Positions 1 through 64,000 of a stretch of DNA of 64,000 nucleotides are shown in pieces; within the stretch, counting starts at the first letter, position 1, and the number at the start of each line of letters is the position of its first letter. The notes under the pieces are model-generated. The model saw only the letters and a list, made by a program, of their open reading frames with translations. It had not been told where the DNA came from and did no database searches. The stretch comes from Thermoanaerobacterales bacterium. GTDB taxonomy: Bacteria; Bacillota; Thermosediminibacteria; Thermosediminibacterales; Tepidanaerobacteraceae. The translations under genes were made by a program, and so were the position numbers. The stretch covers positions 1-64,000 of the forward strand of contig DUMA01000017.1 of NCBI GenBank assembly GCA_012840135.1, given 5' to 3'.

Positions 1-98
1 GAGTAGACATGAGCCTTGCGGCCCATGCCCCTCACAGAACCGGACGTGCCCAATTAAGGCATCCGGCTCTTCATGCAGTCATTTGCTTCACAGTGACA

Positions 99-648
99 TT
101 AGTCATAGACACTAACATATATCTTGGGGCGGGCAAGAGGAAACACGGTTAGCAGAAGTTCAAAGAGGCCCCAGTTTAGGCCATTCTTTTGGCTCTTTCT
201 GTTGAGTGTTTTAAATAGTTGCCTTCTGGCTATATAGAAGAACTTGCTTAGGCTTTCGATATTATCGGTGATTCCATAATACCTGTAGTGTCCCAGTAGT
301 CTGATGTTGAGCCTCTTTATTAGTTCTTTTACGGGCATGTGCATGTTCTCCCTTAGCCATGTTTTTATCTTGGCAACTTTCATTCGAAATTTCTTGGCAC
401 TGGTCTTCCTTTTGACCCGAAATTTCCCGCTTTTGCTTTTGCTGCAATAATGGGTAAATCCTAAGAAAGTGAATGTTTCCGGCTTGCCCAGGCCTTTTCT
501 TTGCCTGTTTTCTTGCGCATATCTGCCGAATTCTATTATCCTGGTTTTGTCTTGGGCAAGTTCCAAACCGAATTTCTTTAGTCTTTCTTTCAGTGCCTGG
601 TAGAATTCTCTGGCTTCGCTTTCGTATTGGAAACAGCATATGAGGTAA
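99..648 (-). pseudogene. 3' part of the outer group II intron reverse transcriptase/maturase
   Basis: This open frame encodes the post-YADD part of a class C group II intron RT: a thumb/maturase region with KFGLELAQDKTRIIEFGR, then FTFLGFTHYC and a C-terminal RRQLFKTLNRKSQKNG segment typical of group II intron maturases. The frame opens inside the 3' end of the inner intron, so the apparent N-terminus is an artefact. Its natural partner is the fragment at 2445-2776, which ends exactly in YADD. If the inner intron were spliced out near 645-650, the two pieces would join at the catalytic motif; the exact junction cannot be fixed by eye. Confidence 0.85.
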
Positions 649-2443
649 GTAGCCCGAGGGAATCCCACCCCCAGGCCCTCTCAGAACCGGACGTGAACCT
701 CTCAGCTCATCCGGCTCCCATCATCCAGCCCCAGGAAAAATCCCCATTTGCCAGTGCACGAATAGTTTTGGCTCTCGTCTGGCAATTCTACCGAGCCAGT
801 AGTTAGCCCGCCTTTGGTGAATAGCAAGTTTCTTGCATTTGCGTCTTGCCCAGCGGACTAGTGCTCGATTCATGTGCCTAAGTACCGAGTACATTTCCGA
901 TTTGTAAAAGCGCCCGTAGTAATTGACCCATCCCTTCAATATAGGGTTAAACATATGTGACAGGTCCTCAAGGGTCTTTTCCGGCTTCAAATGCATGCGC
1001 CAGTCGTGTATGGTCTGTCGCATATCCTTTTTAGCCTTGTTGCTGACCGCCGGGGTGAAATTGATGAAATACTTTCCGTATTTGTTCTTTGACCTTCTTG
1101 GTCGGAATGTATATCCCAGGAAATCAAATGATTTATCGGGGTAGTCGCCTCGTCTGTCATCATCTTTGCAATAGACAATGCGTGTCTTCGTGGGATGAAG
1201 TTCCAATCCACATTCCTTGAACCGCTTATCCAGACTATCCCGAAGTTCCTCGGCTTCTTCCTTGCTATGGCAGTGGGCCACCGCAGCGTACCGCGCAAAT
1301 GGTTTGTCCGGATGGTTCCTATCCATCCACTTATCGAACGCATAGTGAAGGAATAGATTGGCAAGAATCGGACTTACTTCAGCCATCTTTGGATGTAGAG
1401 GATAACCCACGGATTGTCCGTATGCTTGCGGACAGCTTTCATCAGCAATTCGTGGTCAATATTGTCAAACAGCCCCTTGATGTCGAATTCCAGTAACCAG
1501 TCATATTTCCAACATCTTTGCCGTGTTACCGCCAGGGCATCTACAGCTGACTTTCCCGGCCGATACCCATAAGAATCCGGGTGGAAGTATGATTCCACTT
1601 GTGGCTCAAAATACATTTTCGCTACCATCTGCGCAACTCTGTCAGCCACGGTAGGCACGCCAAGTATACGCTTTCCCCCGGTTTTCTTCGGTATCTCCAC
1701 TGCTTTGACCGGTGGAGGAAAATAGCTTCCGGAAGACATCCTGTTCCAAATCTTGTAAAGGTTGTTTTTCAAGTCTGCCTCGAATGCTTCCAGGCTTTCA
1801 TCATCTATTCCTGCAGCGCCCTTGTTTGCTTTTACTCTCTGGAATGCCTCCAGCACTACTTTCTTGGAGATTTCATAGGACTTTGTTTTGTTCATTGGCT
1901 CCTCCCTTGCGGTTGACCGCTGTTCAAAACTGGATAACAAAACCCCTTCGCTCCCCTCCCATTACAGGAGTTTCATCACTACTGCGGGTTATTCCGCCCC
2001 TATAGTTCGCATCGGTACTCTCATCCTTGTGGGTCTTCCACTTGGATTTCTCCCTTAACATCGAAGTCGTAGGTTCCCACGTTCTACACAGAAGCCTGCG
2101 CTAGGTTCACGCCACCTTCATGCCGGTCACCATTTGGCCAGTAAACAGGTTTCCTCCAGATTTATCCCAGGTTAACGACTTCCCCCTGGTTCTGATGACG
2201 TCCCTACGCTTTCGACACGTTATCAGTGGTTCATTGTGTTCATCTCCCTAGCACCTACCTGACGAGATCGTAGCCTCGCCTTTTCCTTAACGCTCACTAC
2301 CGTGGCTTTTGTCCAAGCAGCTTAAGGTGGTTTGGAATCTCTACCTGTATAGCGATTCCGAGGGGCCTACCCTCATCTTCTGTGCAGCATAGCTGCTATT
2401 CATGCGGCAGGAACTGTCGCATGAACGCGCCTTCGTGGCGCAC
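649..2443 (-). mobile_element. Second group II intron inserted in the RT gene of the first (twintron-like nesting)
   Basis: On the minus strand a second GTGCGCC 5' end begins at 2443, directly after the outer RT codons Y-A-D-D plus one base. It is followed by about 550 nt of structured intron RNA, a separate RT gene (721-1895) and its own domain V hairpin at 684-717 (GAGCCGGATGAG...ACGTCCGGTTC). The 3' boundary lies near 645-650. The RT sequence differs clearly from the outer one, so this is a different intron lineage and not a tandem copy. Both introns have the same orientation. Confidence 0.82.
721..1895 (-). pseudogene. Inner intron reverse transcriptase with two active-site deletions
   Basis: The start MNKTKSYEISK at 1895 follows GGGAGG. 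The protein runs through the RT fingers and palm (FDIKGLFDNIDH) to QRWLK, where the frame hits a stop. The next bases resume one frame over as EVSPILANLFLHYAFDKWM. Comparison with the family shows that about 20 residues including the TPQGG motif are missing there. Further on, FARYAAVAHCHS replaces the expected FARYADDAVAHC, so the two catalytic Asp codons are gone. The C-terminal maturase part (FDFLGYTFRPR, GWVNYYG) remains readable to 721. The RT cannot be catalytically active. Confidence 0.85.
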
Positions 2444-2444
2444 A

Positions 2445-2776
2445 GTCATCAGCATATCTGACTAGTTTTCCTATTTTGCTGAAGTGATTCTCCCAGATTG
2501 TATCGAGATAGTTAAGGTATATGTTAGCAAGTAATGGTGATATTACTCCTCCCTGGGAACTCCCAACTTCACTTTTTTTGAATTCTCCTCCTATGATGAT
2601 ACTTGCTTTCAGTCATTGCCGTATAAGTTTCAGCATTCGTCTGTCATTTATACGCATCTCGACCAGTTTCATAAGTTTATCGTGATTTATGTTGTCAAAG
2701 TATCCGCTAATATCTGCATCCAGCACCCACAATCCTTTATTGTTACATGCTTTTCTGATTACTTACGGTTTCCCGT
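2445..2776 (-). pseudogene. 5' remnant of the outer intron reverse transcriptase, ending at YADD
   Basis: Reverse translation gives VIRKACNNKGLWVLDADISG, then YFDNINHDKLMKLVEMRIND, RRMLKLIRQ, a TGA stop where the family has Trp (QWLKA), and then SIIIGGEFKKSEVGSSQGGV up to KLVRYADD. RT motifs 3-5 are therefore present, but about 130 N-terminal residues are absent: intron domain sequence joins directly to the middle of the RT. The inner intron starts one base after the second Asp codon. This fragment and the 99-648 fragment are one broken gene. Confidence 0.8.
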
Positions 2777-3118
2777 GCAGGGTAGGGCCTCCCCAGTTCC
2801 GTAATCTACTGTAACCTCGTACCGTCTCCCCTACGCTGGAGGATTCCTCTGTGTTGCATCCAAGTTCTTTACACATTCCATGGGCTTCGCCCGTACGCCA
2901 GAGGCTCGCCATCCTCTGTTCTCCTATATGGGTTTTCTAACAGCGCTGCAAGCTTGCTTTAGTTACGGTCTGAAGTCTTGCATATTCAGGGCGCTCTGAC
3001 CGTATCATTTCTGACACAACCAGCCCTGAAGCTAACCGGCCCCTTGGCGGCTACCGGTACCGGACTTTCACCGGCAAGTAAATTGCGGCTTTGCTGGGCA
3101 TGCGGCACGCGGCGCACT

Positions 3119-3152
3119 AAAAAACCCGATGGAATCTTCCATCGGGTTTTTA
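3119..3152 (-). terminator. Rho-independent terminator of the S-layer gene and docking site of the intron
   Basis: A 13-bp stem (AAAACCCGATGGA and its complement, 4-nt loop) is followed on the minus strand by a T-run. It lies 8 nt behind the S-layer stop codon. The outer group II intron begins within two bases of the end of this structure. Confidence 0.9.
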
Positions 3153-3159
3153 ATTAAAA

Positions 3160-5661
3160 TTACTTCATCTCATCAATAATGATAACAGCCTTAATTATGT
3201 CATCATCTTTGATGACTACTACTTTATTGCCTACATCGATATCTGATGTATCTAATTCGTGGTTCAGAACACCATCTTCATCTACATCGTATACTACTGC
3301 ATCATTAGCTAACTTATAGTATGTTGACTCATCGCCAACGAAACTTACATAGTTGCTATCAACATCGTAAACAGTTTCAGCAACGGACTTATATGAAGCT
3401 TGACTTGTTTTTGATAAAACAGTTATCTCATTATCGGTGTTGGCTGTAAATGAAAGTATATCACCTTTAGCAACGGCGGTACGGCTGCTTATTATATATT
3501 CAACTTTGCCTTCTCCGGCAGTATTGATCTGAACTAGCCAATCATTTCCGTCATAGTAAGGTTTATCAGATACAATACCATATAAAGTATCATCGCTGAT
3601 ACTTGTGAAGTTATCATAGAATATAACAGCATCTGCTGCTTTACCAGATTTTCCTACAACATACGCTTTTGCACCTGTAGGAGTCTTATCTTCAATGTCA
3701 TTCCAATTTACAAGCTTTGGATCTTTATCATCGTCTTTATCGTATTTCATTATAATCGTGCTATCGATATAATATTTATTAACTCCATCCGTAATATAAT
3801 CGTTATCTTTATTAAATCCATCGCTTGCGAGAGTAATATCATGGGTATCTACTAAATCCGAAACTTTCTTAAGTGTTCCTTCTTTAATTTTGCCATCAGA
3901 GTTCAATTCAAATTGAACAGGTACGAAAGCTGTATAACTTGCAAAGTAATCTGCCAATGGCTGCCAATCGGCCTTCTTGTCAACCGGATATACTACCTTT
4001 TCACCTTGCTCGTTGAATACCTTCAAATCATATTCGGTTCCATTCCTATAGGCGTCCATTGCTATACCATACATTGTTCCACTGGTAGCTTCAGCCGCGC
4101 CTGATATATGCCTTACATCACCGTTGATATCGAACAGTACCTTTACATTTTCCTTAGTAAGGTTAACCACAGCGTCAGAAAGCTCTCCACCGGATAAGAA
4201 TTTAACTATCTTATCATTTTCGTTATCTGATGCTGTTGCGTTGGCATTAACTCCGTAGCCGTTACCATCAATGTAAACTTTATCTGGTCTAACTTTTGTC
4301 AGTTCTCCAGTAGCATTTTCATTTACAACTGTGATGAACAGTTCATCATCATCGGTGTTCTCCCACCAGTAAATTACACTATCTTCTTTAATATCGCTCA
4401 GTGATAGAGTTTTTCCGTTTTTATCGCTGATTGTATATGCATCATAATCGGCTAATCTTATTTTCTTGGTGGTAGCACTATTGACAAAGTATTCTATGGT
4501 TTCCTTACTTGAGTCAACAGCGGTAACAACTCCATTACCTGCATAATTAAATACATTTATAAAGCTTATGTTATTGTTAGTAACAACGAATGTTCCGTAC
4601 ATATTTGCAGTTAGATCGTCAAGTGCAGCTTCTTTGTAATTTACATATACTTTTGCATCAGATGCAACATTAATAGTTTTATCTGCTACATACAAATACA
4701 ACGACTTTACTTTATTACTAGCATCTTTATTTACTGTATCGATTGAATCTCTATAAGTATCTTTATCTTTTGTTTCAACTGATACGAAGAATATCTTGTC
4801 ATCCTTTGCCCATGCTTTGACTTTTAATCCAAATAATGAAGCTGTATCAATATCGCTAAGTACAGTGTAATCATCGGTTTCAGCAGTCTTTAATTCACTA
4901 CCGTTTTTCTCGGTAACTTCTAATGTTATTTCATCTTTGTCAAGAGTATTATCAACCTTTGGTATTGCTGTAACAACACCAACGAGTTCGTCAACGCTTA
5001 GTTTGGATGTAAGTAATGTTTTGTCAACTTCTTCAAATATAGTATTTGTACCATATCCTGTCTGTTCCATTAAGTTTACATCGAGAGCATTATTAACCAT
5101 TTTAGCTACATCGCCACGAGTGGCAGCTAGTGTATTAACTACATTGACATTCTTTGTAATGTCTTTTTCAGCAGCAATAGCGAGGTATCCTCCGGGATAT
5201 CCGCCTAAAGCCTGGGCCTTGGGCTCATATCCTAAAGCTCTCACGATCATGGTGATGGCCTCGGCATAGGTTACGTTGGCATTGGGATCGAATACGCCGT
5301 TGCCCCTGCCGTTGACAATCTTCATGTCGGATGCTACCTTTATGTAGCCTGATGCCCAGTAGTCCGAAGGAACATCCTTGAACTGGGTTGTGCCTTTGGC
5401 ATATTCGGCAGCTTTGCCAACGCCAACTGCACTAACAATAATCTTTGCAAATTCTGCTCTGGTTATCTGGTTATCAGGTTTGAAAGTTCCATCGGGATAA
5501 CCATTGAGAATATCCAATGCTGAAAGTCTTGTCACCGCATCAGCAACATTTGCATCTTTTACGTCACTGAAGCTAGTGGTTGCTGCGAACCCTGTGCTCA
5601 TAATGCTGAGGACGAATGTCAGCACGAGCAGGGTTACGAGTAGTTTCTTGGCTTTTTTCAT
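3160..5661 (-). CDS. S-layer protein with three N-terminal SLH domains
   Basis: 833 residues with the ATG at 5661, eight bases behind GGAGG; an in-frame TTG six bases upstream is less likely. Residues 1 to about 28 are a Sec signal peptide ending in STGFAA. Three SLH domains follow (about 31-200), with typical ILNGYPDGTFKPDNQITRAEF and VNGRGNGVFDPN motifs. SLH domains bind pyruvylated secondary cell-wall polymer, so the protein is anchored at the surface by its N-terminus. The remaining 630 residues are acidic, beta-rich and Cys-free, with no domain I recognise, as is common for the array-forming part of S-layer proteins. The gene is visibly more AT-rich than its neighbours and has a strong promoter, a long leader and a strong terminator, all consistent with very high expression. 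Confidence 0.9.
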   Translation of the reverse strand: MKKAKKLLVTLLVLTFVLSIMSTGFAATTSFSDVKDANVADAVTRLSALDILNGYPDGTFKPDNQITRAEFAKIIVSAVGVGKAAEYAKGTTQFKDVPSDYWASGYIKVASDMKIVNGRGNGVFDPNANVTYAEAITMIVRALGYEPKAQALGGYPGGYLAIAAEKDITKNVNVVNTLAATRGDVAKMVNNALDVNLMEQTGYGTNTIFEEVDKTLLTSKLSVDELVGVVTAIPKVDNTLDKDEITLEVTEKNGSELKTAETDDYTVLSDIDTASLFGLKVKAWAKDDKIFFVSVETKDKDTYRDSIDTVNKDASNKVKSLYLYVADKTINVASDAKVYVNYKEAALDDLTANMYGTFVVTNNNISFINVFNYAGNGVVTAVDSSKETIEYFVNSATTKKIRLADYDAYTISDKNGKTLSLSDIKEDSVIYWWENTDDDELFITVVNENATGELTKVRPDKVYIDGNGYGVNANATASDNENDKIVKFLSGGELSDAVVNLTKENVKVLFDINGDVRHISGAAEATSGTMYGIAMDAYRNGTEYDLKVFNEQGEKVVYPVDKKADWQPLADYFASYTAFVPVQFELNSDGKIKEGTLKKVSDLVDTHDITLASDGFNKDNDYITDGVNKYYIDSTIIMKYDKDDDKDPKLVNWNDIEDKTPTGAKAYVVGKSGKAADAVIFYDNFTSISDDTLYGIVSDKPYYDGNDWLVQINTAGEGKVEYIISSRTAVAKGDILSFTANTDNEITVLSKTSQASYKSVAETVYDVDSNYVSFVGDESTYYKLANDAVVYDVDEDGVLNHELDTSDIDVGNKVVVIKDDDIIKAVIIIDEMK

Positions 5662-6044
5662 ACTCAAATCCTCCTTTTTGATTTTGAAAAAAAATAGACT
5701 TACCTAAAAAGGCTTTTCCTAATCCTCCTGGTGTTCATCACCCCTTTCAAAGGATTTTATGGGAATTTAATTTTATCCTTTTCTTTCAATCTCCTCCGCG
5801 GCCGCGGCCGCTGGGTTTTTGAAAGTTTTACGCTAAAGCGGCTTCGTGGTTGCGGGAGGTTGAAAGATTGCAGGCTCAAGAAACTCAAATTGCTATTTAT
5901 TATTTCTATAAAAGGATGAAATTTCCTGCTGATTTTGAGTAATTTTAAAGAAAATTTTATCTAATAATGAGTTCATCTTGTCTTACTTCCGGATTTGAGT
6001 ATGAGTCTTTGAACTCATTATTTAGTTGTCAAAGTTCAGATTCT
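5662..6044 (-). other. Long structured 5' leader of the S-layer mRNA
   Basis: About 380 nt separate the predicted transcription start (near 6044) from the ATG at 5661. Close to the 5' end a perfect 13-bp inverted repeat (5963-5975 with 6010-6022, AATAATGAGTTC arms) would form a stem-loop with a 34-nt loop. Further down lies a GC-rich hairpin (5783-5866). Long, stable leaders are known for S-layer mRNAs of other bacteria; the stabilising role here is inference. No riboswitch class was recognised. Confidence 0.55.
5783..5866. repeat. Large imperfect GC-rich inverted repeat in the S-layer leader
   Basis: Two 29-nt arms, 5783-5811 (CTTTCAATCTCCTCCGCGG...) and 5838-5866 (GCGGCTTCG...TTGAAAG), are mutually complementary except for several transitions. 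As plus-strand RNA these become G-U wobbles; as minus-strand leader RNA they become A-C mismatches. The arm 5' half carries a (GCGGCC)-type run. It may be a mobile palindromic unit rather than a feature selected in the S-layer leader. Confidence 0.5.
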
Positions 6045-6050
6045 ATAGCT

Positions 6051-6079
6051 ATTATAGCTCAGGGGCAAACTTACGTCAA
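6051..6079 (-). promoter_or_regulatory. Sigma-A promoter of the S-layer gene
   Basis: On the minus strand TTGACG (6074-6079) and a perfect TATAAT (6051-6056) are separated by exactly 17 bp. The next gene in this direction is the S-layer gene, with its leader in between. Confidence 0.85.
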
Positions 6080-6266
6080 TATAATTGGTTGAATTGTAAT
6101 ATAAATGTAATATTGGTTTGGACTAAGCGTTGCGCTACATTTTTCATTATATGCCGGCTTTTTTTATTTATGACATAAAATGGATAGAGGAAAACTTATA
6201 GCAATTTAGCAAGTATATATATTCGAGAGATATGGTGGAAATTCCTCTTTATTTTATAAATTTTTT

Positions 6267-7154
6267 TTAGATCATGTGAGGAATTAAAGGAGCAGCCATA
6301 GTCAGCAGCACGATTATCATCACCAGAGCAAAGGCTATGCCCAGAAGAGGCAATGCGAAGTAGGCGAGGGCGGCCCGCCCGGTAGTAAAAGCGTGGGTTT
6401 CCCGGACCGCTATCACCTGAAGCACAACCACCCACAGTCTCAGCATCACGCCGAAAAGAATGGTCAGGTTTATTTCGGTCAAGGTTGAAATCAGATTTAC
6501 GGGCACCATAAGGATCATGGGAAAGGTAGCAAAAGCCATGGAGGCAAATAATCCCACACCTGTGCCGGAAGGGATGGATGCATGAATTTCTCCACGGGCT
6601 TGAGATTGGTTTTTGTTGCTGCCTTCCGTGCATATATTTTTGCCATTTGTGGCAACATGCTGGCTAGATGATTGTGCTTCGGCGCTGCCTTCCACTGCAG
6701 CTTGGTTGATTTCTAAAGTTTCACCGGTTTGGGTCCCACCGGCAGTGTTTTGTTCCGGAGCCTTGCCGGAGGTGTCCGGCGGCGCCTTTTTCGCCCTATC
6801 CTGCGCCAGGAACTGGCAGGCCAGTTCCACTATAGCGGTAAATATAAAATGGAGCAGGGGGATTATAATTATGCTTCCTATTATAATAAGAGCGACGATG
6901 TACGGCAAGGCCCGTGCCATGTAAAAAGCTGCACCGTCCATTCCGGGAAGAAAATCCCGCATTGCAAAGGACCTGAGGATATTTTCGTTCATGACGTGCC
7001 TGAAGGCTGCAATATCCGGCAGGAGGCCGGATAAAATCAGTATGATGACGGCCTGCAGGATCTTTTTTTCACGGGCTATCTTATTCAGAGTGGCCGAAGG
7101 TGCAAAAAGTACGCCGGATATGTCGTCAAGGAAATTTTTATACCAATTTCTCAT
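6267..7154 (-). CDS. Yip1-family integral membrane protein
   Basis: 295 residues with an N-terminal cytoplasmic stretch containing the family-like LFAPSATLNKI segment, then about five membrane helices (residues ~33-50, 82-110, 200-225, 232-250, 262-290). Between helix pairs, residues ~120-195 form a hydrophilic low-complexity loop rich in Gln, Ser, Gly and Ala that is not usual for the family. Function is unknown; Yip1-domain proteins in bacteria are poorly characterised membrane proteins. It lies 92 bp behind sppA and may be cotranscribed. The start follows AAGGGATG with a spacing of about 10. Confidence 0.7.
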   Translation of the reverse strand: MRNWYKNFLDDISGVLFAPSATLNKIAREKKILQAVIILILSGLLPDIAAFRHVMNENILRSFAMRDFLPGMDGAAFYMARALPYIVALIIIGSIIIIPLLHFIFTAIVELACQFLAQDRAKKAPPDTSGKAPEQNTAGGTQTGETLEINQAAVEGSAEAQSSSQHVATNGKNICTEGSNKNQSQARGEIHASIPSGTGVGLFASMAFATFPMILMVPVNLISTLTEINLTILFGVMLRLWVVVLQVIAVRETHAFTTGRAALAYFALPLLGIAFALVMIIVLLTMAAPLIPHMI

Positions 7155-7246
7155 TCTTCAATCATCCCTTCGGTAATTTGTCGGAAAAGCCTGGCGCCGG
7201 TCGGCCCGGCCAAGAAACGAAATGCAGTATGGCTCATTATACATAT

Positions 7247-8236
7247 TTACGGGTATATCACACTCAGACCCACTTTTTCCGGAAGAAAATCAAGCAGGAA
7301 TTTCCGGCCTGAAAAGTTCCCGTCCCCCGGCAGCATGGCGCCGTCAGGATTTGCTCCGGGACTTATGCCGAAGGTTCGGCCCAGGAGGGTTACTGCCGCA
7401 GATTTTACTCCCGAAAGCAGGGCTTCCAGGGCTGTTTTTCTGCCGTATTCCTTTATGACGGGCTTGCCTTCGATACCGGCCAGGTCGGCGGCGATCTTTA
7501 TGGCATCATAGTAATCTCCTATTTCATCCACCAGGCCCAGCTCTTTTGCCCGGGTGCCGGTGTAGACCCTGCCGTCGGCCAGTTTTTTCACCTGTTCTAC
7601 GCTCATGTGGCGGCCTCTGGCCACGATGTCCACAAACTGGCCGTACATCTCATTTATCATGTCCTGGAATATGGCCCTTTCCTCATCGGTCATGGGGCGG
7701 GTGGGAGAGCCGATGTCTTTATGGGGCGCGCTTTTTATGACATTTTCCTTGAGGCCCAGTTTATCGTAGAGTCCTTCTACGTTTTGAAATTCCATGATGA
7801 CGCCGATGCTGCCGGTGGTGGTGCCCGGGTTTGCCACTATCTTGTCGGCGGCGCAGGAGACCATGTAGCCCCCGGAGGCCGCCACATCGCCCATGGATAC
7901 CACCAGTTTTTTCCCGGCTTCTTTTACCCTCAGGGCTTCTCTGTAGAGTTCCTGGGATGCGGCGACGGTGCCTCCGGGACTGTTTATCCTGAGGACCAGG
8001 GCTGCTATGTCGGGATCTTCGGCGGCATCGTGGAGCTGTCTTAAAATATCGCCGGTGCCGGCGGCGGAGAATATCCCCGAGGACCCGGACATTATAAGGC
8101 CCTCAAGGGTGATGACACCTATCTGCTTCTGTGCAACGGCTGCCTTGCGCCCGAGCCCTTCCGGCATTCCGGCAAAGGCGGCGATGAGGGATACGGCGAC
8201 GGCAATGATGAGGATGATGGTTATAACGCGTTTCAA
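7247..8236 (-). CDS. sppA: Signal peptide peptidase SppA (S49 family, short form)
   Basis: 329 residues, the short Gram-positive form with one S49 domain. An N-terminal membrane anchor (residues ~4-24) precedes the catalytic domain. The nucleophile is Ser121 in DVAASGGYM; the general-base Lys is about residue 173 in HKDIGSP; the substrate-binding INSPGG motif is at 85-90. The enzyme degrades cleaved signal peptides and membrane-protein fragments at the membrane. The TTG start is supported by AAAGGAG with suitable spacing. It is followed by the Yip1 gene. Confidence 0.92.
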   Translation of the reverse strand: MKRVITIILIIAVAVSLIAAFAGMPEGLGRKAAVAQKQIGVITLEGLIMSGSSGIFSAAGTGDILRQLHDAAEDPDIAALVLRINSPGGTVAASQELYREALRVKEAGKKLVVSMGDVAASGGYMVSCAADKIVANPGTTTGSIGVIMEFQNVEGLYDKLGLKENVIKSAPHKDIGSPTRPMTDEERAIFQDMINEMYGQFVDIVARGRHMSVEQVKKLADGRVYTGTRAKELGLVDEIGDYYDAIKIAADLAGIEGKPVIKEYGRKTALEALLSGVKSAAVTLLGRTFGISPGANPDGAMLPGDGNFSGRKFLLDFLPEKVGLSVIYP

Positions 8237-8324
8237 GGTAATCGCTCCTTTCAGATAAGAATTTTAAAACGGCCCTATGGATAAGAATATCCTTCTTTCA
8301 TAAGGTATGCATTTTATGAATAAA

Positions 8325-8350
8325 AATGCCGACCATCGCGGGTCGGATCG
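8325..8350 (-). terminator. Terminator downstream of the small coiled-coil membrane protein
   Basis: The minus-strand hairpin CCGACCCGCGATGGTCGG is followed by a T-rich tail. It is nearly identical to the hairpin after the Lon-type gene at 8990-9017, so the two ends may be duplicated. Confidence 0.7.
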
Positions 8351-8401
8351 TTTAGCTCATAAAATTTATCAAAAAATATAGGGCGGATTTCTCCACCTGG
8401 C

Positions 8402-8818
8402 TCACTTGAAATAAATTGCAGCAAAACCTATGATAACTGTCGCTATTAATGCAAAAGCCCATCTCTGTAAGCCACTGATTTCTCGGTGAATTGCATCGAA
8501 CTTAGAATTTATTTTGTCAAATTTAGCATCGCTTTCCTTGCGAGCTGCTTCAAATCTGGCATCGCTTTCTTTGCGGGCAGCTTCAAATCTGGCATCCATT
8601 GTATTAGATAAATCTTTGATTTCTTTGTGGACCTCTACAAATTTGCTATCTAATCTATCAAATTTTGCATCCATGCTGTCCTTTAAAGCGCTAATTTGCT
8701 GGGATAGGAAAAAATAACCCGATTCATATATTTTAGGTTCGTGCGGGGGAATATTATCCTCACTTGCGGCTATCTCATTTTTTGTTTTGTTTGCTATATA
8801 CTCTTCCGCCATGCTCAT
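8402..8818 (-). CDS. Small coiled-coil protein with C-terminal membrane anchor
   Basis: 138 residues from the ATG at 8818 (AAGGAGG seven bases upstream). Residues ~45-110 are heptad-rich and contain near-perfect 11-residue repeats (DARFEAARKES twice, then DAKFDKINSKF). A single hydrophobic helix, FALIATVIIGFAAIYF, closes the protein. This matches the general plan of DUF1640/coiled-coil tail-anchored proteins, whose role is unknown. It stands alone with its own terminator. Confidence 0.7.
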   Translation of the reverse strand: MSMAEEYIANKTKNEIAASEDNIPPHEPKIYESGYFFLSQQISALKDSMDAKFDRLDSKFVEVHKEIKDLSNTMDARFEAARKESDARFEAARKESDAKFDKINSKFDAIHREISGLQRWAFALIATVIIGFAAIYFK

Positions 8819-8989
8819 CACCCTTCCTCCTTGTCTCAATTATATAAAATTTCCAGCTGAACTTCAATGCTTTTAACAATTTTTTTACCAGTCTTTTCCG
8901 CGACGGATCAGGGTGATTTTGCTTATGGCAATATATAGCATCTTGCAATTCTCATGAAATTTTAAGTAAAAGATATATTTTTGAAATAA

Positions 8990-9017
8990 AAATTACCGAC
9001 CGCTGCGGGTCGGAAAA
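8990..9017 (-). terminator. Terminator of the Lon-type protease gene
   Basis: The hairpin CCGACCCGCAGCGGTCGG lies 10 nt behind the stop codon and is followed by TAATTTTTATTT on the minus strand. Confidence 0.8.
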
Positions 9018-9026
9018 GTTTTGAAT

Positions 9027-11405
9027 CTATTTTTCCCCATCCATGAATTCCCGGGCGGTTTCGGCCATCTTCTTGAGGGAGTCTTTTACTTTTTTATGGA
9101 ATTCTTCGGCCGAAATGCCGGTCATTATCTCGATGGCGTCATCGATGGTTTCGGCGGAATATATGTGAAATCTGCCCTGTTCTACGGCCTCCACTACTTC
9201 GGGCTTGAGCATGAGGTTGTCGACGTTCTGGCAGGGTATGACCACACCCTGAGTGCCGGTAAGGCCTTTTATCTTGCACGCATGGTAAAAGCCTTCTATT
9301 TTGTACGTGGTGCCTCCCACGGGTTGTATAAGGCCGTGCTGGTTCAAGGAACCGGTGATGGCCAGGTCCTGCCGTACGGGGATACCGGAGATGCTGGACA
9401 GCAGCGCTATGAGTTCGGCGCAGGTGGCGCTGTCGCCCTCGATGCCGCCGTAGTTTTGCTCAAAGGCTATGCTAGCTGATATGGTGAGGGGCATGTCTTT
9501 GGCGTAGCGCTCGCCCAAATATCCCGTCAGAATCATGACGGCCTTGTCGTGGATGTGTCCGCTCATCTTGGCTTCCCGCTCGATGTTTATGACCCCTTCG
9601 TCTCCCAGATAGGTCCTGGCGGTGATGCGGGAAGGCTGGCCGAATACGTAATCGCCCACATCCAGCACCGAAAGGCCGTTTATCTGGCCCACGGCGGTGC
9701 CCCGTGTGTCCACCAGGATCTCTCCACGCTCTATCATGGAAAAAAGTTTTTCTTCCACTCGATTGGAGCGGTAAACCTTTTCTTCGATGGCTTTGTCCAC
9801 GTATTTTTCGGTGACGGCGCAAGCCCCGTCTATGGCTGCCCAGGCGCTGGCCTCGTAGAGCACCTCCACTATTTCGTTAAATCTTGTGGATAGCTTCTTT
9901 TTGTCTTCCGCCAGGCGGGAGCTGTAGTCCACCACCCGGGCAACTCCCGTGGGATCAAAGTGTATGAGGTTTTCATTCTGGCAGATGTGGCATATGAAGG
10001 CCGCATAGTTTTTAAGGTTTAACGGGTTGCGGTCCATTTCCACGTCAAAATCCACTTTTATCTTGAACAGCTTCCTGAAATCTTCGTCATAAGCGTTTAA
10101 AATGGAGTAAATATACGGCGTGCCGATGAGGATGACCTTCACCCTCACGGGTATGGGCTCAGGCTTGAGCGTAACGGTGGGCACTGTGCGGTACTGTTCC
10201 CCGATATTTTCCACCCATGCTTCGCCGTTTTTCAAGGTGCGCTTCAATGTATCCCAGGCGTACGGGTCTTTGAACAGGTCCGACGCCTGCAGCACCAGGT
10301 AGCCGCCGTTGGCTTTATGTATGGCACCACTTTTTATCATGGTAAAGTCGGTGGTGATGGCTCCGAACTGAGCCCTGCCTTCGATTTTGCCGAAGAGGTT
10401 GTAGTAGGTGGGGTTGGCTTCAAATATAATCGGAGCGCCTTTTGTCGCTTTATTGTCCACGAAAAGGTTTACTCTGTAGCGCAGGTAAAAGTCTTCAGGA
10501 GGCGGGTTCTGCCCGATATTAAATATCTGGCGGTCATCCCCATCGGATTTGTCCCGGCGCTCGGTGCGGAAAAGGGACAGATTTTTGATGATGTCTTCTT
10601 TCACGGATTTCAGGTATGATATGATTTCGGTAAAAGCGGCATATTTTACGGCCACTTCTTCAAAGAGGGGGTTTATGGCCGCAAGGGCGGTGTTCCTCTC
10701 CAGGTGGGCCAGTTCCTCCCGGGCCTGTTTGTCCAGGGCTCTCACTTTGCGGAGGGTTTCATCGATCCTCCCCTGAAGGGCACGCCCTTTTTCTTCCATG
10801 GCTTTCTTATCCTCATCCGATAGGGCTTCAAATTCCTCCTGGCTCATGGGCTTGCCGTCTTTTAGCGGGATGGTGACTATACCCTGGGGTGTCCTCTGAA
10901 GGGTGAACCCTTCGGCCTTTGCGGTCTCTTCCAGCTTTTCAAAAAGCTCCAGGGATGCCCGCTGGTATCTGTCTATAAGGGCCTGTTTCTGGTTTTCAAA
11001 GTTCTCGTCGTCAAAGATCCGGATGATCTCGCGTCTCACCTCGGACATGAGTCTTTCCATATCCTTCGCGAATTCCGAACCCTTGCCGGCGGGAAGGTTT
11101 ATGGCAATGGGCTTTTCGGGTCTTGCGAAGTTATATACATAAAGTATGTCGTCGGGGACCGGCTTGCCCTCGGCGGCTTTTTTGACGGCGGCCCTGGCGT
11201 AGCTGGTCTTTCCGGTGCCGGTAAGGCCCGTCATGAAAATGTTGTAGCCCTTGTGGTCGATTTTCAGGCCAAATTCCATGGCTCTGACGGCCCGCTCCTG
11301 GCCTATGATGTCGGAAAGGGGCTCCAGGTCCTCGGTGGAGCGGAAGGAAAACATGGTTGGGTCGCAGATTTCCCGGAGTTCGGCGGGGGTAAGTTTTCTA
11401 AGCAA
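9027..11405 (-). CDS. LonB-type ATP-dependent protease (Lon-related, soluble)
   Basis: 792 residues from a TTG at 11405 preceded by GGAGG. The AAA part has a Walker A motif GLTGTGKTS near residue 60 followed by a long helical insertion; the C-terminal peptidase domain carries the Lon Ser-Lys dyad: Ser in EGDSATCAELIALL and Lys in GGTTYKIEGFYHA. This is the Lon-related family seen in many Firmicutes as a protein of about 800 residues, distinct from LonA. Role: ATP-driven degradation of damaged or regulatory proteins. It has its own terminator and no clear operon partner. Confidence 0.88.
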   Translation of the reverse strand: MLRKLTPAELREICDPTMFSFRSTEDLEPLSDIIGQERAVRAMEFGLKIDHKGYNIFMTGLTGTGKTSYARAAVKKAAEGKPVPDDILYVYNFARPEKPIAINLPAGKGSEFAKDMERLMSEVRREIIRIFDDENFENQKQALIDRYQRASLELFEKLEETAKAEGFTLQRTPQGIVTIPLKDGKPMSQEEFEALSDEDKKAMEEKGRALQGRIDETLRKVRALDKQAREELAHLERNTALAAINPLFEEVAVKYAAFTEIISYLKSVKEDIIKNLSLFRTERRDKSDGDDRQIFNIGQNPPPEDFYLRYRVNLFVDNKATKGAPIIFEANPTYYNLFGKIEGRAQFGAITTDFTMIKSGAIHKANGGYLVLQASDLFKDPYAWDTLKRTLKNGEAWVENIGEQYRTVPTVTLKPEPIPVRVKVILIGTPYIYSILNAYDEDFRKLFKIKVDFDVEMDRNPLNLKNYAAFICHICQNENLIHFDPTGVARVVDYSSRLAEDKKKLSTRFNEIVEVLYEASAWAAIDGACAVTEKYVDKAIEEKVYRSNRVEEKLFSMIERGEILVDTRGTAVGQINGLSVLDVGDYVFGQPSRITARTYLGDEGVINIEREAKMSGHIHDKAVMILTGYLGERYAKDMPLTISASIAFEQNYGGIEGDSATCAELIALLSSISGIPVRQDLAITGSLNQHGLIQPVGGTTYKIEGFYHACKIKGLTGTQGVVIPCQNVDNLMLKPEVVEAVEQGRFHIYSAETIDDAIEIMTGISAEEFHKKVKDSLKKMAETAREFMDGEK

Positions 11406-11512
11406 AAATACCACCTCCAGTTATTTAAGCATTATTTTTATAACAAATAGCAACATCGCGTCTGTAAGACCGCATATTTTTACTTACCTTTCACATTTTC
11501 AGTACCGGCCTG

Positions 11513-12595
11513 TTAGTTTTTTCCCATTCTCCTTATAAAATTTACTATGTTCCTCCGCCACTGCCGGTAGCCGGGGATGACGTGTTCCCACAGGTGATAG
11601 AAAAACGGCGAAAGGGGCAGGTCGAATTCTCCGATAAATTCGGTGAATTCGCCGTTAAAACCCTTCTTGAAGCGGTAGAGGCCGTAAAGGGGGTTGTCGG
11701 GGGAAAGGTCGCCGGAAACGCCCCTGAAATCATACATGGTGCAGCCATTTTCTTTGGCCCACTTTATCATTTCCCACTGGAGGGCATAGTTGGGCATGAC
11801 ATTTCGGTGCTCATTGGAGGAAGCACCGTATATATACCAGGCCTTGTCGCCGAAGATGAATGCAAGGGTCCCGGCAATGTATTTGCCTTCATATTCTGCC
11901 ATGAAGAGTTTGGCGAGGCCTTTTTCCACCAGTTCATCCCAGAGGGCCTCGAAATAATCGTATCCCCTCACGAGAAATTTATCCCTTATACAGGTTTCCT
12001 GGAGTATTTCATAAAATCGCTTCAGATCCTCCCGGGTGCCTTCTTTTACCGTAACTCCCTTCCTGGCCGAAAGCCTTATGTTGTACCGGGTCTTTTCGTG
12101 AAAGGCGGCAAAAATATCATCGATGGGTTTGGCCAGGGGCAGCCGGAACACGAATTTGGGCTGGACACCTTCGAAGTTCTTGCCGCCTTCCCGGCATACA
12201 AAGCCCAGGGATTTGAGCATTTTTACCACATTTTCATTGGGCGCTTTTATGTCCGGGTCTATCTTTAACATGATGGCGCCGTGCCTTTTTGCCAGTTCCT
12301 TTATTTTCATAAAGAGGAACTTCAAGGTTTCCCTGTCGGAAAAGTCGGCTACAGGTCCCCGGGGAGCGTAAAATATGCACTTTTTGAGGATCGGGATGGG
12401 CAGCCGCCTCTTTAAAATAGAAATCCCCGCCACCGGCTTTTCGCCCTGCATCACCAGCAGCCTTATGGGCTCCCAGCCGGTGCGGCGCTTTACTTCTCCC
12501 CACTCATAGGATTGAAGCACATGGCCTTTGGGGCCCCAGGCCATGAATTTATTGAAAAGATCTTTCTCATTTTCTTTTATGATTTTTAATTCCAT
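11513..12595 (-). CDS. FemX/FemAB-type peptidoglycan bridge aminoacyltransferase
   Basis: 360 residues of the FemAB family (two GNAT-like domains): QSYEWGEVKRRTGWEP near the N-terminus, and the C-terminal YDFRGVSGDLSPDNPLYGLY motif typical of the lipid II:glycine/alanine transferases. These enzymes add the first residues of the interpeptide bridge to lipid II using aminoacyl-tRNA; the substrate amino acid cannot be read from sequence. GGAGG lies 11 bases before the ATG. Monocistronic by context. Confidence 0.85.
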   Translation of the reverse strand: MELKIIKENEKDLFNKFMAWGPKGHVLQSYEWGEVKRRTGWEPIRLLVMQGEKPVAGISILKRRLPIPILKKCIFYAPRGPVADFSDRETLKFLFMKIKELAKRHGAIMLKIDPDIKAPNENVVKMLKSLGFVCREGGKNFEGVQPKFVFRLPLAKPIDDIFAAFHEKTRYNIRLSARKGVTVKEGTREDLKRFYEILQETCIRDKFLVRGYDYFEALWDELVEKGLAKLFMAEYEGKYIAGTLAFIFGDKAWYIYGASSNEHRNVMPNYALQWEMIKWAKENGCTMYDFRGVSGDLSPDNPLYGLYRFKKGFNGEFTEFIGEFDLPLSPFFYHLWEHVIPGYRQWRRNIVNFIRRMGKN

Positions 12596-12796
12596 TATAT
12601 GAAAGTCCTCCGAAAATTGTTTTCATCTTGTCCATAATTTTATTATATCTTATTTCACAGGAGAGGAAAGGGGGAATTTATGATAAATTTTTTTTAACCG
12701 AAAGGGGTTATGAAATTTATTGCTCCCTATTATAAAAAAATATTTCATAATGGGATATCGAAAACAAAACAAGAAGGTATATAATAAAAAAATAAA

Positions 12797-12836
12797 TAAC
12801 AGCAGGCCTACAGATTATAATAGACCTGCTGCTTTT
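12797..12836. terminator. Terminator behind the chemoreceptor gene
   Basis: Inverted repeat AGCAGGCC...AGACCTGCT with a 13-nt loop. On the minus strand it follows the chemoreceptor stop at 12892 and is trailed by a T-rich stretch. A T5 run on the plus side makes it potentially bidirectional. Confidence 0.65.
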
Positions 12837-12891
12837 TGAAATTATGATAATCGTCGGTATATTTCACCGATGGATAGTTACTTCTTATTAC

Positions 12892-14148
12892 TTAAATCTT
12901 TATAGCCTGAATTGATTTTTTGAGTTTTTCGGCGGTTTGATTCAGAATTTCTGCCGAATGGGCAATCTCGCCCAGGAGTATGTGCTGTTTTTCTACGGAA
13001 CCTGCGATATCCTGAACGTTGGTGGAAGCATCCACTGTGATGTCCGCCATCTTCTTGAAGGATTCGTGAGTGCTTTCGGTGCTGGCGGCCATCTGCTGGG
13101 TGGCAGCTGAAATCTCCTGCATCTGCTCGGAAACTTTCTGCACGGCGCTCAGTATCCTGTCAAAGGTTTCTCCTGCGGTTTTGACCGCTTCTATGCCCTT
13201 TTTCACGTTCTCGCTGCCTTCGTTCATGGCAGATACCGCATGGTTGGTCTCCTCCTGGACCGAGGCGATGAGTTCCGCTATCTGCTTGGCAGCACTGCCC
13301 GACTGCTCGGCGAGCTTCCTTATCTCATCGGCCACCACCGCAAAGCCTCTCCCCTGTTCTCCTGCCCTGGCCGCCTCTATGGCCGCATTCAGCGCCAGCA
13401 GGTTGGTCTGATCGGCTATGCCTGTGATGGTCTCCACTATCTGGCCTATGGTCTCCGAACTTTCTCCCAGCTTTTTTATGACTTCCCCCGTGCTCATGCT
13501 GGATTCTTCAATCTTCTTCATCTGGGATATTACCTGGTGCATGGCGTTTTCTCCCTCATTGGCCAGTTTTGCGGCATTTACCGAAGTGGCCGAGGCTTCG
13601 GAGGCGCTGGAGGCTATCTGCTCCACGCCCGCACTCATCTGGGCCAGCATGTCGGAGATGGAATTCACCAGCCCCTTTATTTCTTCCATTTTTTCGGAGT
13701 TTTTTCTGGCGCTTTCTTCGAGGGAACCGGCAAACACATTTGATGCCTCTTCGCTTTGTTTGCAAATTTCCCTTATGGAATCGGCCGACGATACCATTTC
13801 ATCTATGGAACTTTTGATGTCCATGAACATAGACTTTAATCTTGCCATAGAATCGTTGTAGATATCGGCCAGCTTTCCCGCATCATCATTGGACACTTTC
13901 CTGGCCATGACCGTAAAGTCCCCCTTGGCCATGGCTTCCAGGCTTTTTGTTATGCTGTTTACAGATACTGACCCGGTCCTGGCCACGGCAAAAGAAATGA
14001 TGCCCGAAATGATTACGCATGCCGCCAACACGATGAGCGCATTTTGTTTTGCAAGGTCTTCGCCGTGGAAATAAAACACATATCCGCCAAGTGAAAGCAA
14101 TACCATCAGCATTGTCGCTAATGCCATCCTGAATTGAACGCTTTTCAA
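12892..14148 (-). CDS. Methyl-accepting chemotaxis protein with minimal external domain
   Basis: The best start is TTG at 14148, six bases behind GGAGGGG (an ATG 15 bases further upstream contains that ribosome site). 418 residues. TM1 (~8-27) and TM2 (~37-57) enclose only about nine residues (HGEDLAKQN), so the protein has no periplasmic ligand domain. A HAMP region ([14 protein letters not shown]) and a full MCP signalling domain follow, with the conserved hairpin tip [20 protein letters not shown]. It therefore probably senses cytoplasmic or membrane state. No chemotaxis genes are adjacent. Confidence 0.88.
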
Positions 14149-14391
14149 GTTTTTCCCCTCCATTGATCCATGTTCATTAATTTGTGATTTTGTGTAAAAA
14201 GCGGCCCTTCCGCCGGGAGCTGACCCGGCACTTCCGAATGGCCTGCCATTTACAAGCAATATTAGGTATTACTGGAAAATTATATATAATATATTAGACA
14301 TTATTTTACTTTTTCCTGCCTGTATATCAAAAAAATGTCGAAATATAAGTAACAAAGCCGTAACAAAAGCTCTTGGCGAGCTGCTTCATAG

Positions 14392-14421
14392 TTGACATCT
14401 ATATTAACAAAAATGTATACT
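14392..14421 (+). promoter_or_regulatory. Promoter of the toxin-antitoxin operon
   Basis: TTGACA (14392-14397) and TATACT (14416-14421) are 18 bp apart. The -10 lies in the short palindrome TATACTACTGTATA, a plausible antitoxin/complex operator (inference). Translation starts 35 bp downstream. Confidence 0.75.
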
Positions 14422-14455
14422 ACTGTATAGATAATAAAAAAATGGAGATGGTTGT

Positions 14456-14695
14456 ATGCCTCTGACGAGAATCTCTGAACAAGCTTATAAGACCCTGCAA
14501 CTTCTTGCTGAAAAGAACAAGGAATCTCATATTAAAATCATTGAAAAAGCTCTGGAAGAATACAGGCGCCAGATATTTATCAAAGAGGCAAATGTTGCTT
14601 ATGCAGCCCTGAAGACCGACCCGGATAAATGGAAAGAGGAACAGCTGGAAAGAAAATTATGGGAACAAACTATTTCTGATGATCTGGAGGATTAA
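14456..14695 (+). CDS. Antitoxin of a MazEF/PemIK-type module
   Basis: 79 residues. The N-terminal LTRISEQAYKTLQLLAEKNK region resembles a ribbon-helix-helix DNA-binding fold, and the acidic C-terminal tail (TDPDKWKEEQLERKLWEQTI) is the likely toxin-binding part. It precedes the toxin gene by 3 bp, the standard antitoxin-first order with translational coupling. Preceded by GGAGATGG and its own promoter. Confidence 0.78.
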   Translation: MPLTRISEQAYKTLQLLAEKNKESHIKIIEKALEEYRRQIFIKEANVAYAALKTDPDKWKEEQLERKLWEQTISDDLED

Positions 14696-14698
14696 TCC

Positions 14699-15040
14699 AT
14701 GGAAAAGCCTTGTAAAGGAGATATATGGATGGTAAACCTTGATCCGGTCAGGGAACATGAACAGTCCGGTACAAGGCCTGCCTTAATAATATCTGTGGAC
14801 CTTTTTAACCATGGCCCTGCAGACCTGGTGGTTGTATTACCAATCACTTCTAGGAATAAGGGGATACCCTTCCATGTTGAGATTAATCCTCCTGAGGGTG
14901 GGCTAAATTATAAGAGTTTTATTAAATGCGAGGATATCAGATCTATTTCAAAATGCAGGTTGTCGCAGAAATTAGGCAGTATTTCAAATCAAACAATGTA
15001 TGAGGTCGAAGACCGTCTCAGGATATTATTGAATCTATAG
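14699..15040 (+). CDS. MazF/PemK-family mRNA interferase toxin
   Basis: 113 residues, normal MazF length. The N-terminal KGDIWMVNLDPVREHEQSGTRPALI block with the conserved G-S-G-T-R-P-A segment is the hallmark of the family, as is VVLPITSR. The catalytic residues of MazF (Arg in TRPAL and a downstream Thr/Ser in PITS) are visible. MazF toxins cleave mRNA at short motifs in the cytoplasm; the target motif cannot be predicted. Ends in a strong bidirectional terminator shared with pyrG. Confidence 0.9.
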   Translation: MEKPCKGDIWMVNLDPVREHEQSGTRPALIISVDLFNHGPADLVVVLPITSRNKGIPFHVEINPPEGGLNYKSFIKCEDIRSISKCRLSQKLGSISNQTMYEVEDRLRILLNL

Positions 15041-15046
15041 GACATA

Positions 15047-15081
15047 AAAAAACCCCCTGAATTTTTTTCAGGGGGTTTTAT
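15047..15081. terminator. Bidirectional terminator between the toxin gene and pyrG
   Basis: AAAACCCCCTGA and its complement form a 12-bp stem with a 7-nt loop and T/A tracts on both sides, serving the convergent toxin and pyrG genes. Confidence 0.9.
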
Positions 15082-15100
15082 AAGATTTTTATATATTCGC

Positions 15101-16807
<1,707 letters not shown>

Positions 16808-16841
16808 TAGACTTCGAATTTTGGAAACGGGCTTTTTAAGG

Positions 16842-16960
16842 TGAGCCTGGTATTCTAACCAGGCTTTTAATTGGTTTCAATTGGCTTCTGGCGTCCGCAT
16901 GACGGAAAGACATACCTTAAAAGCTATTCAAGTCAAGAACCGTCCCAACTTGAATGCCTG
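16842..16960 (-). terminator. Terminator plus GAACCGTCCC-core palindrome behind the AlbA_2 gene
   Basis: AGCCTGG...CCAGGCT at 16846-16866 is a simple hairpin. Closer to the gene, 16927-16955 carries TTCAAGT-cAAGAACCGTCCCa-ACTTGAA, one member of a palindrome family seen elsewhere in the window (18562, 54118, 61547) with the same core and different stems. Confidence 0.55.
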
Positions 16961-16966
16961 GTACCC

Positions 16967-18130
16967 TTACCTTGGAATGATAGTAACAAATTCATTCCCT
17001 TCCAGCTTGAAATCGGGCTCAGAATTATTTGCTTGCTTGAGCAGACGGACCATTCTGGGAATACCGCTACCGGCATCGGTTACTAGCCCAACTTTAAGGA
17101 AAATATTATAAATGCTGGGATTTCGTAGAACATGCACGCCGAATTTTAGGGCATCAATATCAACAGTATTTGGCAGACTCCCCGGTGTCCTTATTTCTAT
17201 CCTGTCATTATATATTATGACTCTAACCGGCGACGATATGGTGTAATCCCGGTGAGCAAAAGCATTAATAAGGGCTTCCCGCAAGACCTCTACAGGAATT
17301 TCGACTTTAACTTCAGGACCTGTTCCTTTAATCTGATGCGATCTAATCAAGTGAATCCCAAAAAATCTCATTGTATCATGGTATATATCAATCAGTCGCC
17401 CTTCAAAGTGTTTTTGATCGCTCGGTTCTATCGAAATGTCATTTCCGGGAACCCTGAGGGCAGATACATAACTATAAGGAATAAAAGCCTGCGGGTCTGC
17501 TGCAAGAAACAAAACTCCCGTTAAAGTAAGATGTTTTTCGTTTTTTATATCATCAACAAGATGCCAGTTTTGGAGCAATCTCTCTCTGGAAATACCTGCT
17601 ATATCGATCCCCTGTTCTTTTACCAGTTCCAACAGCGATTCCAGTGCCTTTTCATCAATATCATTCATGGCAGATCTAAGTATGGGAATTTCATCATAAT
17701 ATAAACTTTCAGTAGCCTGAAAAAGTCGAAGCAGTTCTTCCCTTGAAGCCTGCCGTCTTCCAGAAGAAGTTCGTACATAATATATTCCCCGATTAGTTCT
17801 ATATGGGCGCTGGTTTCCTTTAGGAACATTGATAATTAGTATTATATTACCCTTTTCATCCTGAACTGTTTCTTGAATAACCGTAACAGGCGGTTCACAA
17901 TTATTAAACGCCACATTATCAACAAATTTACTCAAATTGTCTATATTTTCCTCGCCAATACCTATCAGATTACCCGTATCATCTATTCCTATAAAAATCT
18001 GCCCTCCATCAGTATTGGCGAATGCTGTTATCTCTGCCGCAAGGTCATCAGAATGGATAGGCCATCGTTTAAATTCTGTACGTAGATTTTCCCCTTTTTT
18101 GCATCGTTGCAAAACTTCGCACAGATCCAT
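16967..18130 (-). CDS. AlbA_2/Schlafen-type ATP-binding putative transcriptional regulator
   Basis: 387 residues. The N-terminal AlbA_2 (Schlafen-like) domain shows ENLRTEFKRWP, AEITAFANTDGGQIFIGIDD and YYVRTSSGRRQASREE. The middle to C-terminal part is the ATP-binding HATPase-like region of this family (EALINAFAHRDYT, DRIEIRTPGSLP, GSGIPRMVRL). Proteins of this type are annotated as predicted transcriptional regulators; some act in phage defence, but nothing around this gene supports that. It is preceded by AAAAGGAG and, 28 bp further upstream, four 13-bp repeats that may be its own operator. Confidence 0.82.
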   Translation of the reverse strand: MDLCEVLQRCKKGENLRTEFKRWPIHSDDLAAEITAFANTDGGQIFIGIDDTGNLIGIGEENIDNLSKFVDNVAFNNCEPPVTVIQETVQDEKGNIILIINVPKGNQRPYRTNRGIYYVRTSSGRRQASREELLRLFQATESLYYDEIPILRSAMNDIDEKALESLLELVKEQGIDIAGISRERLLQNWHLVDDIKNEKHLTLTGVLFLAADPQAFIPYSYVSALRVPGNDISIEPSDQKHFEGRLIDIYHDTMRFFGIHLIRSHQIKGTGPEVKVEIPVEVLREALINAFAHRDYTISSPVRVIIYNDRIEIRTPGSLPNTVDIDALKFGVHVLRNPSIYNIFLKVGLVTDAGSGIPRMVRLLKQANNSEPDFKLEGNEFVTIIPR

Positions 18131-18157
18131 GTCTTGTTTCTCCTTTTAATTTACTAT

Positions 18158-18209
18158 AAAAATATACTTTAAAAATATACTTTAAAAACATACTTTAAAA
18201 ACATACTTT
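18158..18209. repeat. Four perfect-period 13-bp tandem repeats upstream of the AlbA_2 regulator
   Basis: Units AAAAATATACTTT (x2) and AAAAACATACTTT (x2) are exactly contiguous. They lie 28-79 bp upstream of the regulator ATG, where a promoter or operator is expected. On the minus strand they read AAAGTATRTTTTT. Confidence 0.9.
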
Positions 18210-18596
18210 TTAACTTCATATTATCAATTATTTAAATTATTGTAAATACTATCGCAAAATAAAAAAGCTTTTATCACATAAACAATTAAACAGAGTCAGC
18301 TTTTTTGAAATGCATTACGGAAAGCCCTATATTAAGGAATATCTTTGCTTTCCTATGCATTTTAAGCTTACCCGCCAGGATAACCGTAAAAAGCTGCGGG
18401 TTTTCCGCAGCAATGGGCGGCTATAGGCAGCCGTCGCTACTTAAGGTTGTTTTCACACAATTCAATAAGTTAATAAGTGAGGGCCTGGCAGCGGGTTCAA
18501 TTAGTAAGTGCCTGGCACCGGGCTTCGTCGACGAGGCGGAGGTTTTGTTGAGGTTTTGCTAATTCAAGTCGAGAACCGTCCCGACTTGAAAATTAT
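18210..18596. other. Gene-free stretch made of stacked palindromes
   Basis: No gene was found. It holds an interrupted palindrome (18308-18361, AAATGCAT...ATGCATTT with inner GGAAAG/CTTTCC), a hairpin GCTGCGG-gtttt-CCGCAGC (18393-18411), a GGGCGGCT...CAGCCG repeat (18415-18440), two GCCTGGCA motifs after AATAAGTGAG (18470-18516), and the CAAGTCGAGAACCGTCCCGACTTG palindrome (18564-18587), which can serve as terminator of the matrix operon. Confidence 0.7.
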
Positions 18597-20324
18597 TTAC
18601 GGAGCTATCAGTACGTCTTCGGCCTGAGGGGACCCTTCCTGCGGGTCCGGTTCCCCGGCAGGGGTTTCTTCTTCTGCCGGACTTTCGGTCGCCGGCTGTT
18701 CATCAAAGGATGGATCTCCGTTTTCAGGTGTTTCTACATATGGAGAAGGTGTTTCTGCCGGCGGTTTTTCTATAAAATCTCCTCCTGCGGGATCTTCTTT
18801 CAATGAATCTCCGGCAGGTGGCTGTTCACCGGAGGAGGGGGGGTCTGGCTCCTCTGCTCCGGATTCTTCCGCGGGAGGTTCCTCTGCTCCGGGTTCCTGC
18901 CCCGCCGGTGGTTGTTCTCCGGGCTCCTGCACCGGCGGCTGCTCTGTACCTGAATCTTTCGACCCTCCATCAGGTGGTTCTACGGCAGGAGGAGGTGTTC
19001 CGGTCGGAGGCTCGCTGCCGTCCGAAGGCTGGGTGGAACCTCCCGGTGCGGAATTTCCGGATCCACTGCCGGATGGAGCTGAATTCTTGAGATTTTCTAT
19101 TTCTTTTGTCAGGTTCTCATTTTGCTCCTGCAGTTTCCGGATCTCCTCCTTGAGGGAATCATTTGCAGATTCAAGATTTCCTATTTTATCCTCCAGGCTG
19201 TCGTTTTTATTTTTGAGGCTGTCTATTTCATCCTTAAGGTCCTCGATTTTATCCTTTAATTTCATATTTTCCTGCTCAAGATCGAGTTTTTCCTGCAGCA
19301 GGGCTACCTTTTCCTGTTCTAGGGCGGCATATTTTTGAGTTAAATCGTCGACGGCGGCATTGAGCCCCTGTATCTGAGTGTACATACCGTCAATAGTGAG
19401 ATTAAGTTCGTCAATCTTTGCTATTTTTTCATTGAGCTGGGCTATGAGGTCTTCTGCATATCCGTACAATGCATCGATGTAATCCATCAATCCGGGTGTT
19501 ATTACATTTATTATTGACTGCTGTTCATCCGTCAACTGGATTTTGGGGAGGCCGATCGTGACCGGTTCCGTCATTCGTGCCCTGTTCATTGCAGCAGGAG
19601 TCATGCTAAAAGTTGAAACGACCATACCGTCACCGACACTTTCATTCGATGCCGATTCTTTTTCAAGCTTCTGTACCCTGCCTGACTCCACGACATTATG
19701 CCATCGAATATTTCCGGCTATACCGTTTATTACTTGAGCAGCGTAAGGCGTAAGTTCTCTGTCAATGTCAAAGTTTGAGTTGTATTTTGCTATCAATTGA
19801 CGGTCCTGCAATCCCAGGTATTGTGCCAGCAAATATCCTCTGGTGAACGTAATTTGAAAACTATCCACAATAAACTCATTCAGGTATTTTAATGTAATCT
19901 TTCCGGTGATGCTGGATTTGCCAAGTATGTCGGCAAGGTCCCTGTAATTGATCTTTAACTTTATGGGGATCTGTATTTCATCCCGCGTGAGTTTTGCAGG
20001 GTTAATGTGCATTATATATCTTGATGCATCACCGTCAACCGAAAAGTATACCACCGGGTCGTATGTGAGACCTTCGGCCTTTTTCACTATGATTTTGTCG
20101 GGGTTTTCTCCGCTATTATTTGATACATCGCTCAGGGTGTAAAAACCTTCTATGATGTCCTGGGCGGAAGCCGCCTGGACTTGAAGGTTGCTTACGACCC
20201 TGGAAGAAAACCACGCCATAGTGTCTGTGTCGGCCAGCATAGCCATGCTAACCAAAATACCTGCCAGGAAAAAACCGATGGCTTTAAATAATATACTTCC
20301 GATGATTTTGGTTTTGTATTTCAA
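18597..20324 (-). CDS. Secreted SipW-type protein with coiled coil and Pro/Glu-rich tail
   Basis: 575 residues from TTG at 20324 (AAGGAGGTG upstream). The N-terminus is a SipW-type signal: a hydrophobic stretch ending in DTDTMAWFSSRVVSNLQVQA. Residues ~50-260 are a globular, camelysin-like region; ~285-405 are a continuous coiled coil (LEQENMKLKDKIEDLKDEID, LKEEIRKLQEQNENL); ~410-575 are Pro/Glu/Gly/Ser-rich, low complexity and repetitive (EQPPAGQEPGAEEPPAEES). Last gene of the sipW operon. It is probably an elongated extracellular matrix or fibre-associated protein; the exact role is unknown. Confidence 0.75.
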   Translation of the reverse strand: MKYKTKIIGSILFKAIGFFLAGILVSMAMLADTDTMAWFSSRVVSNLQVQAASAQDIIEGFYTLSDVSNNSGENPDKIIVKKAEGLTYDPVVYFSVDGDASRYIMHINPAKLTRDEIQIPIKLKINYRDLADILGKSSITGKITLKYLNEFIVDSFQITFTRGYLLAQYLGLQDRQLIAKYNSNFDIDRELTPYAAQVINGIAGNIRWHNVVESGRVQKLEKESASNESVGDGMVVSTFSMTPAAMNRARMTEPVTIGLPKIQLTDEQQSIINVITPGLMDYIDALYGYAEDLIAQLNEKIAKIDELNLTIDGMYTQIQGLNAAVDDLTQKYAALEQEKVALLQEKLDLEQENMKLKDKIEDLKDEIDSLKNKNDSLEDKIGNLESANDSLKEEIRKLQEQNENLTKEIENLKNSAPSGSGSGNSAPGGSTQPSDGSEPPTGTPPPAVEPPDGGSKDSGTEQPPVQEPGEQPPAGQEPGAEEPPAEESGAEEPDPPSSGEQPPAGDSLKEDPAGGDFIEKPPAETPSPYVETPENGDPSFDEQPATESPAEEETPAGEPDPQEGSPQAEDVLIAP

Positions 20325-20392
20325 TGTTTCACCTCCTTGTCGGAATTTTTCAGGTAAATTTCAGGTAAATAAGGCAAATAACCTTTAAAAAT

Positions 20393-21580
20393 CTATTTAC
20401 TATGTTCACTATGGTATCCCAGCAATTTGCAGATCATGGTAAAGGCTTCTGCTCTAGTTACTTTATTCTCTGGTTTGAAGGTATTGTCGGGGTAACCTGT
20501 TATAATGCTGTTGTCGACACCGGCCTTTACATATTCCACAGCCCATTTTGCGATATCGTCCGTATCTTTAAAAAGAAGCTCTGTGCCGTCTATTGCCTTT
20601 TTGTCGAAAGCCCTTATAAGCACTGCCGCCATTTCTTCCCGGGTGATATAGTTTTCCGGCTTGAATACATTGCCAGGATAGCCCTCAAATACGTCTTTTT
20701 CCGTAGCGGACAGTATATATCCTTGAGCCCATTCGGGAATGGGATCAACGTAGGGGAGCGTACCTTCCTTTTCCCCAAGTTTGAGTGCATTTGCCACCAG
20801 CACCGCAGCTTCGGCTCTGGTTATGTAATTGTCGGGCCTTATAGTGCCGTCGGGATAGCCGTGGATTATTCCGTGCTGCAGCAATGCCGCTATGCAGTCG
20901 TGGGCCCAGTGGCCTCCGATGTCCGGATACTCCTCCAAAGGTTCTTCCACCAGTTCATTGTTTTTATTCCTGTTTTTATGCTCCGGCACAGGGTTTTCAT
21001 CCATATTTACCAGGAACGCCACCGTGGCCTTCAGGCCCTGCATGTCGTTGCCGGATTCTTCATCCATGTGCACCGTATATTCCAGGTCAACGGAGCCGTT
21101 TTCATTGATATTAAACTTGGCCGTTTCCGGCAGGGCATATCCCCTGTAAGTTTCATCCCCGATTCTATAGAGCAGATCAAAAAAGCTGCCGTCGAAGACG
21201 GTATGCGAAAATACCAGAAGCCTGCCCCTTTTTATGGTGAGCTTCATGTTTTTTGCAAAAGCTTCGTATAGAGTTTCACCCGGGGCAATGATTTCGGCCC
21301 TGTCGTTCAAAAGCTCCATGGAAAGGCCCAGGCTGTTCACCCGCACCCTTTCGGTATGGTTATTGTTCAGCCTCAATGTGCCCGTCTGGCTCATTCCGGG
21401 AGCCCATAGCCCTCCGGTGAACATGGGCCCGGCCGTTGAACCATTTCCGGAAACATCCAAAGTAACGTCCGGATCGGGATTCGTTGCAAGCGATACGGCG
21501 GCACCCCAGAAAGTCGAGAAAAATATTATGATAATCAACATGAGCATTATACCCGGGGCCAAGCTTTTTTTATGCTTCAA
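20393..21580 (-). CDS. Matrix-locus surface protein with three C-terminal SLH domains
   Basis: 395 residues from TTG at 21580 behind AAAGGGGGGG. Signal peptide (residues ~1-33), then a camelysin/TasA-like beta domain (~40-195, with MFTGGLWAPGMSQTGTLRL resembling the start of TasA-family mature domains), a charged linker (~198-212), then three SLH domains to the end (HGYPDGTIRPDNYITRAEA, FEGYPGNVFKPENYITREEM, ITGYPDNTFKPENKVTRAEA). The architecture suggests it ties the SipW-dependent fibre to the cell-wall polymer. Inference, based on domain order and operon. Confidence 0.82.
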   Translation of the reverse strand: MKHKKSLAPGIMLMLIIIIFFSTFWGAAVSLATNPDPDVTLDVSGNGSTAGPMFTGGLWAPGMSQTGTLRLNNNHTERVRVNSLGLSMELLNDRAEIIAPGETLYEAFAKNMKLTIKRGRLLVFSHTVFDGSFFDLLYRIGDETYRGYALPETAKFNINENGSVDLEYTVHMDEESGNDMQGLKATVAFLVNMDENPVPEHKNRNKNNELVEEPLEEYPDIGGHWAHDCIAALLQHGIIHGYPDGTIRPDNYITRAEAAVLVANALKLGEKEGTLPYVDPIPEWAQGYILSATEKDVFEGYPGNVFKPENYITREEMAAVLIRAFDKKAIDGTELLFKDTDDIAKWAVEYVKAGVDNSIITGYPDNTFKPENKVTRAEAFTMICKLLGYHSEHSK

Positions 21581-21809
21581 TTTCTTTATTCCCCCCCTTT
21601 CACAGATTACTAAAGTGCTGTTTTATGGAATTCAAAAAAGTTCTAAATACACCTTGCTTTAGAACATTTATGGATGCCATAAAACCGTTTCTGCCCATGA
21701 TGGGCAGCGGGAGCCTCATGCAAAATCAGAGAACGGGCGGCTGTAGGCAGCCGCCCCTACGAAACCATCATGAATGCTATGAAAAAACAAGCAAGTGTGA
21801 GATACTTAT
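21581..21809. other. Intercistronic gap with a GGGCGGCT palindrome
   Basis: No gene seen. The palindrome GGGCGGCTgtaggCAGCCGCCC (21735-21756, followed by CTAC) is shared in position and orientation with copies at 18415 and 23078. A CATTTATGGATG...CATGATGGGCAG stretch precedes it and shows no recognisable motif. Confidence 0.6.
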
Positions 21810-23012
21810 TTAATGAATGTTTGTCACCTGTCCGGCCACGACGGTGGCAATCTCGTTGGGGTTGCCGTCGCTAAATCTGAATACGTACGACATGGGCAGG
21901 AGTTCTATGTCCTGCACGAAATTCGTCCATGAACCTCCACCGGACTTGTAGAAAGATACGCACTTTCCGCTATCCGAGTGAACTTTGCCGGTCTGGAAGG
22001 TTATAACAGGATGGTCTGCAATATTATATGAAATTCCGTTAGTGGTAGCGTTTTTATAACTCATCTGGAAGTAATAATCATACGGCAAAAGCTCTGCCTT
22101 GACCTCACCGTTTTCATCGGTCGTGCCCAGTGCCCTGTAGCTGCCGTCCGTGGGGCCTGGATAATCCGGCGCATAGCTCACATATGCCACTGCACCTGGT
22201 ATCGGCTGGCCGTCACTGCCGACCAGCTTTACGGTTACCGGAGCAGTCCCGAATACGAAAAACGACTGATTCTGGATATTCTGATTAACTGTCCTGGTAT
22301 ATCCTCTATAGGTAATTTGGACGTGGGTGGTGGTCAGGTTGGGCGGAAGGATCGACCCTATGCTGCCACTGCTGTCGGTAGTGCCCAGAGAAACCCACTT
22401 CTGGCCGTTCCAGTAGCTGAAATACGCTCCTTCCAGCGGACTTCCCAGACTGTCCATGATCATGACCGTGGTCTTATTCGTTTGAACCGCATTCAGCAGC
22501 AAATCGCATGTCAAACTATTATTCTGGTATGTATCACCGGCCAGCTCATCCATGTGAATATCAACAGTCATGCTTGTAACAGCATCAGGTGCCAGTTTTT
22601 GTTCAAGTGTGAAAAAGCCTTTTGAATTGACGAACAGGTCCGAAAGCCTTCCCGTATACACTGTGGTACCGTCAAATTTGACTTCTATTTCCAGCATCCC
22701 TGCCAGTTCCAGATTTCCTTCAGGATTTGCGGCGCTTATCCTGTAAATTTTGAGCGGCAGGGTTCCCATATTTTTCAGCTCCACGGGGCCCAATGTCCTG
22801 GACTCGTTAGGCTGCATGTTCTCAAGGTTCAGAGTGGCAAACTTCTCCTTTTCGAAGGTGCCGTCGATTTTTCCGCCAAGGCGCAGGGTACCCGTTACGA
22901 ATGTATTCTCATTGCTTTCGGCTCGACTGGTAAACCATGCCATGGTGCCCATTCCCGCCAGACCAAAGATCAATATCACACTGAGGGCGGCTAAAATAAA
23001 TCTTTTTTTCAC
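21810..23012 (-). CDS. SipW-dependent secreted protein with Ig/CNA-B-like repeats
   Basis: 400 residues, GTG start. The N-terminal signal (FILAALSVILIFGLAGMGTM, then AWFTSRAESNENTFVTGTL) is of the SipW-dependent type. Residues ~30-175 form a camelysin/TasA-like domain (THMDE-like HMDELAGDTYQNN). Two consecutive beta-sandwich modules follow (starting near TTVMIMDSLGSPLEGAYFSY and APVTVKLVGSDGQPIPGAVA), each with the G-x-P-x-x-G-A start and DSSG/DENG turn of CNA-B or carboxypeptidase-regulatory folds. Likely a surface adhesin or minor fibre subunit. Confidence 0.8.
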   Translation of the reverse strand: MKKRFILAALSVILIFGLAGMGTMAWFTSRAESNENTFVTGTLRLGGKIDGTFEKEKFATLNLENMQPNESRTLGPVELKNMGTLPLKIYRISAANPEGNLELAGMLEIEVKFDGTTVYTGRLSDLFVNSKGFFTLEQKLAPDAVTSMTVDIHMDELAGDTYQNNSLTCDLLLNAVQTNKTTVMIMDSLGSPLEGAYFSYWNGQKWVSLGTTDSSGSIGSILPPNLTTTHVQITYRGYTRTVNQNIQNQSFFVFGTAPVTVKLVGSDGQPIPGAVAYVSYAPDYPGPTDGSYRALGTTDENGEVKAELLPYDYYFQMSYKNATTNGISYNIADHPVITFQTGKVHSDSGKCVSFYKSGGGSWTNFVQDIELLPMSYVFRFSDGNPNEIATVVAGQVTNIH

Positions 23013-23077
23013 TCCAGTGTCCCTCCCCTCTAGTGGTTAAAGTCTTGAGACATTATCCAGACTAAGTTTTAGAGAAT

Positions 23078-23103
23078 GGGCGGCTGCCGGCAGCCGCCTC
23101 TAC
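23078..23103. repeat. GGGCGGCT-type palindromic repeat in the matrix operon
   Basis: GGGCGGCTgccggCAGCCGCCTCTAC. Same core and trailing CTAC as the copies at 21735 and 18415; all three face the same way and all lie between genes of this locus. Confidence 0.75.
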
Positions 23104-23184
23104 AACACATCACTCAAGAAGATAGATTTTCGCTCACGAGTGTTTTACCGAAAAGTCTCAGGAACAAATTGTAGCTTTTATCCA

Positions 23185-23943
23185 TTACTGCTTTGCGATC
23201 TGTGCGTTCAACCAGGCAAGGTGATTCGTAAGACCGGCGTATTCAGGATGCCGATTGTCCAGAGTTTCAAGGGCACCGAGGTCGATCTGCGTGGCATCCA
23301 CGGCGTAAGAAATGTTGATGGGGTTGATGCCTTGTGCATCGGCCTGATACTCATTGCCGGCATTGGGTGCGAAGCCGAGAACGAAAGTGAATTTATACTT
23401 GCTGCCGGGCTTCAGAGCTCCCATCTGAACTCCCGGACCGGCCCCCATGGCGTTGGCTTCTAAAAAGTTTTTAAGTGTAATTACTCCTAAATCATCATCG
23501 ATAAGAGTATTGTAATATGAACTATAATCTCCTGCTCCTACGCCATCTTTAATAAATTCATCAGCGTTTTCCCATGTTCCACCCTCTTTAAGGAATTCCA
23601 TCTTCGCATATTTGATATAAATGGCTTCCGCAAGTTTGGTTGTTCCGTTCTCAACCGCGGGTGTAACTCTGAAGCCGCCAAACCAGGCAAGATTCAATGA
23701 ACCTGTATTTTCGATAACTAAAGACACTTCATTGGTGACATCTCCCGGGGCCATATTGCCAATGTTTCCAAGATTTGTAAAACCGCTCATGCCATTTTCA
23801 TTGAGCTTTAATGTCCCGGCGGTGAAGGTGTTATTTTGACTGGTTGCACTGCTTGTGAACCATGCAAAAGTCCCGAATCCGATTCCGAAGGCCAGAAGGC
23901 CGATGAGCACAAGGCTGATAATGATGTTTCTTCTCATTTTCAT
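23185..23943 (-). CDS. TasA/camelysin-family fibre-forming protein
   Basis: 252 residues. The N-terminus is a SipW-dependent signal (LIGLLAFGIGFGTFAWFTSS), followed by the typical NNTFTAGTLKLNENG start of the mature camelysin/TasA domain; the single domain fills the rest and ends in an Asp-rich DATQIDLGAL region. Members of the family (TasA of Bacillus, camelysin) form amyloid-like or donor-strand fibres in biofilms; some have been called M73 peptidases. GGAGG allows initiation at 23943 or at the second ATG, 23937. It lies directly behind sipW and is probably the main fibre subunit. Confidence 0.85.
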   Translation of the reverse strand: MKMRRNIIISLVLIGLLAFGIGFGTFAWFTSSATSQNNTFTAGTLKLNENGMSGFTNLGNIGNMAPGDVTNEVSLVIENTGSLNLAWFGGFRVTPAVENGTTKLAEAIYIKYAKMEFLKEGGTWENADEFIKDGVGAGDYSSYYNTLIDDDLGVITLKNFLEANAMGAGPGVQMGALKPGSKYKFTFVLGFAPNAGNEYQADAQGINPINISYAVDATQIDLGALETLDNRHPEYAGLTNHLAWLNAQIAKQ

Positions 23944-24037
23944 TTTCCTCCTAATATTTGTTTTTGTGGTGGCTTTTTGGGGTTTTATTATCCCCCGTTT
24001 TGTGGTAGAATAAGAGTGGGTAATTTTATTTTTGCCG

Positions 24038-24062
24038 GGTTATCCAGTGCTGATGGATAACC
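24038..24062. other. Stem-loop between sipW and the TasA-like gene
   Basis: A perfect 9-bp stem (GGTTATCCA and complement) with a 7-nt loop. In the operon direction it is preceded by a run of A's and not followed by T's, so it is unlikely to terminate sipW transcripts but could act in processing or stability. In the plus direction it is followed by TCTTTTTTT and could stop antisense transcription. Confidence 0.6.
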
Positions 24063-24137
24063 TCTTTTTTTGAACATCCTTGATAACCACCCCCTCATAA
24101 TTTTTATTTTCGCGTGATACAAGTGTATCGCAAGATT

Positions 24138-24737
24138 TTACAATTTCATGTTGCCTTCCGATTGACCACCATTTTGTGCTGCATCGGCGTTCTGTTTCTT
24201 TTTTTCGTTTTCTTCCTTTGACAGTTCATTGAGTATGTTTTTAATCTCGCCGGCAATCAGCAGCAATCCCGGAAATACGATCATCGCAATAAATCCTTTC
24301 GGCGTCCTGACGAACCTGCCTATGTATCCTGCATAAGGTATTTTGAATACCATGGAACCTGCAACCCTGTCCGGAGTCACCAAATCGGGGTCTTCGGTAT
24401 TGTTGGCATCTCCCTTCGTCCTGAAAGCCAGGAGGCCATCCTTCCGGATTACTTCCACCACCCGGTGGGTGACGAGTGTCTTTTCATTGATACGATATGT
24501 TATTACATCTCCCACCTTGATATTCTCCGGCATTAATTCCTTCACCACAATCATGTCTCCGGGCTCAAGAAAAGGGCTCATGCTGCCGGAAAGCACCGTT
24601 AACGGCTTATATCCCATGATCGAAGCCGCCCTGTTCGGCTCCATCCTGGACTGGTATATCAGGAAAAAGGAACACGCCACTGTGAGCATAAGCAAAACTG
24701 TCACTATGCTGTTCATCCATTTTAATGCGGTCTTCAT
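24138..24737 (-). CDS. sipW: SipW-type (ER-type) signal peptidase I
   Basis: 199 residues. N-terminal membrane anchor (~9-28), S26B catalytic core with Ser52 in VLSGSMSPFLEPGD and His91 in TLVTHRVVEV; the His in place of Lys marks the ER/SipW type as opposed to LepB. A C-terminal membrane helix (~145-165) and a charged tail follow. SipW enzymes are dedicated to processing TasA/TapA-like precursors, and three genes downstream have matching signals. GAGGAGG precedes the ATG. The first gene of the operon, directly under the c-di-GMP-II riboswitch. Confidence 0.93.
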   Translation of the reverse strand: MKTALKWMNSIVTVLLMLTVACSFFLIYQSRMEPNRAASIMGYKPLTVLSGSMSPFLEPGDMIVVKELMPENIKVGDVITYRINEKTLVTHRVVEVIRKDGLLAFRTKGDANNTEDPDLVTPDRVAGSMVFKIPYAGYIGRFVRTPKGFIAMIVFPGLLLIAGEIKNILNELSKEENEKKKQNADAAQNGGQSEGNMKL

Positions 24738-24838
24738 GCGGACCTCCTCATATTCTTTACCTGATTTTTGATTCTTAAGTATATATATCCATCAAATCCA
24801 TTTATTATGTATCATTTTATAAAAGTAGTATATTTAAC

Positions 24839-24940
24839 AAAAAAACCCAATCTTAAAAAAGATCGGGTCGGTTGCACCACTGACTCGGCTTGATTCCAAG
24901 GTGCCCTAAATACGGAACAAGCGTCATTATCTCCCTCGAA
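24839..24940 (-). promoter_or_regulatory. c-di-GMP-II riboswitch with overlapping terminator upstream of sipW
   Basis: On the minus strand the sequence contains GATAATGA, TATTTAGGGCACC, a stem GCTTGTTCC/GGAATCAAGC, and GTGGTGCAACCGACC. The GGCACC loop can pair with GGTGC as the conserved pseudoknot. These blocks match, in order, the c-di-GMP-II (class II) aptamer as known from Clostridium acetobutylicum and C. difficile. The 3' side of the aptamer (GACCCGATC) overlaps a terminator (CCCGATCTT/AAGATTGGG then T7 at 24839-24845). Pairing of GACC in the aptamer or in the terminator would be mutually exclusive, a transcriptional switch most simply read as ON with c-di-GMP. A TATAGT -10-like element lies near 24972; no clear -35. 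Confidence 0.9.
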
Positions 24941-25040
24941 CACCAATATTATATTCATCATAATATAATACTATACCATGACCAGAGAAAAGTATGTCGT
25001 AAAAGGGCTGTCGAATAAAATTTTTTTCTACAAATAATTT

Positions 25041-25128
25041 AACCCAATCTATCTAAATTAGATTGGGTCGGTTGCACCACTGACTCAGTATGTTCTAAAG
25101 ATTTAAAGTGACAAAATAAAAAAATCCT
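25041..25128 (-). promoter_or_regulatory. Degenerate second c-di-GMP-II element at the 3' end of the transglutaminase gene
   Basis: The block GAGTCAGTGGTGCAACC followed by GACCCAATCT and an AGATTGGG hairpin is nearly identical to the riboswitch at 24839-24940. The 5' half is decayed: GTCACT stands where GGGCACC is needed for the pseudoknot, and the start of the alignable region runs into the transglutaminase stop codon. The hairpin lacks a good T-tract. Probably a duplicated remnant that now acts, if at all, as a weak terminator. Confidence 0.75.
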
Positions 25129-25968
25129 TTAATATTCCTCAATCTTCCTGTGGGTGTCTTCAAAGTCATTGTTATCAAAATAGTCCTTTGCCTCTACGGC
25201 TCCAAAAGTAGTATCCATATTTATCCACCGTTTTTCTTCGGAGCTGTAAAACTCGTTCCATGCATGAAGGCCCTGGAAGGCGCCCAACTTTCCTTCCCCT
25301 TTTACAACTTTGACTCTCACCCCGGCAGCCCGGCCCAGGGCGGCTGTCAAAGCCGCATAGTCGTAGCATACACCTTTTTTTGTCTTCAGGGTGTTCAAAG
25401 CGCCGTACGTGTTGTCATAATCCCCATTCAGATGTTTTTCATATTTTTTATAATCATAGTTTATATTTGCCGTCACCCAGTCATAGATAGCTTTCATTTT
25501 TTCCGCATCGGTCTTTTTATTTTCCGCAAGTTTTTCCGCAAGACTCGTTATTTCCGGAGCATCGCTTTCGATTTCTTTTGTAGGCACGGAGAACCTGTCC
25601 ACCTCTTGAGTATTTTTTACCGTCACCGAAGGACCGTAGCTGTATTTTCTGTCGTACTCGTGGACCATAACGGTTATGGTGTAGGAGCCTTCCCCCTGGA
25701 CCAGCCACAATTGAGAGTCAAAATTTCCATCAACCAGCGGCACATCGTACCATGTCTGACTGTCATCTTTTTTTACCATGATTTTTATCTTTTCTTTTGA
25801 TGTGCTGCCGGCAATATGGACCTTTCCTGGCACCTCGGCAGGGGGCTTTACGAGTGATACACCATTTTTTTCTATGTAAACGTCGCTCTTTGCAAAAGCC
25901 GCATTCATATTGAGGAATATCAGGCACGCCAGTGCCATGGCGAAAAGCCCCGTCAGGCTTTTTTTCAT
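25129..25968 (-). CDS. Secreted transglutaminase-like protein
   Basis: 279 residues from the ATG at 25968 (MKKSLTGLFAM), behind GGGGGA; upstream in-frame codons overlap the riboswitch and are not used. Signal peptide ~1-26. An Ig-like N-terminal half (~30-130) is followed by a transglutaminase core: Cys in KKGVCYDYAALTAALGRAAG, His in GLHAWNEFY and Asp in WINMDTTFG, the full catalytic triad. Such proteins can cross-link or hydrolyse Gln/Lys peptides outside the cell. Beside the fibre operon and under two c-di-GMP-I riboswitches, a matrix-modifying role is the best guess. Confidence 0.85.
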   Translation of the reverse strand: MKKSLTGLFAMALACLIFLNMNAAFAKSDVYIEKNGVSLVKPPAEVPGKVHIAGSTSKEKIKIMVKKDDSQTWYDVPLVDGNFDSQLWLVQGEGSYTITVMVHEYDRKYSYGPSVTVKNTQEVDRFSVPTKEIESDAPEITSLAEKLAENKKTDAEKMKAIYDWVTANINYDYKKYEKHLNGDYDNTYGALNTLKTKKGVCYDYAALTAALGRAAGVRVKVVKGEGKLGAFQGLHAWNEFYSSEEKRWINMDTTFGAVEAKDYFDNNDFEDTHRKIEEY

Positions 25969-25986
25969 TTTGAAGTCCCCCTTTTT

Positions 25987-26067
25987 CGGTAGCCCGGCCG
26001 TCATAGCAATGCGCGCTTTAGACCCGTGGCTTTGCGTCTCCGGCTTTTGCCGGATTTGCCCTTATCG
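25987..26067 (-). promoter_or_regulatory. c-di-GMP-I (GEMM) riboswitch, gene-proximal copy
   Basis: The minus strand reads GATAAGGGCAAATCCGGC-aaa-GCCGGAGACGCAAAGCC, then ACGGGTCTAAAG, ATGACGGCCGGGCTACCG. The elements GGCAAA, the P2 hairpin, GACGCAAAGCC and the tetraloop receptor-type P3 are the class I c-di-GMP signature. It ends 18 bp before the ATG, and the ribosome site GGGGGA follows directly, so translational control of the transglutaminase gene is likely. Confidence 0.92.
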
Positions 26068-26111
26068 AAAGGGAAATACCCGCTGCGAAAAGTCTTTAAA
26101 ACTTGGAGATT

Positions 26112-26144
26112 AAAAAAGCCCCTGCCGGCAATGCCGGAGAGGCC
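26112..26144 (-). terminator. Terminator between the two c-di-GMP-I aptamers
   Basis: Minus strand GCCTCTCCGGCA/TGCCGGCAGGGGC followed by TTTTTT. It lies downstream of the first aptamer, so that aptamer probably works by transcription termination while the second acts at the ribosome site. Confidence 0.8.
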
Positions 26145-26163
26145 TGTCCAATTTTCAGGAACT

Positions 26164-26254
26164 AAAAAAGCCTTCGGCAACCCGGCTGCCATAGTCTTCA
26201 GACTTTAGGCCCGCAGCTTTGCGTCCCCGCCTTTCGGCGGGTTTGCCTTTATCG
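26164..26254 (-). promoter_or_regulatory. c-di-GMP-I (GEMM) riboswitch, promoter-proximal copy
   Basis: The minus strand reads GATAAAGGCAAACCCGCC-gaaa-GGCGGGGACGCAAAGC, then TGCGGGCCTAAAG, ATGGCAGCCGGGTTGCCG. It contains the canonical GAAA tetraloop in P2, unlike the second copy, and all class I landmarks. The aptamer end GCCGAAGGC runs straight into TTTTTT (26164-26169), with the larger terminator at 26112 just after. Tandem with the copy at 25987, with 107 bp between them. Confidence 0.93.
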
Positions 26255-26348
26255 GTCAATTGAAATTATTCTATTGATTTTTATGTTCGTTTTTTATATT
26301 CGACACTTTTTTTGATTTTCCTCCTATATTGCTGCAACCTTAAAAAAA

Positions 26349-26376
26349 AACAGCGGTGATAAAACCGCTGTTTTAG
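26349..26376. terminator. Bidirectional terminator behind the MBL-fold hydrolase
   Basis: AAACAGCGGT-gataaa-ACCGCTGTTTT. A-tract and T-run on both sides. It separates the hydrolase gene from the c-di-GMP locus. Confidence 0.88.
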
Positions 26377-26387
26377 GTTCATTTTCA

Positions 26388-26424
26388 CAAAATTCCATAA
26401 GTGAATAAGTGAGTGCCTGGCACC
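26388..26424. repeat. Copy of a short AATAAGTGAGTGCCTGGCAC repeat
   Basis: TTCACAAAATTCCATAAGTG-AATAAGTGAGTGCCTGGCAC closely matches 18450-18490 (TTCACACAATTCAATAAGTT-AATAAGTGAGGGCCTGGCAG). It lies at the 3' end of the hydrolase gene; function unknown. Confidence 0.65.
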
Positions 26425-26429
26425 TATTC

Positions 26430-27068
26430 CTATTCGTAATTCAATACCACCACCCGAAGCTTTTCTCCCAGGGTTTCCGGGGTTATTTCTATGGTGGTGG
26501 ATTCCAGGCGTTCGCCGCCTCCGACCTTTTCCAGAAACTTATCTACGGGGTCGATGGGCATGCTGACGGCCGGTGTCTTGAAATGCATTGGGATGACCAT
26601 TCTGGGGGCCAGCTGGTTTACCACCGCAGCCGCCCCTTCGGCATCCAGTGTGAAGGTGCCGCCTACGGGGATGAGGAGCACGTCGATCTTTCCTATCTGC
26701 TCCTCCTGGGCTTTGGACAGCAGGTGCCCCAGGTCACCCACATGGCATATCTTCAGGTTGTCGATTTCGAATACGAAGATGAGATCGGGACCTCGCTTTG
26801 CACCTTTTACTTCGTCATGATAAGCGGGGATACCTTTGATGCTTATACCGCTTATAACGCATTCCCCCGCCGCCTTTACGATTTCCGGTTCTCCCTGGAC
26901 CCCTTCAACGTAGTTGTGGTCGTAATGGTCATGGCTCACCGTCACTATGTCCGCCTCGATCTTCGGTATCTTATAGCCGACGCTGCCGTCAAAGGGATCG
27001 GTGACTATTTTTGTTCCGCTCTGTGATTCCAGAAGAAAGCTGGCATGGCCCAGCCACCGGATCTTCAT
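26430..27068 (-). CDS. Metal-dependent hydrolase, UPF0173 (metallo-beta-lactamase fold)
   Basis: 212 residues from the ATG at 27068 behind GGGAGG. Metallo-beta-lactamase fold: the first metal motif is seen as SHDHYDHNY (HxHxDH), with GHASFLLES at the N-terminus, HVGDLGH in the centre and IPMHFKTPA near the end providing the remaining ligands. Family UPF0173, related to YtkL/UlaG-like L-ascorbate-6-phosphate lactonases; the substrate is unknown. Stands downstream of the sigma-54 activator, 190 bp away. Confidence 0.86.
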   Translation of the reverse strand: MKIRWLGHASFLLESQSGTKIVTDPFDGSVGYKIPKIEADIVTVSHDHYDHNYVEGVQGEPEIVKAAGECVISGISIKGIPAYHDEVKGAKRGPDLIFVFEIDNLKICHVGDLGHLLSKAQEEQIGKIDVLLIPVGGTFTLDAEGAAAVVNQLAPRMVIPMHFKTPAVSMPIDPVDKFLEKVGGGERLESTTIEITPETLGEKLRVVVLNYE

Positions 27069-27259
27069 GTCAAAACCTCCCTTTCTTTCAAAGGATTCTA
27101 CTTCCGGACATTTGTTCACCACCACTATTTCTCTTTTTCCGGTATTCTTCGACTTATCATCTCTCTCAATCTTAAATAATTATTTCTAACCTTATATATA
27201 TTCTTGGAAAATAGTGAAATTCCTGCTTGACTTTAATATTTTAACCATTTACTTTTAAG

Positions 27260-28678
27260 TTAATTCCTGGTGTAAATGGAACCCATTCCCTTTTTCTTCA
27301 ACTTGTACTGCAGGGTCTGCCGTGGTATGCCTAATACCCTTGCGGCCATGGATATGTTTCCCTGAACTTTTTCTAAGGCTTTTCGTATAAGCTCGTTTTC
27401 AAGCCTTTCCAGAGCATCGTTCAGGTTCAGGTCTTCCGGATCGATAGCACGGTCCTTTTGATGGGTGAAAAAGGACCTTATCTGTATGGGAAGGTGGGAA
27501 GGCTTTATGGTATCACCCTCCATCATTATCATGGCGCCTTCTATGGCATGTTCCAGCTCGCGCACATTGCCGGGCCAGGGGTATTTCATAAAAATATCCA
27601 TAACTTCGTCGGAAATTTTGACCCTTTCCCCCCTACCCGAGGAATACCGGGCTATAAAGTGCTCTACAAGGCAGGGGATATCTTCCCTGCGTTCCCGCAG
27701 GGGAGGTATTTCGAGGCTCACCACATTTATCCTGTAAAAGAGGTCTTCCCTGAGCTGCTTTTTTTCCAGGGCATTTATCGGGTTTTCACTGCATGCGGTG
27801 ATCACTCGGGTGTTTACGTTCCTCATGCGAGTATCCCCGAGGCGGCGGACGGCTCCTTCCTGCAGCACCCTCAAAAGTTTTGCCTGAAGTTCCGTAGGCA
27901 TGGAATTGATTTCGTCCAAAAAGATGGTGCCTCCGTCGGCCAGCTCGAACAGCCCCGCTCTGTCTTCGGCACCGGTGAAACCTCCCTTTATGGTGCCAAA
28001 GAGGATGCCCTCCAGAAGGGTCGCCGGAAGGGCAGCGCAGTTCTGGGCGATGAAGGGGGAAAGTTTTCTGGGGCTTTCATTGTGTATGGCCTGCACGAAA
28101 AGCTCCTTGCCCGTGCCGGTGTCGCCCCATACCAGGATGGGCGAGGAACTTGCCGCCGCCCGGCGGGCCAAATTCTTCAGGTCTTTGATGCACCTGCTTT
28201 CACCGATTATGTCATCAAAGGTATAGCGGGCGGTGCCGTGCCTCCTGCTCCCGGGTTTTACGGTATGGCCGTAAAGGATGGCCTGAAGTTCCGAAATCCT
28301 TTCGGTCATGTCCTTAACTGTGGTGACATCCCGGGATATTTCCATGGCTCCGATGATTTTTCCATTTACCTTTATTGGAATGGTGGTGTTGATGGTAGTG
28401 ATTTTTTTGCCCTTGTAGTTGGTAAAGGTCTGCTCCCGGTTATATATGGCCTCTCCGGTTTTCAGGGCACAAAGCAATGTGCTGTCCTGTTCCGTGAGCG
28501 AAGGGAAGACCTCCAGAACGTGTTTCCCGATCACTTCTTCGGGGTCAAGGCCTTCTATTTTAGACACGGCTTTGTTGTAATAGATGGAAATACCCTTCCT
28601 GTCCACCATGTGGATGCCTTCCTCCACATGGGACAAGAGAAGTTCAAGCTGCGCTTTAATGGCGGAAAGCTCTCTCAT
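27260..28678 (-). CDS. PAS-containing sigma-54-dependent activator (RocR-like)
   Basis: 472 residues from the ATG at 28678 behind GGGGAGGGGGG. N-terminal PAS sensor (~10-115; GIHMVDRKGISIYYNKAVSK), central AAA+ domain with Walker A GDTGTGKE, Walker B GGTIFLDEIN and the sigma-54 contact loop read as GGFTGA where GAFTGA is usual, and a C-terminal Fis-type helix-turn-helix (SMAARVLGIPRQTLQYKLKK). RocR-like proteins control amino-acid catabolism; an Orn/Lys/Arg decarboxylase lies 25 kb away, but I see no -24/-12 promoter next to it. Target unknown. Follows argS by 24 bp. Confidence 0.9.
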   Translation of the reverse strand: MRELSAIKAQLELLLSHVEEGIHMVDRKGISIYYNKAVSKIEGLDPEEVIGKHVLEVFPSLTEQDSTLLCALKTGEAIYNREQTFTNYKGKKITTINTTIPIKVNGKIIGAMEISRDVTTVKDMTERISELQAILYGHTVKPGSRRHGTARYTFDDIIGESRCIKDLKNLARRAAASSSPILVWGDTGTGKELFVQAIHNESPRKLSPFIAQNCAALPATLLEGILFGTIKGGFTGAEDRAGLFELADGGTIFLDEINSMPTELQAKLLRVLQEGAVRRLGDTRMRNVNTRVITACSENPINALEKKQLREDLFYRINVVSLEIPPLRERREDIPCLVEHFIARYSSGRGERVKISDEVMDIFMKYPWPGNVRELEHAIEGAMIMMEGDTIKPSHLPIQIRSFFTHQKDRAIDPEDLNLNDALERLENELIRKALEKVQGNISMAARVLGIPRQTLQYKLKKKGMGSIYTRN

Positions 28679-28702
28679 AGCCCCCCTCCCCTTGGATGGC
28701 AC

Positions 28703-30406
28703 CTACATCCTCTCCGGCGCCGAGATGCCCAGGATTGCAAAAGCATTTCTTAGAACCTGCCGGACGGCCGTGACCAGCAGCAGCCTTGCATTGGTCAGGT
28801 CTTTATCGTCGGTCAGCACCCGGCAGCTATTGTAAAAGGAATGGAATACGGAAGAAAGTTCCATGCAATAATTGGTTATACGGTACGGTGAAAGATTTTC
28901 CGCGGCAAGTCTTATTTCTCCCGGAAAATCCGCCAGTTTTTTTATGAGATCGATCTCGCTCTTCTCAGTTAAAAGCAATGCATATTTATCTTTTGAAGCT
29001 AGGGGTATTGATTCAATCTCGGGTAAAGAAATCCCCTGCTCTGATGCCTGTCTCAAAATGCTGCATATTCGGGCATGGGCATACTGTACGTAGTATACGG
29101 GATTTTCATCGGATTGTTTTATGGCAAGGTCCAGGTCAAAATCCAGATGTGTATCGGCGCCGCGCATGTTGAAAAAGAACCTTGCGGCATCCCTGCCTAC
29201 TTCCTCCACTATGTCGGCCAGGGTAACGGTTCTTCCTGTGCGCTTGGACATACGAGCGATTTCCCCGTTCCTGTAAAGCCTCACCAGTTGCATCAGTATC
29301 ACCGTAAGCCTGTCGGGATCATAGCCCAGAGCCTTGAGGGCCCCCTTAACTCTGGCCACATGGCCGTGGTGGTCTGCTCCCCATATGTCTATGACCCGGT
29401 CGAATCCGCGGTCGAATTTGTCTTTATGGTATGCAATGTCGGAAGCAAAATAGGTGGGAAGGCCATTTGTTCGGATAAGCACCTCGTCCTTGTCCCCTCC
29501 GAATTCTGATGCCGTAAACCACAGGGCTCCATCCTTTTCATAGGTGCATCCTTTTTGCTTTAGAAGATTTATGACTTCATTGACCTTTCCGGTATCATGA
29601 AGGCTTTGTTCGGAGAACCATATGTCAAAATACACTCCGAAATTTTCAAGGTCGTCTTTCATGCGCTGGATGTTCTTTTTCAGGGCGTATTCGATAAAAT
29701 ACGCTCTGCGGCTGGGAGAGTCCATATGCAAAAAGCGATTGCCCTCTTCTGCTATGAGGTTTCGCATATGGTCCTTTATGTCTTCCCCGTGGTATCCTCC
29801 TTCGGGAATGTGGCCTTCCTGGCCCAGAAGCTCCAGGTATCGCGCTTCCAGGGAAAGTCCGAAGTTTTCTATCTGGTTTCCCGCATCATTTATGTAAAAT
29901 TCTTTTGTGACATCATATCCCGAAAGTTTCAAAATTGATGACAGGGCGTCCCCCAGGGCAGCTCCCCTGGCGTTGCCCATGTGCATAGGACCTGTGGGAT
30001 TGGCGCTGACGAACTCCACCTGTATCTTCCTGCCGCCGCCCAATTCCTGTCGGCCGTAATCCCGTCCCTTTGTTAAAATATCGAAGATCACCACATTTGC
30101 CCAGGTAGGTTTCAGATAAAAGTTAATAAACCCCGGTCCTGCTACTTCCACCCTGTCCACAGGGGTATCCGAAGTGTCAATGTTCGCAGCTATGAGCTCG
30201 CCGATTTTCCGCGGAGGCATTTTAGCCTCCCTTGCCATCAGCATGGCGATATTGGCCGCAAAATCTCCGTGCCCCGGGTCTTGCGGAACTTCCAAGTAAA
30301 AGTCGGGAATGGTCTCTGCCACAATGACCTTTTCATCGATGGCCTTCTTCAAAGCCCTGATGATCCTGTCCTTTAACGTCTGCCGTACCTCGTCTTTTAA
30401 ATACAT
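28703..30406 (-). CDS. argS: Arginyl-tRNA synthetase
   Basis: 567 residues. Class I synthetase: an N-terminal additional domain, the HIGH-type motif as ANPTGPMHMGNARGAALGDA, a KMSKS-type region read as MSKRTGRTVT, and the C-terminal anticodon-binding DALR domain ending in VRQVLRNAFAILGISAPERM. It charges tRNA-Arg in the cytoplasm. Preceded by AGGAGG and its own sigma-A promoter 84 bp upstream. No T-box precedes it. Confidence 0.96.
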   Translation of the reverse strand: MYLKDEVRQTLKDRIIRALKKAIDEKVIVAETIPDFYLEVPQDPGHGDFAANIAMLMAREAKMPPRKIGELIAANIDTSDTPVDRVEVAGPGFINFYLKPTWANVVIFDILTKGRDYGRQELGGGRKIQVEFVSANPTGPMHMGNARGAALGDALSSILKLSGYDVTKEFYINDAGNQIENFGLSLEARYLELLGQEGHIPEGGYHGEDIKDHMRNLIAEEGNRFLHMDSPSRRAYFIEYALKKNIQRMKDDLENFGVYFDIWFSEQSLHDTGKVNEVINLLKQKGCTYEKDGALWFTASEFGGDKDEVLIRTNGLPTYFASDIAYHKDKFDRGFDRVIDIWGADHHGHVARVKGALKALGYDPDRLTVILMQLVRLYRNGEIARMSKRTGRTVTLADIVEEVGRDAARFFFNMRGADTHLDFDLDLAIKQSDENPVYYVQYAHARICSILRQASEQGISLPEIESIPLASKDKYALLLTEKSEIDLIKKLADFPGEIRLAAENLSPYRITNYCMELSSVFHSFYNSCRVLTDDKDLTNARLLLVTAVRQVLRNAFAILGISAPERM

Positions 30407-30489
30407 AAAATCCTCCTATGATGAGTCAGGTGCCGGATTTCCGACCCTGATGTCATATAAAACTTGTAAACTTGTAATATTTCACCATT

Positions 30490-30518
30490 ATTATATAATT
30501 TCATGTTATATTATGCAA
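30490..30518 (-). promoter_or_regulatory. Promoter of argS
   Basis: Minus-strand TTGCAT (30513-30518) and TATAAT (30490-30495), spacer 17 bp. Confidence 0.75.
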
Positions 30519-30655
30519 GGATAAACAGGTTTTTCCCGGTAAAACCAGGGGCAATGCGGTGCCTGTGCAGGATCGATATTGTGCCGGCTTTCGTTTTCCC
30601 CGGTAAAACCATGTAATGCTGGCGGGCGAAATTTTGCAGTATGCATGATACATCG

Positions 30656-31006
30656 TCACCTGGGCTTTAAGGATGCCGATCGGCGGGCGCGCTGTACCAG
30701 AGCCTCCGCCCGGATCCTGGCGGTTTCCAGTTCCACATCCTTTGGTTTTCGGCCCATCTGTTTTTTATATTCCTGTACGAAAATGTCCATGAATTTATCC
30801 ATTTTGGCACTGCCCTTGATCCCCCATTCTTTGTAATGCTCCTCTATATAGTCCACGATATCCGCTGTAAGGTCCATGATTATGCGATATCGACGGTTTC
30901 TGGCATAGGCATTCACACCGTATCCCAGTATTACAGCGATAAGGGGTTCCATCACCGCTTCGTTTGTAAGAACATTTATGACAAATTTCAGCCATGCCCA
31001 GTTCAT
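30656..31006 (-). CDS. Small membrane-anchored protein, weakly holin (LLH family)-like
   Basis: 116 residues. One hydrophobic helix (~14-35, AVMEPLIAVILGYGVNAYA), then a helical, charged region (DIVDYIEEHYKEWGIKGSAK, MDKFMDIFVQEYKKQMGRKP, VELETARIRAEALVQRARR). The plan of one membrane helix followed by an amphipathic helix and a KF-like motif resembles LLH-type phage holins, but no phage genes are near. Preceded by GAGGAGGGA. I would call it hypothetical. Confidence 0.5.
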   Translation of the reverse strand: MNWAWLKFVINVLTNEAVMEPLIAVILGYGVNAYARNRRYRIIMDLTADIVDYIEEHYKEWGIKGSAKMDKFMDIFVQEYKKQMGRKPKDVELETARIRAEALVQRARRSASLKPR

Positions 31007-31201
31007 AAAAAAAATCCCTCCTCTTCAATTCATACTATGAAGCGAAGGGAGGAGTTTGTGCATATGCGGCGCAAAAGTTTCGATCATGACAGAAGGGTTC
31101 TCATCATACTTAAGCGAGCCTTGCCCCGGAAATTATACTGTTTACTTCCATAATAATTGTGCTATAAATACAGGTATCTACAATATGATGTTATAGTATT
31201 T

Positions 31202-31909
31202 CTAATGAGAGGATTCCTCGAAAATAGCCTCTACGGCTTTGATGGGGTCAGGGGCGGCGGTGACGGGTCGGCCTATGACTATGTAGTCTGCTCCGGCCTC
31301 CAGAGCTTGAGCGGGTGTCATGACACGCTTCTGATCACCGGGGGCAGCCCACGTGGGGCGCACTCCAGGCGTCACTATGATAAAATCGCGTCCCTGCGCC
31401 TGCCTTATGGCCGATATCTCTTTGGGTGAGGCCACCACACCGTCGAGGCCGCACTCCTTTGCCAGCTTTGCCAGGTCAACGGCCTGGTCTAGTGTAGATT
31501 TTGTAATGTTTATATCTTTAAGATCCTGGTCGTCCAGGCTGGTGAGCACGGTGACGGCCAAGATTAGCGGCCTTTGAGCAGAGTTGGATTTATCTATTTC
31601 CTCTTTTGCTCTTATCATCATTTCCCGGCCGCCGGAAGCATGGACGTTGAACATGAATGCCCCGGTGTTTGCGGCGGCCCTGGCGGCACCGGCTACGGTG
31701 TTGGGAATGTCGTGGAATTTTAAGTCGAGGAATACCCTGCACCCTTCCATATTTATTTTTCTTACGATGTCCGGACCGGTAGAGCAAAAAAGCTCCAGGC
31801 CTACTTTAAAGATGGATATTTTCTTTTTTAAAATCCTCACTGTTTCGAGGGCTTTCTGCTCGTGGGGAGTATCGAGGGCAATGATGACATGGTCAAAGTC
31901 GCGTGACAT
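31202..31909 (-). CDS. pyrF: Orotidine 5'-phosphate decarboxylase
   Basis: 235 residues. Decarboxylase of the last step to UMP: conserved FLDLKFHDIPNTVAGAARAA (Lys and Asp catalytic pair), TVLTSLDDQDL and VTPGVRPTW-like phosphate-binding loop near the C-terminus, then GRPVTAAPDPIKAVEAIF. AGGAGG lies directly in front of the ATG. It is the last gene of the pyr operon, 17 bp behind pyrE. Confidence 0.95.
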   Translation of the reverse strand: MSRDFDHVIIALDTPHEQKALETVRILKKKISIFKVGLELFCSTGPDIVRKINMEGCRVFLDLKFHDIPNTVAGAARAAANTGAFMFNVHASGGREMMIRAKEEIDKSNSAQRPLILAVTVLTSLDDQDLKDINITKSTLDQAVDLAKLAKECGLDGVVASPKEISAIRQAQGRDFIIVTPGVRPTWAAPGDQKRVMTPAQALEAGADYIVIGRPVTAAPDPIKAVEAIFEESSH

Positions 31910-31926
31910 GAAACTTCCTCCTTATT

Positions 31927-32499
31927 CTATTTCCTGCTGCCGGGTTTTACTGCAGGAATTCCCTGTTTGCAGAGGGGACATTCTTCAGGAAGGTATGATT
32001 CTATTTCCAGCTCCAAGAGATAGTATGCCGGCACCCCGAAGTCTACCCTGCCTCCGCTGCGGTCCACCAGGGCTCCTGCCGCCACCACATCGGCTCCTTG
32101 GGCTCTTGCAAGATCTATAACTTCTTTTACAGAACCTCCCGTGGTGACCACGTCTTCCACTACCAGCACTTTCTCACCGGGGGAGAGGGTAAATCCCCTG
32201 CGCAGCGTCATCGCGCCGTTTTCCCTTTCCGCAAAGATGGATCGGGCTTTCATGGCACGGGCGACTTCGTAGGAAACGAGGATACCGCCCAGTGCGGGAC
32301 CTATGACGGTCTCGACACCCAAATCCTTGAATTTCTCAGCCAGCTCCCGGCATGCCTTTTCCGCCATCTCAGGATATTGAAGGAGCTGGGCGCACTGCAT
32401 GTATCTGTCGCTATGGCGGCCTGACGTCAGGAGAAAATGTCCGGTCTTTAAAACTCCGGTGTCGGTAAAGAGTTTAATGATCTCTTCTCTGGTAAGCAT
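31927..32499 (-). CDS. pyrE: Orotate phosphoribosyltransferase
   Basis: 190 residues from the ATG at 32499 (GAAAGGAG upstream). Type I PRTase: the PRPP-binding motif is seen as KVLVVEDVVTTGGSVKEVID, with HFLLTSGRHSDRYMQCAQLL at the substrate side. The C-terminus carries an unusual EECPLCKQGIPAVKPGSRK tail; that CPLC pair is seen in clostridial PyrE proteins. It lies 255 bp behind pyrD, a gap filled with repeats. Confidence 0.95.
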   Translation of the reverse strand: MLTREEIIKLFTDTGVLKTGHFLLTSGRHSDRYMQCAQLLQYPEMAEKACRELAEKFKDLGVETVIGPALGGILVSYEVARAMKARSIFAERENGAMTLRRGFTLSPGEKVLVVEDVVTTGGSVKEVIDLARAQGADVVAAGALVDRSGGRVDFGVPAYYLLELEIESYLPEECPLCKQGIPAVKPGSRK

Positions 32500-32754
32500 T
32501 ACAATTCTCCTTTCTTTTCTTAATGTAAAATTGATACTGGTGTAAAAACTCCGGCGCTTGTGATTTGTAACGGCCAAATGTACCAATAATAGGTAAGGGG
32601 ACACGCCTCCTCATAACAGAGGTCAGTGGTCAGAGTTCCGACGTCAGATTAAGTTGGATTTTTGGCTTCTGATATGGGAGTAGGCGGAGGATAATGTTCC
32701 CATTGAAAGTTAGAGATTTTGAAAAGCTAAATGAGCGGAGTAGGACCGTCACAA
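32500..32754. other. Gap between pyrD and pyrE filled with repeats
   Basis: No gene seen. 32526-32575 matches a dispersed GGTGTAAAAACT...GGCCAAA element also found at 45825 and 52240. 32618-32648 is a degenerate 7-bp tandem repeat (AGGTCAG TGGTCAG AGTTCCG ACGTCAG). AAATGAGCGGAGTAGGAC near 32728 resembles AACGAGCGGAGCATGGAC near 45914. Neither a promoter nor a terminator is convincing. Confidence 0.6.
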
Positions 32755-33699
32755 TCACTTAAAGCGACTTTTTACACCTGTAAAAAGATGGGCGGAACCT
32801 ATAAGTTCCCCAATATCTCTCACACCTTGTGCGGCCGTGTATTTTTTTAACCCTTCGATGATTTTAATCGGTGCCAATGGATCCAGGAAGTTTCCGGTAC
32901 CAACGGCGACGGCCGAGGCCCCGGCCAGGATGAATTCCACGGCATCCTGCCAGGTAGTGATGCCGCCCATGCCTATAACGGGCACTTTTACGGCTTCATA
33001 TACTTCCCACACCATGCGCAGGGCAACGGGCTTTACTGCTGGTCCGGAAAGTCCTGCAAAGGTTCGGTGAAACACCGGCCTTTTTTTGTTTATGTCAATG
33101 GCCATGCCCAGAAGGGTGTTTATGAGGGATATGGCATCGGCACCGGCCGAAACCGCAGCTTCGGCTATCTTCTGTATGCTGGTGACATTTGGAGAAAGTT
33201 TGGCTATAACCGGCAGGTCTGTGCCTTCCCTTACAGCTTTTATTACTTCAGCAGCGCTCTCGGGGTCCTGCCCGAAGGCCATACCACCCTTTTCCACATT
33301 GGGACATGAAATATTAACTTCCAGAGCGGCCAGCCCCTCAAGACTTGAAAGGCGCCGGGCCATTTTATGATAATCATCCACAGTGTCGCCATCGATATTG
33401 GCGATAACGGGTATTGAAAGCCTCGAAAGGTGAGGCCATTCTTTCGCTATAAAGTCTTCTACACCCGGATTTTCAAGGCCAATGGAATTTAGCATACCTG
33501 CGGGAGTTTCACATATCCTGGGAGGAGGGTTGCCGGCTTTGGGCTCAAAAGTGAGGCCCTTGGTGACGATGGCCCCCAGCAGGTTTATATCATAAAACCC
33601 GGCGTATTCCTGCCCAAAACCGAAGGTGCCCGATGCCACCATGACAGGGTTTTTCATGGCAATGCCGCAGATATTTATGAAAATAGACTTGTTGTCCAT
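32755..33699 (-). CDS. pyrD: Dihydroorotate dehydrogenase class 1B, catalytic subunit
   Basis: 314 residues. FMN-binding TIM barrel with NPVMVASGTFGFG near the N-terminus, and the class 1B catalytic Cys in LEVNISCPNVEKGGMAFG. Class 1B enzymes work with PyrK and pass electrons to NAD+, as fits an anaerobe. C-terminal KYTAAQGVRDIGELIGSAH is typical. Follows pyrK by 73 bp in the operon. Confidence 0.95.
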   Translation of the reverse strand: MDNKSIFINICGIAMKNPVMVASGTFGFGQEYAGFYDINLLGAIVTKGLTFEPKAGNPPPRICETPAGMLNSIGLENPGVEDFIAKEWPHLSRLSIPVIANIDGDTVDDYHKMARRLSSLEGLAALEVNISCPNVEKGGMAFGQDPESAAEVIKAVREGTDLPVIAKLSPNVTSIQKIAEAAVSAGADAISLINTLLGMAIDINKKRPVFHRTFAGLSGPAVKPVALRMVWEVYEAVKVPVIGMGGITTWQDAVEFILAGASAVAVGTGNFLDPLAPIKIIEGLKKYTAAQGVRDIGELIGSAHLFTGVKSRFK

Positions 33700-33772
33700 A
33701 ACATAACCTCTTTTTGGTATTATATAAGCTTATAGAAAAGCTCGATAAACGGCGGTGCAGATAATGTATGAA

Positions 33773-34669
33773 TCACAGATCCGTCACCTGACTCACTTCG
33801 AATACAGGGCCGTCCTTGCAGATTTTCATATAACCGCCATCGGCGGATTTTACCGCACATCCCAGGCATGCTCCAACCCCGCAGGCCATGCGCTCTTCCA
33901 GGGAAACATAGGCAGGAATCTTTGCCCGGGACGCCATGGATGCTACTTTAGACAGCAGCGGGCTGGGGCCGCAGGCATATATAATATCGATAGCCGGTGA
34001 CACCTTCCCACTGCTTGGTGATGGCCCATCGTTTAAATACATTTCCAGCAAATCGGTGGGAAAGCCTTTGTAGCCCCGGCTCCCGTCATCGGTGCATATT
34101 TCTACTTTGAAACCACAGTCTTTCAGGAGTTCCGCACCGAAAATTTCCTTTTCAGTCAAAAAGCCCACAAATACGGTGCCGATGAATTCTTTTGCAGGTT
34201 TGCCGCAGCTATTTCCAGTTTTCATAATATCTTCACACCCTGATAATTCCGGGGACCCGGCGGATGACAGCTTATGTTCCCGGATGCTTTCTGCTAAAAA
34301 CAGCAGCGGTGCGGTCCCGATTCCTCCCCCCACTATGACGGGGTGTTTCACCCATGGAGGTATGGGGAAGCCATGGCCCAGAGGGCCCATTATGTCCAGC
34401 ATCTGGCCTTTTTTCTTTCCGGCCAGCAGCCGGGTCCCCTGTCCCACGACTCTATATATTACCTCCACCGTCCCCTCCTTTTTATCGGCCATGGCGATGC
34501 TTATAGGGCGGCGCAGCAGGGGCGAGAGCGCATCAGTGCAGCGGATATGTATGAACTGCCCGGGTGCGGCGTCTTCAGCCACTTCCGGGCAGTTTAACAC
34601 CATGTGGTAAATGCCGGGAGCAATCTCGATATTATCTTTTATTTTTGCATGGCCGCAAAACAACGACAT
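33773..34669 (-). CDS. pyrK: Dihydroorotate dehydrogenase electron-transfer subunit
   Basis: 298 residues. FAD-binding domain with LLRRPISIAMADKKEGTVEV, NAD-binding domain with HPVIVGGGIGTAPLLFLAES and YACGPSPLLSKVAS, and a C-terminal [2Fe-2S] site read as MACGVGACLGCAVK...ICKDGPVF (four Cys). It is longer than the usual 255-265 residues because of a Ser/Gly/Lys-rich insertion at about 133-160 (SSAGSPELSGCEDIMKTGNS). Coupled with pyrD. Confidence 0.93.
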   Translation of the reverse strand: MSLFCGHAKIKDNIEIAPGIYHMVLNCPEVAEDAAPGQFIHIRCTDALSPLLRRPISIAMADKKEGTVEVIYRVVGQGTRLLAGKKKGQMLDIMGPLGHGFPIPPWVKHPVIVGGGIGTAPLLFLAESIREHKLSSAGSPELSGCEDIMKTGNSCGKPAKEFIGTVFVGFLTEKEIFGAELLKDCGFKVEICTDDGSRGYKGFPTDLLEMYLNDGPSPSSGKVSPAIDIIYACGPSPLLSKVASMASRAKIPAYVSLEERMACGVGACLGCAVKSADGGYMKICKDGPVFEVSQVTDL

Positions 34670-34684
34670 ACGGACTCCTTCTTT

Positions 34685-37600
34685 CTATTTTATCGGCATG
34701 AGTTTTATGGCGGTGGTCTCTATCACTTCGTAAAGCGCCCTGGCGGTGTCCAGAGAGGTGATGCACGGGATGCCGTCCTCTGCGGCGGCACGCCTTATCT
34801 TGAAGCCGTCCCTTTCGGGAGCCCTGCCGCGGGTCAGGGTGTTTATGATCATGTCCACTTTGCCTTCCCGCAGGAGGTCCAGGATATTGGGAGAACCTTC
34901 CTCCACCTTGTTCACCGCCGTGGCCTGTACTCCGGCTTCCTGCAAGGCCTTTGCGGTTCCTGCGGTGGCATATATGGTGAAGCCCAGGTCGTAGAATTTT
35001 TTCAGTAGGTTTACCGCCTCGGGCTTATCCCGGTCAGCAATAGTAGCCAGGATGGCGCCGTCGGTGGGCACCTTGAGCCCCGATGCGGTGAAGGCCTTGT
35101 AGAGCGCCTTCTCAAAGGTTTTTTCTATGCCCAGAACTTCCCCGGTGGATTTCATCTCGGGCCCCAGGGATGGTTCCACCCGGCGGAGCTTTGAGAAAGA
35201 GAACACCGGAGCCTTTATGGCTACAAAGTCGGGCCTGGGCATGAGGCCTCCCCTGTACCCCAGTTCTTCCAGGCTTCTACCCAGGGCTATCTTGGTTGCC
35301 ACATCCACCATGGGCACTCCCGTGATCTTGCTGAGGTACGGCACCGTCCTGCTGGAGCGCGGATTTACCTCGATGATATACACATGGTCATCCTGAACTA
35401 CAAATTGAATATTAATAAGTCCCTTCACATTAAGTTTCAGGGCGATTTTTTCCGTATAGTTCACTATTTTTTCCACCGCAGTACCGCTCAGGGTCTGGTG
35501 GGGATATACCGCAATGCTGTCGCCTGAGTGGATGCCTGCCCTTTCAATGTGTTCCATGATGCCGGGGATGAGCACTTCCCTGCCATCACATATGGCATCC
35601 ACTTCCACCTCCGTGCCGCTGATGTACCTGTCGATGAGCACGGGCCTTTCGTGAGATGCCTCCACGGCTTCCTCCATATAGGTTTTCAATTCTTTCATAT
35701 TATATACAATTTCCATGGCCCTGCCACCCAGCACGTAAGAGGGCCTGACCAGCAGCGGAAAGCCGATGTCTTTAGCCTTTTGCAGGGCTTCTTCGGTGCT
35801 CCTGGCGGCTCCGGCTTTGGGCCGCGGGATATTGAGCTCGTTTAAAAGTGCATCGAATTTTTCGCGGTCTTCGGCGGCATCTATGGATTCCACCGCAGTC
35901 CCCAGTATCCTGACCCCCCTCTGCTGCAGGGCCTGCGCCAGGTTTATGGCGGTCTGCCCGCCGAACTGCACTATGGCACCTATGGGTTTTTCCTGCTCAA
36001 TCACCGCCATGACATCTTCGATATACAGGGGTTCAAAGTAGAGGCGGTCGGCGGTGTTGAAATCGGTGCTCACGGTTTCGGGGTTATTGTTAATTATGAT
36101 GGTCCTGTAACCCGCATCCCGGGCCGCCCACACCGAGTGGACGCAGCAGTAGTCGAACTCAATGCCCTGCCCTATCCTTATGGGGCCGGAGCCTATTATC
36201 ACCACTGAGGGTTTGTCTTCGGATGCGGCCTCGTTTTCCTGTTCAAAGGTGGAGTAAAAATACGGGGTCTCTGCCTCAAACTCTGCAGCACAGGTATCCA
36301 CAATCTTATACGTAGGCACTATGCCGCACTGTCTCCTCATGGCCCTTATCTCTTCTTCACCGGTATTTTTGAGGCGCGCGATGACTTTATCCGGGAACTG
36401 CATCTGCTTTGCCTGCCTTAGAAGCTCCGGAGAAAGTTCCTCTTCTCTTATCCTTTTTTCCATATTGACTATGTTTTGTATCTTTTCCAGGAAAAACCGA
36501 TCTATCCTGCTCATCTCATATATTTCATCCACGCTTACTCCCCGCCGCAGGGCTTCTGCTATAGCGAAGAACCGTTCATCGGTGGCATGTTCGATTTCTT
36601 CTTTTATTTCATCAATGCTGGCACCTGTCAGCCTCTTTATCGACAGGTCTATGACACCCTGTTCCAGGGACCTTACGGCCTTCATCAGTGCCCCTTCGAG
36701 GGTCCTGTCTATGGACATGACCTCTCCGGTAGCTTTCATCTGGGTACCCAAGGTCCTGTCGGCATCGGTAAACTTGTCAAAGGGCCAGCGGGGCATTTTC
36801 ACCACCACATAGTCCAGGGCGGGCTCGAAGCATGCACTGGTCTTGCCTGTGACGGGATTTTTCATCTCGTCTAGAGTCAGGCCTATAGCTATCTTGGCGG
36901 CAATCTTGGCTATGGGGTAACCGGTAGCCTTGGATGCCAGGGCACTGGACCGGCTCACCCTGGGATTTACTTCTATTACATAATATTTTCCGGTTTCGGG
37001 GTCCAGGGCATACTGCACATTGCAGCCGCCTTCTATTCCCAGGGCCCGGATGATTTTAAGGGATGCAGAGCGGAGCATCTGGTAATCCCTATCGGAAAGG
37101 GTCTGGCTCGGGGCCACCACTATGCTGTCACCGGTGTGAATGCCCACGGGGTCGATGTTTTCCATGTTGCATATGGTGATGCACTGGTCCTTTTTGTCCC
37201 TCATTACTTCATACTCTATTTCTTTCATTCCCAGCAGGCTCTTTTCCAGGAGCACCTGATGGATGCGGCTCAAGCTCAGGCCGTGGGCCGTTATCTCCAT
37301 GAGTTCTTCTTCATCATGGGCTATGCCGCCGCCGGTGCCTCCCAGGGTATAGGCCGGGCGCACTATGAGAGGGTAACCCTCCTCCCGGGCGAAAGCCTTG
37401 GCCTCTTTCAGGCTGTGCACGATGCGGCTGTCGGGCACCGGCTCCCCTATTTCCTGCATGAGTTTTTTGAACAGCTCTCTATCCTCGGCCTTTTTTATGG
37501 AAGACAGGGGGGTTCCCAGGAGCCTTACCCCTTCCCTGTCAAGTATGCCTTTTTCCGCCAGTTCCACAGCCAGGTTAAGGCCCACCTGACCCCCCAGGGT

Positions 37601-37864
37601 CGGCAGAAGGCCGTCGGGTTTTTCCCTCCTGATGACGCTGGCGGCAAATTCCGGCGTCAGGGGTTCTATATAGACCCTATCGGCAATATGGGAGTCGGTC
37701 ATAATGGTGGCGGGATTGCTGTTTATCAGCACCACTTCCAGGCCCTCTTCCTTCAGTGAAAGACAGGCCTGGGTCCCCGCATAGTCGAACTCCGCCGCCT
37801 GCCCGATTATGATGGGGCCGGAGCCGATTACCATGACTTTTTTCAGGGATTTATCTTTAGGCAT
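34685..37864 (-). CDS. carB: Carbamoyl-phosphate synthase large subunit
   Basis: 1059 residues. Two homologous halves, each with an ATP-grasp domain ([20 protein letters not shown] and [20 protein letters not shown] starts), an oligomerisation segment between them and a C-terminal MGS-like allosteric domain (~935-1059; [18 protein letters not shown]). Makes carbamoyl phosphate from bicarbonate, ATP and ammonia supplied by CarA. In the pyr operon, 15 bp from pyrK. Confidence 0.97.
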
Positions 37865-37964
37865 AAAAATCCTCCTTTCTTTTTTTGCCGGAGGTCAGAA
37901 GTCAGTGACATCTGTCCAGCTCTGGCTTCAGACATCTGCTTTGCTGTCGGTTTTAATCTGCAAT
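37865..37964. repeat. carA-carB gap with a degenerate 7-bp repeat
   Basis: 37892-37938 reads AGGTCAG AAGTCAG TGACATC TGTCCAG CTCTGGC TTCAGAC, a decayed heptamer array of the same style as the one at 32618. Neither gene start nor promoter is obvious apart from the carB ribosome site AAAGGAGG. Confidence 0.55.
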
Positions 37965-39164
37965 CTATGAATTATTATACATTAAATTGTTTATTTTTTC
38001 ATTATGGACCTTTGAACTTTTTATTCTTTCCAGAAATTCATCGAATAAATATGCAGCATCTTCGGGCCCCGGGGAGGCTTCCGGATGGAACTGCACCGAG
38101 AAGGCATCAAGGGCCGGCACTTCCAGGCCTTCCACCGTACCGTCATTGGCATTTATGAAGGTTATTTCCGCTCTGCCTTCTATGGATTTTTCATCGACGG
38201 CGTATCCATGATTCTGGGATGTCATGAACACCCTGTCCTTTTTGAAGTCCTTCACCGGGTGATTGGATCCCCGGTGGCCGAACTTGAGCTTGTAGGTGCT
38301 GCCTCCCAGGGCCAGGGCCAGTATCTGGTGCCCCAGGCATATGCCGAATACCGGTATTTTGCCCAGCAATTTCCGGGTGGTGTTTATGGCGTATACCGCT
38401 TTCCTGGGATCTCCGGGGCCGTTGGAAAGAAGCACACCGTCAAAATCACAAGACAGGATTTTTTCCGCCGGAGTATCCGCCGGAAGTACGGTAACCCTGC
38501 ATCCCCTTTTTGCCAGGGATTCCACTATATCTTTTTTTACTCCCAGATCCAGCAGGGCTATATCTGGCCCTATGCCCCCGGTCCTGACATAGGTCTTTTT
38601 CGTGGTCACCTCTTTCACCAGATCCAGAGTTTCCACCTCTGGACATGTTTTTAACATTTTCAGGAGTTCTTCTCCGGAATATTCGGTGGATATGGCCCCT
38701 TTCATGACACCGTACTGCCTTATTTTCCTGGTGAGGCTCCGGGTGTCTATGCCTTCTATGGCTATTATGTTATTTTGTTTCAGGTAATTATCCAGAGCCT
38801 CTCTGCCTTGAATGTAAAACCCCAAATCCGTATCTTTATTTGAACCTTGTATATCTAACCCCAAACCTTCATCTTTATTCGAACCTCGAACTTCGAACCC
38901 CGAACCTCGAGTAAAGGCTTCCCTCACTATAAATCCCCGGACTTTGGGAAAGCCCGATTCCGTAAATTCATCGGCGGTACCATAATTTCCCACCAGGGGA
39001 TAGGTGAGGGTCACTATCTGTCCGGCATAAGAGGGGTCCGTAAGGATTTCCTGGTATCCCGTCATGCCGGTGTTGAATACCACTTCACCCCATGTGGTGC
39101 CCGGCACTCCGAAGGAATTGCCTTCATATATGGTGCCGTCCTGTAAGGCGATTATGGCTTTCAT
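37965..39164 (-). CDS. carA: Carbamoyl-phosphate synthase small subunit with in-frame repeat insertion
   Basis: 399 residues from the ATG at 39164 (GAAAGGAG upstream). N-terminal CPSase domain and C-terminal glutaminase with the nucleophile Cys in VFGICLGHQILALA and the His/Glu in VQFHPEASPGPEDA. Where the family has about 12 residues between VREA and LDNYL, this protein has about 40 (FTRGSGFEVRGSNKDEGLG, LDIQGSNKDTDLGFYIQ). The extra part is built from a 7-bp and a 39-bp DNA repeat and lies in a surface loop region of the N-terminal domain. The enzyme is probably functional, because all catalytic motifs remain. Confidence 0.93.
   Translation of the reverse strand: MKAIIALQDGTIYEGNSFGVPGTTWGEVVFNTGMTGYQEILTDPSYAGQIVTLTYPLVGNYGTADEFTESGFPKVRGFIVREAFTRGSGFEVRGSNKDEGLGLDIQGSNKDTDLGFYIQGREALDNYLKQNNIIAIEGIDTRSLTRKIRQYGVMKGAISTEYSGEELLKMLKTCPEVETLDLVKEVTTKKTYVRTGGIGPDIALLDLGVKKDIVESLAKRGCRVTVLPADTPAEKILSCDFDGVLLSNGPGDPRKAVYAINTTRKLLGKIPVFGICLGHQILALALGGSTYKLKFGHRGSNHPVKDFKKDRVFMTSQNHGYAVDEKSIEGRAEITFINANDGTVEGLEVPALDAFSVQFHPEASPGPEDAAYLFDEFLERIKSSKVHNEKINNLMYNNS
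38798..38911. repeat. Tandem repeats inside carA (7-bp and 39-bp units)
   Basis: 38879-38911 consists of four and a half 7-bp units (TCGAACC TCGAACT TCGAACC CCGAACC TCGAG). 38805-38885 holds two imperfect 39-bp units, each encoding 13 residues (GSNKDEGLGLDIQ, GSNKDTDLGFYIQ). Three heptamers make seven codons, so the reading frame survives. Confidence 0.75.
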
Positions 39165-39265
39165 GCGAATGCTCCTTTCGTTGTATTTTTGGTCCGGTGT
39201 AAACTTGGTCCTCTGCCCGGAGACGGTCAAAAACACCGAAAAGCTGCGCCGTCATCGTATGTCTC

Positions 39266-40597
39266 TTATTTATAACTTGCCTTTAATATCTCGGCGCGAT
39301 TTATATTATCGTCACTAATGTTCTCATCGGCATATACTATTTTTCCTCCTACCATGGTTAAGACAGCCCTTCCCTTCAGCTTCCATCCGTGGAAGGGGGT
39401 GTTTCTGCCTTTTGAGAAAAAACTGTTTTTATCCACGGTCCACTCCAGGTCCGGATCTATTACTGTGATATCGGCGGGTTTGCCTATAGCGAGGCTTCCG
39501 GCATCGATACCAAGGATGCGGGCCGGGCTGGCAGTCATTTTTTCGATGGCCTGCTTCAGGTCCAGTATCCCGCTGCCCACAATACGTGTCAGGACGATGC
39601 CCAGTGCCGTCTCAAGCCCAACTATGCCGAAAGTGGCTTTGTCGAATTCCACGTCCTTTTCGTCTGTGGAATGCGGCGCATGGTCCGTGGCTATGGCATC
39701 TATGGTGCCGTCCCTCAAGCCTTCCAGCAGTGCTTCTACATCCTCGCCGGTCCTGAGGGGAGGGTTCATTTTTGCATCGGTATTATATCCTAAAACCGCT
39801 TCTTCGGTCAAAGTCAGGTGGTGGGGCGTGGCTTCACAGGTCACTTTCACGCCTTCGGCTTTGGCCCTGCGGATGAGCTCCACGGAGCCCTTTGTGCTCA
39901 CATGGGCTATGTGGACCCTGGTGCCGGTTTCCCTGGCCAGGAGTATATTCCTTGCCACCATGATTTCCTCGGCGGAGGCGGGAATTCCCTGCAGTCCCAG
40001 CAAAGTTGACACACGGCCTTCATTTACCTGTCCGCCTTCGAAAAGCCCCGGATCTTCACAGTGGTCTATTATTACTCTATCAAACATGGATGCGTACAAG
40101 AGGGCCTTTCTCATAAGGGAACTGTCGGCCACGGGCCTGCCGTCGTCGGAAAAGGCCACCGCCCCGGCTGCAACCATGTCCCCCATCTCGGCGATTTCTT
40201 TGCCCTCCAGGCCTTTGGATACACATCCTATGGGAAGCACCCTCACCAGCCCCGATTTTAACGCCCTGGATTTCACGTATTCCACCATCGCAGCATTGTC
40301 TACGGGGGGCCTGGTATTGGGCATGCATGCCACGGTGGTAAATCCTCCGGCAGCAGCGCTTCTGCTGCCGGTCTCTATATCTTCCTTGTATTCATATCCC
40401 GGCTCCCGGAAATGGACATGCATGTCTATGAGGCCGGGAGTTGCTATCATACCTGTAAGGTCGATGACTTCAGCATCGCCGATATATACATTTTTCCCTA
40501 TGGCGGCTATTTTGCCGTCTACCACAAGAATATCCATAATTTCATCTATTTTTTGGCTCGGATCGAGCACCCTTGCCCCTTTTAATATTTTTTTCAC
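39266..40597 (-). CDS. pyrC: Dihydroorotase
   Basis: 443 residues with a GTG start at 40597 whose TG is shared with the TGA stop of pyrB, a tight translational coupling. Type I dihydroorotase: metal motif [20 protein letters not shown], Asp motif [15 protein letters not shown], and catalytic His/Lys-equivalent residues in between ([19 protein letters not shown]). Makes dihydroorotate. The C-terminal 15 residues ([14 protein letters not shown]) are a non-conserved tail. Confidence 0.95.
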
Positions 40598-41517
40598 TGG
40601 CGGGCACCTCCTATCAAGAGATACAGCACGGCCATGCGGATGGCCACGCCGCTTTTTACCTGCTCGTTTATCACCGACTGGCTGCCGTCCATTATTTCCG
40701 ATGATATCTCCACTCCCCGGTTTACGGGTCCGGGATGGAGCAGCAGGGCATCGGACTTAGCCATGGATAGCCTCTTTTTGTCTATGCCGAAGAACATCGA
40801 ATACTCGCGCTGAGAGGGGAAAAGTCCCTTTTTCTGCCTTTCCAGTTGAATCCTGAGGGCCATCACTACATCAGAGCCTTCAAGGGCCTCGTCCATATTC
40901 TTTGCCACTTTAGCCCCCATCTTTTCTATTTCCCTGGGCATGAGGGTCCAGGGACCTGCCACGTAAACCTGAGAACCCATCTTTGTGAAACCGAAGATGT
41001 TGGATCTGGCCACGCGGCTGTGCAGGATATCGCCCAGGATAGCCACTTTTAATCCCGATAGTGTCCCCTTTTTCTCCCTCACCGTCAACATGTCAAGAAG
41101 TGCCTGGGTGGGGTGCTCGTGGGTGCCGTCGCCGGCGTTGATGACTCTGGCATTCACATGACGGCTTAGAAACTCAGCTGCTCCCGAGGAGCTGTGACGG
41201 ATGACCACCGCATCTATCCCCATCATTTCCAGGGTCTTGGCGGTATCCTTGAGGCTTTCACCCTTTTGCACGCTGCTTCCCGACGAAGAGAAGTTTATGG
41301 TGTCGGCACTCAGGTATTTGCCCGCCAGCTCGAAGGATGTGCGGGTCCTGGTGCTGGGTTCGTAAAAGAGGTTTACTACAGTCTTGCCCCGGAGGGTGGG
41401 CACTTTTTTCACGTCCCTGTCGATTATCTCTTTAAAAGATTCCGCAGTGTCGAGAATCTGCTCTATGTCCTGTTGTGTCGCATTTTCCAGTCCCAGAAGA
41501 TGTTTCTGGCTTAACAC
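40594..41517 (-). CDS. pyrB: Aspartate carbamoyltransferase catalytic subunit
   Basis: 307 residues from a GTG at 41517, seven bases behind AAAGGAGG; the ATG six codons upstream contains the ribosome site and is not used. Carbamoyl-phosphate motif [13 protein letters not shown], aspartate side [13 protein letters not shown], and [11 protein letters not shown] near the end. First structural gene of the operon. No pyrI is present, so the enzyme is the unregulated Bacillus type. Confidence 0.96.
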
Positions 41518-41585
41518 AATATTTCCTCCTTTCATTATTTCTCATGCCGAACACCGGTTGACGGCACTTTTGACTTCGAAATTCA

Positions 41586-41660
41586 AAAACCCCTGCCGTC
41601 GAACCGGCAGGGGCAATTCTCCTGGAGTTGAATAAGGTATTCGGCTGATGCCGCAGGCAT
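41586..41660 (-). promoter_or_regulatory. Second attenuator/terminator in the pyr leader
   Basis: Minus strand: a terminator GCCCCTGCCG-gttcga-CGGCAGGGG + T5 (41586-41614). It is preceded by a small hairpin CAACTCCAGGAGAATTG. The hairpin sits where a PyrR anti-antiterminator would be, but fits the PyrR loop consensus poorly. Confidence 0.6.
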
Positions 41661-41705
41661 GATTCAATTGGCTTTTGCGGCACCGCTTTGCCCGAACGAC
41701 CGCAT

Positions 41706-41825
41706 CAAAAAAGCCTTTCTCCGAGGCGGAGAAAGGCGTACGGCCACAAAAAGCTTACGGGCTTACCCTGATCATGGTTGCCATGCTTCCCTTACCGGCC
41801 TCGCTGGACCAGATTTAAAGGTTAC
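41706..41825 (-). promoter_or_regulatory. PyrR-type attenuator of the pyr operon
   Basis: On the minus strand, TTTAAATCTGGTCCAGCGAGGC (41800-41821; loop GTCCAGCGAGGCC matches the PyrR-binding motif UCCNGNGAGG) forms the anti-antiterminator. A terminator AGCCTTTCTCCGCCTCGGAGAAAGGCT with a T6 tail follows at 41706-41736. High UMP with PyrR would favour termination. pyrR itself is not in the window. Confidence 0.85.
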
Positions 41826-41850
41826 TGCAATATCATGTTCATTTTTATAT

Positions 41851-41880
41851 ACTATAACACCTAAAGTGAAACATTGTCAA
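41851..41880 (-). promoter_or_regulatory. Promoter of the pyr operon
   Basis: Minus-strand TTGACA (41875-41880) and TATAGT (41851-41856), spacer 18 bp. It starts 11 bp behind the ansA stop codon. Confidence 0.85.
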
Positions 41881-41890
41881 CAAAAACTTT

Positions 41891-42949
41891 TTATATTATG
41901 TGCATCATGAGCCTCACCAGAGCGGCTTCCCTTGTCATGTCCTCCATGGAGATGACGCCCGCTTCCAGGGCTTTGACACCCACCTCGTAAAGGGCAAGGT
42001 TTACTCCTTCAAAGGGCACCTGGGTAGTGACCGCTACGGTGATGCCGCACGAAATGAGCTCCCGTATGGCCGGCAGGAGGTTGCGGGGCTCCCGGAAAGG
42101 CACTCCTCCGGAACCGAAGCTTTCGATGAGCACGGAATGATAGCCTTTTTCCCTGGCCAGCAGCAGCACTTCGGGCTCTATGCCGGGATAGAGCTTAACC
42201 ATCAAGACCCGGGGGTCCAGAGTATCGTTCAGAACCACAGGAGTTTCTTCCAAACCTTTGACGTCCCGGTCGCCGCTTTTGTCTGAGGAATTTTTTGCTA
42301 TATCCATGAAACGGGAAGCACCTTTAGCTTGCTCCATTTCATCCCATATTTTTTCTAACCGCTGTGATTCCAGCCGGAGAACCCCGTCATCCCATTCAAT
42401 CCCAGTTTCGGTTATTTTTCCCGCCAGGGGCGCATTTACGCTGGCAAAGGCGTCAAAACTTACGGTCTTCATCTTGGTGGCCCTGTCGCCGATAATGATA
42501 TCACCGTTGAACACTACGAAGACGCCGGGTACTCCCGAAGATGCCACTTTAAAGCTGTCCACGAGGTTTTTTGCGGCATCGCTGTCCTTTTCTCCTATGG
42601 ATTTCTGCGCTCCGGTTATTACCACGGGTTTTTTGAGATGGGTGAGCATATAGGTAAGGGCTGCAGAAGTATATGCCATGGTGTCGGTGCCGTGAGATAT
42701 GACCACACCGCCACATACTTTAAGAGCCTCGGCGGTCTCTGATGCAATGGCCCTCCAGTCTTCAGGCTGCATATTGGAGCTGTCTACGTTCATTATGAGT
42801 TTTCCCTGGATATCGGCTATATCCGAAAGTTCCGGCACCAGGTCTATCATTTCTTTTTCCGTAAAGGCAGGCCGGAGTCCTTCGGAGCTCCGGACACAAG
42901 CTATGGTGCCGCCGGTAGCGATGAATGCTATCTTCTTTTTTTGTGTCAT
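41891..42949 (-). CDS. ansA: L-asparaginase (type I, cytoplasmic)
   Basis: 352 residues. Asparaginase fold with the first catalytic Thr in IAFIATGGTIACV and the second in VVISHGTDTMAYTSAAL; no signal peptide, so cytoplasmic. AGGAGG precedes the ATG. It is 117 bp behind the dicarboxylate symporter gene on the same strand; the two may form an operon for taking up and producing aspartate/glutamate. That pairing is inference. Confidence 0.92.
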   Translation of the reverse strand: MTQKKKIAFIATGGTIACVRSSEGLRPAFTEKEMIDLVPELSDIADIQGKLIMNVDSSNMQPEDWRAIASETAEALKVCGGVVISHGTDTMAYTSAALTYMLTHLKKPVVITGAQKSIGEKDSDAAKNLVDSFKVASSGVPGVFVVFNGDIIIGDRATKMKTVSFDAFASVNAPLAGKITETGIEWDDGVLRLESQRLEKIWDEMEQAKGASRFMDIAKNSSDKSGDRDVKGLEETPVVLNDTLDPRVLMVKLYPGIEPEVLLLAREKGYHSVLIESFGSGGVPFREPRNLLPAIRELISCGITVAVTTQVPFEGVNLALYEVGVKALEAGVISMEDMTREAALVRLMMHII

Positions 42950-43066
42950 AACCGGATTTACCTCCTGCTTTTGTTTTGTGAAGTCCCTGATTTGAAAGGG
43001 CGGGCAACGATGCCCACCCTTGTTCGCCTCCTGTCAAACGCTGGGGCTTTCTCAATGTTTTACTTT

Positions 43067-44302
43067 TTACTTTACCTTCTCAAAAGTCTCCTTATCCAGC
43101 TCACCCATTAAACTTGCCACCGTCACCATACCCACGGTGTCGCCGGTTACATTGAGCATGGTGTTGGGCATGTCAATAAGCCTGTATATGCCGGCGATCC
43201 AGGGCACTATGGTAAGAGGCATGCCCATGATGTTCATGAGCACCGCAGCCATCATGATGGCTCCGCCGGGCACACCGGCTACACCGGCTGCCATGATGAC
43301 GCCCAGTATTATAATATAAATGAAAGTCGCCGGTGAGAAATGGACTCCGAAGAGTTGTGCGGCAAAAATGGCATATATGGGCATTTCCGCGGCGCATGCA
43401 TGCATGTTGATGGTGGCCGCCGGAGGCGCGATCAGGTTTACCGTATCTTCAGGCACACCGGCCCGCTTCTTGGTGGATTCCATGGTGACGGGCAGTGTGG
43501 CGCTGGAAGAGCATGTGGAAAAAGCCACCAGCATGGCCGGAAAGATATTTCTAAAGTGTTGTATGGGATTTACCTTTGCAAACACCGTCAATATGATGGG
43601 ATACACTACGACCAATATCGTGGCATAGGCAACATACTGGGTGACGAGCATCTTGGCGAGAGCTCCCAGCACCATGGTACCTACGGTCCCCGTGATATTC
43701 GCCATGAGGGCAAACACTCCGTAGGGGGCAAATTCCATGATGTAGCCCACCATCTTCATCATCATCTCGTCTCCTGATTTAAACAAATTTCTGAGAAATC
43801 TGCCGGAGTCGCTTTCACCCATTACCGCCGCTGTCAGGCCACAGGCAATAGCAAACACTATGACCTGGATCATGTTGAAGTTGGTAAAGGCCGCCGCTAC
43901 GTTGTCGGGAATCCAGTTGATAAAGGTCTGGAGCATGTTGATATTGCCTGTCTGCTCTGCGGCCTTTTCCGCAAGCTTGACACCCACACCGGGCTTTATG
44001 ATGAGGGCCCAGATAACGCCCACCGAAGCCGCCGCCAGGGATGAGAACAGCCAGTACACCAGGAACAGACCACCGATCCTTTTAAGCCTGGATAGGTCCA
44101 CCACACTGGAGGTGCCTGCGGCAATGGAGAAGAAAACCAGAGGCAGGATCACCATTTTCAGGAGCCTTAAAAAAATGGTACCTATGGGGTCCAGCACCGT
44201 AATACTCGGGCCCACGATATAGCCTATGATTGCACCAAGGACCATGGCAATGAGTATCTTGTTTGCCAAACTGACCTTGCCGTACCACTGCTTAAAACCC
44301 AT
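43067..44302 (-). CDS. Dicarboxylate/amino acid:cation symporter (DAACS family)
   Basis: 411 residues with eight membrane helices and two re-entrant hairpins. The family's FSTCSSSATLPVT serine-rich hairpin and the substrate-site NMHACAAEMPIYAIFAAQ and MLNVTGDTVG segments are present. Sodium- or proton-coupled uptake of glutamate, aspartate or C4-dicarboxylates; the exact substrate is not determined. Preceded by AAGGGGGA and a sigma-A promoter. Followed by ansA. Confidence 0.9.
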   Translation of the reverse strand: MGFKQWYGKVSLANKILIAMVLGAIIGYIVGPSITVLDPIGTIFLRLLKMVILPLVFFSIAAGTSSVVDLSRLKRIGGLFLVYWLFSSLAAASVGVIWALIIKPGVGVKLAEKAAEQTGNINMLQTFINWIPDNVAAAFTNFNMIQVIVFAIACGLTAAVMGESDSGRFLRNLFKSGDEMMMKMVGYIMEFAPYGVFALMANITGTVGTMVLGALAKMLVTQYVAYATILVVVYPIILTVFAKVNPIQHFRNIFPAMLVAFSTCSSSATLPVTMESTKKRAGVPEDTVNLIAPPAATINMHACAAEMPIYAIFAAQLFGVHFSPATFIYIIILGVIMAAGVAGVPGGAIMMAAVLMNIMGMPLTIVPWIAGIYRLIDMPNTMLNVTGDTVGMVTVASLMGELDKETFEKVK

Positions 44303-44477
44303 GATGAATCCCCCTTTTTTATTTTTGTTTTAGGACATTAAAGTATTGTCCCAATAAAACATAATATTCGGGCAAATAAGCCCGTCCCACGGAACTAACG
44401 CATACTTACCCCCTTTCTCATTAGATTTTGATATTCTCTTTATTTTTGTTCATTTAAGAAATATTAATCTATGTTCA
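44303..44477. other. Leader of the symporter gene
   Basis: About 175 nt of AT-rich leader between promoter and gene with no recognisable riboswitch; GACGGGCTTATTTGCCCG (near 44377, minus strand) is a small hairpin. TGTTCA motifs at 44447, 44473 and 44518 flank the promoter and may be operator half-sites. Confidence 0.5.
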
Positions 44478-44506
44478 ATTATATAATGCATATTTATCTA
44501 TTTCAA
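44478..44506 (-). promoter_or_regulatory. Promoter of the symporter gene
   Basis: Minus-strand TTGAAA (44501-44506) and TATAAT (44478-44483) with a 17-bp spacer. TGAACA occurs three times around it. Confidence 0.8.
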
Positions 44507-44648
44507 ATATCATTTTTTGTTCAAATCGCCTGCTTTTTCCCAAGTCACCGCACAATTTTCAGATAAAAGGGTTTTTCATATAAATGTAGAAAAATATAAT
44601 AAAATAATAAAAGTGCATCAGTTCACAGATAAAACCAAATTTTAAAAA

Positions 44649-44795
44649 ATGAGAAGGTTTAAGAGGATGTTTGCCCTCATCGCAGTGATCCTTATAGGAG
44701 TCATGCTGATAGTGGGCTGCGGACAAAAAAGCTCCGGCGGAAGCGGCGGACAGAAACAGGAAAAGAAGGTAATAGACGCCGGCGGCGCCAGCTGA
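44649..44795 (+). pseudogene. Truncated lipoprotein gene (signal peptide and linker only)
   Basis: 48 codons: MRRFKRMFALIAVILIGVML, then IVGCGQKSSGGSGGQKQEK and a stop. The lipobox IVGC and the Gly/Ser linker are exactly the N-terminus of a solute-binding lipoprotein (ABC or TRAP type), but no body follows. The next open frame downstream (44795-44940) gives LQFKANGYGSFLAVPIA-like sequence without clear homology. Probably a deletion remnant. Confidence 0.6.
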
Positions 44796-44900
44796 TCTTC
44801 AGTTCAAAGCCAACGGGTACGGTTCCTTTCTGGCCGTGCCCATTGCATCATTTGACCAGAAAAGGCAGAATTGTCCCCGTTTTGCAAAAAGAACCAGGTT

Positions 44901-45749
44901 CTACACCGATTTCCTGCCTTTAGACTTCATATCCTGACACGGCACTTCAGGGTCAATGACGCTTATGGGGTCTATGGGGCGCCGCAGGAACCTTTCCCCC
45001 ACTTCTATGAATTTGGCGGGATTGTCGCTCACAAAATAGCGGTATGCGGGAGGAGCATCCGCCGTGCGCCTGAGATCACCATCTTCCAGTACCCTCCTCA
45101 CTTCCCTGGCTGTTTCGTAAGCCGAGTCCACCAGGCGGACGTCTTCACCTACCACGGCCTGCAATGTGGGTTTGAGGAGCGGGTAATGGGTGCATGCCAG
45201 CACGAGGGTATCGATACCCTCTTTTTTTAACGGTTCAAGATATGTCCTGGCGGTATACCTGGCGGCCTCATTGTCGAGCCACCCCTCTTCCACCAGTGGC
45301 ACAAAGAGGGGACAGGCCCTGGAATGTATTTTTATGTTCTTGTCTATGGCATGTATGGCTTTTACGTACGCTTCACTTTTAATCGTCCGCTCGGTGCCTA
45401 TGACTCCGACGATACCGCTGCGGGTTCCGCCGGCTGCGGCCCTGGCTCCCGGTTCGATGACGCCCAGCACCGGCACCGGTGAATATCTCTGAAGTTCTTC
45501 AAGGCAGGTGGCGCTCACGGTATTGCAGGCCACTACCACCATCTTTACATCCTGGGCCAGCAGGAAATTCAACCCTTCAAAGGCAAAACGGGTTACGGTT
45601 TCTCTGGATTTGGACCCGTAGGGCACCCGCGCTGTATCCCCAAAGTACACTATGCTCTCCCGGGGCAACTGTTCCATGATTTCTCTTGCCACGGTGAGTC
45701 CCCCGATGCCCGAATCGAAAACCCCTATGGGCTTGTTATTCATTTCCAT
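44901..45749 (-). CDS. murI: Glutamate racemase
   Basis: 282 residues from the ATG at 45749. Two catalytic cysteines are visible in KMVVVACNTVSATC and LVLACTHYPLLKP, with GVFDSGIGGLTVAREI and YFGDTARVPYGSKS near the N-terminus. It makes D-glutamate for peptidoglycan. Its last residues (QDMKSKGRKSV) are unusually basic. Stands alone between repeats. Confidence 0.95.
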   Translation of the reverse strand: MEMNNKPIGVFDSGIGGLTVAREIMEQLPRESIVYFGDTARVPYGSKSRETVTRFAFEGLNFLLAQDVKMVVVACNTVSATCLEELQRYSPVPVLGVIEPGARAAAGGTRSGIVGVIGTERTIKSEAYVKAIHAIDKNIKIHSRACPLFVPLVEEGWLDNEAARYTARTYLEPLKKEGIDTLVLACTHYPLLKPTLQAVVGEDVRLVDSAYETAREVRRVLEDGDLRRTADAPPAYRYFVSDNPAKFIEVGERFLRRPIDPISVIDPEVPCQDMKSKGRKSV

Positions 45750-46057
45750 AAATTTCACCTCGAATAAGTTAAGTCCTGTATAGATAACTGCTTCTTATGA
45801 AACGGACTATCTGTTGCTTATATCAATTTTAATTCTGGTGTAAAAATTCATTTCGTTAGTTGTGAAGGCCAAAGGCACCGTAGAGTGAAGCTAAAGACTT
45901 TCTTACGTTTTAAACGAGCGGAGCATGGACGGCATATAATGATGCATGCCTGCCGGCTTGCAGCAAGGCACGCCGAATTGCCGGCGTAACCCCGCATATA
46001 TGATTTTATGATGTGACCTTTTTATTATAGCACTACGGGCAAAAAAATTACATACTC
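45750..46057. other. Gene-free stretch with a dispersed repeat
   Basis: No gene seen. 45825-45873 matches the GGTGTAAAAA...TGTGAAGGCCAAA element (see 32526 and 52240), and 45911-45934 repeats the GAGCGGAGCATGGAC motif of 32728. A GCCGGCTTGCAGCAAGGCACGCCGAATTGCCGGC stretch near 45953 contains inverted GCCGGC. A weak palindrome only; no promoter could be assigned. Confidence 0.55.
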
Positions 46058-47302
46058 CTAAAGGGCGGGAGATAAAGCCACCAGTTCGTTTTCGGAGGCT
46101 GCAACGATGCCCGATCGGGCCTGTATCAGCGCCTTTATTTTTTTGCCTTCCAATAATATCCGGATTTGTCCGGTTTTTGCATTTATTGCCGCGATGCCCT
46201 TCTCCGTCCCCAAAAACACCGTGTCGGAGCAAATAATCGGCAAAGTCGCAGGTTCGGCTTCAAGTCTCTTCAGCCACATTATCTCACCCCTCTGGGGACT
46301 CAGAGCAAAAATACCGCCTTTTACATCTACTGCCAGCAGAAAATCCTGATTAAAGGCCGGAGCCAGAAATTCCTCATCGGAGAATTTCTTTTTCCAAATT
46401 ATATCTCCTGAAAGGGGGTTTAAAGCATAAAACCATGAACTGCGGGATAGGGCAAAGACCTTTCCGGCCCACACCGGCAGGGGGTCAGATATAAAATCAT
46501 CCACCCTGGTCTTCCAGTACAGATCACCATTTTTATCCAGGCAGTAAACATTCTTGTCGGAAGATGCAAAATATATCAGGTCATAGGCTACAGACGGAGG
46601 TGAACACAGGGCTCCCTCCGTTTTATACCGCCACAATTTGTCTCCCTTTTCATCAAGGGCATGTACGGATCCTTTCGCCGAAGCAAGTATCATGCCTTTT
46701 ACGATGGCGGCTGGAGTCATGAATATATCATCATTTACTGTGGCCAGGATCTTTCCGGTATACATATCTAGAATGACAAGACTCCCCGCGGGCACGACGA
46801 TTCCTGCAACCGACAAGGAAGCGCCGGCGATTGGAGAAAAGCCACGGCTGTACCAGCGGGTTTCCAGACTTTTAATGTCCATGGCACATACCCCGTCCCG
46901 GGTCACCGCTATGAGGATGCCGCCATAAGTGCAAAAGTCCATTATCCCCGATAATCTTTTCTTCCCGGCGGCTTTCAGGCTGAAAGGCACCGGTACCGGA
47001 GAATAACCGGTATGGCAGTAATCCTTCTGGAATGTAAGCCAGTGCAGTCCTCCCCCTTTTTCTATTATCTGCAATATGTCAAACAGTTTTTTATCCACAA
47101 TGCCGCTTGCTTTCATGCCGAAGGCTTCTTGAAACATCCTTACGGCCAGTTCGGTCTCGTATCCAAAAACCCCATCGATCCTGGAATTGAAAAATCCCAG
47201 CCCTTTGAGCAACTGCTGAAGGTTTCTGACATCGGTGCCCGCCAGAAGGGGTTTTGTTTTTTTCAGTTCGCGCGAACCCATGGCGATAGCCGGAAGTCTC
47301 AT
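46058..47302 (-). CDS. Peptidoglycan-binding domain plus PQQ-type beta-propeller protein
   Basis: 414 residues with the ATG at 47302; a longer frame to 47395 runs through upstream repeats and is less likely. Residues ~18-80 are a PG_binding_1 domain (DVRNLQQLLKGLGFFNSRID, GVFGYETELAVRMFQE). From ~110 onward it has about seven PQQ-like propeller repeats (GSVHALDEKGDKLWRYKTEG, NVYCLDKNGDLYWKTRVDD, SWFYALNPLSGDIIWKKKF). No signal peptide is visible, which is odd for a wall-binding domain. Possibly a spore-coat or cortex protein; function unknown. Confidence 0.75.
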   Translation of the reverse strand: MRLPAIAMGSRELKKTKPLLAGTDVRNLQQLLKGLGFFNSRIDGVFGYETELAVRMFQEAFGMKASGIVDKKLFDILQIIEKGGGLHWLTFQKDYCHTGYSPVPVPFSLKAAGKKRLSGIMDFCTYGGILIAVTRDGVCAMDIKSLETRWYSRGFSPIAGASLSVAGIVVPAGSLVILDMYTGKILATVNDDIFMTPAAIVKGMILASAKGSVHALDEKGDKLWRYKTEGALCSPPSVAYDLIYFASSDKNVYCLDKNGDLYWKTRVDDFISDPLPVWAGKVFALSRSSWFYALNPLSGDIIWKKKFSDEEFLAPAFNQDFLLAVDVKGGIFALSPQRGEIMWLKRLEAEPATLPIICSDTVFLGTEKGIAAINAKTGQIRILLEGKKIKALIQARSGIVAASENELVALSPAL

Positions 47303-47373
47303 CAAACCACCGTCCCTAACCTCTAAAAAATCCGGATATATATATCTTATTCTTCCGGATGCAAATTGGTGCA

Positions 47374-47521
47374 GGTTTACATATTTCAGTGCCAATTCGA
47401 AGGCGGTCGAATTTAAAAATGCAATACAGAGAATATATAAACTGGTGGGTGAAGTTTTATATATTTCAGCCCATTCAAAGGCAGCCGAATTTAAAAAAAC
47501 AGTGAAGGTTTACATATTTTA
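47374..47521. repeat. Two and a half direct repeats in the divergent promoter region
   Basis: GGTTTACATATTTCAG...ATTCGAAGGCGGTCGAATTTAAAAA (47374-47420), TTTTATATATTTCAGCCCATTCAAAGGCAGCCGAATTTAAAAA (47455-47498) and a truncated GGTTTACATATTTTACCGC (47508-47524). Each full unit holds an inverted repeat (ATTCGA/TCGAAT). Lies between the divergent propeller protein and hydrogenase operon. Confidence 0.7.
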
Positions 47522-47568
47522 CCGCTATAGAGAGAATTATATAAATACACTTGAAGAGGGGGAGACGG

Positions 47569-48027
47569 ATGTTGGAAGAAAAAAAGCTGGTTCAAATTTT
47601 AAACTGGTTTTACGGCCTGGAACTGGAGCAGGTGGATTTGTACACGGCCCAGAGCAATCAGGTGGAGGACATATATTTGAAAAAAGCCCTCCGGAGGATT
47701 GCAGTCATAGAACAGCAGCATGCAGACAATATGGGAGCGGAACTCAAAAGGCTGGGACACAACCCTTCTGTGGTCGGCGATATTTTCGGCCCCGTCATCG
47801 GCAGGGTCATGGGATCTGTGGTAGGCTATGCCGGTCCCATCGCCATCCTCAGGACCGATATCGCCGTAGAGGAAAAGGCCATGCGGGATTACAAGGATTT
47901 TATTCTGAAAGCCGGGTGCGACGAACGTCTGTTTGATCTTTTGTGGAGCAATCTGCTGGACGAAGATTTTCACACAGCCTGGTTTGCCAACAAGCTCAGG
48001 GAATATGAAAAGCTGGAAGTAAAGTGA
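47569..48027 (+). CDS. Ferritin-like di-iron-type protein
   Basis: 152 residues from the ATG at 47569 behind GAGGGGGAG. A four-helix ferritin-like fold is suggested by paired Glu and ExxH motifs: ELEQVDLY (helix 1), AVIEQQHADNMG (helix 2), IAVEEKAMRDYKDF (helix 3) and DEDFHTAWF (helix 4). This is the pattern of COQ7/rubrerythrin-like iron proteins. Directly upstream of the hydrogenase small subunit (28 bp), so probably cotranscribed; possible roles are oxygen/peroxide protection or iron handling. Confidence 0.75.
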   Translation: MLEEKKLVQILNWFYGLELEQVDLYTAQSNQVEDIYLKKALRRIAVIEQQHADNMGAELKRLGHNPSVVGDIFGPVIGRVMGSVVGYAGPIAILRTDIAVEEKAMRDYKDFILKAGCDERLFDLLWSNLLDEDFHTAWFANKLREYEKLEVK

Positions 48028-48055
48028 AACCTGCAGAACGATGGATGTGATATAT

Positions 48056-49381
48056 ATGCTTACACGGCGGGAATTTTTAAAACTGTGCCTTTCGTCGGCC
48101 ACATTGTCCCTTGCAGGCGCTTTACTGCCGAGGGTGGCGAAAGCCCTGGATGAAAACGGAGAAAAGGTCACCGTCATATGGCTGGAATTGATGACCTGCA
48201 CCGGGGATTTCCTGTCTTTTGCCAATACCCTCAGGCCCGATGTAGAGCAGCTTATAAATGATACCATCAAACTAGAATATCAAAACACCCTGATGGCAGC
48301 CGAAGGGGAAATGGCCCTGAAGCACCTCTATGAAACGGCCGAGAGGGAAGAGGGGAAATACATACTGGTAGCGGAGGGTACGGTGCCAGCAAAACAAAAC
48401 GGGATATACGGACATATCGGATATTTCGAAGACGGAAGGCCCGTCACCGATCTGGAGGCCATAAAATATTTCGGCGCCAGAGCAAGATACGTCATCGCCA
48501 TAGGCACCTGCGCCTCTTTCGGAGGGCCTTATGCCGCCGACCCGAACCCCTCCGGGTCCCTGCCGGTGCACAAGATATTGAAGGGTGTCCAGGTAATAAA
48601 TACCCCGGGCTGCCCCTGCCACCCCGACTGGTTTGTGGGGACTCTTTCCCATGTGATGCTGTATGGGGTCCCGGAACTGGATGCTTTCGGACGGCCTACC
48701 ATGTTTTACAGACACACCATTCACGATTTCTGTCCTCGGAGGCAGCACTTTGAAAACAGTATTTTTGCAAAACACCCCGGAGACTACGGCTGCCTTTTCA
48801 AAATAGGCTGCAAGGGACCCGTAACCTATACGGACTGTCCTACAAGACTGTGGAACAGCGCCCACCTCAACTGGCCCGTGGGAGCCAATACCCCGTGCAT
48901 AGGCTGCGTGAGCCCGGATTTTCCCGACGCCATGTCTCCGTTTTTTGCCCATCTTCCAGATGTGCACCTTCCTGTGGTAAAGGCCGGCTCTTCCCTGGTA
49001 GGAAAACTGGCCATAGGCGGAGCAGCGGCCGGAATTGCCGGCCATGCAGCAGCAAGTTTCATAAAAGGTCGGATACAGAATCACCTGGTATGCGGCAGCG
49101 AGACAGAACATATAGACGTTGCAACTCGGAAAAAGCTGCTGGAACAAGAGGAGAGGGCATCGGAGGCTACTGAAGGAGCCGGAACGGAACCTTTAAAGGC
49201 CACCGTGGCCGATTATGGAAACGGTGATTCCAGTAAAAAACCGGCCGGGATCCGCAACCGCTGTCGGGAGCAGGGCCGCGATTCGGAAGCGTCAGAAGAA
49301 CTTGTCCCCGATAAAGTCCCTGCAGTTATGCCGAAAAAGCTGAGAATCATCAGGAAAATAATGTCGGGTCGGAAACCCTGA
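48056..49381 (+). CDS. [NiFe] hydrogenase small subunit with Tat signal and altered proximal-cluster motif
   Basis: 441 residues from the ATG at 48056 (an ATG at 48041 is also possible). The Tat signal LTRREFLKL directs the folded enzyme outward. The proximal-cluster motif reads MTCTGDF where most small subunits have CTGC; later Cys are in GTCASFGGP and NTPGCPCHPDW. Distal ligands H/C/C/C are in HDFCPRRQHF...YGCLFKIGC, medial ones in TYTDCPTRLWN...NTPCIGC. A Cys-to-Asp exchange at this site is known from the actinobacterial-type (group 1h) hydrogenases. A hydrophobic anchor (~335-355) and a polar, non-conserved tail of about 85 residues follow. Confidence 0.9.
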   Translation: MLTRREFLKLCLSSATLSLAGALLPRVAKALDENGEKVTVIWLELMTCTGDFLSFANTLRPDVEQLINDTIKLEYQNTLMAAEGEMALKHLYETAEREEGKYILVAEGTVPAKQNGIYGHIGYFEDGRPVTDLEAIKYFGARARYVIAIGTCASFGGPYAADPNPSGSLPVHKILKGVQVINTPGCPCHPDWFVGTLSHVMLYGVPELDAFGRPTMFYRHTIHDFCPRRQHFENSIFAKHPGDYGCLFKIGCKGPVTYTDCPTRLWNSAHLNWPVGANTPCIGCVSPDFPDAMSPFFAHLPDVHLPVVKAGSSLVGKLAIGGAAAGIAGHAAASFIKGRIQNHLVCGSETEHIDVATRKKLLEQEERASEATEGAGTEPLKATVADYGNGDSSKKPAGIRNRCREQGRDSEASEELVPDKVPAVMPKKLRIIRKIMSGRKP

Positions 49382-49520
49382 TTTCTCTTATCGCTGCTTT
49401 GACAATATCATTTCACAGGATGCCCTTTATCTTATTTTACCGAAGCAGAATCCGTCGCTATCTATAAGGCACAGTATCATTTCACCGCTTCATGCTTAAA
49501 ATTTAGGAAAGGTGGATTTT
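49382..49520. other. Intercistronic gap in the hydrogenase operon
   Basis: 139 bp, AT-rich, with no hairpin of note; the ribosome site AAAGGTGG of the large subunit lies at its end. Confidence 0.5.
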
Positions 49521-50927
49521 ATGCCTGTAAAGATTATAAGCCCGGTAACCCGCCTAAACGGGTTCTGGCGCCTGGATGTGAAAATTGAAAATCATCGCGT
49601 AGTGGATGCCTTTTCCGGCGGCATTTTTTTCCGGGGACTGGAAAAAATTCTGCTGGGAAGGGACCCCAGGGATGCGGTGTACCTCACAGAGCGCATCTGC
49701 GGCATATGTTCTACAGCCCACGCCATGGCAGCGAGCCTTGCCCTGGAAGATGCCTTTTATATTGAACCTCCTCGAAACGGCATCATCATCAGAAACCTCA
49801 TCTTCGGGGCCGACCTTCTGCAGAACCATATACGCCATTTTTATTTCCTGACGGTGCCGGATTTTGCTCCCGGTCCGGACCGGCCTCCCTTTGCGCCGCG
49901 GTACAATTCGGATTTTCGGCTAAATAGCGCCCAAAACAGGGAAATCTACGAAAATTACATGGAAAGCATACATATGTCCCGGGCGGCCCATGACATGGTG
50001 ACCATCTTCGGCGGCAAGATCCCCCACAATCACGGAATCCTGGCCGGCGGGGCCAGCGCGCCGCCATCTGGAGACAGCGTGAGGATGTTTCTATCGCTTC
50101 TTTCCCGGGTGAGGGAATTTATCGAACAAAAAATGGTTAAAGATGCCGAGACCCTGGCCGAAGTTTATGACGATTACTTTAAAATAGGGGTTGGCCACAA
50201 GAATATCATGGCCTACGGCATGTTTTCACATCCGGACAAAAAAGGCGAGTTTTATTTCAAGCCGGGAGTCATAATTAACGGCGTTCGGGAAAAACTGGAT
50301 AGACATTCCATTGAAGAACACGTGAAATTTTCCTGGTATGAAGAAGCTCCGCCTCTTTCCCCGGAAGAAGGCTCAACACAGCCAGATACTGATAAACCAG
50401 GAGCATATTCCTGGGTGAAGGCTCCCAGGTATAAAGGTCTTGCCATGGAAGTGGGACCCCTGGCAAGGCTCATCATATCCGGAGATTATCCTGAGTCTTA
50501 CGGTACTATGGACCGCATTCTGGCTCGGGTTTACGAGGCCAGGAAGGTGGCGGAGCTCATGGAACAGTGGGCCCTGGAACTGGAAATCGGAAAGCCTGTA
50601 TTCACACCTTACGACATGCCCTCCGAAGCCGAGGGCATGGGTATGGTGGAGGCCATGCGCGGGGGGCTGGGGCACTGGCTGCGGGTGGGAGGGGGAAGGA
50701 TTAGCCATTATCAGGTCATAACGCCTTCCGCCTGGGACTGTTCCCCCAGGGACGATGAGGGAAAAAGAGGGCCTGTGGAAGAGTCGCTGGTGGGGACGCC
50801 TGTTGAGGACCCCGACCAGCCGGTGGAGGTGGGAAGGGTGGCCCGCAGCTTCGATCCCTGCCTGGCCTGTGCCGTGCATGTGATAGATGCCCGGGGCAAA
50901 GAAAAAGAAATTGAGATTTTATTATAA
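49521..50927 (+). CDS. [NiFe] hydrogenase large subunit
   Basis: 468 residues from the ATG at 49521 behind AAAGGTGG. The Ni-Fe site cysteines are in RICGICSTAHAMA (L1) and DPCLACAVH (L2). The 15 residues after that His (VIDARGKEKEIEILL) are the C-terminal extension normally removed by an endopeptidase; no maturation gene (hyaD, hyp) lies in the window. Partner of the Tat-exported small subunit; together they probably oxidise H2 outside the membrane and pass electrons to the cytochrome b encoded next. Confidence 0.93.
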   Translation: MPVKIISPVTRLNGFWRLDVKIENHRVVDAFSGGIFFRGLEKILLGRDPRDAVYLTERICGICSTAHAMAASLALEDAFYIEPPRNGIIIRNLIFGADLLQNHIRHFYFLTVPDFAPGPDRPPFAPRYNSDFRLNSAQNREIYENYMESIHMSRAAHDMVTIFGGKIPHNHGILAGGASAPPSGDSVRMFLSLLSRVREFIEQKMVKDAETLAEVYDDYFKIGVGHKNIMAYGMFSHPDKKGEFYFKPGVIINGVREKLDRHSIEEHVKFSWYEEAPPLSPEEGSTQPDTDKPGAYSWVKAPRYKGLAMEVGPLARLIISGDYPESYGTMDRILARVYEARKVAELMEQWALELEIGKPVFTPYDMPSEAEGMGMVEAMRGGLGHWLRVGGGRISHYQVITPSAWDCSPRDDEGKRGPVEESLVGTPVEDPDQPVEVGRVARSFDPCLACAVHVIDARGKEKEIEILL

Positions 50928-50951
50928 TTGCAAAAGGAGGCCCCGATAGGT

Positions 50952-51569
50952 TTGCTAAAAGAAAAAATACTGCTTTTCCCTGCCCCGGTTAGGATCTTTC
51001 ACTGGATCTTCGCAATAAGCCTTACCATCGCTATCCTCACCGGCATAGTGCCCGGCCTTGAAGCTTATACCCGTCAGCCCATAATGTCCTTGAGGACCGT
51101 AAGGCTGCTTCACGTATCCTCCGGCTTTATCTGTCTGGGTGCCGTCATTTTTCGTGCGGGATATGCCTTCATAAGCGGCGACTACAAAGACTTTGGCATA
51201 AACCTTCAGGATATAAAGACCCTGCCGGCCCTGGTGAAGTATCACCTTTTTATAGAAAAAAATCCACCGCCCCTGAGGACAAAGCTCAACATAGGTCAGA
51301 AATTTATATATCTCTCATGGCTGGTGGCTATAATATATCTGTCCCTCACGGGAATACTCCTTTTAGATTCATATTTTACCGCATACGGCCGATTTTTCTA
51401 TTTCCTTCAGCGGCTCATTCTGCCGCAGACCAATAGATTTGTGCGTTACCATCTCACGATTTATATGATTGTTACCATATTGGTCCATATTTATCTGGCC
51501 CATACCGAGGATATCGCCAGGTCGCAGGCGATCATTACCGGCTGGGTGCGGGTAAGATTAAAAAAATAA
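50952..51569 (+). CDS. Cytochrome b-type membrane subunit of the hydrogenase
   Basis: 205 residues. The start is uncertain: AAGGAGG at 50933 favours a TTG at 50952. Four or five membrane helices (HWIFAISLTIAILTGIVPGL, LLHVSSGFICLGAVIFRAGY, YLSWLVAIIYLSLTGILLL, YHLTIYMIVTILVHIYLAHT). His residues for two b-haems lie in PVRIFHW, RLLHVSSG and YHLTIYMIVTILVHIY, as in HyaC/cytochrome b561-type hydrogenase subunits. Passes electrons to the quinone pool. Confidence 0.85.
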   Translation: MLKEKILLFPAPVRIFHWIFAISLTIAILTGIVPGLEAYTRQPIMSLRTVRLLHVSSGFICLGAVIFRAGYAFISGDYKDFGINLQDIKTLPALVKYHLFIEKNPPPLRTKLNIGQKFIYLSWLVAIIYLSLTGILLLDSYFTAYGRFFYFLQRLILPQTNRFVRYHLTIYMIVTILVHIYLAHTEDIARSQAIITGWVRVRLKK

Positions 51570-51599
51570 AACCAGGGCCAAAAACCCGCCCTGGTTTTG
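51570..51599. terminator. Terminator of the hydrogenase operon
   Basis: AACCAGGGC-caaaaacc-CGCCCTGGTT followed by TTG. Also placed to terminate the convergent SASP gene. Confidence 0.8.
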
Positions 51600-51618
51600 T
51601 GCGCCTTCAAGGAGATTG

Positions 51619-51825
51619 CTACTTGAGGTTTCCGCCATTCTTTCTGGCGTATTCTTCCGCCATGGCCTTCTCGGCCCTTTCAATGGCAAGTCTTACCAGA
51701 TTACCGCAGTTTCTGGAAGACACACTGCCCCATCCCTCTTTCGCCACCGTGTCTGCCACTCCTAGTTCCTTTGCAAGCTCATACTTTAGGTCCTCGGACA
51801 TGACACCCCGGTTACGGCGGGACAT
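51619..51825 (-). CDS. Small acid-soluble spore protein, alpha/beta type
   Basis: 68 residues from the second ATG (51825), seven bases behind AAAGGAGGT. The family signature is present: KYELAKELGVADTVAKEGWG (with the conserved GPR-protease region E-L-G-V-A) and SVSSRNCGNLVRLAIERAEK. These proteins coat spore DNA and protect it. Direct evidence that the organism makes endospores. A Cys in place of the usual G/A before GNLVR is slightly unusual. Confidence 0.93.
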   Translation of the reverse strand: MSRRNRGVMSEDLKYELAKELGVADTVAKEGWGSVSSRNCGNLVRLAIERAEKAMAEEYARKNGGNLK

Positions 51826-51985
51826 ACGCATACCTCCTTTAATTTTTACGCACATTATTATAATGCCATTTGTTGATTTTTTTATGATGCCAAATGTCTT
51901 CAATTTTTGAAAATATGTATTGAACATTTTTGATGCGCACATAATAATGTTGTTGATTTATTTTACTATAAAGGAGTGGTGGCTG

Positions 51986-52198
51986 ATGGTCATCACAAAG
52001 GACACCCTGCTGAAGGATATCGTGGAATTTTACCCGGAAGCCTATGAAATTCTGGCAAGATTCGGAATCAAATGTCTGGCATGTGATGGAATGATCAGCA
52101 ACACCCTGGAAGAGTGTGCGGCCTTCCACAACTTGGATCTTGAAAAACTTATAAAAGAATTGAAGCAACTGGAATTGCCCAAAATCGATAAGTCATGA
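51986..52198 (+). CDS. DUF1858 protein
   Basis: 70 residues. Matches the DUF1858/ScdA N-terminal type of about 65 residues: VITKDTLLKDIVEFYPEAYE, then ILARFGIKCLACDGM (the CxxC-like pair of the family) and a leucine-rich end. The AAGGAGTGG ribosome site points to the ATG at 51986. Such domains often accompany iron-sulfur or redox proteins; here it follows the hydrogenase operon but is separated by the oppositely oriented SASP gene. Confidence 0.8.
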   Translation: MVITKDTLLKDIVEFYPEAYEILARFGIKCLACDGMISNTLEECAAFHNLDLEKLIKELKQLELPKIDKS

Positions 52199-52228
52199 AA
52201 AAAGAATCCGGACGGGCCGGATTCTTTT
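52197..52228. terminator. Terminator of the DUF1858 gene
   Basis: AAAGAATCCGG-acggg-CCGGATTCTTTTTTG; strong stem and T6 tail on the plus strand. Confidence 0.88.
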
Positions 52229-52235
52229 TTGGACT

Positions 52236-52278
52236 GTCACGAACCATAAATGTCAGAGTTTTTACACCTATATCATTT
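52236..52278. repeat. Dispersed GGTGTAAAAACTC element, third copy
   Basis: Reverse orientation: AAATGATATAGGTGTAAAAACTCTGACATTTATGGTTCGTGACAG. Aligns with 32526 and 45825. Length, and the GTAAAAA end, recall the terminal sequences of IS256-like elements, but no transposase is present. Confidence 0.55.
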
Positions 52279-53805
52279 TTAAAAAGTGAATAAGTGGGGC
52301 CCCCAGGTCATGCCTGAAGCCTTCTGGAAATACTCTCCTGCGTTTTTGTCCGCCAGAACCTTTATGTTTTCCGCTTCCGGATCCTCGGTGCCCTGTAGGT
52401 GGCATCCTTCTGCCTTCAGAGCTCTGGCGTATTCGATTACATCCTTTGTTATACGCTCTCCCGGACATATGATGGGGATGCCGGGAGGGTACGCCATCAG
52501 CATCTCGGCGCTTATCTCGCCTTCCGCATCTTCCAGGTATACATCCCGTTTTTCGCAATAAAAGGCGAACCGGGGTGAAACTACAAGCTGCTGGGACTCG
52601 GGAAGATCGGAGGTAATTTTTATGACATTTTTGCGGCTGTAGTTTTGAGCGATATCCTTCACTGCCGATACCAGGGCGCCTATGCTGTCTTCACTATCAC
52701 CTATAGCTCCCACAGCGAGCACGTTGTAAAGGTCAGAAAGTTCCACCTGAATACGGTAACCGTATTTTAAAATCTTTTCCATTTCAAATCCGGAAAGTCC
52801 CAGTTCCCGGACATTTATGGCAAGTTTAGTGCGGTCATATCTAAAGCAACCGTCGGTGCCTTCCACATCCCGACCCATCACATAGATGCCGTCTATTTCG
52901 TTCAATTCTTTTCGGGCTCTTTCGCACAGTTCTATGGTTTTATCCAGCATTTCCCTGCCGTGCAGCGCCATTTGCTTGCGGGCCACATCCAGTGATGCCA
53001 TCAGGGGGTAGGAGGGGCTGGTGGTCTGGGTCAGGTTCATGGCAGCTTTAACCCTCCTGTCCTCCACTAGGTCACTCTTTACAAGGAGAATCGAACTCTG
53101 GGTCATGGAACCGATGAGCTTGTGGACGCTGGCGGCGCTCATATCGGCACCGGCTTCCATAGCCGACAGCGGCAAATCAGGGTGAAATCCGAAATGAGCC
53201 CCGTGAGCCTCGTCCACTATTACCGGCTTTCCGAAGGAGTGCGCTATTTCCACGATCTCTTTCAGGTTAGATGCCACACCATAGTAAGTGGGGTTTATAA
53301 CAAATACCGCCTTGGCATTGGGGTGTTCCACCAGGGCTTTCCTCACGCTTTCGGGTGTTATGCCCATGGCTATGCCCATATAGTCATCTATTATTGGTTT
53401 TATATAAACCGGCCTTGCACCGCTTAATATGAGCCCGCCTACGGCCGAACGGTGGGCGTTCCTGGGAAGAATGATCTCATCGCCGGGTCCTGCCACGGCC
53501 AGTATCATGGCCTGGATGCCTGACGTGGTTCCGTTGACCAGGAAATGGGCGTGGTCTGCACCAAAGGCTCGGGCTGCCAGTTCTTCAGCCTCGTGGATGA
53601 CTCCCAGAGGATTGCAGATGGTATCCAGGTCCAGGATTCCTGCGGTGACATCGATGGCCAGGATATTGTTTCCGACAAATTCACGAAATTCCGGTATACC
53701 CCTGCCGCCTTTATGACCGGGCACATGGAAGGAAATGATCCCGTCTTCCACGTACTTTTTCAAGGCGGCAAAAAGTGGGGTTTCCTGCTGCTCTTCAATT
53801 TTCAT
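52279..53805 (-). CDS. Orn/Lys/Arg decarboxylase family PLP enzyme
   Basis: 508 residues from the ATG at 53805 (a GTG four codons earlier sits too close to AAGGGAG). PLP lysine motif is DMSAASVHKLIGSMTQSS, preceded by VIVDEAHGAHFGFHPDLPLS; N-terminal HVPGHKGGRG and substrate-facing HFLVNGTTSGIQAMILAVAG are typical. The C-terminal Orn/Lys/Arg domain is the short type (AYPPGIPIICPGERIT). Probably lysine or arginine/ornithine decarboxylase (SpeA/Cad-like), first step of polyamine synthesis; substrate not determinable here. Confidence 0.9.
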   Translation of the reverse strand: MKIEEQQETPLFAALKKYVEDGIISFHVPGHKGGRGIPEFREFVGNNILAIDVTAGILDLDTICNPLGVIHEAEELAARAFGADHAHFLVNGTTSGIQAMILAVAGPGDEIILPRNAHRSAVGGLILSGARPVYIKPIIDDYMGIAMGITPESVRKALVEHPNAKAVFVINPTYYGVASNLKEIVEIAHSFGKPVIVDEAHGAHFGFHPDLPLSAMEAGADMSAASVHKLIGSMTQSSILLVKSDLVEDRRVKAAMNLTQTTSPSYPLMASLDVARKQMALHGREMLDKTIELCERARKELNEIDGIYVMGRDVEGTDGCFRYDRTKLAINVRELGLSGFEMEKILKYGYRIQVELSDLYNVLAVGAIGDSEDSIGALVSAVKDIAQNYSRKNVIKITSDLPESQQLVVSPRFAFYCEKRDVYLEDAEGEISAEMLMAYPPGIPIICPGERITKDVIEYARALKAEGCHLQGTEDPEAENIKVLADKNAGEYFQKASGMTWGPHLFTF

Positions 53806-54111
53806 CTTGATAGTCACACTCCCTTCGTTTTAAACAAATCAATTAAAGCATAATTAACACGAAAATTCAATAACATAACTGATAATTTTTTGTTAATTTT
53901 TTGTGAACATATGAAGAAATTTCGAGGAAAGGTTATAAACAATTTTGAAAGGCAGGAATTATTGAGGATAGCCGCTTATAAAGCCGGATAATCCCCTGAT
54001 AATCGGTATTAATTGCAGACGAGAATGAAACAAACCCGATAAATCCCGGATATTACTGATAGTGCTATTATTATGCCCGATGTCGGAGGTGAGGTTGAAG
54101 GTGAGGTTAAA
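53806..54111. other. Intergenic region, 305 bp, nothing found
   Basis: AT-rich near the decarboxylase start (likely promoter, none resolved), then a stretch with GATAATCCCCTGATAATCGG repeats of low structure. No gene, riboswitch or clear promoter seen. Confidence 0.5.
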
Positions 54112-54147
54112 AAAAGTGGGTCAGGAAACCGTCTCCTGACTCACTTA
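54112..54147 (-). terminator. Terminator of spoIIR, overlapping its stop codon
   Basis: On the minus strand GTGAGTCAGGAGACGGTTTCCTGACCCAC + T7. The stop codon TGA is inside the stem. Its core GGAAACCGTCTCC is a variant of the GAACCGTCCC palindrome family. Confidence 0.8.
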
Positions 54148-54872
54148 AAGGCGAGCTTCAATGTGCTGTTTATTTTGCCTCTGGCCGCCTGCCACCACTC
54201 CACTATTTTAAACCGCACTTTGATGGGCACGTCTTCTGGAGAAGAAGCGGTTTTTACAGCTGCCATTTCTTCAGGGGTAAGAACCCTGCCCAATCGTGCT
54301 TTTGTTTCTTCCGACGTAAGGCCATGGGTTATATCCACAAAGCACAAAGGCGGAAAAAGCACGCACCACCAGTTAGCCCCTTCGCCTTTTCCTATGATTA
54401 CTCGCAGGGCTTCATATTCTCCGGCCGGGAGGGTCACATAGCCGTACGTCTTTACCGGGAACATAAATTTGCCGAATACGGCTTTTACGGTATAGTCTTT
54501 GCCGCTTTTTATTATTTCCCTCCGGGCGATTTCCTCGATGTCTTTCAAATGTCCCTTGATAAATTCTCTGGATGCATTTATGTCGTCAATTCCCTCAAAC
54601 TCCCTGTCCAGGGCCTGTATGATATCGTCCCTGACCCTGAGCTTCAGGGCCTGGTCCTCAGGAGAGTCGGTATTTGCGATGATATGCAGGCGAATGAGTT
54701 TTGACGAGATCTGTTCCACCGAAATTTTTTCGATATCTCCGGCACCGTTATACTTTTCAGAAAGGCCTCCGGCAGCTCCCGTAATGTTGAAGATGGCAGC
54801 CAGAAGCGTCAGGGCCAGTATGCCTGCCGTTGCCAGTGCTATTTTTTTGAGTCGGGCAAGTTTCCTTCCCAT
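54141..54872 (-). CDS. spoIIR: Stage II sporulation protein R
   Basis: 243 residues. N-terminal signal/anchor (~8-32), then the SpoIIR domain starting at KLIRLHIIANTDSPEDQALK and LRVRDDIIQAL, with GEYEALRVIIGKGEGANWWC and VLFPPLCFVD in the middle. SpoIIR is made in the forespore and triggers SpoIIGA to process pro-sigma-E in the mother cell. The region before GAAFTPEE-like RVLTPEEMA is normal. GGGGAG-like ribosome site upstream. Confidence 0.92.
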   Translation of the reverse strand: MGRKLARLKKIALATAGILALTLLAAIFNITGAAGGLSEKYNGAGDIEKISVEQISSKLIRLHIIANTDSPEDQALKLRVRDDIIQALDREFEGIDDINASREFIKGHLKDIEEIARREIIKSGKDYTVKAVFGKFMFPVKTYGYVTLPAGEYEALRVIIGKGEGANWWCVLFPPLCFVDITHGLTSEETKARLGRVLTPEEMAAVKTASSPEDVPIKVRFKIVEWWQAARGKINSTLKLAFK

Positions 54873-54971
54873 GAATTTCTCCCCTTTTTATCTTGAATCT
54901 TCTTTACCATTATTCCCAGATGGGGTGTCAAATAATCATTAAAATGTAATTTTTTACTCTCTTTTAGGGGG

Positions 54972-56129
54972 TCATTTTGAAACCCCAATATTTTGGATAT
55001 CTGTCGTCACGGAAACCGAAATCTTCACATCGGAAAAAATGTCTTCCCATCTATCCTTATAGTTTTTCCATAGTCGGGGATAGTATTTGTGGAGGAATTC
55101 GCCGAGTCTGATTACATCCACCCGATAGTCATCCTGCAGTCTGGCCAGCCCTTTCAGTATTTCCGACCTTATTTTTTCTGAAACAAGTATTTCTATTATT
55201 TCTTCATTCCGAGTATCCATGCTAAGACCTTCAGATGTTTCAGACACATTGCCAGTTACATTTACCTTTAATTGAAACTCCGGCACCGGGCCATCGGCGG
55301 TCAATTGAAGACTGCGTTGAGCATTTAAAATAACAAAGGTGCATTTGCCTCTGGAATTGTCTATGGTTACACTCCCTCCCGTGATCTTCCCGAGGAAAAA
55401 GTTTACCCCCTGGGTTTCTTCTTCTGACAGCCATCCTGCCAGTTTAAAGTGTTTGATTACGGCCCCTCCTCCTATATTCACCTCGCTGGAATCGGGAGTT
55501 ATTTTGCTTACCAGAGCATTGCCGTTAAAGGCATGTATCTGGTGGAGAAAATCTCCCAGATCGCCCGCTACAAATTTTCCCGAATGCGTGGCGTTGCCGT
55601 AGAGGGATTCCATATATGCCGCCGGCAGTTTTTCAACCACCGGACGAACTTCCATGACTTTTTTTGCTTCACCTACGGCGATGGCTATGCGGCTCCTCCG
55701 GTTGAACTCGGTCTGCCTCATAAAGGGGTTAATAAACGGTTCCAAGCCTTCCCTGGCCACTTCCTCTCCTATCAAAACTATTCTCATGTGCTCAAAGAAC
55801 AGGTCCCGGTTCAGCCGCAAAGCCACATTCCTGGCCCCTTCGATAATGGTCTCGGCGGTGGTGCTCTCCACCACTACGGGTTTTTCCCCTCCACCTCCGC
55901 CTCCTCCACCTCCGCCCCCGCCTTCTCCTCCGGCTATGGCGCGCACAATGGGTATCAGAAACGATATATTGTACTTTCCCGGCTGCGGACCCTTATCGAT
56001 GGCCACGCTACCGACGAAAAATCTTCTGTCAATATCTCTGTAGTCCCAGCATCCAGCCACGAATGCTGTCGCAAAAAGCAAGACGACAGGAAAGAAGATT
56101 TTTTGGAAAAACCTGTATGACAGGTTCAT
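54972..56129 (-). CDS. gerAC: Ger(x)C-type spore germination lipoprotein
   Basis: 385 residues. Lipoprotein signal with lipobox VAGC (~20-23), then the family start WDYRDIDRRFFVGSVAIDKG and the GerAC domain to the end (HMRIVLIGEEVAREGLEPFI, and FLHKYYPRLWKNY at the C-terminus). Residues ~67-82 are a Gly run broken once by Glu (GGEGGGGGGG), encoded by mixed GGN codons; other GerAC proteins lack it. ATG overlaps the gerAB stop (ATGA). Part of a nutrient-germinant receptor in the spore inner membrane. Confidence 0.92.
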   Translation of the reverse strand: MNLSYRFFQKIFFPVVLLFATAFVAGCWDYRDIDRRFFVGSVAIDKGPQPGKYNISFLIPIVRAIAGGEGGGGGGGGGGGGEKPVVVESTTAETIIEGARNVALRLNRDLFFEHMRIVLIGEEVAREGLEPFINPFMRQTEFNRRSRIAIAVGEAKKVMEVRPVVEKLPAAYMESLYGNATHSGKFVAGDLGDFLHQIHAFNGNALVSKITPDSSEVNIGGGAVIKHFKLAGWLSEEETQGVNFFLGKITGGSVTIDNSRGKCTFVILNAQRSLQLTADGPVPEFQLKVNVTGNVSETSEGLSMDTRNEEIIEILVSEKIRSEILKGLARLQDDYRVDVIRLGEFLHKYYPRLWKNYKDRWEDIFSDVKISVSVTTDIQNIGVSK

Positions 56130-57223
56130 GAGGTTTTGCCTCCTTTTTTTGCGACAATGCTTATCACAAGGATTATCGCCGGGATAATAATGGCAATGAC
56201 TATCCCTGCCATCCCCGAAATCTGCGTCCACCGCATAGTATCCAGAGGATTTCCCGGAATTATGGAAAACAGGTAAACCCATGGGAAAAATATCGTCACA
56301 AAGAATTTGAATTCCCTTGCGCCCATCAGATGGGCTGCCGCCAGGGTGCCAGAGTAATACATGCCGTTTATAGTGGTAAAGGATGCGATGGTCCAGAGAG
56401 CAAGGGCAAGCGCATCCAGCCTTTCGAACACGCCGCCGGGAGCCATGATGGTCCTTATAATGGACATGGCCGGCCACAGCAATATGCGAGAATCCTCCAC
56501 GCCTATGGATGCGAAAACTATTACCACGATAAACAGGTACGTCAAAGTTATAAATCCAATGGAAAAAAGCAGTGTCCACATGACTCTTTCGGGACTGCGC
56601 ATATAGGGCCCTATCATGAGCAGTATCTCGAAGCCAAGAAAATTGTACGCGGTATGTATAGTGCTAATGGCGAGGTCTTTTACCGGAGTGTCAAAAAAAG
56701 GCAAAAGTTCGCTGAAATCTGCGCGGGGCAGTGCCGTAAGATACATGGCAAATATCGGTATTATAAGTATGGGGAGGAGTATTTCCCCTATCCTTGCTAT
56801 AGGTTCGATGCCGTGGCGTATCAAATAAACCGATGAAAGAAGCATAGTGATGATGATGAATCCCCTGGGCGTATTGATGAGCATGAATGCATTCATGACT
56901 TCGGAAAACACCCTGACCGACATGGCCGAAACGAATATAAAATAAAGGATCAATATGAATCCCAGGATATATCCCGGAAATTTCCCCAGGACTTTTTGCG
57001 AATACTCAATAAAAGTGTCTCCGGGAAACCTTTTTACCAGAGCTCCAACAATTAAACTTGAAAAATATGAAATTACCCCTGCCAACAGCACCAGCAGCCA
57101 GCCGTCGGAGCCCGCCGCATTCGCCACGTTCCGGGGAAGTGCAAGAATGCCTGTCGCCAGGATGGTAGTGATCAGCAGGGCCACAGTCTGGGGAATGGTT
57201 ATTTTATCATTGTTTGTCAGCAT
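56126..57223 (-). CDS. gerAB: GerAB-type germination permease
   Basis: 365 residues from the ATG at 57223 (GGAGG six bases upstream). Ten membrane helices of the amino-acid-permease-like GerAB family; characteristic stretch ILALPRNVANAAGSDGWLLV near the N-terminus and NTPRGFIIITMLLSSVYLIR later. Binds the germinant in the spore inner membrane. Its start lies 17 bp inside the end of gerAA, and its stop overlaps gerAC; the three are translationally coupled. Confidence 0.93.
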   Translation of the reverse strand: MLTNNDKITIPQTVALLITTILATGILALPRNVANAAGSDGWLLVLLAGVISYFSSLIVGALVKRFPGDTFIEYSQKVLGKFPGYILGFILILYFIFVSAMSVRVFSEVMNAFMLINTPRGFIIITMLLSSVYLIRHGIEPIARIGEILLPILIIPIFAMYLTALPRADFSELLPFFDTPVKDLAISTIHTAYNFLGFEILLMIGPYMRSPERVMWTLLFSIGFITLTYLFIVVIVFASIGVEDSRILLWPAMSIIRTIMAPGGVFERLDALALALWTIASFTTINGMYYSGTLAAAHLMGAREFKFFVTIFFPWVYLFSIIPGNPLDTMRWTQISGMAGIVIAIIIPAIILVISIVAKKGGKTS

Positions 57224-58817
57224 TTTCATCCTCCATCTTTTCTGTAGTGTCATGGCGCCTGTCGTTCATTCTGTTCATATCTTTGGGCCTGGTATATCCG
57301 GGCCTGATCTCCATCGAAGGCATCGGCCCCCTCACAACAAAGTCCTTGCCTTCGGAAAATCTGAAAGACACAAAGGGCGAAAGGTAATGGGCGCCAAAAC
57401 TTTTTAAAGTCACAAGATGGATAGTCAATAATAAAAGCCCCAGCATGATGCCGTAAAGGCCGGCCACGGTAGCGAGAAATATGAATATAAATGTGAGGAG
57501 TCTAAAACCTATAGCCACGCTGTAATTGGGTATGGCAAAAGATGATATGGCGTTCACGGCCACCACTATAACCATTATGGGACTTACGATGCCCGCCCGC
57601 ACCGCAGCCTCGCCCACCACAAGGCCGCCCACGATGCCTATGGTCTGGCCAATGGGGCCCGGGAGCCTTACTCCCGCCTCCCTTAAAACTTCCAGGGAGA
57701 TCACCATGACGATAGCTTCTACCACCGCCGAAAAAGGCACGCCCTCGCGGGTGGCGGCGATGGACAGCACCAGGTCGGTGGGAAGCATGCCTGGATGAAA
57801 GGCGGTCATGGCTATATAAAGCGCCGGAAAGGTCATGGCAAAGAACGCCGCCGCAAAGCGCAAAAGCCTTATCATCGAGGCGATGTACCATCGCTCGTAA
57901 TAGTCTTCCGGAGACTGGAAAAGGCTCAAAAAGGTCCCCGGTGCCAGCAGCACAAAGGGGGTATTGTCGGTGACTATGGCCACATTGCCTTCCATGAGAC
58001 ACGCAGCTACCACATCAGGCCTCTCGGTGCGCCGGAGCTGCGGGAAAAAAGAAAGCCAGTCTCCTTCGATCATCTGTTCTATATATCCGCTCTCCAGCAC
58101 GCCGCTGACATCTATGGTGTTTAGCCTCTTTAAGACTTCATCCACTATGTTCGGGCTGGCAATCCCCTGGATGAAAAGCACCCCCACATCGGTGCGCGTA
58201 TGACGGCCCAGCTTTATGGTTTTTACCTTGAGGTTCGGGTCTTTCAGACGACGCCGGATAAGGGCGATATTTACCCGGTATGTTTCCGTAAAACCTTCCC
58301 TGGGGCCCCGGATGACGGCTTCCGTAGTTGGTTCCTGGACACCGCGTTTTTCCCATCCCCTGGTGCTGATTATCAGAGCCTTCTCAAACTTGTCCATAAA
58401 CAATATGGTGTCCCCGGAGAGTATGCCCAGCACTACCTCGCCGAAATTGTCCACTTCCTTGATATCGGCGGCGGTCAACAGCCCTTCTTTCACCATGTTG
58501 AAAAAGTTCTGGCCCAGGTTATGTTCCAGCGGCGCCTGGCGCGTCATGAGCATGAGGGATTTCAATATTTCTTCCTGCACCAGGTTTTTGTCCACCAGAC
58601 CGTCTATATACATGAGGGCCATTTCATGTTTTTGCGTCGTGCCCATGTAAAAGTCTCTCGTTATGACATCATCGCAGTCATAAAGATATTCGTGAACTTC
58701 TTTTTCATTCTCTTTTATATCTTTCTTGAGTTTTTTGCTCGTATCCGGCGACATGTCCCTTTCATAATAAAGGTCCCGCTTTTTTCCGGAACGGAGCCTG
58801 GAAAACACATCGGTCAT
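57207..58817 (-). CDS. gerAA: GerAA-type germination receptor subunit
   Basis: 536 residues. N-terminal soluble part with CDDVITRDFYMG and MLMTRQAPLEHNLGQN, then a membrane part with five or six helices (e.g. LLRFAAAFFAMTFPALYIAM, TFIFIFLATVAGLYGIMLGL). Motifs of the GerA/SpoVAF family such as GVPFSAVVEAIVMVISLEVL and RLPGPIGQTIGIVGGLVVGE are clear. Works with gerAB and gerAC. AAAGGTGAT upstream of the ATG. Confidence 0.95.
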   Translation of the reverse strand: MTDVFSRLRSGKKRDLYYERDMSPDTSKKLKKDIKENEKEVHEYLYDCDDVITRDFYMGTTQKHEMALMYIDGLVDKNLVQEEILKSLMLMTRQAPLEHNLGQNFFNMVKEGLLTAADIKEVDNFGEVVLGILSGDTILFMDKFEKALIISTRGWEKRGVQEPTTEAVIRGPREGFTETYRVNIALIRRRLKDPNLKVKTIKLGRHTRTDVGVLFIQGIASPNIVDEVLKRLNTIDVSGVLESGYIEQMIEGDWLSFFPQLRRTERPDVVAACLMEGNVAIVTDNTPFVLLAPGTFLSLFQSPEDYYERWYIASMIRLLRFAAAFFAMTFPALYIAMTAFHPGMLPTDLVLSIAATREGVPFSAVVEAIVMVISLEVLREAGVRLPGPIGQTIGIVGGLVVGEAAVRAGIVSPIMVIVVAVNAISSFAIPNYSVAIGFRLLTFIFIFLATVAGLYGIMLGLLLLTIHLVTLKSFGAHYLSPFVSFRFSEGKDFVVRGPMPSMEIRPGYTRPKDMNRMNDRRHDTTEKMEDENADKQ

Positions 58818-58838
58818 CGTATCACCTTTTCATTCCCA

Positions 58839-59060
58839 TCACAATATGTATTTAAAGATTATAAAAACTATCATCGAACCGAAAATGTAGAGCAAACCTA
58901 CTATCCTGGCGACAGTCAGTTCTTTTTTCAAACCTTTGTTTTTGAGGTCAAGGCCGTCGATGACAAGAAGGTAAAGGCCGCTGATGATGAAGACCGCCAT
59001 AGTTGTCAATGTAGCAGCGCTTTTAAAATAACCGTAAAATTCCTGTAAAGTTTCTGTCAT
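58839..59060 (-). CDS. CLC_0170-type small membrane protein of ger operons
   Basis: 73 residues from the ATG at 59060. Two membrane helices (TTMAVFIISGLYLLVIDG and IVGLLYIFGSMIVFIIFKY) joined by LKNKGLKKELTVAR. Such small two-helix proteins (CLC_0170 family) are regularly encoded next to clostridial gerA operons; GerD/GerAD-like accessory roles have been proposed. Lies 21 bp upstream of gerAA, so likely part of the operon. Confidence 0.8.
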   Translation of the reverse strand: MTETLQEFYGYFKSAATLTTMAVFIISGLYLLVIDGLDLKNKGLKKELTVARIVGLLYIFGSMIVFIIFKYIL

Positions 59061-59332
59061 CCCATTTCCTGCTTTCACTATAATGTTTTCTGGTATATTT
59101 TTTGTTATTAAAACGTTTTTTATGAAAGGACTTGCCGGCAAAACTTGCAATTCAGGCCGAAGCCAGATTAAAAATATAATTGAAAATCATATTAACCTCC
59201 CCACCGGGCGGGGATGGCACAAAAAAATGAATAAAGTATTGCCCCAAGCTGCATTTTATTTTATACTATTAAAAAACTCCATTTCCCGGCATATATAACA
59301 TATTCATTTTTGGAGAGGCAGGTAATTAATTA

Positions 59333-59782
59333 ATGGAAATACTGGTAACTCTGGATTCATTAAAAAACAGGGAAGAAGAAAAGGTGCTCCGCTTCCCACC
59401 GGACACCCTGGTGACCAGGGAAGCCCGAGTATATGCAGCGAAAAAGGGCATTGAAATCTATGTGGGAGAAGAAAAGCTCCCGGAGCCCTCGTTTTTCAAC
59501 GGAGCTTCCAGTCAACGAGCGGTGATATCGGTGGTGGGCGAAGATAAAGTCGGCATCATAGCGGGAATCTCCGATGTGCTGGCAAGGTGCAATGTAAATA
59601 TTCTTGACATTACCCAGACTGCCATAGAAGGCCTTTTCACCATGATCATGGTAGTGGATATCTCGAAAGCTACAGTCAGCTTCGAGGAATTAAAAGAGAA
59701 GCTTTCAGTGCGCGGAGGAGAGATTTCTGTAAGGGTGGATGCCCAGAGGGAAGAAGTTTTTCATTTCATGCACAGAATATGA
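59333..59782 (+). CDS. ACT-domain protein (UPF0237) with N-terminal extension
   Basis: 149 residues. The C-terminal 90 residues are a UPF0237 ACT domain (AVISVVGEDKVGIIAGISDV, LARCNVNILDITQTAIEGLF). The first ~60 residues (VLRFPPDTLVTREARVYAAK, KGIEIYVGEEKLPEP) are not usual; they resemble the TPAARDYL-type start of EutQ/cobalamin-adenosyltransferase-like small domains. Followed by UPF0210, its constant neighbour in many genomes. Role unknown, perhaps an amino-acid-sensing regulator of the UPF0210 enzyme. Confidence 0.82.
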   Translation: MEILVTLDSLKNREEEKVLRFPPDTLVTREARVYAAKKGIEIYVGEEKLPEPSFFNGASSQRAVISVVGEDKVGIIAGISDVLARCNVNILDITQTAIEGLFTMIMVVDISKATVSFEELKEKLSVRGGEISVRVDAQREEVFHFMHRI

Positions 59783-59857
59783 GGTAGGGGCAACACCCTG
59801 AACATTCCGTTCGGCTTGTTGTTCTAAAGCTTACGATCTTATTTCAGGAGGACTGTT

Positions 59858-61222
59858 ATGAATTTCACTCGAGACGAGATAATTGAAACAATACGCATGG
59901 TGCAGGCGGAAAACCTGGATATAAGGACCATAACTCTTGGGGTAAGCCTTCGGGATTGCGCCTCAGATAATGTCGAAGTTACGGCCCGGCGCATTTACGA
60001 TAAGCTGACATCTGTAGCCTGTGAACTGGTGCCGGTAGCCCGAAAGTTGGAGACCGAATTCGGCATCCCCATCATCAACAAGAGGATTTCAGTGACCCCC
60101 ATAGCACTGGTAGCGGAAAGCTGTAAGGAAAGCGACTACACCCCCATCGCCAGGGCCATGGATAGAGCGGCCGCCGAACTTGGCATAGACTTTATCGGCG
60201 GTTTTTCAGCTCTGGTGCAAAAGGGTTTCACAAAGGGGGATATTAATCTTCTCAATTCCATTCCGGAAGTCCTTTCATCCACCCAGAAGGTATGTTCCTC
60301 GGTAAACGCCGCCTCCAGCAAGGCCGGCATAAACATGGATGCGGTGAGGGCCATGGGACGCATAATAAAACAAACCGCATCCCTCACCGCCGATGAGGAT
60401 GGTATCGGATGTGCCAAACTGGTGGTGTTTGCCAACGCCGTGGAAGATAATCCCTTCATGGCGGGAGCCTTCCACGGGACGGGGGAACCGGAAACAGTGG
60501 TAAATGTAGGCATCAGCGGGCCCGGGGTGGTCAACACGGTGGTGAGAAGGCTGCCTAAAGATGCGGATTTCGGGGAACTTTCGGAAGCCATAAAGCGTAT
60601 GGCTTTCAAGATAACCAGGGCGGGAGAGCTCATCGGCAGGGAAGCCGCCCGGAGGCTGGGCGTCTCTTTCGGCATCATCGATCTTTCTCTGGCCCCAACG
60701 CCTGCCGTAGGGGACAGTATTGCCAGCATTCTGGAGGCCATGGGCCTGGAGCGCTGCGGAGCCCCGGGTACCACCGCAGCTCTGGCTTTATTGAACGATG
60801 CCGTGAAAAAGGGTGGCGCCATGGCCACATCTTATGTGGGTGGCCTTTCGGGAGCCTTCATACCGGTGAGCGAGGATGCGGGCATGATAAGGGCTGCATC
60901 CGACGGTGCCCTAACCCTGGAAAAGCTGGAGGCCATGACATGCGTGTGTTCGGTGGGCTTAGACATGATAGCCATACCGGGAGATACGCCGGAACAAACC
61001 ATTTCGGCCATCATCGCTGATGAAATGGCCATAGGTGTTATAAACAAGAAGACCACGGCAGTGAGGATAATCCCCGCTCCGGGCAAAAAGGCCGGTGATT
61101 TCGTAGAATTCGGCGGGCTGCTGGGACGTGCCCCGGTGATACCGGTCAACCGATTTGACTCCTCTATCTTCGTAAAGCGAGGTGGCCAGATCCCTCCGCC
61201 CATCCAGAGCCTGACCAATTGA
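59858..61222 (+). CDS. UPF0210 (DUF711/PFL-like) protein
   Basis: 454 residues, full family length. Conserved segments include [53 protein letters not shown] and [20 protein letters not shown]; the fold is related to pyruvate formate-lyase-like barrels, but there is no glycyl-radical loop. The biochemical role is unknown. The ACT protein upstream (75 bp) is its usual partner. Preceded by CAGGAGG. Confidence 0.88.
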
Positions 61223-61282
61223 AGAGGAATAAAATTACCTCTTGCTTTTACAATAAAACATGGTAAAATTATAAACAATAAA

Positions 61283-61514
61283 ATAAAAAAATGGCGATGA
61301 TGGAGAAGAAGAGATTTTTGAGCCTCAAAGAGAGCCGGGGAAGGTGAAAGCCGGCAGGTGTAAGGATCTCGGGCCGCTCCTGAGTTGCAGGCTGAAAGTA
61401 GTATCGAGTAGGCCGTGCCGGATTTTTCCCGTTATCAAAATGAGGTGGAGCTTTCGCTCAACCAGGGTGGTACCGCGAGTAAACCTCGTCCCTTGCAGGG
61501 ACGGGGTTTTTTGC
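61283..61514 (+). promoter_or_regulatory. T-box leader, complete copy
   Basis: GATGGAGAAGAAGAGA and AGAGAGCCGGGG...GGTGAAAGCCGGC are stem I landmarks; CAGGGTGGTACCGCG (61463-61477) is the T-box sequence, followed by a terminator CCTCGTCCCTTGCAGGGACGGGG + T6 (61484-61512). The specifier loop is near GGGCCG (61370-61375); GGG, GGC and GCC are all possible readings, so the amino acid is not assigned. The next gene is 346 bp downstream. Confidence 0.85.
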
Positions 61515-61544
61515 ATACTGGGAGTATTTCTCGCGGGTATGTCA

Positions 61545-61568
61545 CGGGGACGGTTCTCCTGACACAAC
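61545..61568. repeat. GAACCGTCCCC palindrome between the two T-boxes
   Basis: TGTCACGGGGACGGTTCTCCTGACA. Same core as the palindromes at 16927, 18564 and (variant) 54118. Confidence 0.7.
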
Positions 61569-61629
61569 TTGTGGCACTTAATTAACAAGATGGTCCTCTT
61601 CGGGCAGGCATGTTATACTCTGATATATC

Positions 61630-61757
61630 TCAAAGGAACCGCCCTCTTGATATCATTGGCATATAAAAGATGGCAAACCCTTTGATATCCCCTGATAGAG
61701 CGGCTCAACTAGGGTGGTACCGCGGAATCCGTCCCTTTTGGGGGCGGATTTTTTTAC
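61630..61757 (+). promoter_or_regulatory. Second T-box unit, stem I not recognisable
   Basis: CTAGGGTGGTACCGCGGAA (61710-61728) and a terminator AATCCGTCCCTTTTGGGGGCGGATTTTTTT (61727-61756). Upstream there is no clear stem I (no AG-box or GGTG loop), so this is an antiterminator/terminator half. With the first unit it puts two terminators in front of the aminotransferase. Confidence 0.75.
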
Positions 61758-61869
61758 TCTGAGCGGTTGTTGATAAGCCAGAATGTAGTATAAAGGGACT
61801 CTATATTTTTTAAGCTTGACATTTTTTGTAAAAGCATAAGTTTAAAAATGTTTTGGGAGGATGATGAAA

Positions 61870-63051
61870 ATGAAGATATCAACTTTGGTTCGAAATATAA
61901 AACCTTCGGGCATAAGACGGTTTTTCGATCTAGCAGAAAAGGATCCTGACGTGATTTCACTGGGAGTGGGAGAACCGGATTTTACGACGCCCCCCGCAAT
62001 ACTTGAAGCTGCGAAAAAAAGCCTGGCAGAAGGCAGCACTCATTATACGTCGAACGACGGAATGTTTTTGCTGCGGCAAAAACTTTCGGAATATCTCTTG
62101 GAAAAGTTTGACCTTCATTATAATTACGACTGCGAGATGATCATAACGATAGGAGCCAGCGAAGCTATGGACATCGCCATTACCGCGCTGATTTCCCCCG
62201 GGGACGAGGTGCTCATCCCCGAACCATGTTTCGTATCTTACGCACCCTGCACAATCCTTGCCGGGGGGGTGCCCGTAATGGTCCCCACCCGGTCGGCACA
62301 CGGATTTAAAGTTGTGGCAGAAGATCTCGAAAAATACGTCACTCCCCGGACCAGAGCGCTCTTGATGTCCTATCCAAACAACCCCACCGGCGCCGTCATG
62401 ACCCGCCGGGAACTTGAGCCCGTGGCCGATTTTGCAAAAAAATACGACCTGGCAGTAATTACCGACGAGGTTTATGCGGAACTGACTTACGGCCGCAGGC
62501 ATACAAGCATCGCTGCTCTACCCGGGATGAAAGAGCGGACGTTTTTAGTGGGAGGTTTTTCCAAAGCCTTTGCCATGACCGGCTGGCGCGTAGGCTACCT
62601 GTGCGGCCCCTGCGATGCGGTCCAGCAGGCCCGCAAAGTCCACCAGTACAGGGTCATGTGCCCTCCCACCATAAGCCAGGCGGCGGCTCTGGAAGCCCTT
62701 TGCAGCGGGGAGCTGGAGGTGAGGCGCATGGTGGCCGAATATGACAGGAGGAGAAAGGTCATGTGCCGCGGCTTGAGGGACCTGGGCTTTGAGGTGCCGG
62801 AACCAAGAGGAGCGTTTTACGTTTTCCCTTCGGTGCACCATACGGGCCTTTCCAGCGAAGAATTTGCCGAAAAGCTTCTAGAAAAGGCAAAAGTGGCGAT
62901 AGTACCCGGCAGTGCCTTCGGCCCCAGCGGCGAAGGTCACGTCCGTTGCTCCTATGCCACTTCCATCGAAAAAATACATGAAGCTTTGAACCGCATAGAA
63001 ACGTTTCTGGCGGATATTAAAACTTCCAGAACAAATCACATCATGCGTTAG
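61870..63051 (+). CDS. PLP-dependent aminotransferase, class I (AspC/PatA-like)
   Basis: 393 residues from the third ATG (61870), nine bases behind GGGAGG; two earlier ATGs are too close to the ribosome site. Fold type I with the PLP lysine in VGGFSKAFAMTGWRVGY, the Asn/Asp of SYPNNPTGAV and VITDEVYAEL, and the C-terminal carboxylate-binding Arg in HVRCSYATS. Similar to the aspartate/aromatic aminotransferases of Firmicutes; substrate undetermined. Control by a T-box points to amino-acid biosynthesis. Confidence 0.9.
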   Translation: MKISTLVRNIKPSGIRRFFDLAEKDPDVISLGVGEPDFTTPPAILEAAKKSLAEGSTHYTSNDGMFLLRQKLSEYLLEKFDLHYNYDCEMIITIGASEAMDIAITALISPGDEVLIPEPCFVSYAPCTILAGGVPVMVPTRSAHGFKVVAEDLEKYVTPRTRALLMSYPNNPTGAVMTRRELEPVADFAKKYDLAVITDEVYAELTYGRRHTSIAALPGMKERTFLVGGFSKAFAMTGWRVGYLCGPCDAVQQARKVHQYRVMCPPTISQAAALEALCSGELEVRRMVAEYDRRRKVMCRGLRDLGFEVPEPRGAFYVFPSVHHTGLSSEEFAEKLLEKAKVAIVPGSAFGPSGEGHVRCSYATSIEKIHEALNRIETFLADIKTSRTNHIMR

Positions 63052-63118
63052 CCGCATGCAATATATGCTGTAAAGTCAACACATCCAGGCGGCCTTTAGA
63101 TTTCATCAGCAATTACAA
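63052..63118. other. Short gap between converging genes
   Basis: 67 bp. ATATATGCTGTAAAG and TTACAATTATAACATAAT; no convincing terminator was seen. Confidence 0.5.
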
Positions 63119-64000
63119 TTATAACATAATATTTTCCCTGTAGTCCTTCTGGAGGTCTTTTTGCAGAAATTCCAGAAAGCGCACCAGCATGGCCGAAGCC
63201 TCCGCCCGGGTCATGACCTTGTTCGGATTTACTCGGTTTTGGCTGTCCCCCTCGATTAAATTTATCTCCCGGGCCACATAGATGCTGTCTTTTGCCCAGT
63301 AAGGTATTTTGTCATCGTCGGAAAAAGATGTCTGATAGCCGGGATTGGGCGCCTTGTTGCCGAAGCCCAGAGCACGCACGAGTATCGTTACTGCCTGGGC
63401 CCTTGTAAGAGGGGCTCCGGGTTTGAAACTATCTTTGGTGACCCCTGTCACTATGCCCTTGTCCAGGCCTTCCTTTATATAGCTATAATCGGGATCTTGA
63501 GGGCTTACATCTTTAAAAGGTGAAACCTCTGGTGCCTGCTTGCGCCGGGTGACGGTCTTTTTTTGAGTATCCATGGATGACCTTATGTTGCAGGCTCTTA
63601 TGATGCCTTTAATGAATTCCTCGCGGGTCATGGGAGCTTCGGGCACAAAAAAGGACGAACTGGTGTCGAATACATCCAGAGAATACAGTTTTTCTATGTA
63701 ATCCTGGGCCCAGTGGCCTTCCACATCCCTGAATTTTGGCACTATCAGCCTTTCAACCCGGGGCACCATCTGTGCCGAAAGGCTTACCGAATCGTTATTC
63801 CTTTTGCTCCCATCGGGAATGTTGCCGTTCATCTTGGGCAGATTGTATTCATATTTTGAAACCATTTCCCTTTCGGTAGTCCTCACATACCCGCCGTTAA
63901 AGCTGGACAGGGTGGCTTCATTGTCATAATAGCTCAGGCTTTTCGTCATGCTGTCGGAAACCTGAACATTCACCGTCCCCTTCCATGAAACCGACTTTTT
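63119..64000 (-). CDS. SLH-domain protein, C-terminal part (runs off the window)
   Basis: The frame is open to the right edge (upstream codons give VSWKGTVNVQVSDSMTKS), so the start lies outside. Visible: about 293 residues. A beta-rich piece (~1-95) is followed by three SLH domains (RDVEGHWAQDYIEKLYSLDV; VTGVTKDSFKPGAPLTRAQA; NRVNPNKVMTRAEASAMLVR), separated by a charged KKTVTRRKQAPEVSP linker. A wall-anchored surface protein whose N-terminal function is unknown. Third SLH protein of the window. Confidence 0.85.
   Translation of the reverse strand, partial: KKSVSWKGTVNVQVSDSMTKSLSYYDNEATLSSFNGGYVRTTEREMVSKYEYNLPKMNGNIPDGSKRNNDSVSLSAQMVPRVERLIVPKFRDVEGHWAQDYIEKLYSLDVFDTSSSFFVPEAPMTREEFIKGIIRACNIRSSMDTQKKTVTRRKQAPEVSPFKDVSPQDPDYSYIKEGLDKGIVTGVTKDSFKPGAPLTRAQAVTILVRALGFGNKAPNPGYQTSFSDDDKIPYWAKDSIYVAREINLIEGDSQNRVNPNKVMTRAEASAMLVRFLEFLQKDLQKDYRENIML

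Follow-up and report, generated by a model that had tools for sequence, protein, structure and literature searches.

The gene for a secreted transglutaminase-fold protein in the 64,000-nt stretch of DNA analysed here (the window) is preceded by two c-di-GMP-I aptamers in tandem. From the sequence of this leader and of its relatives we propose, with a probability of about two in three, that they form a bi-mechanism OFF switch lying next to a c-di-GMP-II riboswitch of opposite polarity. The first-pass annotation of this region had suggested different platforms for the two aptamers, transcription first and translation second, and the anatomy of the leader and the comparison with relatives both support this. 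Aptamers, hairpins, complementarities, gene order and conservation were read directly from the sequence. The close set of relatives comprises ten loci found by similarity to the window protein (49-75% identical in alignment), and the comparison of platforms covered approximately 25 related leaders.

The tandem c-di-GMP-I riboswitches noticed in the first pass are confirmed as two full-length cmscan matches to RF03167 (c-di-GMP-I-GGC), both above its gathering score of 59. Aptamer 1, the promoter-proximal one (26172-26256, minus strand), scores 78.2 bits (E 7e-17) and aptamer 2, the gene-proximal one (25984-26069, minus strand), 72.2 bits (E 3.8e-15); they are on the same strand and 102 nt apart. 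Direct reading shows that the c-di-GMP contact bases G, A and C, equivalent to Vc2 G20, A47 and C92, are kept in both. Neither aptamer consequently carries the G-to-A substitution associated with cGAMP, and specificity for that ligand was ruled out, the contact bases being of the c-di-GMP type. The P2 loops do differ, as the first-pass annotation had stated, being GAAA in aptamer 1 and AAAA, on a 6-bp stem, in aptamer 2; the latter had been read one base short, as AAA. This AAAA is the sole departure from GAAA among 18 aligned aptamers. Since the closest relative, L044, has GAAA at the equivalent of aptamer 2, the loop is private to the window genome and no conserved design feature, and the idea that it marks a conserved difference in affinity was dropped. 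A promoter scan gave no promoter-like site on the minus strand between the two aptamers. Upstream of aptamer 1 no clear sigma-A promoter was found at 26320-26270 (minus strand), a sigma-D type promoter was considered and was not convincing, and a different sigma factor is possibly used. At the equivalent position, promoters of the TTGANN-17-TATAAT type are present in several other relatives. The same 26320-26270 stretch holds a block, GGAAAATCAAAAA..GTGTCGAATAT, that the window has in common with L044.

The transglutaminase-fold gene itself (25129-25968, minus strand) specifies a protein of 279 amino acids that begins like a signal peptide and contains an N-terminal beta domain as well as a Transglut_core domain (PF01841, E 2.4e-23), in which C201, H235 and D252 are invariant in an alignment of 11 such proteins. 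The start listed for its open reading frame at 26004 falls inside aptamer 2 and is unlikely. Behind the gene, on the same strand, are two c-di-GMP-II elements which were missing from the first-pass annotation. The nearer one (25041-25095; 35.6 bits, under the cut-off) is a remnant consisting of a 3' half and a terminator, the promoter and 5' half having been deleted relative to L044, as the alignment of the two shows; the terminator left behind may now serve simply to end transcription of the transglutaminase gene. The other is an aptamer at 24859-24943, which precedes sipW. Its score in the window is modest, at 44.2 bits for RF03169 (cut-off 40) and 51.2 bits, just under the cut-off of 53.5, for RF01786; the counterpart in L044, where both class II aptamers are complete, reaches 57.3 bits. 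The genes that follow, again on the minus strand, encode a SipW-type signal peptidase (24138-24737; TIGR02228 above cut-off, NF046067 at E 6.6e-43, below cut-off), a TasA/camelysin-like SipW-dependent protein (23185-23943) and a second SipW-dependent TasA-like protein (21810-23012), the last two both matching PF12389 and TIGR04088.

The terminator of the complete class II element (24838-24869, minus strand) uses the P1 3' strand of the aptamer as its 5' arm. This overlap, typically of the sequence ACCGACCC, is present in the window, twice in L044, and in L046, L050 and L051, so that ligand should prevent termination and the element should be an ON switch. The order class I aptamer, transglutaminase gene, class II aptamer recurs in four related genomes (L044, L046, L050 and L051), and the unit behind the class II aptamer comprises SipW and a SipW-dependent protein in L046, a two-component system and then SipW in L051, and a two-component system and then short secreted proteins in L050. 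A terminator-like hairpin stands behind the transglutaminase-fold gene in L046 and L050, and a consensus promoter lies ahead of the first class II aptamer in L044; the transglutaminase and class II units thus look separately transcribed. A different arrangement of class II aptamers was met in Geosporobacter ferrireducens (L065, 1501-1906, minus strand), where a c-di-GMP-I aptamer and a short ORF are followed by two of them, only 3 nt apart. The 3' strand of P1 in the first could pair with the 5' strand of P1 in the second, and the 3' strand of P1 in the second with the Shine-Dalgarno of a gene for a repeat-rich surface protein; by these complementarities the two look like coupled class II aptamers that share a single translational ON platform. 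Near the left end of the window, on the minus strand, there are also pieces of a group II intron (D1-D4 models at 2257-2374 and 2958-3077; Intron_gpII at 644-719).

A search of the PDB with a model of the transglutaminase-fold protein returned a putative cysteine protease, TglA of S. pyogenes and transglutaminases, and its matches include pseudomurein endoisopeptidase and LapG (Foldseek 4u65_E, E 1.5e-4, TM 0.58 over the target). The LapG family profile (Peptidase_C93) gave no match, Transglut_core and DUF553 being the only Pfam families found at E up to 0.001. As these folds mix enzyme types, the fold alone cannot separate a protease from a cross-linker, and the activity and substrate given below are predictions. 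SipW/TasA-like genes adjoin the transglutaminase-fold gene in the window, L044 and L046, and SipW does so in L051; sortases occur near it in eight distant loci, two of them with LPXTG-type neighbours. Together with the OFF polarity argued for below, which speaks for a protein needed while no matrix is built, the sortase and LPXTG-type neighbours lead us to favour a matrix-releasing protease. The protein would most likely release or remodel matrix in motile cells and be silenced during matrix building. That it is instead a cross-linker or a peptidoglycan enzyme of motile cells, unrelated to the adjoining matrix genes, is possible but on balance doubtful: the fold search returns transglutaminases and an endoisopeptidase besides proteases, and the neighbours of the gene differ in L047-L049, but the repeated SipW/TasA-like and sortase neighbours just described speak against it. 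This alternative concerns the purpose of the protein and not the anatomy of the riboswitches. On the favoured reading, this uncharacterised family of secreted transglutaminase-fold proteins would serve in matrix dispersal and be silenced by c-di-GMP during the formation of SipW/TasA-type fibres.

Within the close set the gene has two aptamers in front of it in L044, L046, L047, L048, L049 and L053, and one in L045, L050, L051 and L052. The nearest relative, L044, comes from a genome of the window's own family, Tepidanaerobacteraceae; in a genus mate (G001) the transglutaminase-fold protein finds only a weak match, and a search of the order of Anaerosolibacter gave no new close homologues. Among 20 further, more distant loci from other Bacillota, c-di-GMP-I aptamers lie near the transglutaminase-fold gene in 17, nearly always directly upstream, and eight of the 20 have at least two upstream. 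Apparently only the tail of aptamer 2 is left in L045, and the single aptamer of L052 (3878-3986) looks as if the 5' portion of one copy had been fused, at a repeated GACGCAAAGC, to the 3' portion of the other. By sequence, these two cases look like visible loss of tandem aptamers through recombination.

The strong terminator reported behind the first aptamer is present (26112-26143, minus strand), consisting of a hairpin of approximately -18 kcal/mol (26143-26118) and a six-U tract (26117-26112). The 3' strand of aptamer 1 can pair with the 5' arm of this terminator in a candidate antiterminator (26132-26179, minus strand), UGCCG (26179-26175) with CGGCA (26136-26132) and GGCUU (26172-26168) with AGGCC (26145-26141). 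Equivalent terminators are found behind aptamer 1 in L044, L046-L049 and L053, and behind the single aptamer of L045. When transcript snapshots ending before the terminator 3' arm were folded, the terminator loop or 5' arm paired with the aptamer 3' strand in L045-L049 and L053 at a core probability of about 1.0; in L045, for example, GGUAAUCC of the terminator region pairs with GGGUUGCC of the aptamer. The pairing was absent from folds of the same six leaders in which the aptamer was enforced. Compared with shuffled sequences the duplex had p=0.0005 (L045), 0.002 (L053), 0.027 (L047), 0.039 (L049), 0.04 (L046), 0.061 (window), 0.077 (L048) and 0.19 (L044, the nearest relative and the weakest case). 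The bases of the two partners change in concert, from GCCG/CGGC, as in the window and in L044, to GCCAAA/UUUGGU in L047. Since the antiterminator is only moderate in the window (pairing probability 0.3-0.5), the case for the polarity of aptamer 1 draws on the relatives. With them, the sequence supports a transcriptional OFF platform in which ligand would hold the 3' strand and the terminator would form.

A further U run (26169-26164) lies almost directly behind aptamer 1 and could be a weak proximal terminator of the ON type, as has been proposed for Bc3-5 (PMC4759541). Aptamer 1 would then be an ON switch whose ligand-free P3 and P1 3' strands form a terminator ending at this run, with the distal hairpin as a back-up or leaky, and expression would need aptamer 1 bound and aptamer 2 unbound, that is, a narrow band of c-di-GMP. 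The ligand-free fold of the transcript up to the U run does put a helix beside it, and other tandem c-di-GMP-I elements have a published ON mechanism (PMC4759541). However, the candidate hairpin is weak (approximately -5 kcal/mol), the U run is absent from L044, and what the relatives conserve is the distal terminator with the OFF-type antiterminator. We consider an ON switch improbable, and the U run was rejected as the main terminator of aptamer 1.

Aptamer 2 runs straight into the Shine-Dalgarno GGGGG (25981-25977), 8 nt before the ATG at 25968, and is thus directly before the ribosome site of the transglutaminase gene as first described; this leaves no room for a terminator in the second unit. 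The Shine-Dalgarno is contained in the 3' strand (CGAAAAAGGGGG; 25977-25988, minus strand) of an extension of P1, the 5' strand of which (CCCUUUCG; 26066-26073, minus strand) is the flank of the aptamer. The extension amounts to -10.1 kcal/mol, compared with -5.3 kcal/mol for an alternative hairpin between the flank and J1/2 of the aptamer (CCCUU/AAGGG, 26073-26059). With the aptamer formed, flank and Shine-Dalgarno pair at a probability of 0.96 in the window, and the others of the close set have values of 0.39-0.99. All seven gene-proximal aptamers of that set have a conserved 5' flank, CCYUU(U), with which the Shine-Dalgarno pairs and which none of the seven upstream aptamers has; the 3' sequence of these close gene-proximal aptamers is CGAAAAAGGGGG or a near variant. 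Shuffling within single loci gave weak values for the extension (p 0.02-0.46) and is not decisive, since nearly every C/U-rich flank can pair with a Shine-Dalgarno so rich in G. The strongest argument for a real translational OFF platform is that the enclosure recurs with different bases in distant loci with a single aptamer: in L024 AAAUAAGCUUUC with GGGGAGUUUAUUU encloses the Shine-Dalgarno (p=0.01-0.02), and similar extensions occur in L021 (p~0.01) and L025 (p 0.02), with weaker ones in L016, L018, L019 and L022; enclosure was also seen in L056. The sequences support a translational OFF platform for aptamer 2, acting through a P1 extension that would cover the Shine-Dalgarno.

In equilibrium folds of the window the Shine-Dalgarno is mostly paired whether or not the aptamer is enforced, so that switching must be kinetic or small. 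Such low accessibility in either state would also be expected if both aptamers were ordinary, pseudo-cooperative duplicates and the second platform added nothing. In at least one distant tandem (L055) each aptamer is followed by a terminator, so that not every tandem is bi-mechanism. We hold this explanation to be unlikely for the window, for the extension enclosing the Shine-Dalgarno, built of other bases, is the only visible platform in the single-aptamer relatives. It is more doubtful still that one of the two is in decay and binds little ligand, the likeliest candidate being aptamer 2, whose AAAA loop stands against GAAA in the other 17: decay and loss of copies do occur in the family (the L045 remnant, the L052 fusion and the class II remnant of the window), but the core contacts and helices of aptamer 2 are all intact at 72 bits and its P1 extension is kept.

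In the proposed bi-mechanism OFF switch, the 3' strand of ligand-free aptamer 1 would pair with the 5' arm of the terminator and transcription would continue; with c-di-GMP bound, this strand would be held in the aptamer, the terminator would form and transcription would stop. On transcripts that pass, ligand-bound aptamer 2 would close the extended P1 over the Shine-Dalgarno and block translation, so that high c-di-GMP would lock the gene twice and expression would occur only when c-di-GMP is low. At the class II aptamer before sipW and the TasA-like genes, ligand would close P1 with the terminator 5' arm and let transcription continue. Ligand binding and polarity in cells being predicted, one signal would swap two adjacent surface functions in opposite directions. 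The series arrangement behind the "AND-type response" suggested in the first pass stands and the wording does not: because both units look OFF, the gene would be made only if neither aptamer is bound, which amounts to two locks in series for one ligand. A steeper response from the two units, as PMC9481103 proposes for tandem riboswitches, is plausible. Overall, this is a real and conserved pair, probably a bi-mechanism OFF switch, beside a probable ON riboswitch of another class.

The genome which carries the window (G000, 99% complete) has ten c-di-GMP-I and three c-di-GMP-II matches, the remnant included. Other class I aptamers lie ahead of cheW, flagellar rod genes, a chemotaxis receptor and an HD-domain gene, and the class II aptamer outside the transglutaminase/sipW cluster precedes a gene for a pilB-type ATPase. 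This division appears to match the pattern in C. difficile, where functional class I riboswitches are OFF and class II are ON (PMC6366702). At two further places in the same genome, L009 (C2:1597-1684) and L010 (C26:1416-1481), the proteins encoded near c-di-GMP-I aptamers are uncharacterised secreted ones or a sigma-like one.

The arrangement of the aptamers is not in itself new, since tandem c-di-GMP-I riboswitches before COG1305 transglutaminase-like genes are already reported from Bacillota, as a statistical enrichment with 94% doublets and 6% triplets (PMC12452182). Aptamer class, doublet arrangement and gene family are those of the window. The main text of that paper, however, is without platform anatomy and suggests that both ligands promote transcription, whereas we predict two OFF units acting at different levels, with an adjoining class II unit in addition. 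OFF control is thereby predicted for a family whose tandem c-di-GMP-I link had been read as promoting transcription. The bi-mechanism principle is known from SAM-II/SAM-V tandems, in which the first unit stops transcription and the second controls access of the ribosome (PMC9481103); the window shares the two levels and the single ligand, with a different ligand and aptamer class. The same paper lists c-di-GMP-I doublets as pseudo-cooperative, not assigning them to the bi-mechanism type, and expects the latter to be under-detected; the window would be a named c-di-GMP example. The triple-tandem c-di-GMP-I element Bc3-5 of Bacillus thuringiensis (PMC4759541) likewise combines several units in a single leader, and each has a platform of its own, but they are ON switches and all have terminators. 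Literature searches, with most subscription journals outside their reach, found no account of bi-mechanism control of such a tandem or of reciprocal class II control, and nothing relevant on c-di-GMP riboswitches with SipW or on GEMM with transglutaminase.

The closest parallel in logic is from C. difficile, in which the protease ZmpI/PPEP-1 (CD630_28300) is under a class I OFF switch and its adhesin substrates CD630_28310 and CD630_32460 are under class II ON switches (PMC6366702). As in the window, a secreted enzyme and surface proteins are oppositely controlled by two non-homologous riboswitch classes, and ZmpI and one adhesin have consecutive gene numbers. The parts differ, a zinc metalloprotease and sortase-anchored adhesins there, a transglutaminase-fold protein and SipW/TasA-like proteins here with polarity taken from anatomy alone, and one class I riboswitch is described for zmpI versus two in the window. 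LapG of Pseudomonas and Legionella, a protein with the transglutaminase-like cysteine protease fold which is under c-di-GMP control in the context of adhesion, resembles the window protein at the level of the fold and belongs to a different Pfam family. LapG is held by the protein receptor LapD, not by riboswitches. We suggest tentatively, as one possible view of the whole locus, a conserved biofilm toggle of Clostridia in which tandem class I riboswitches lock, at two levels, a matrix-releasing protease of the transglutaminase fold while a class II riboswitch switches on a SipW/TasA-type matrix, an independent arrival, with unrelated parts, at the logic of PPEP-1 and its adhesins and of LapG and LapA.
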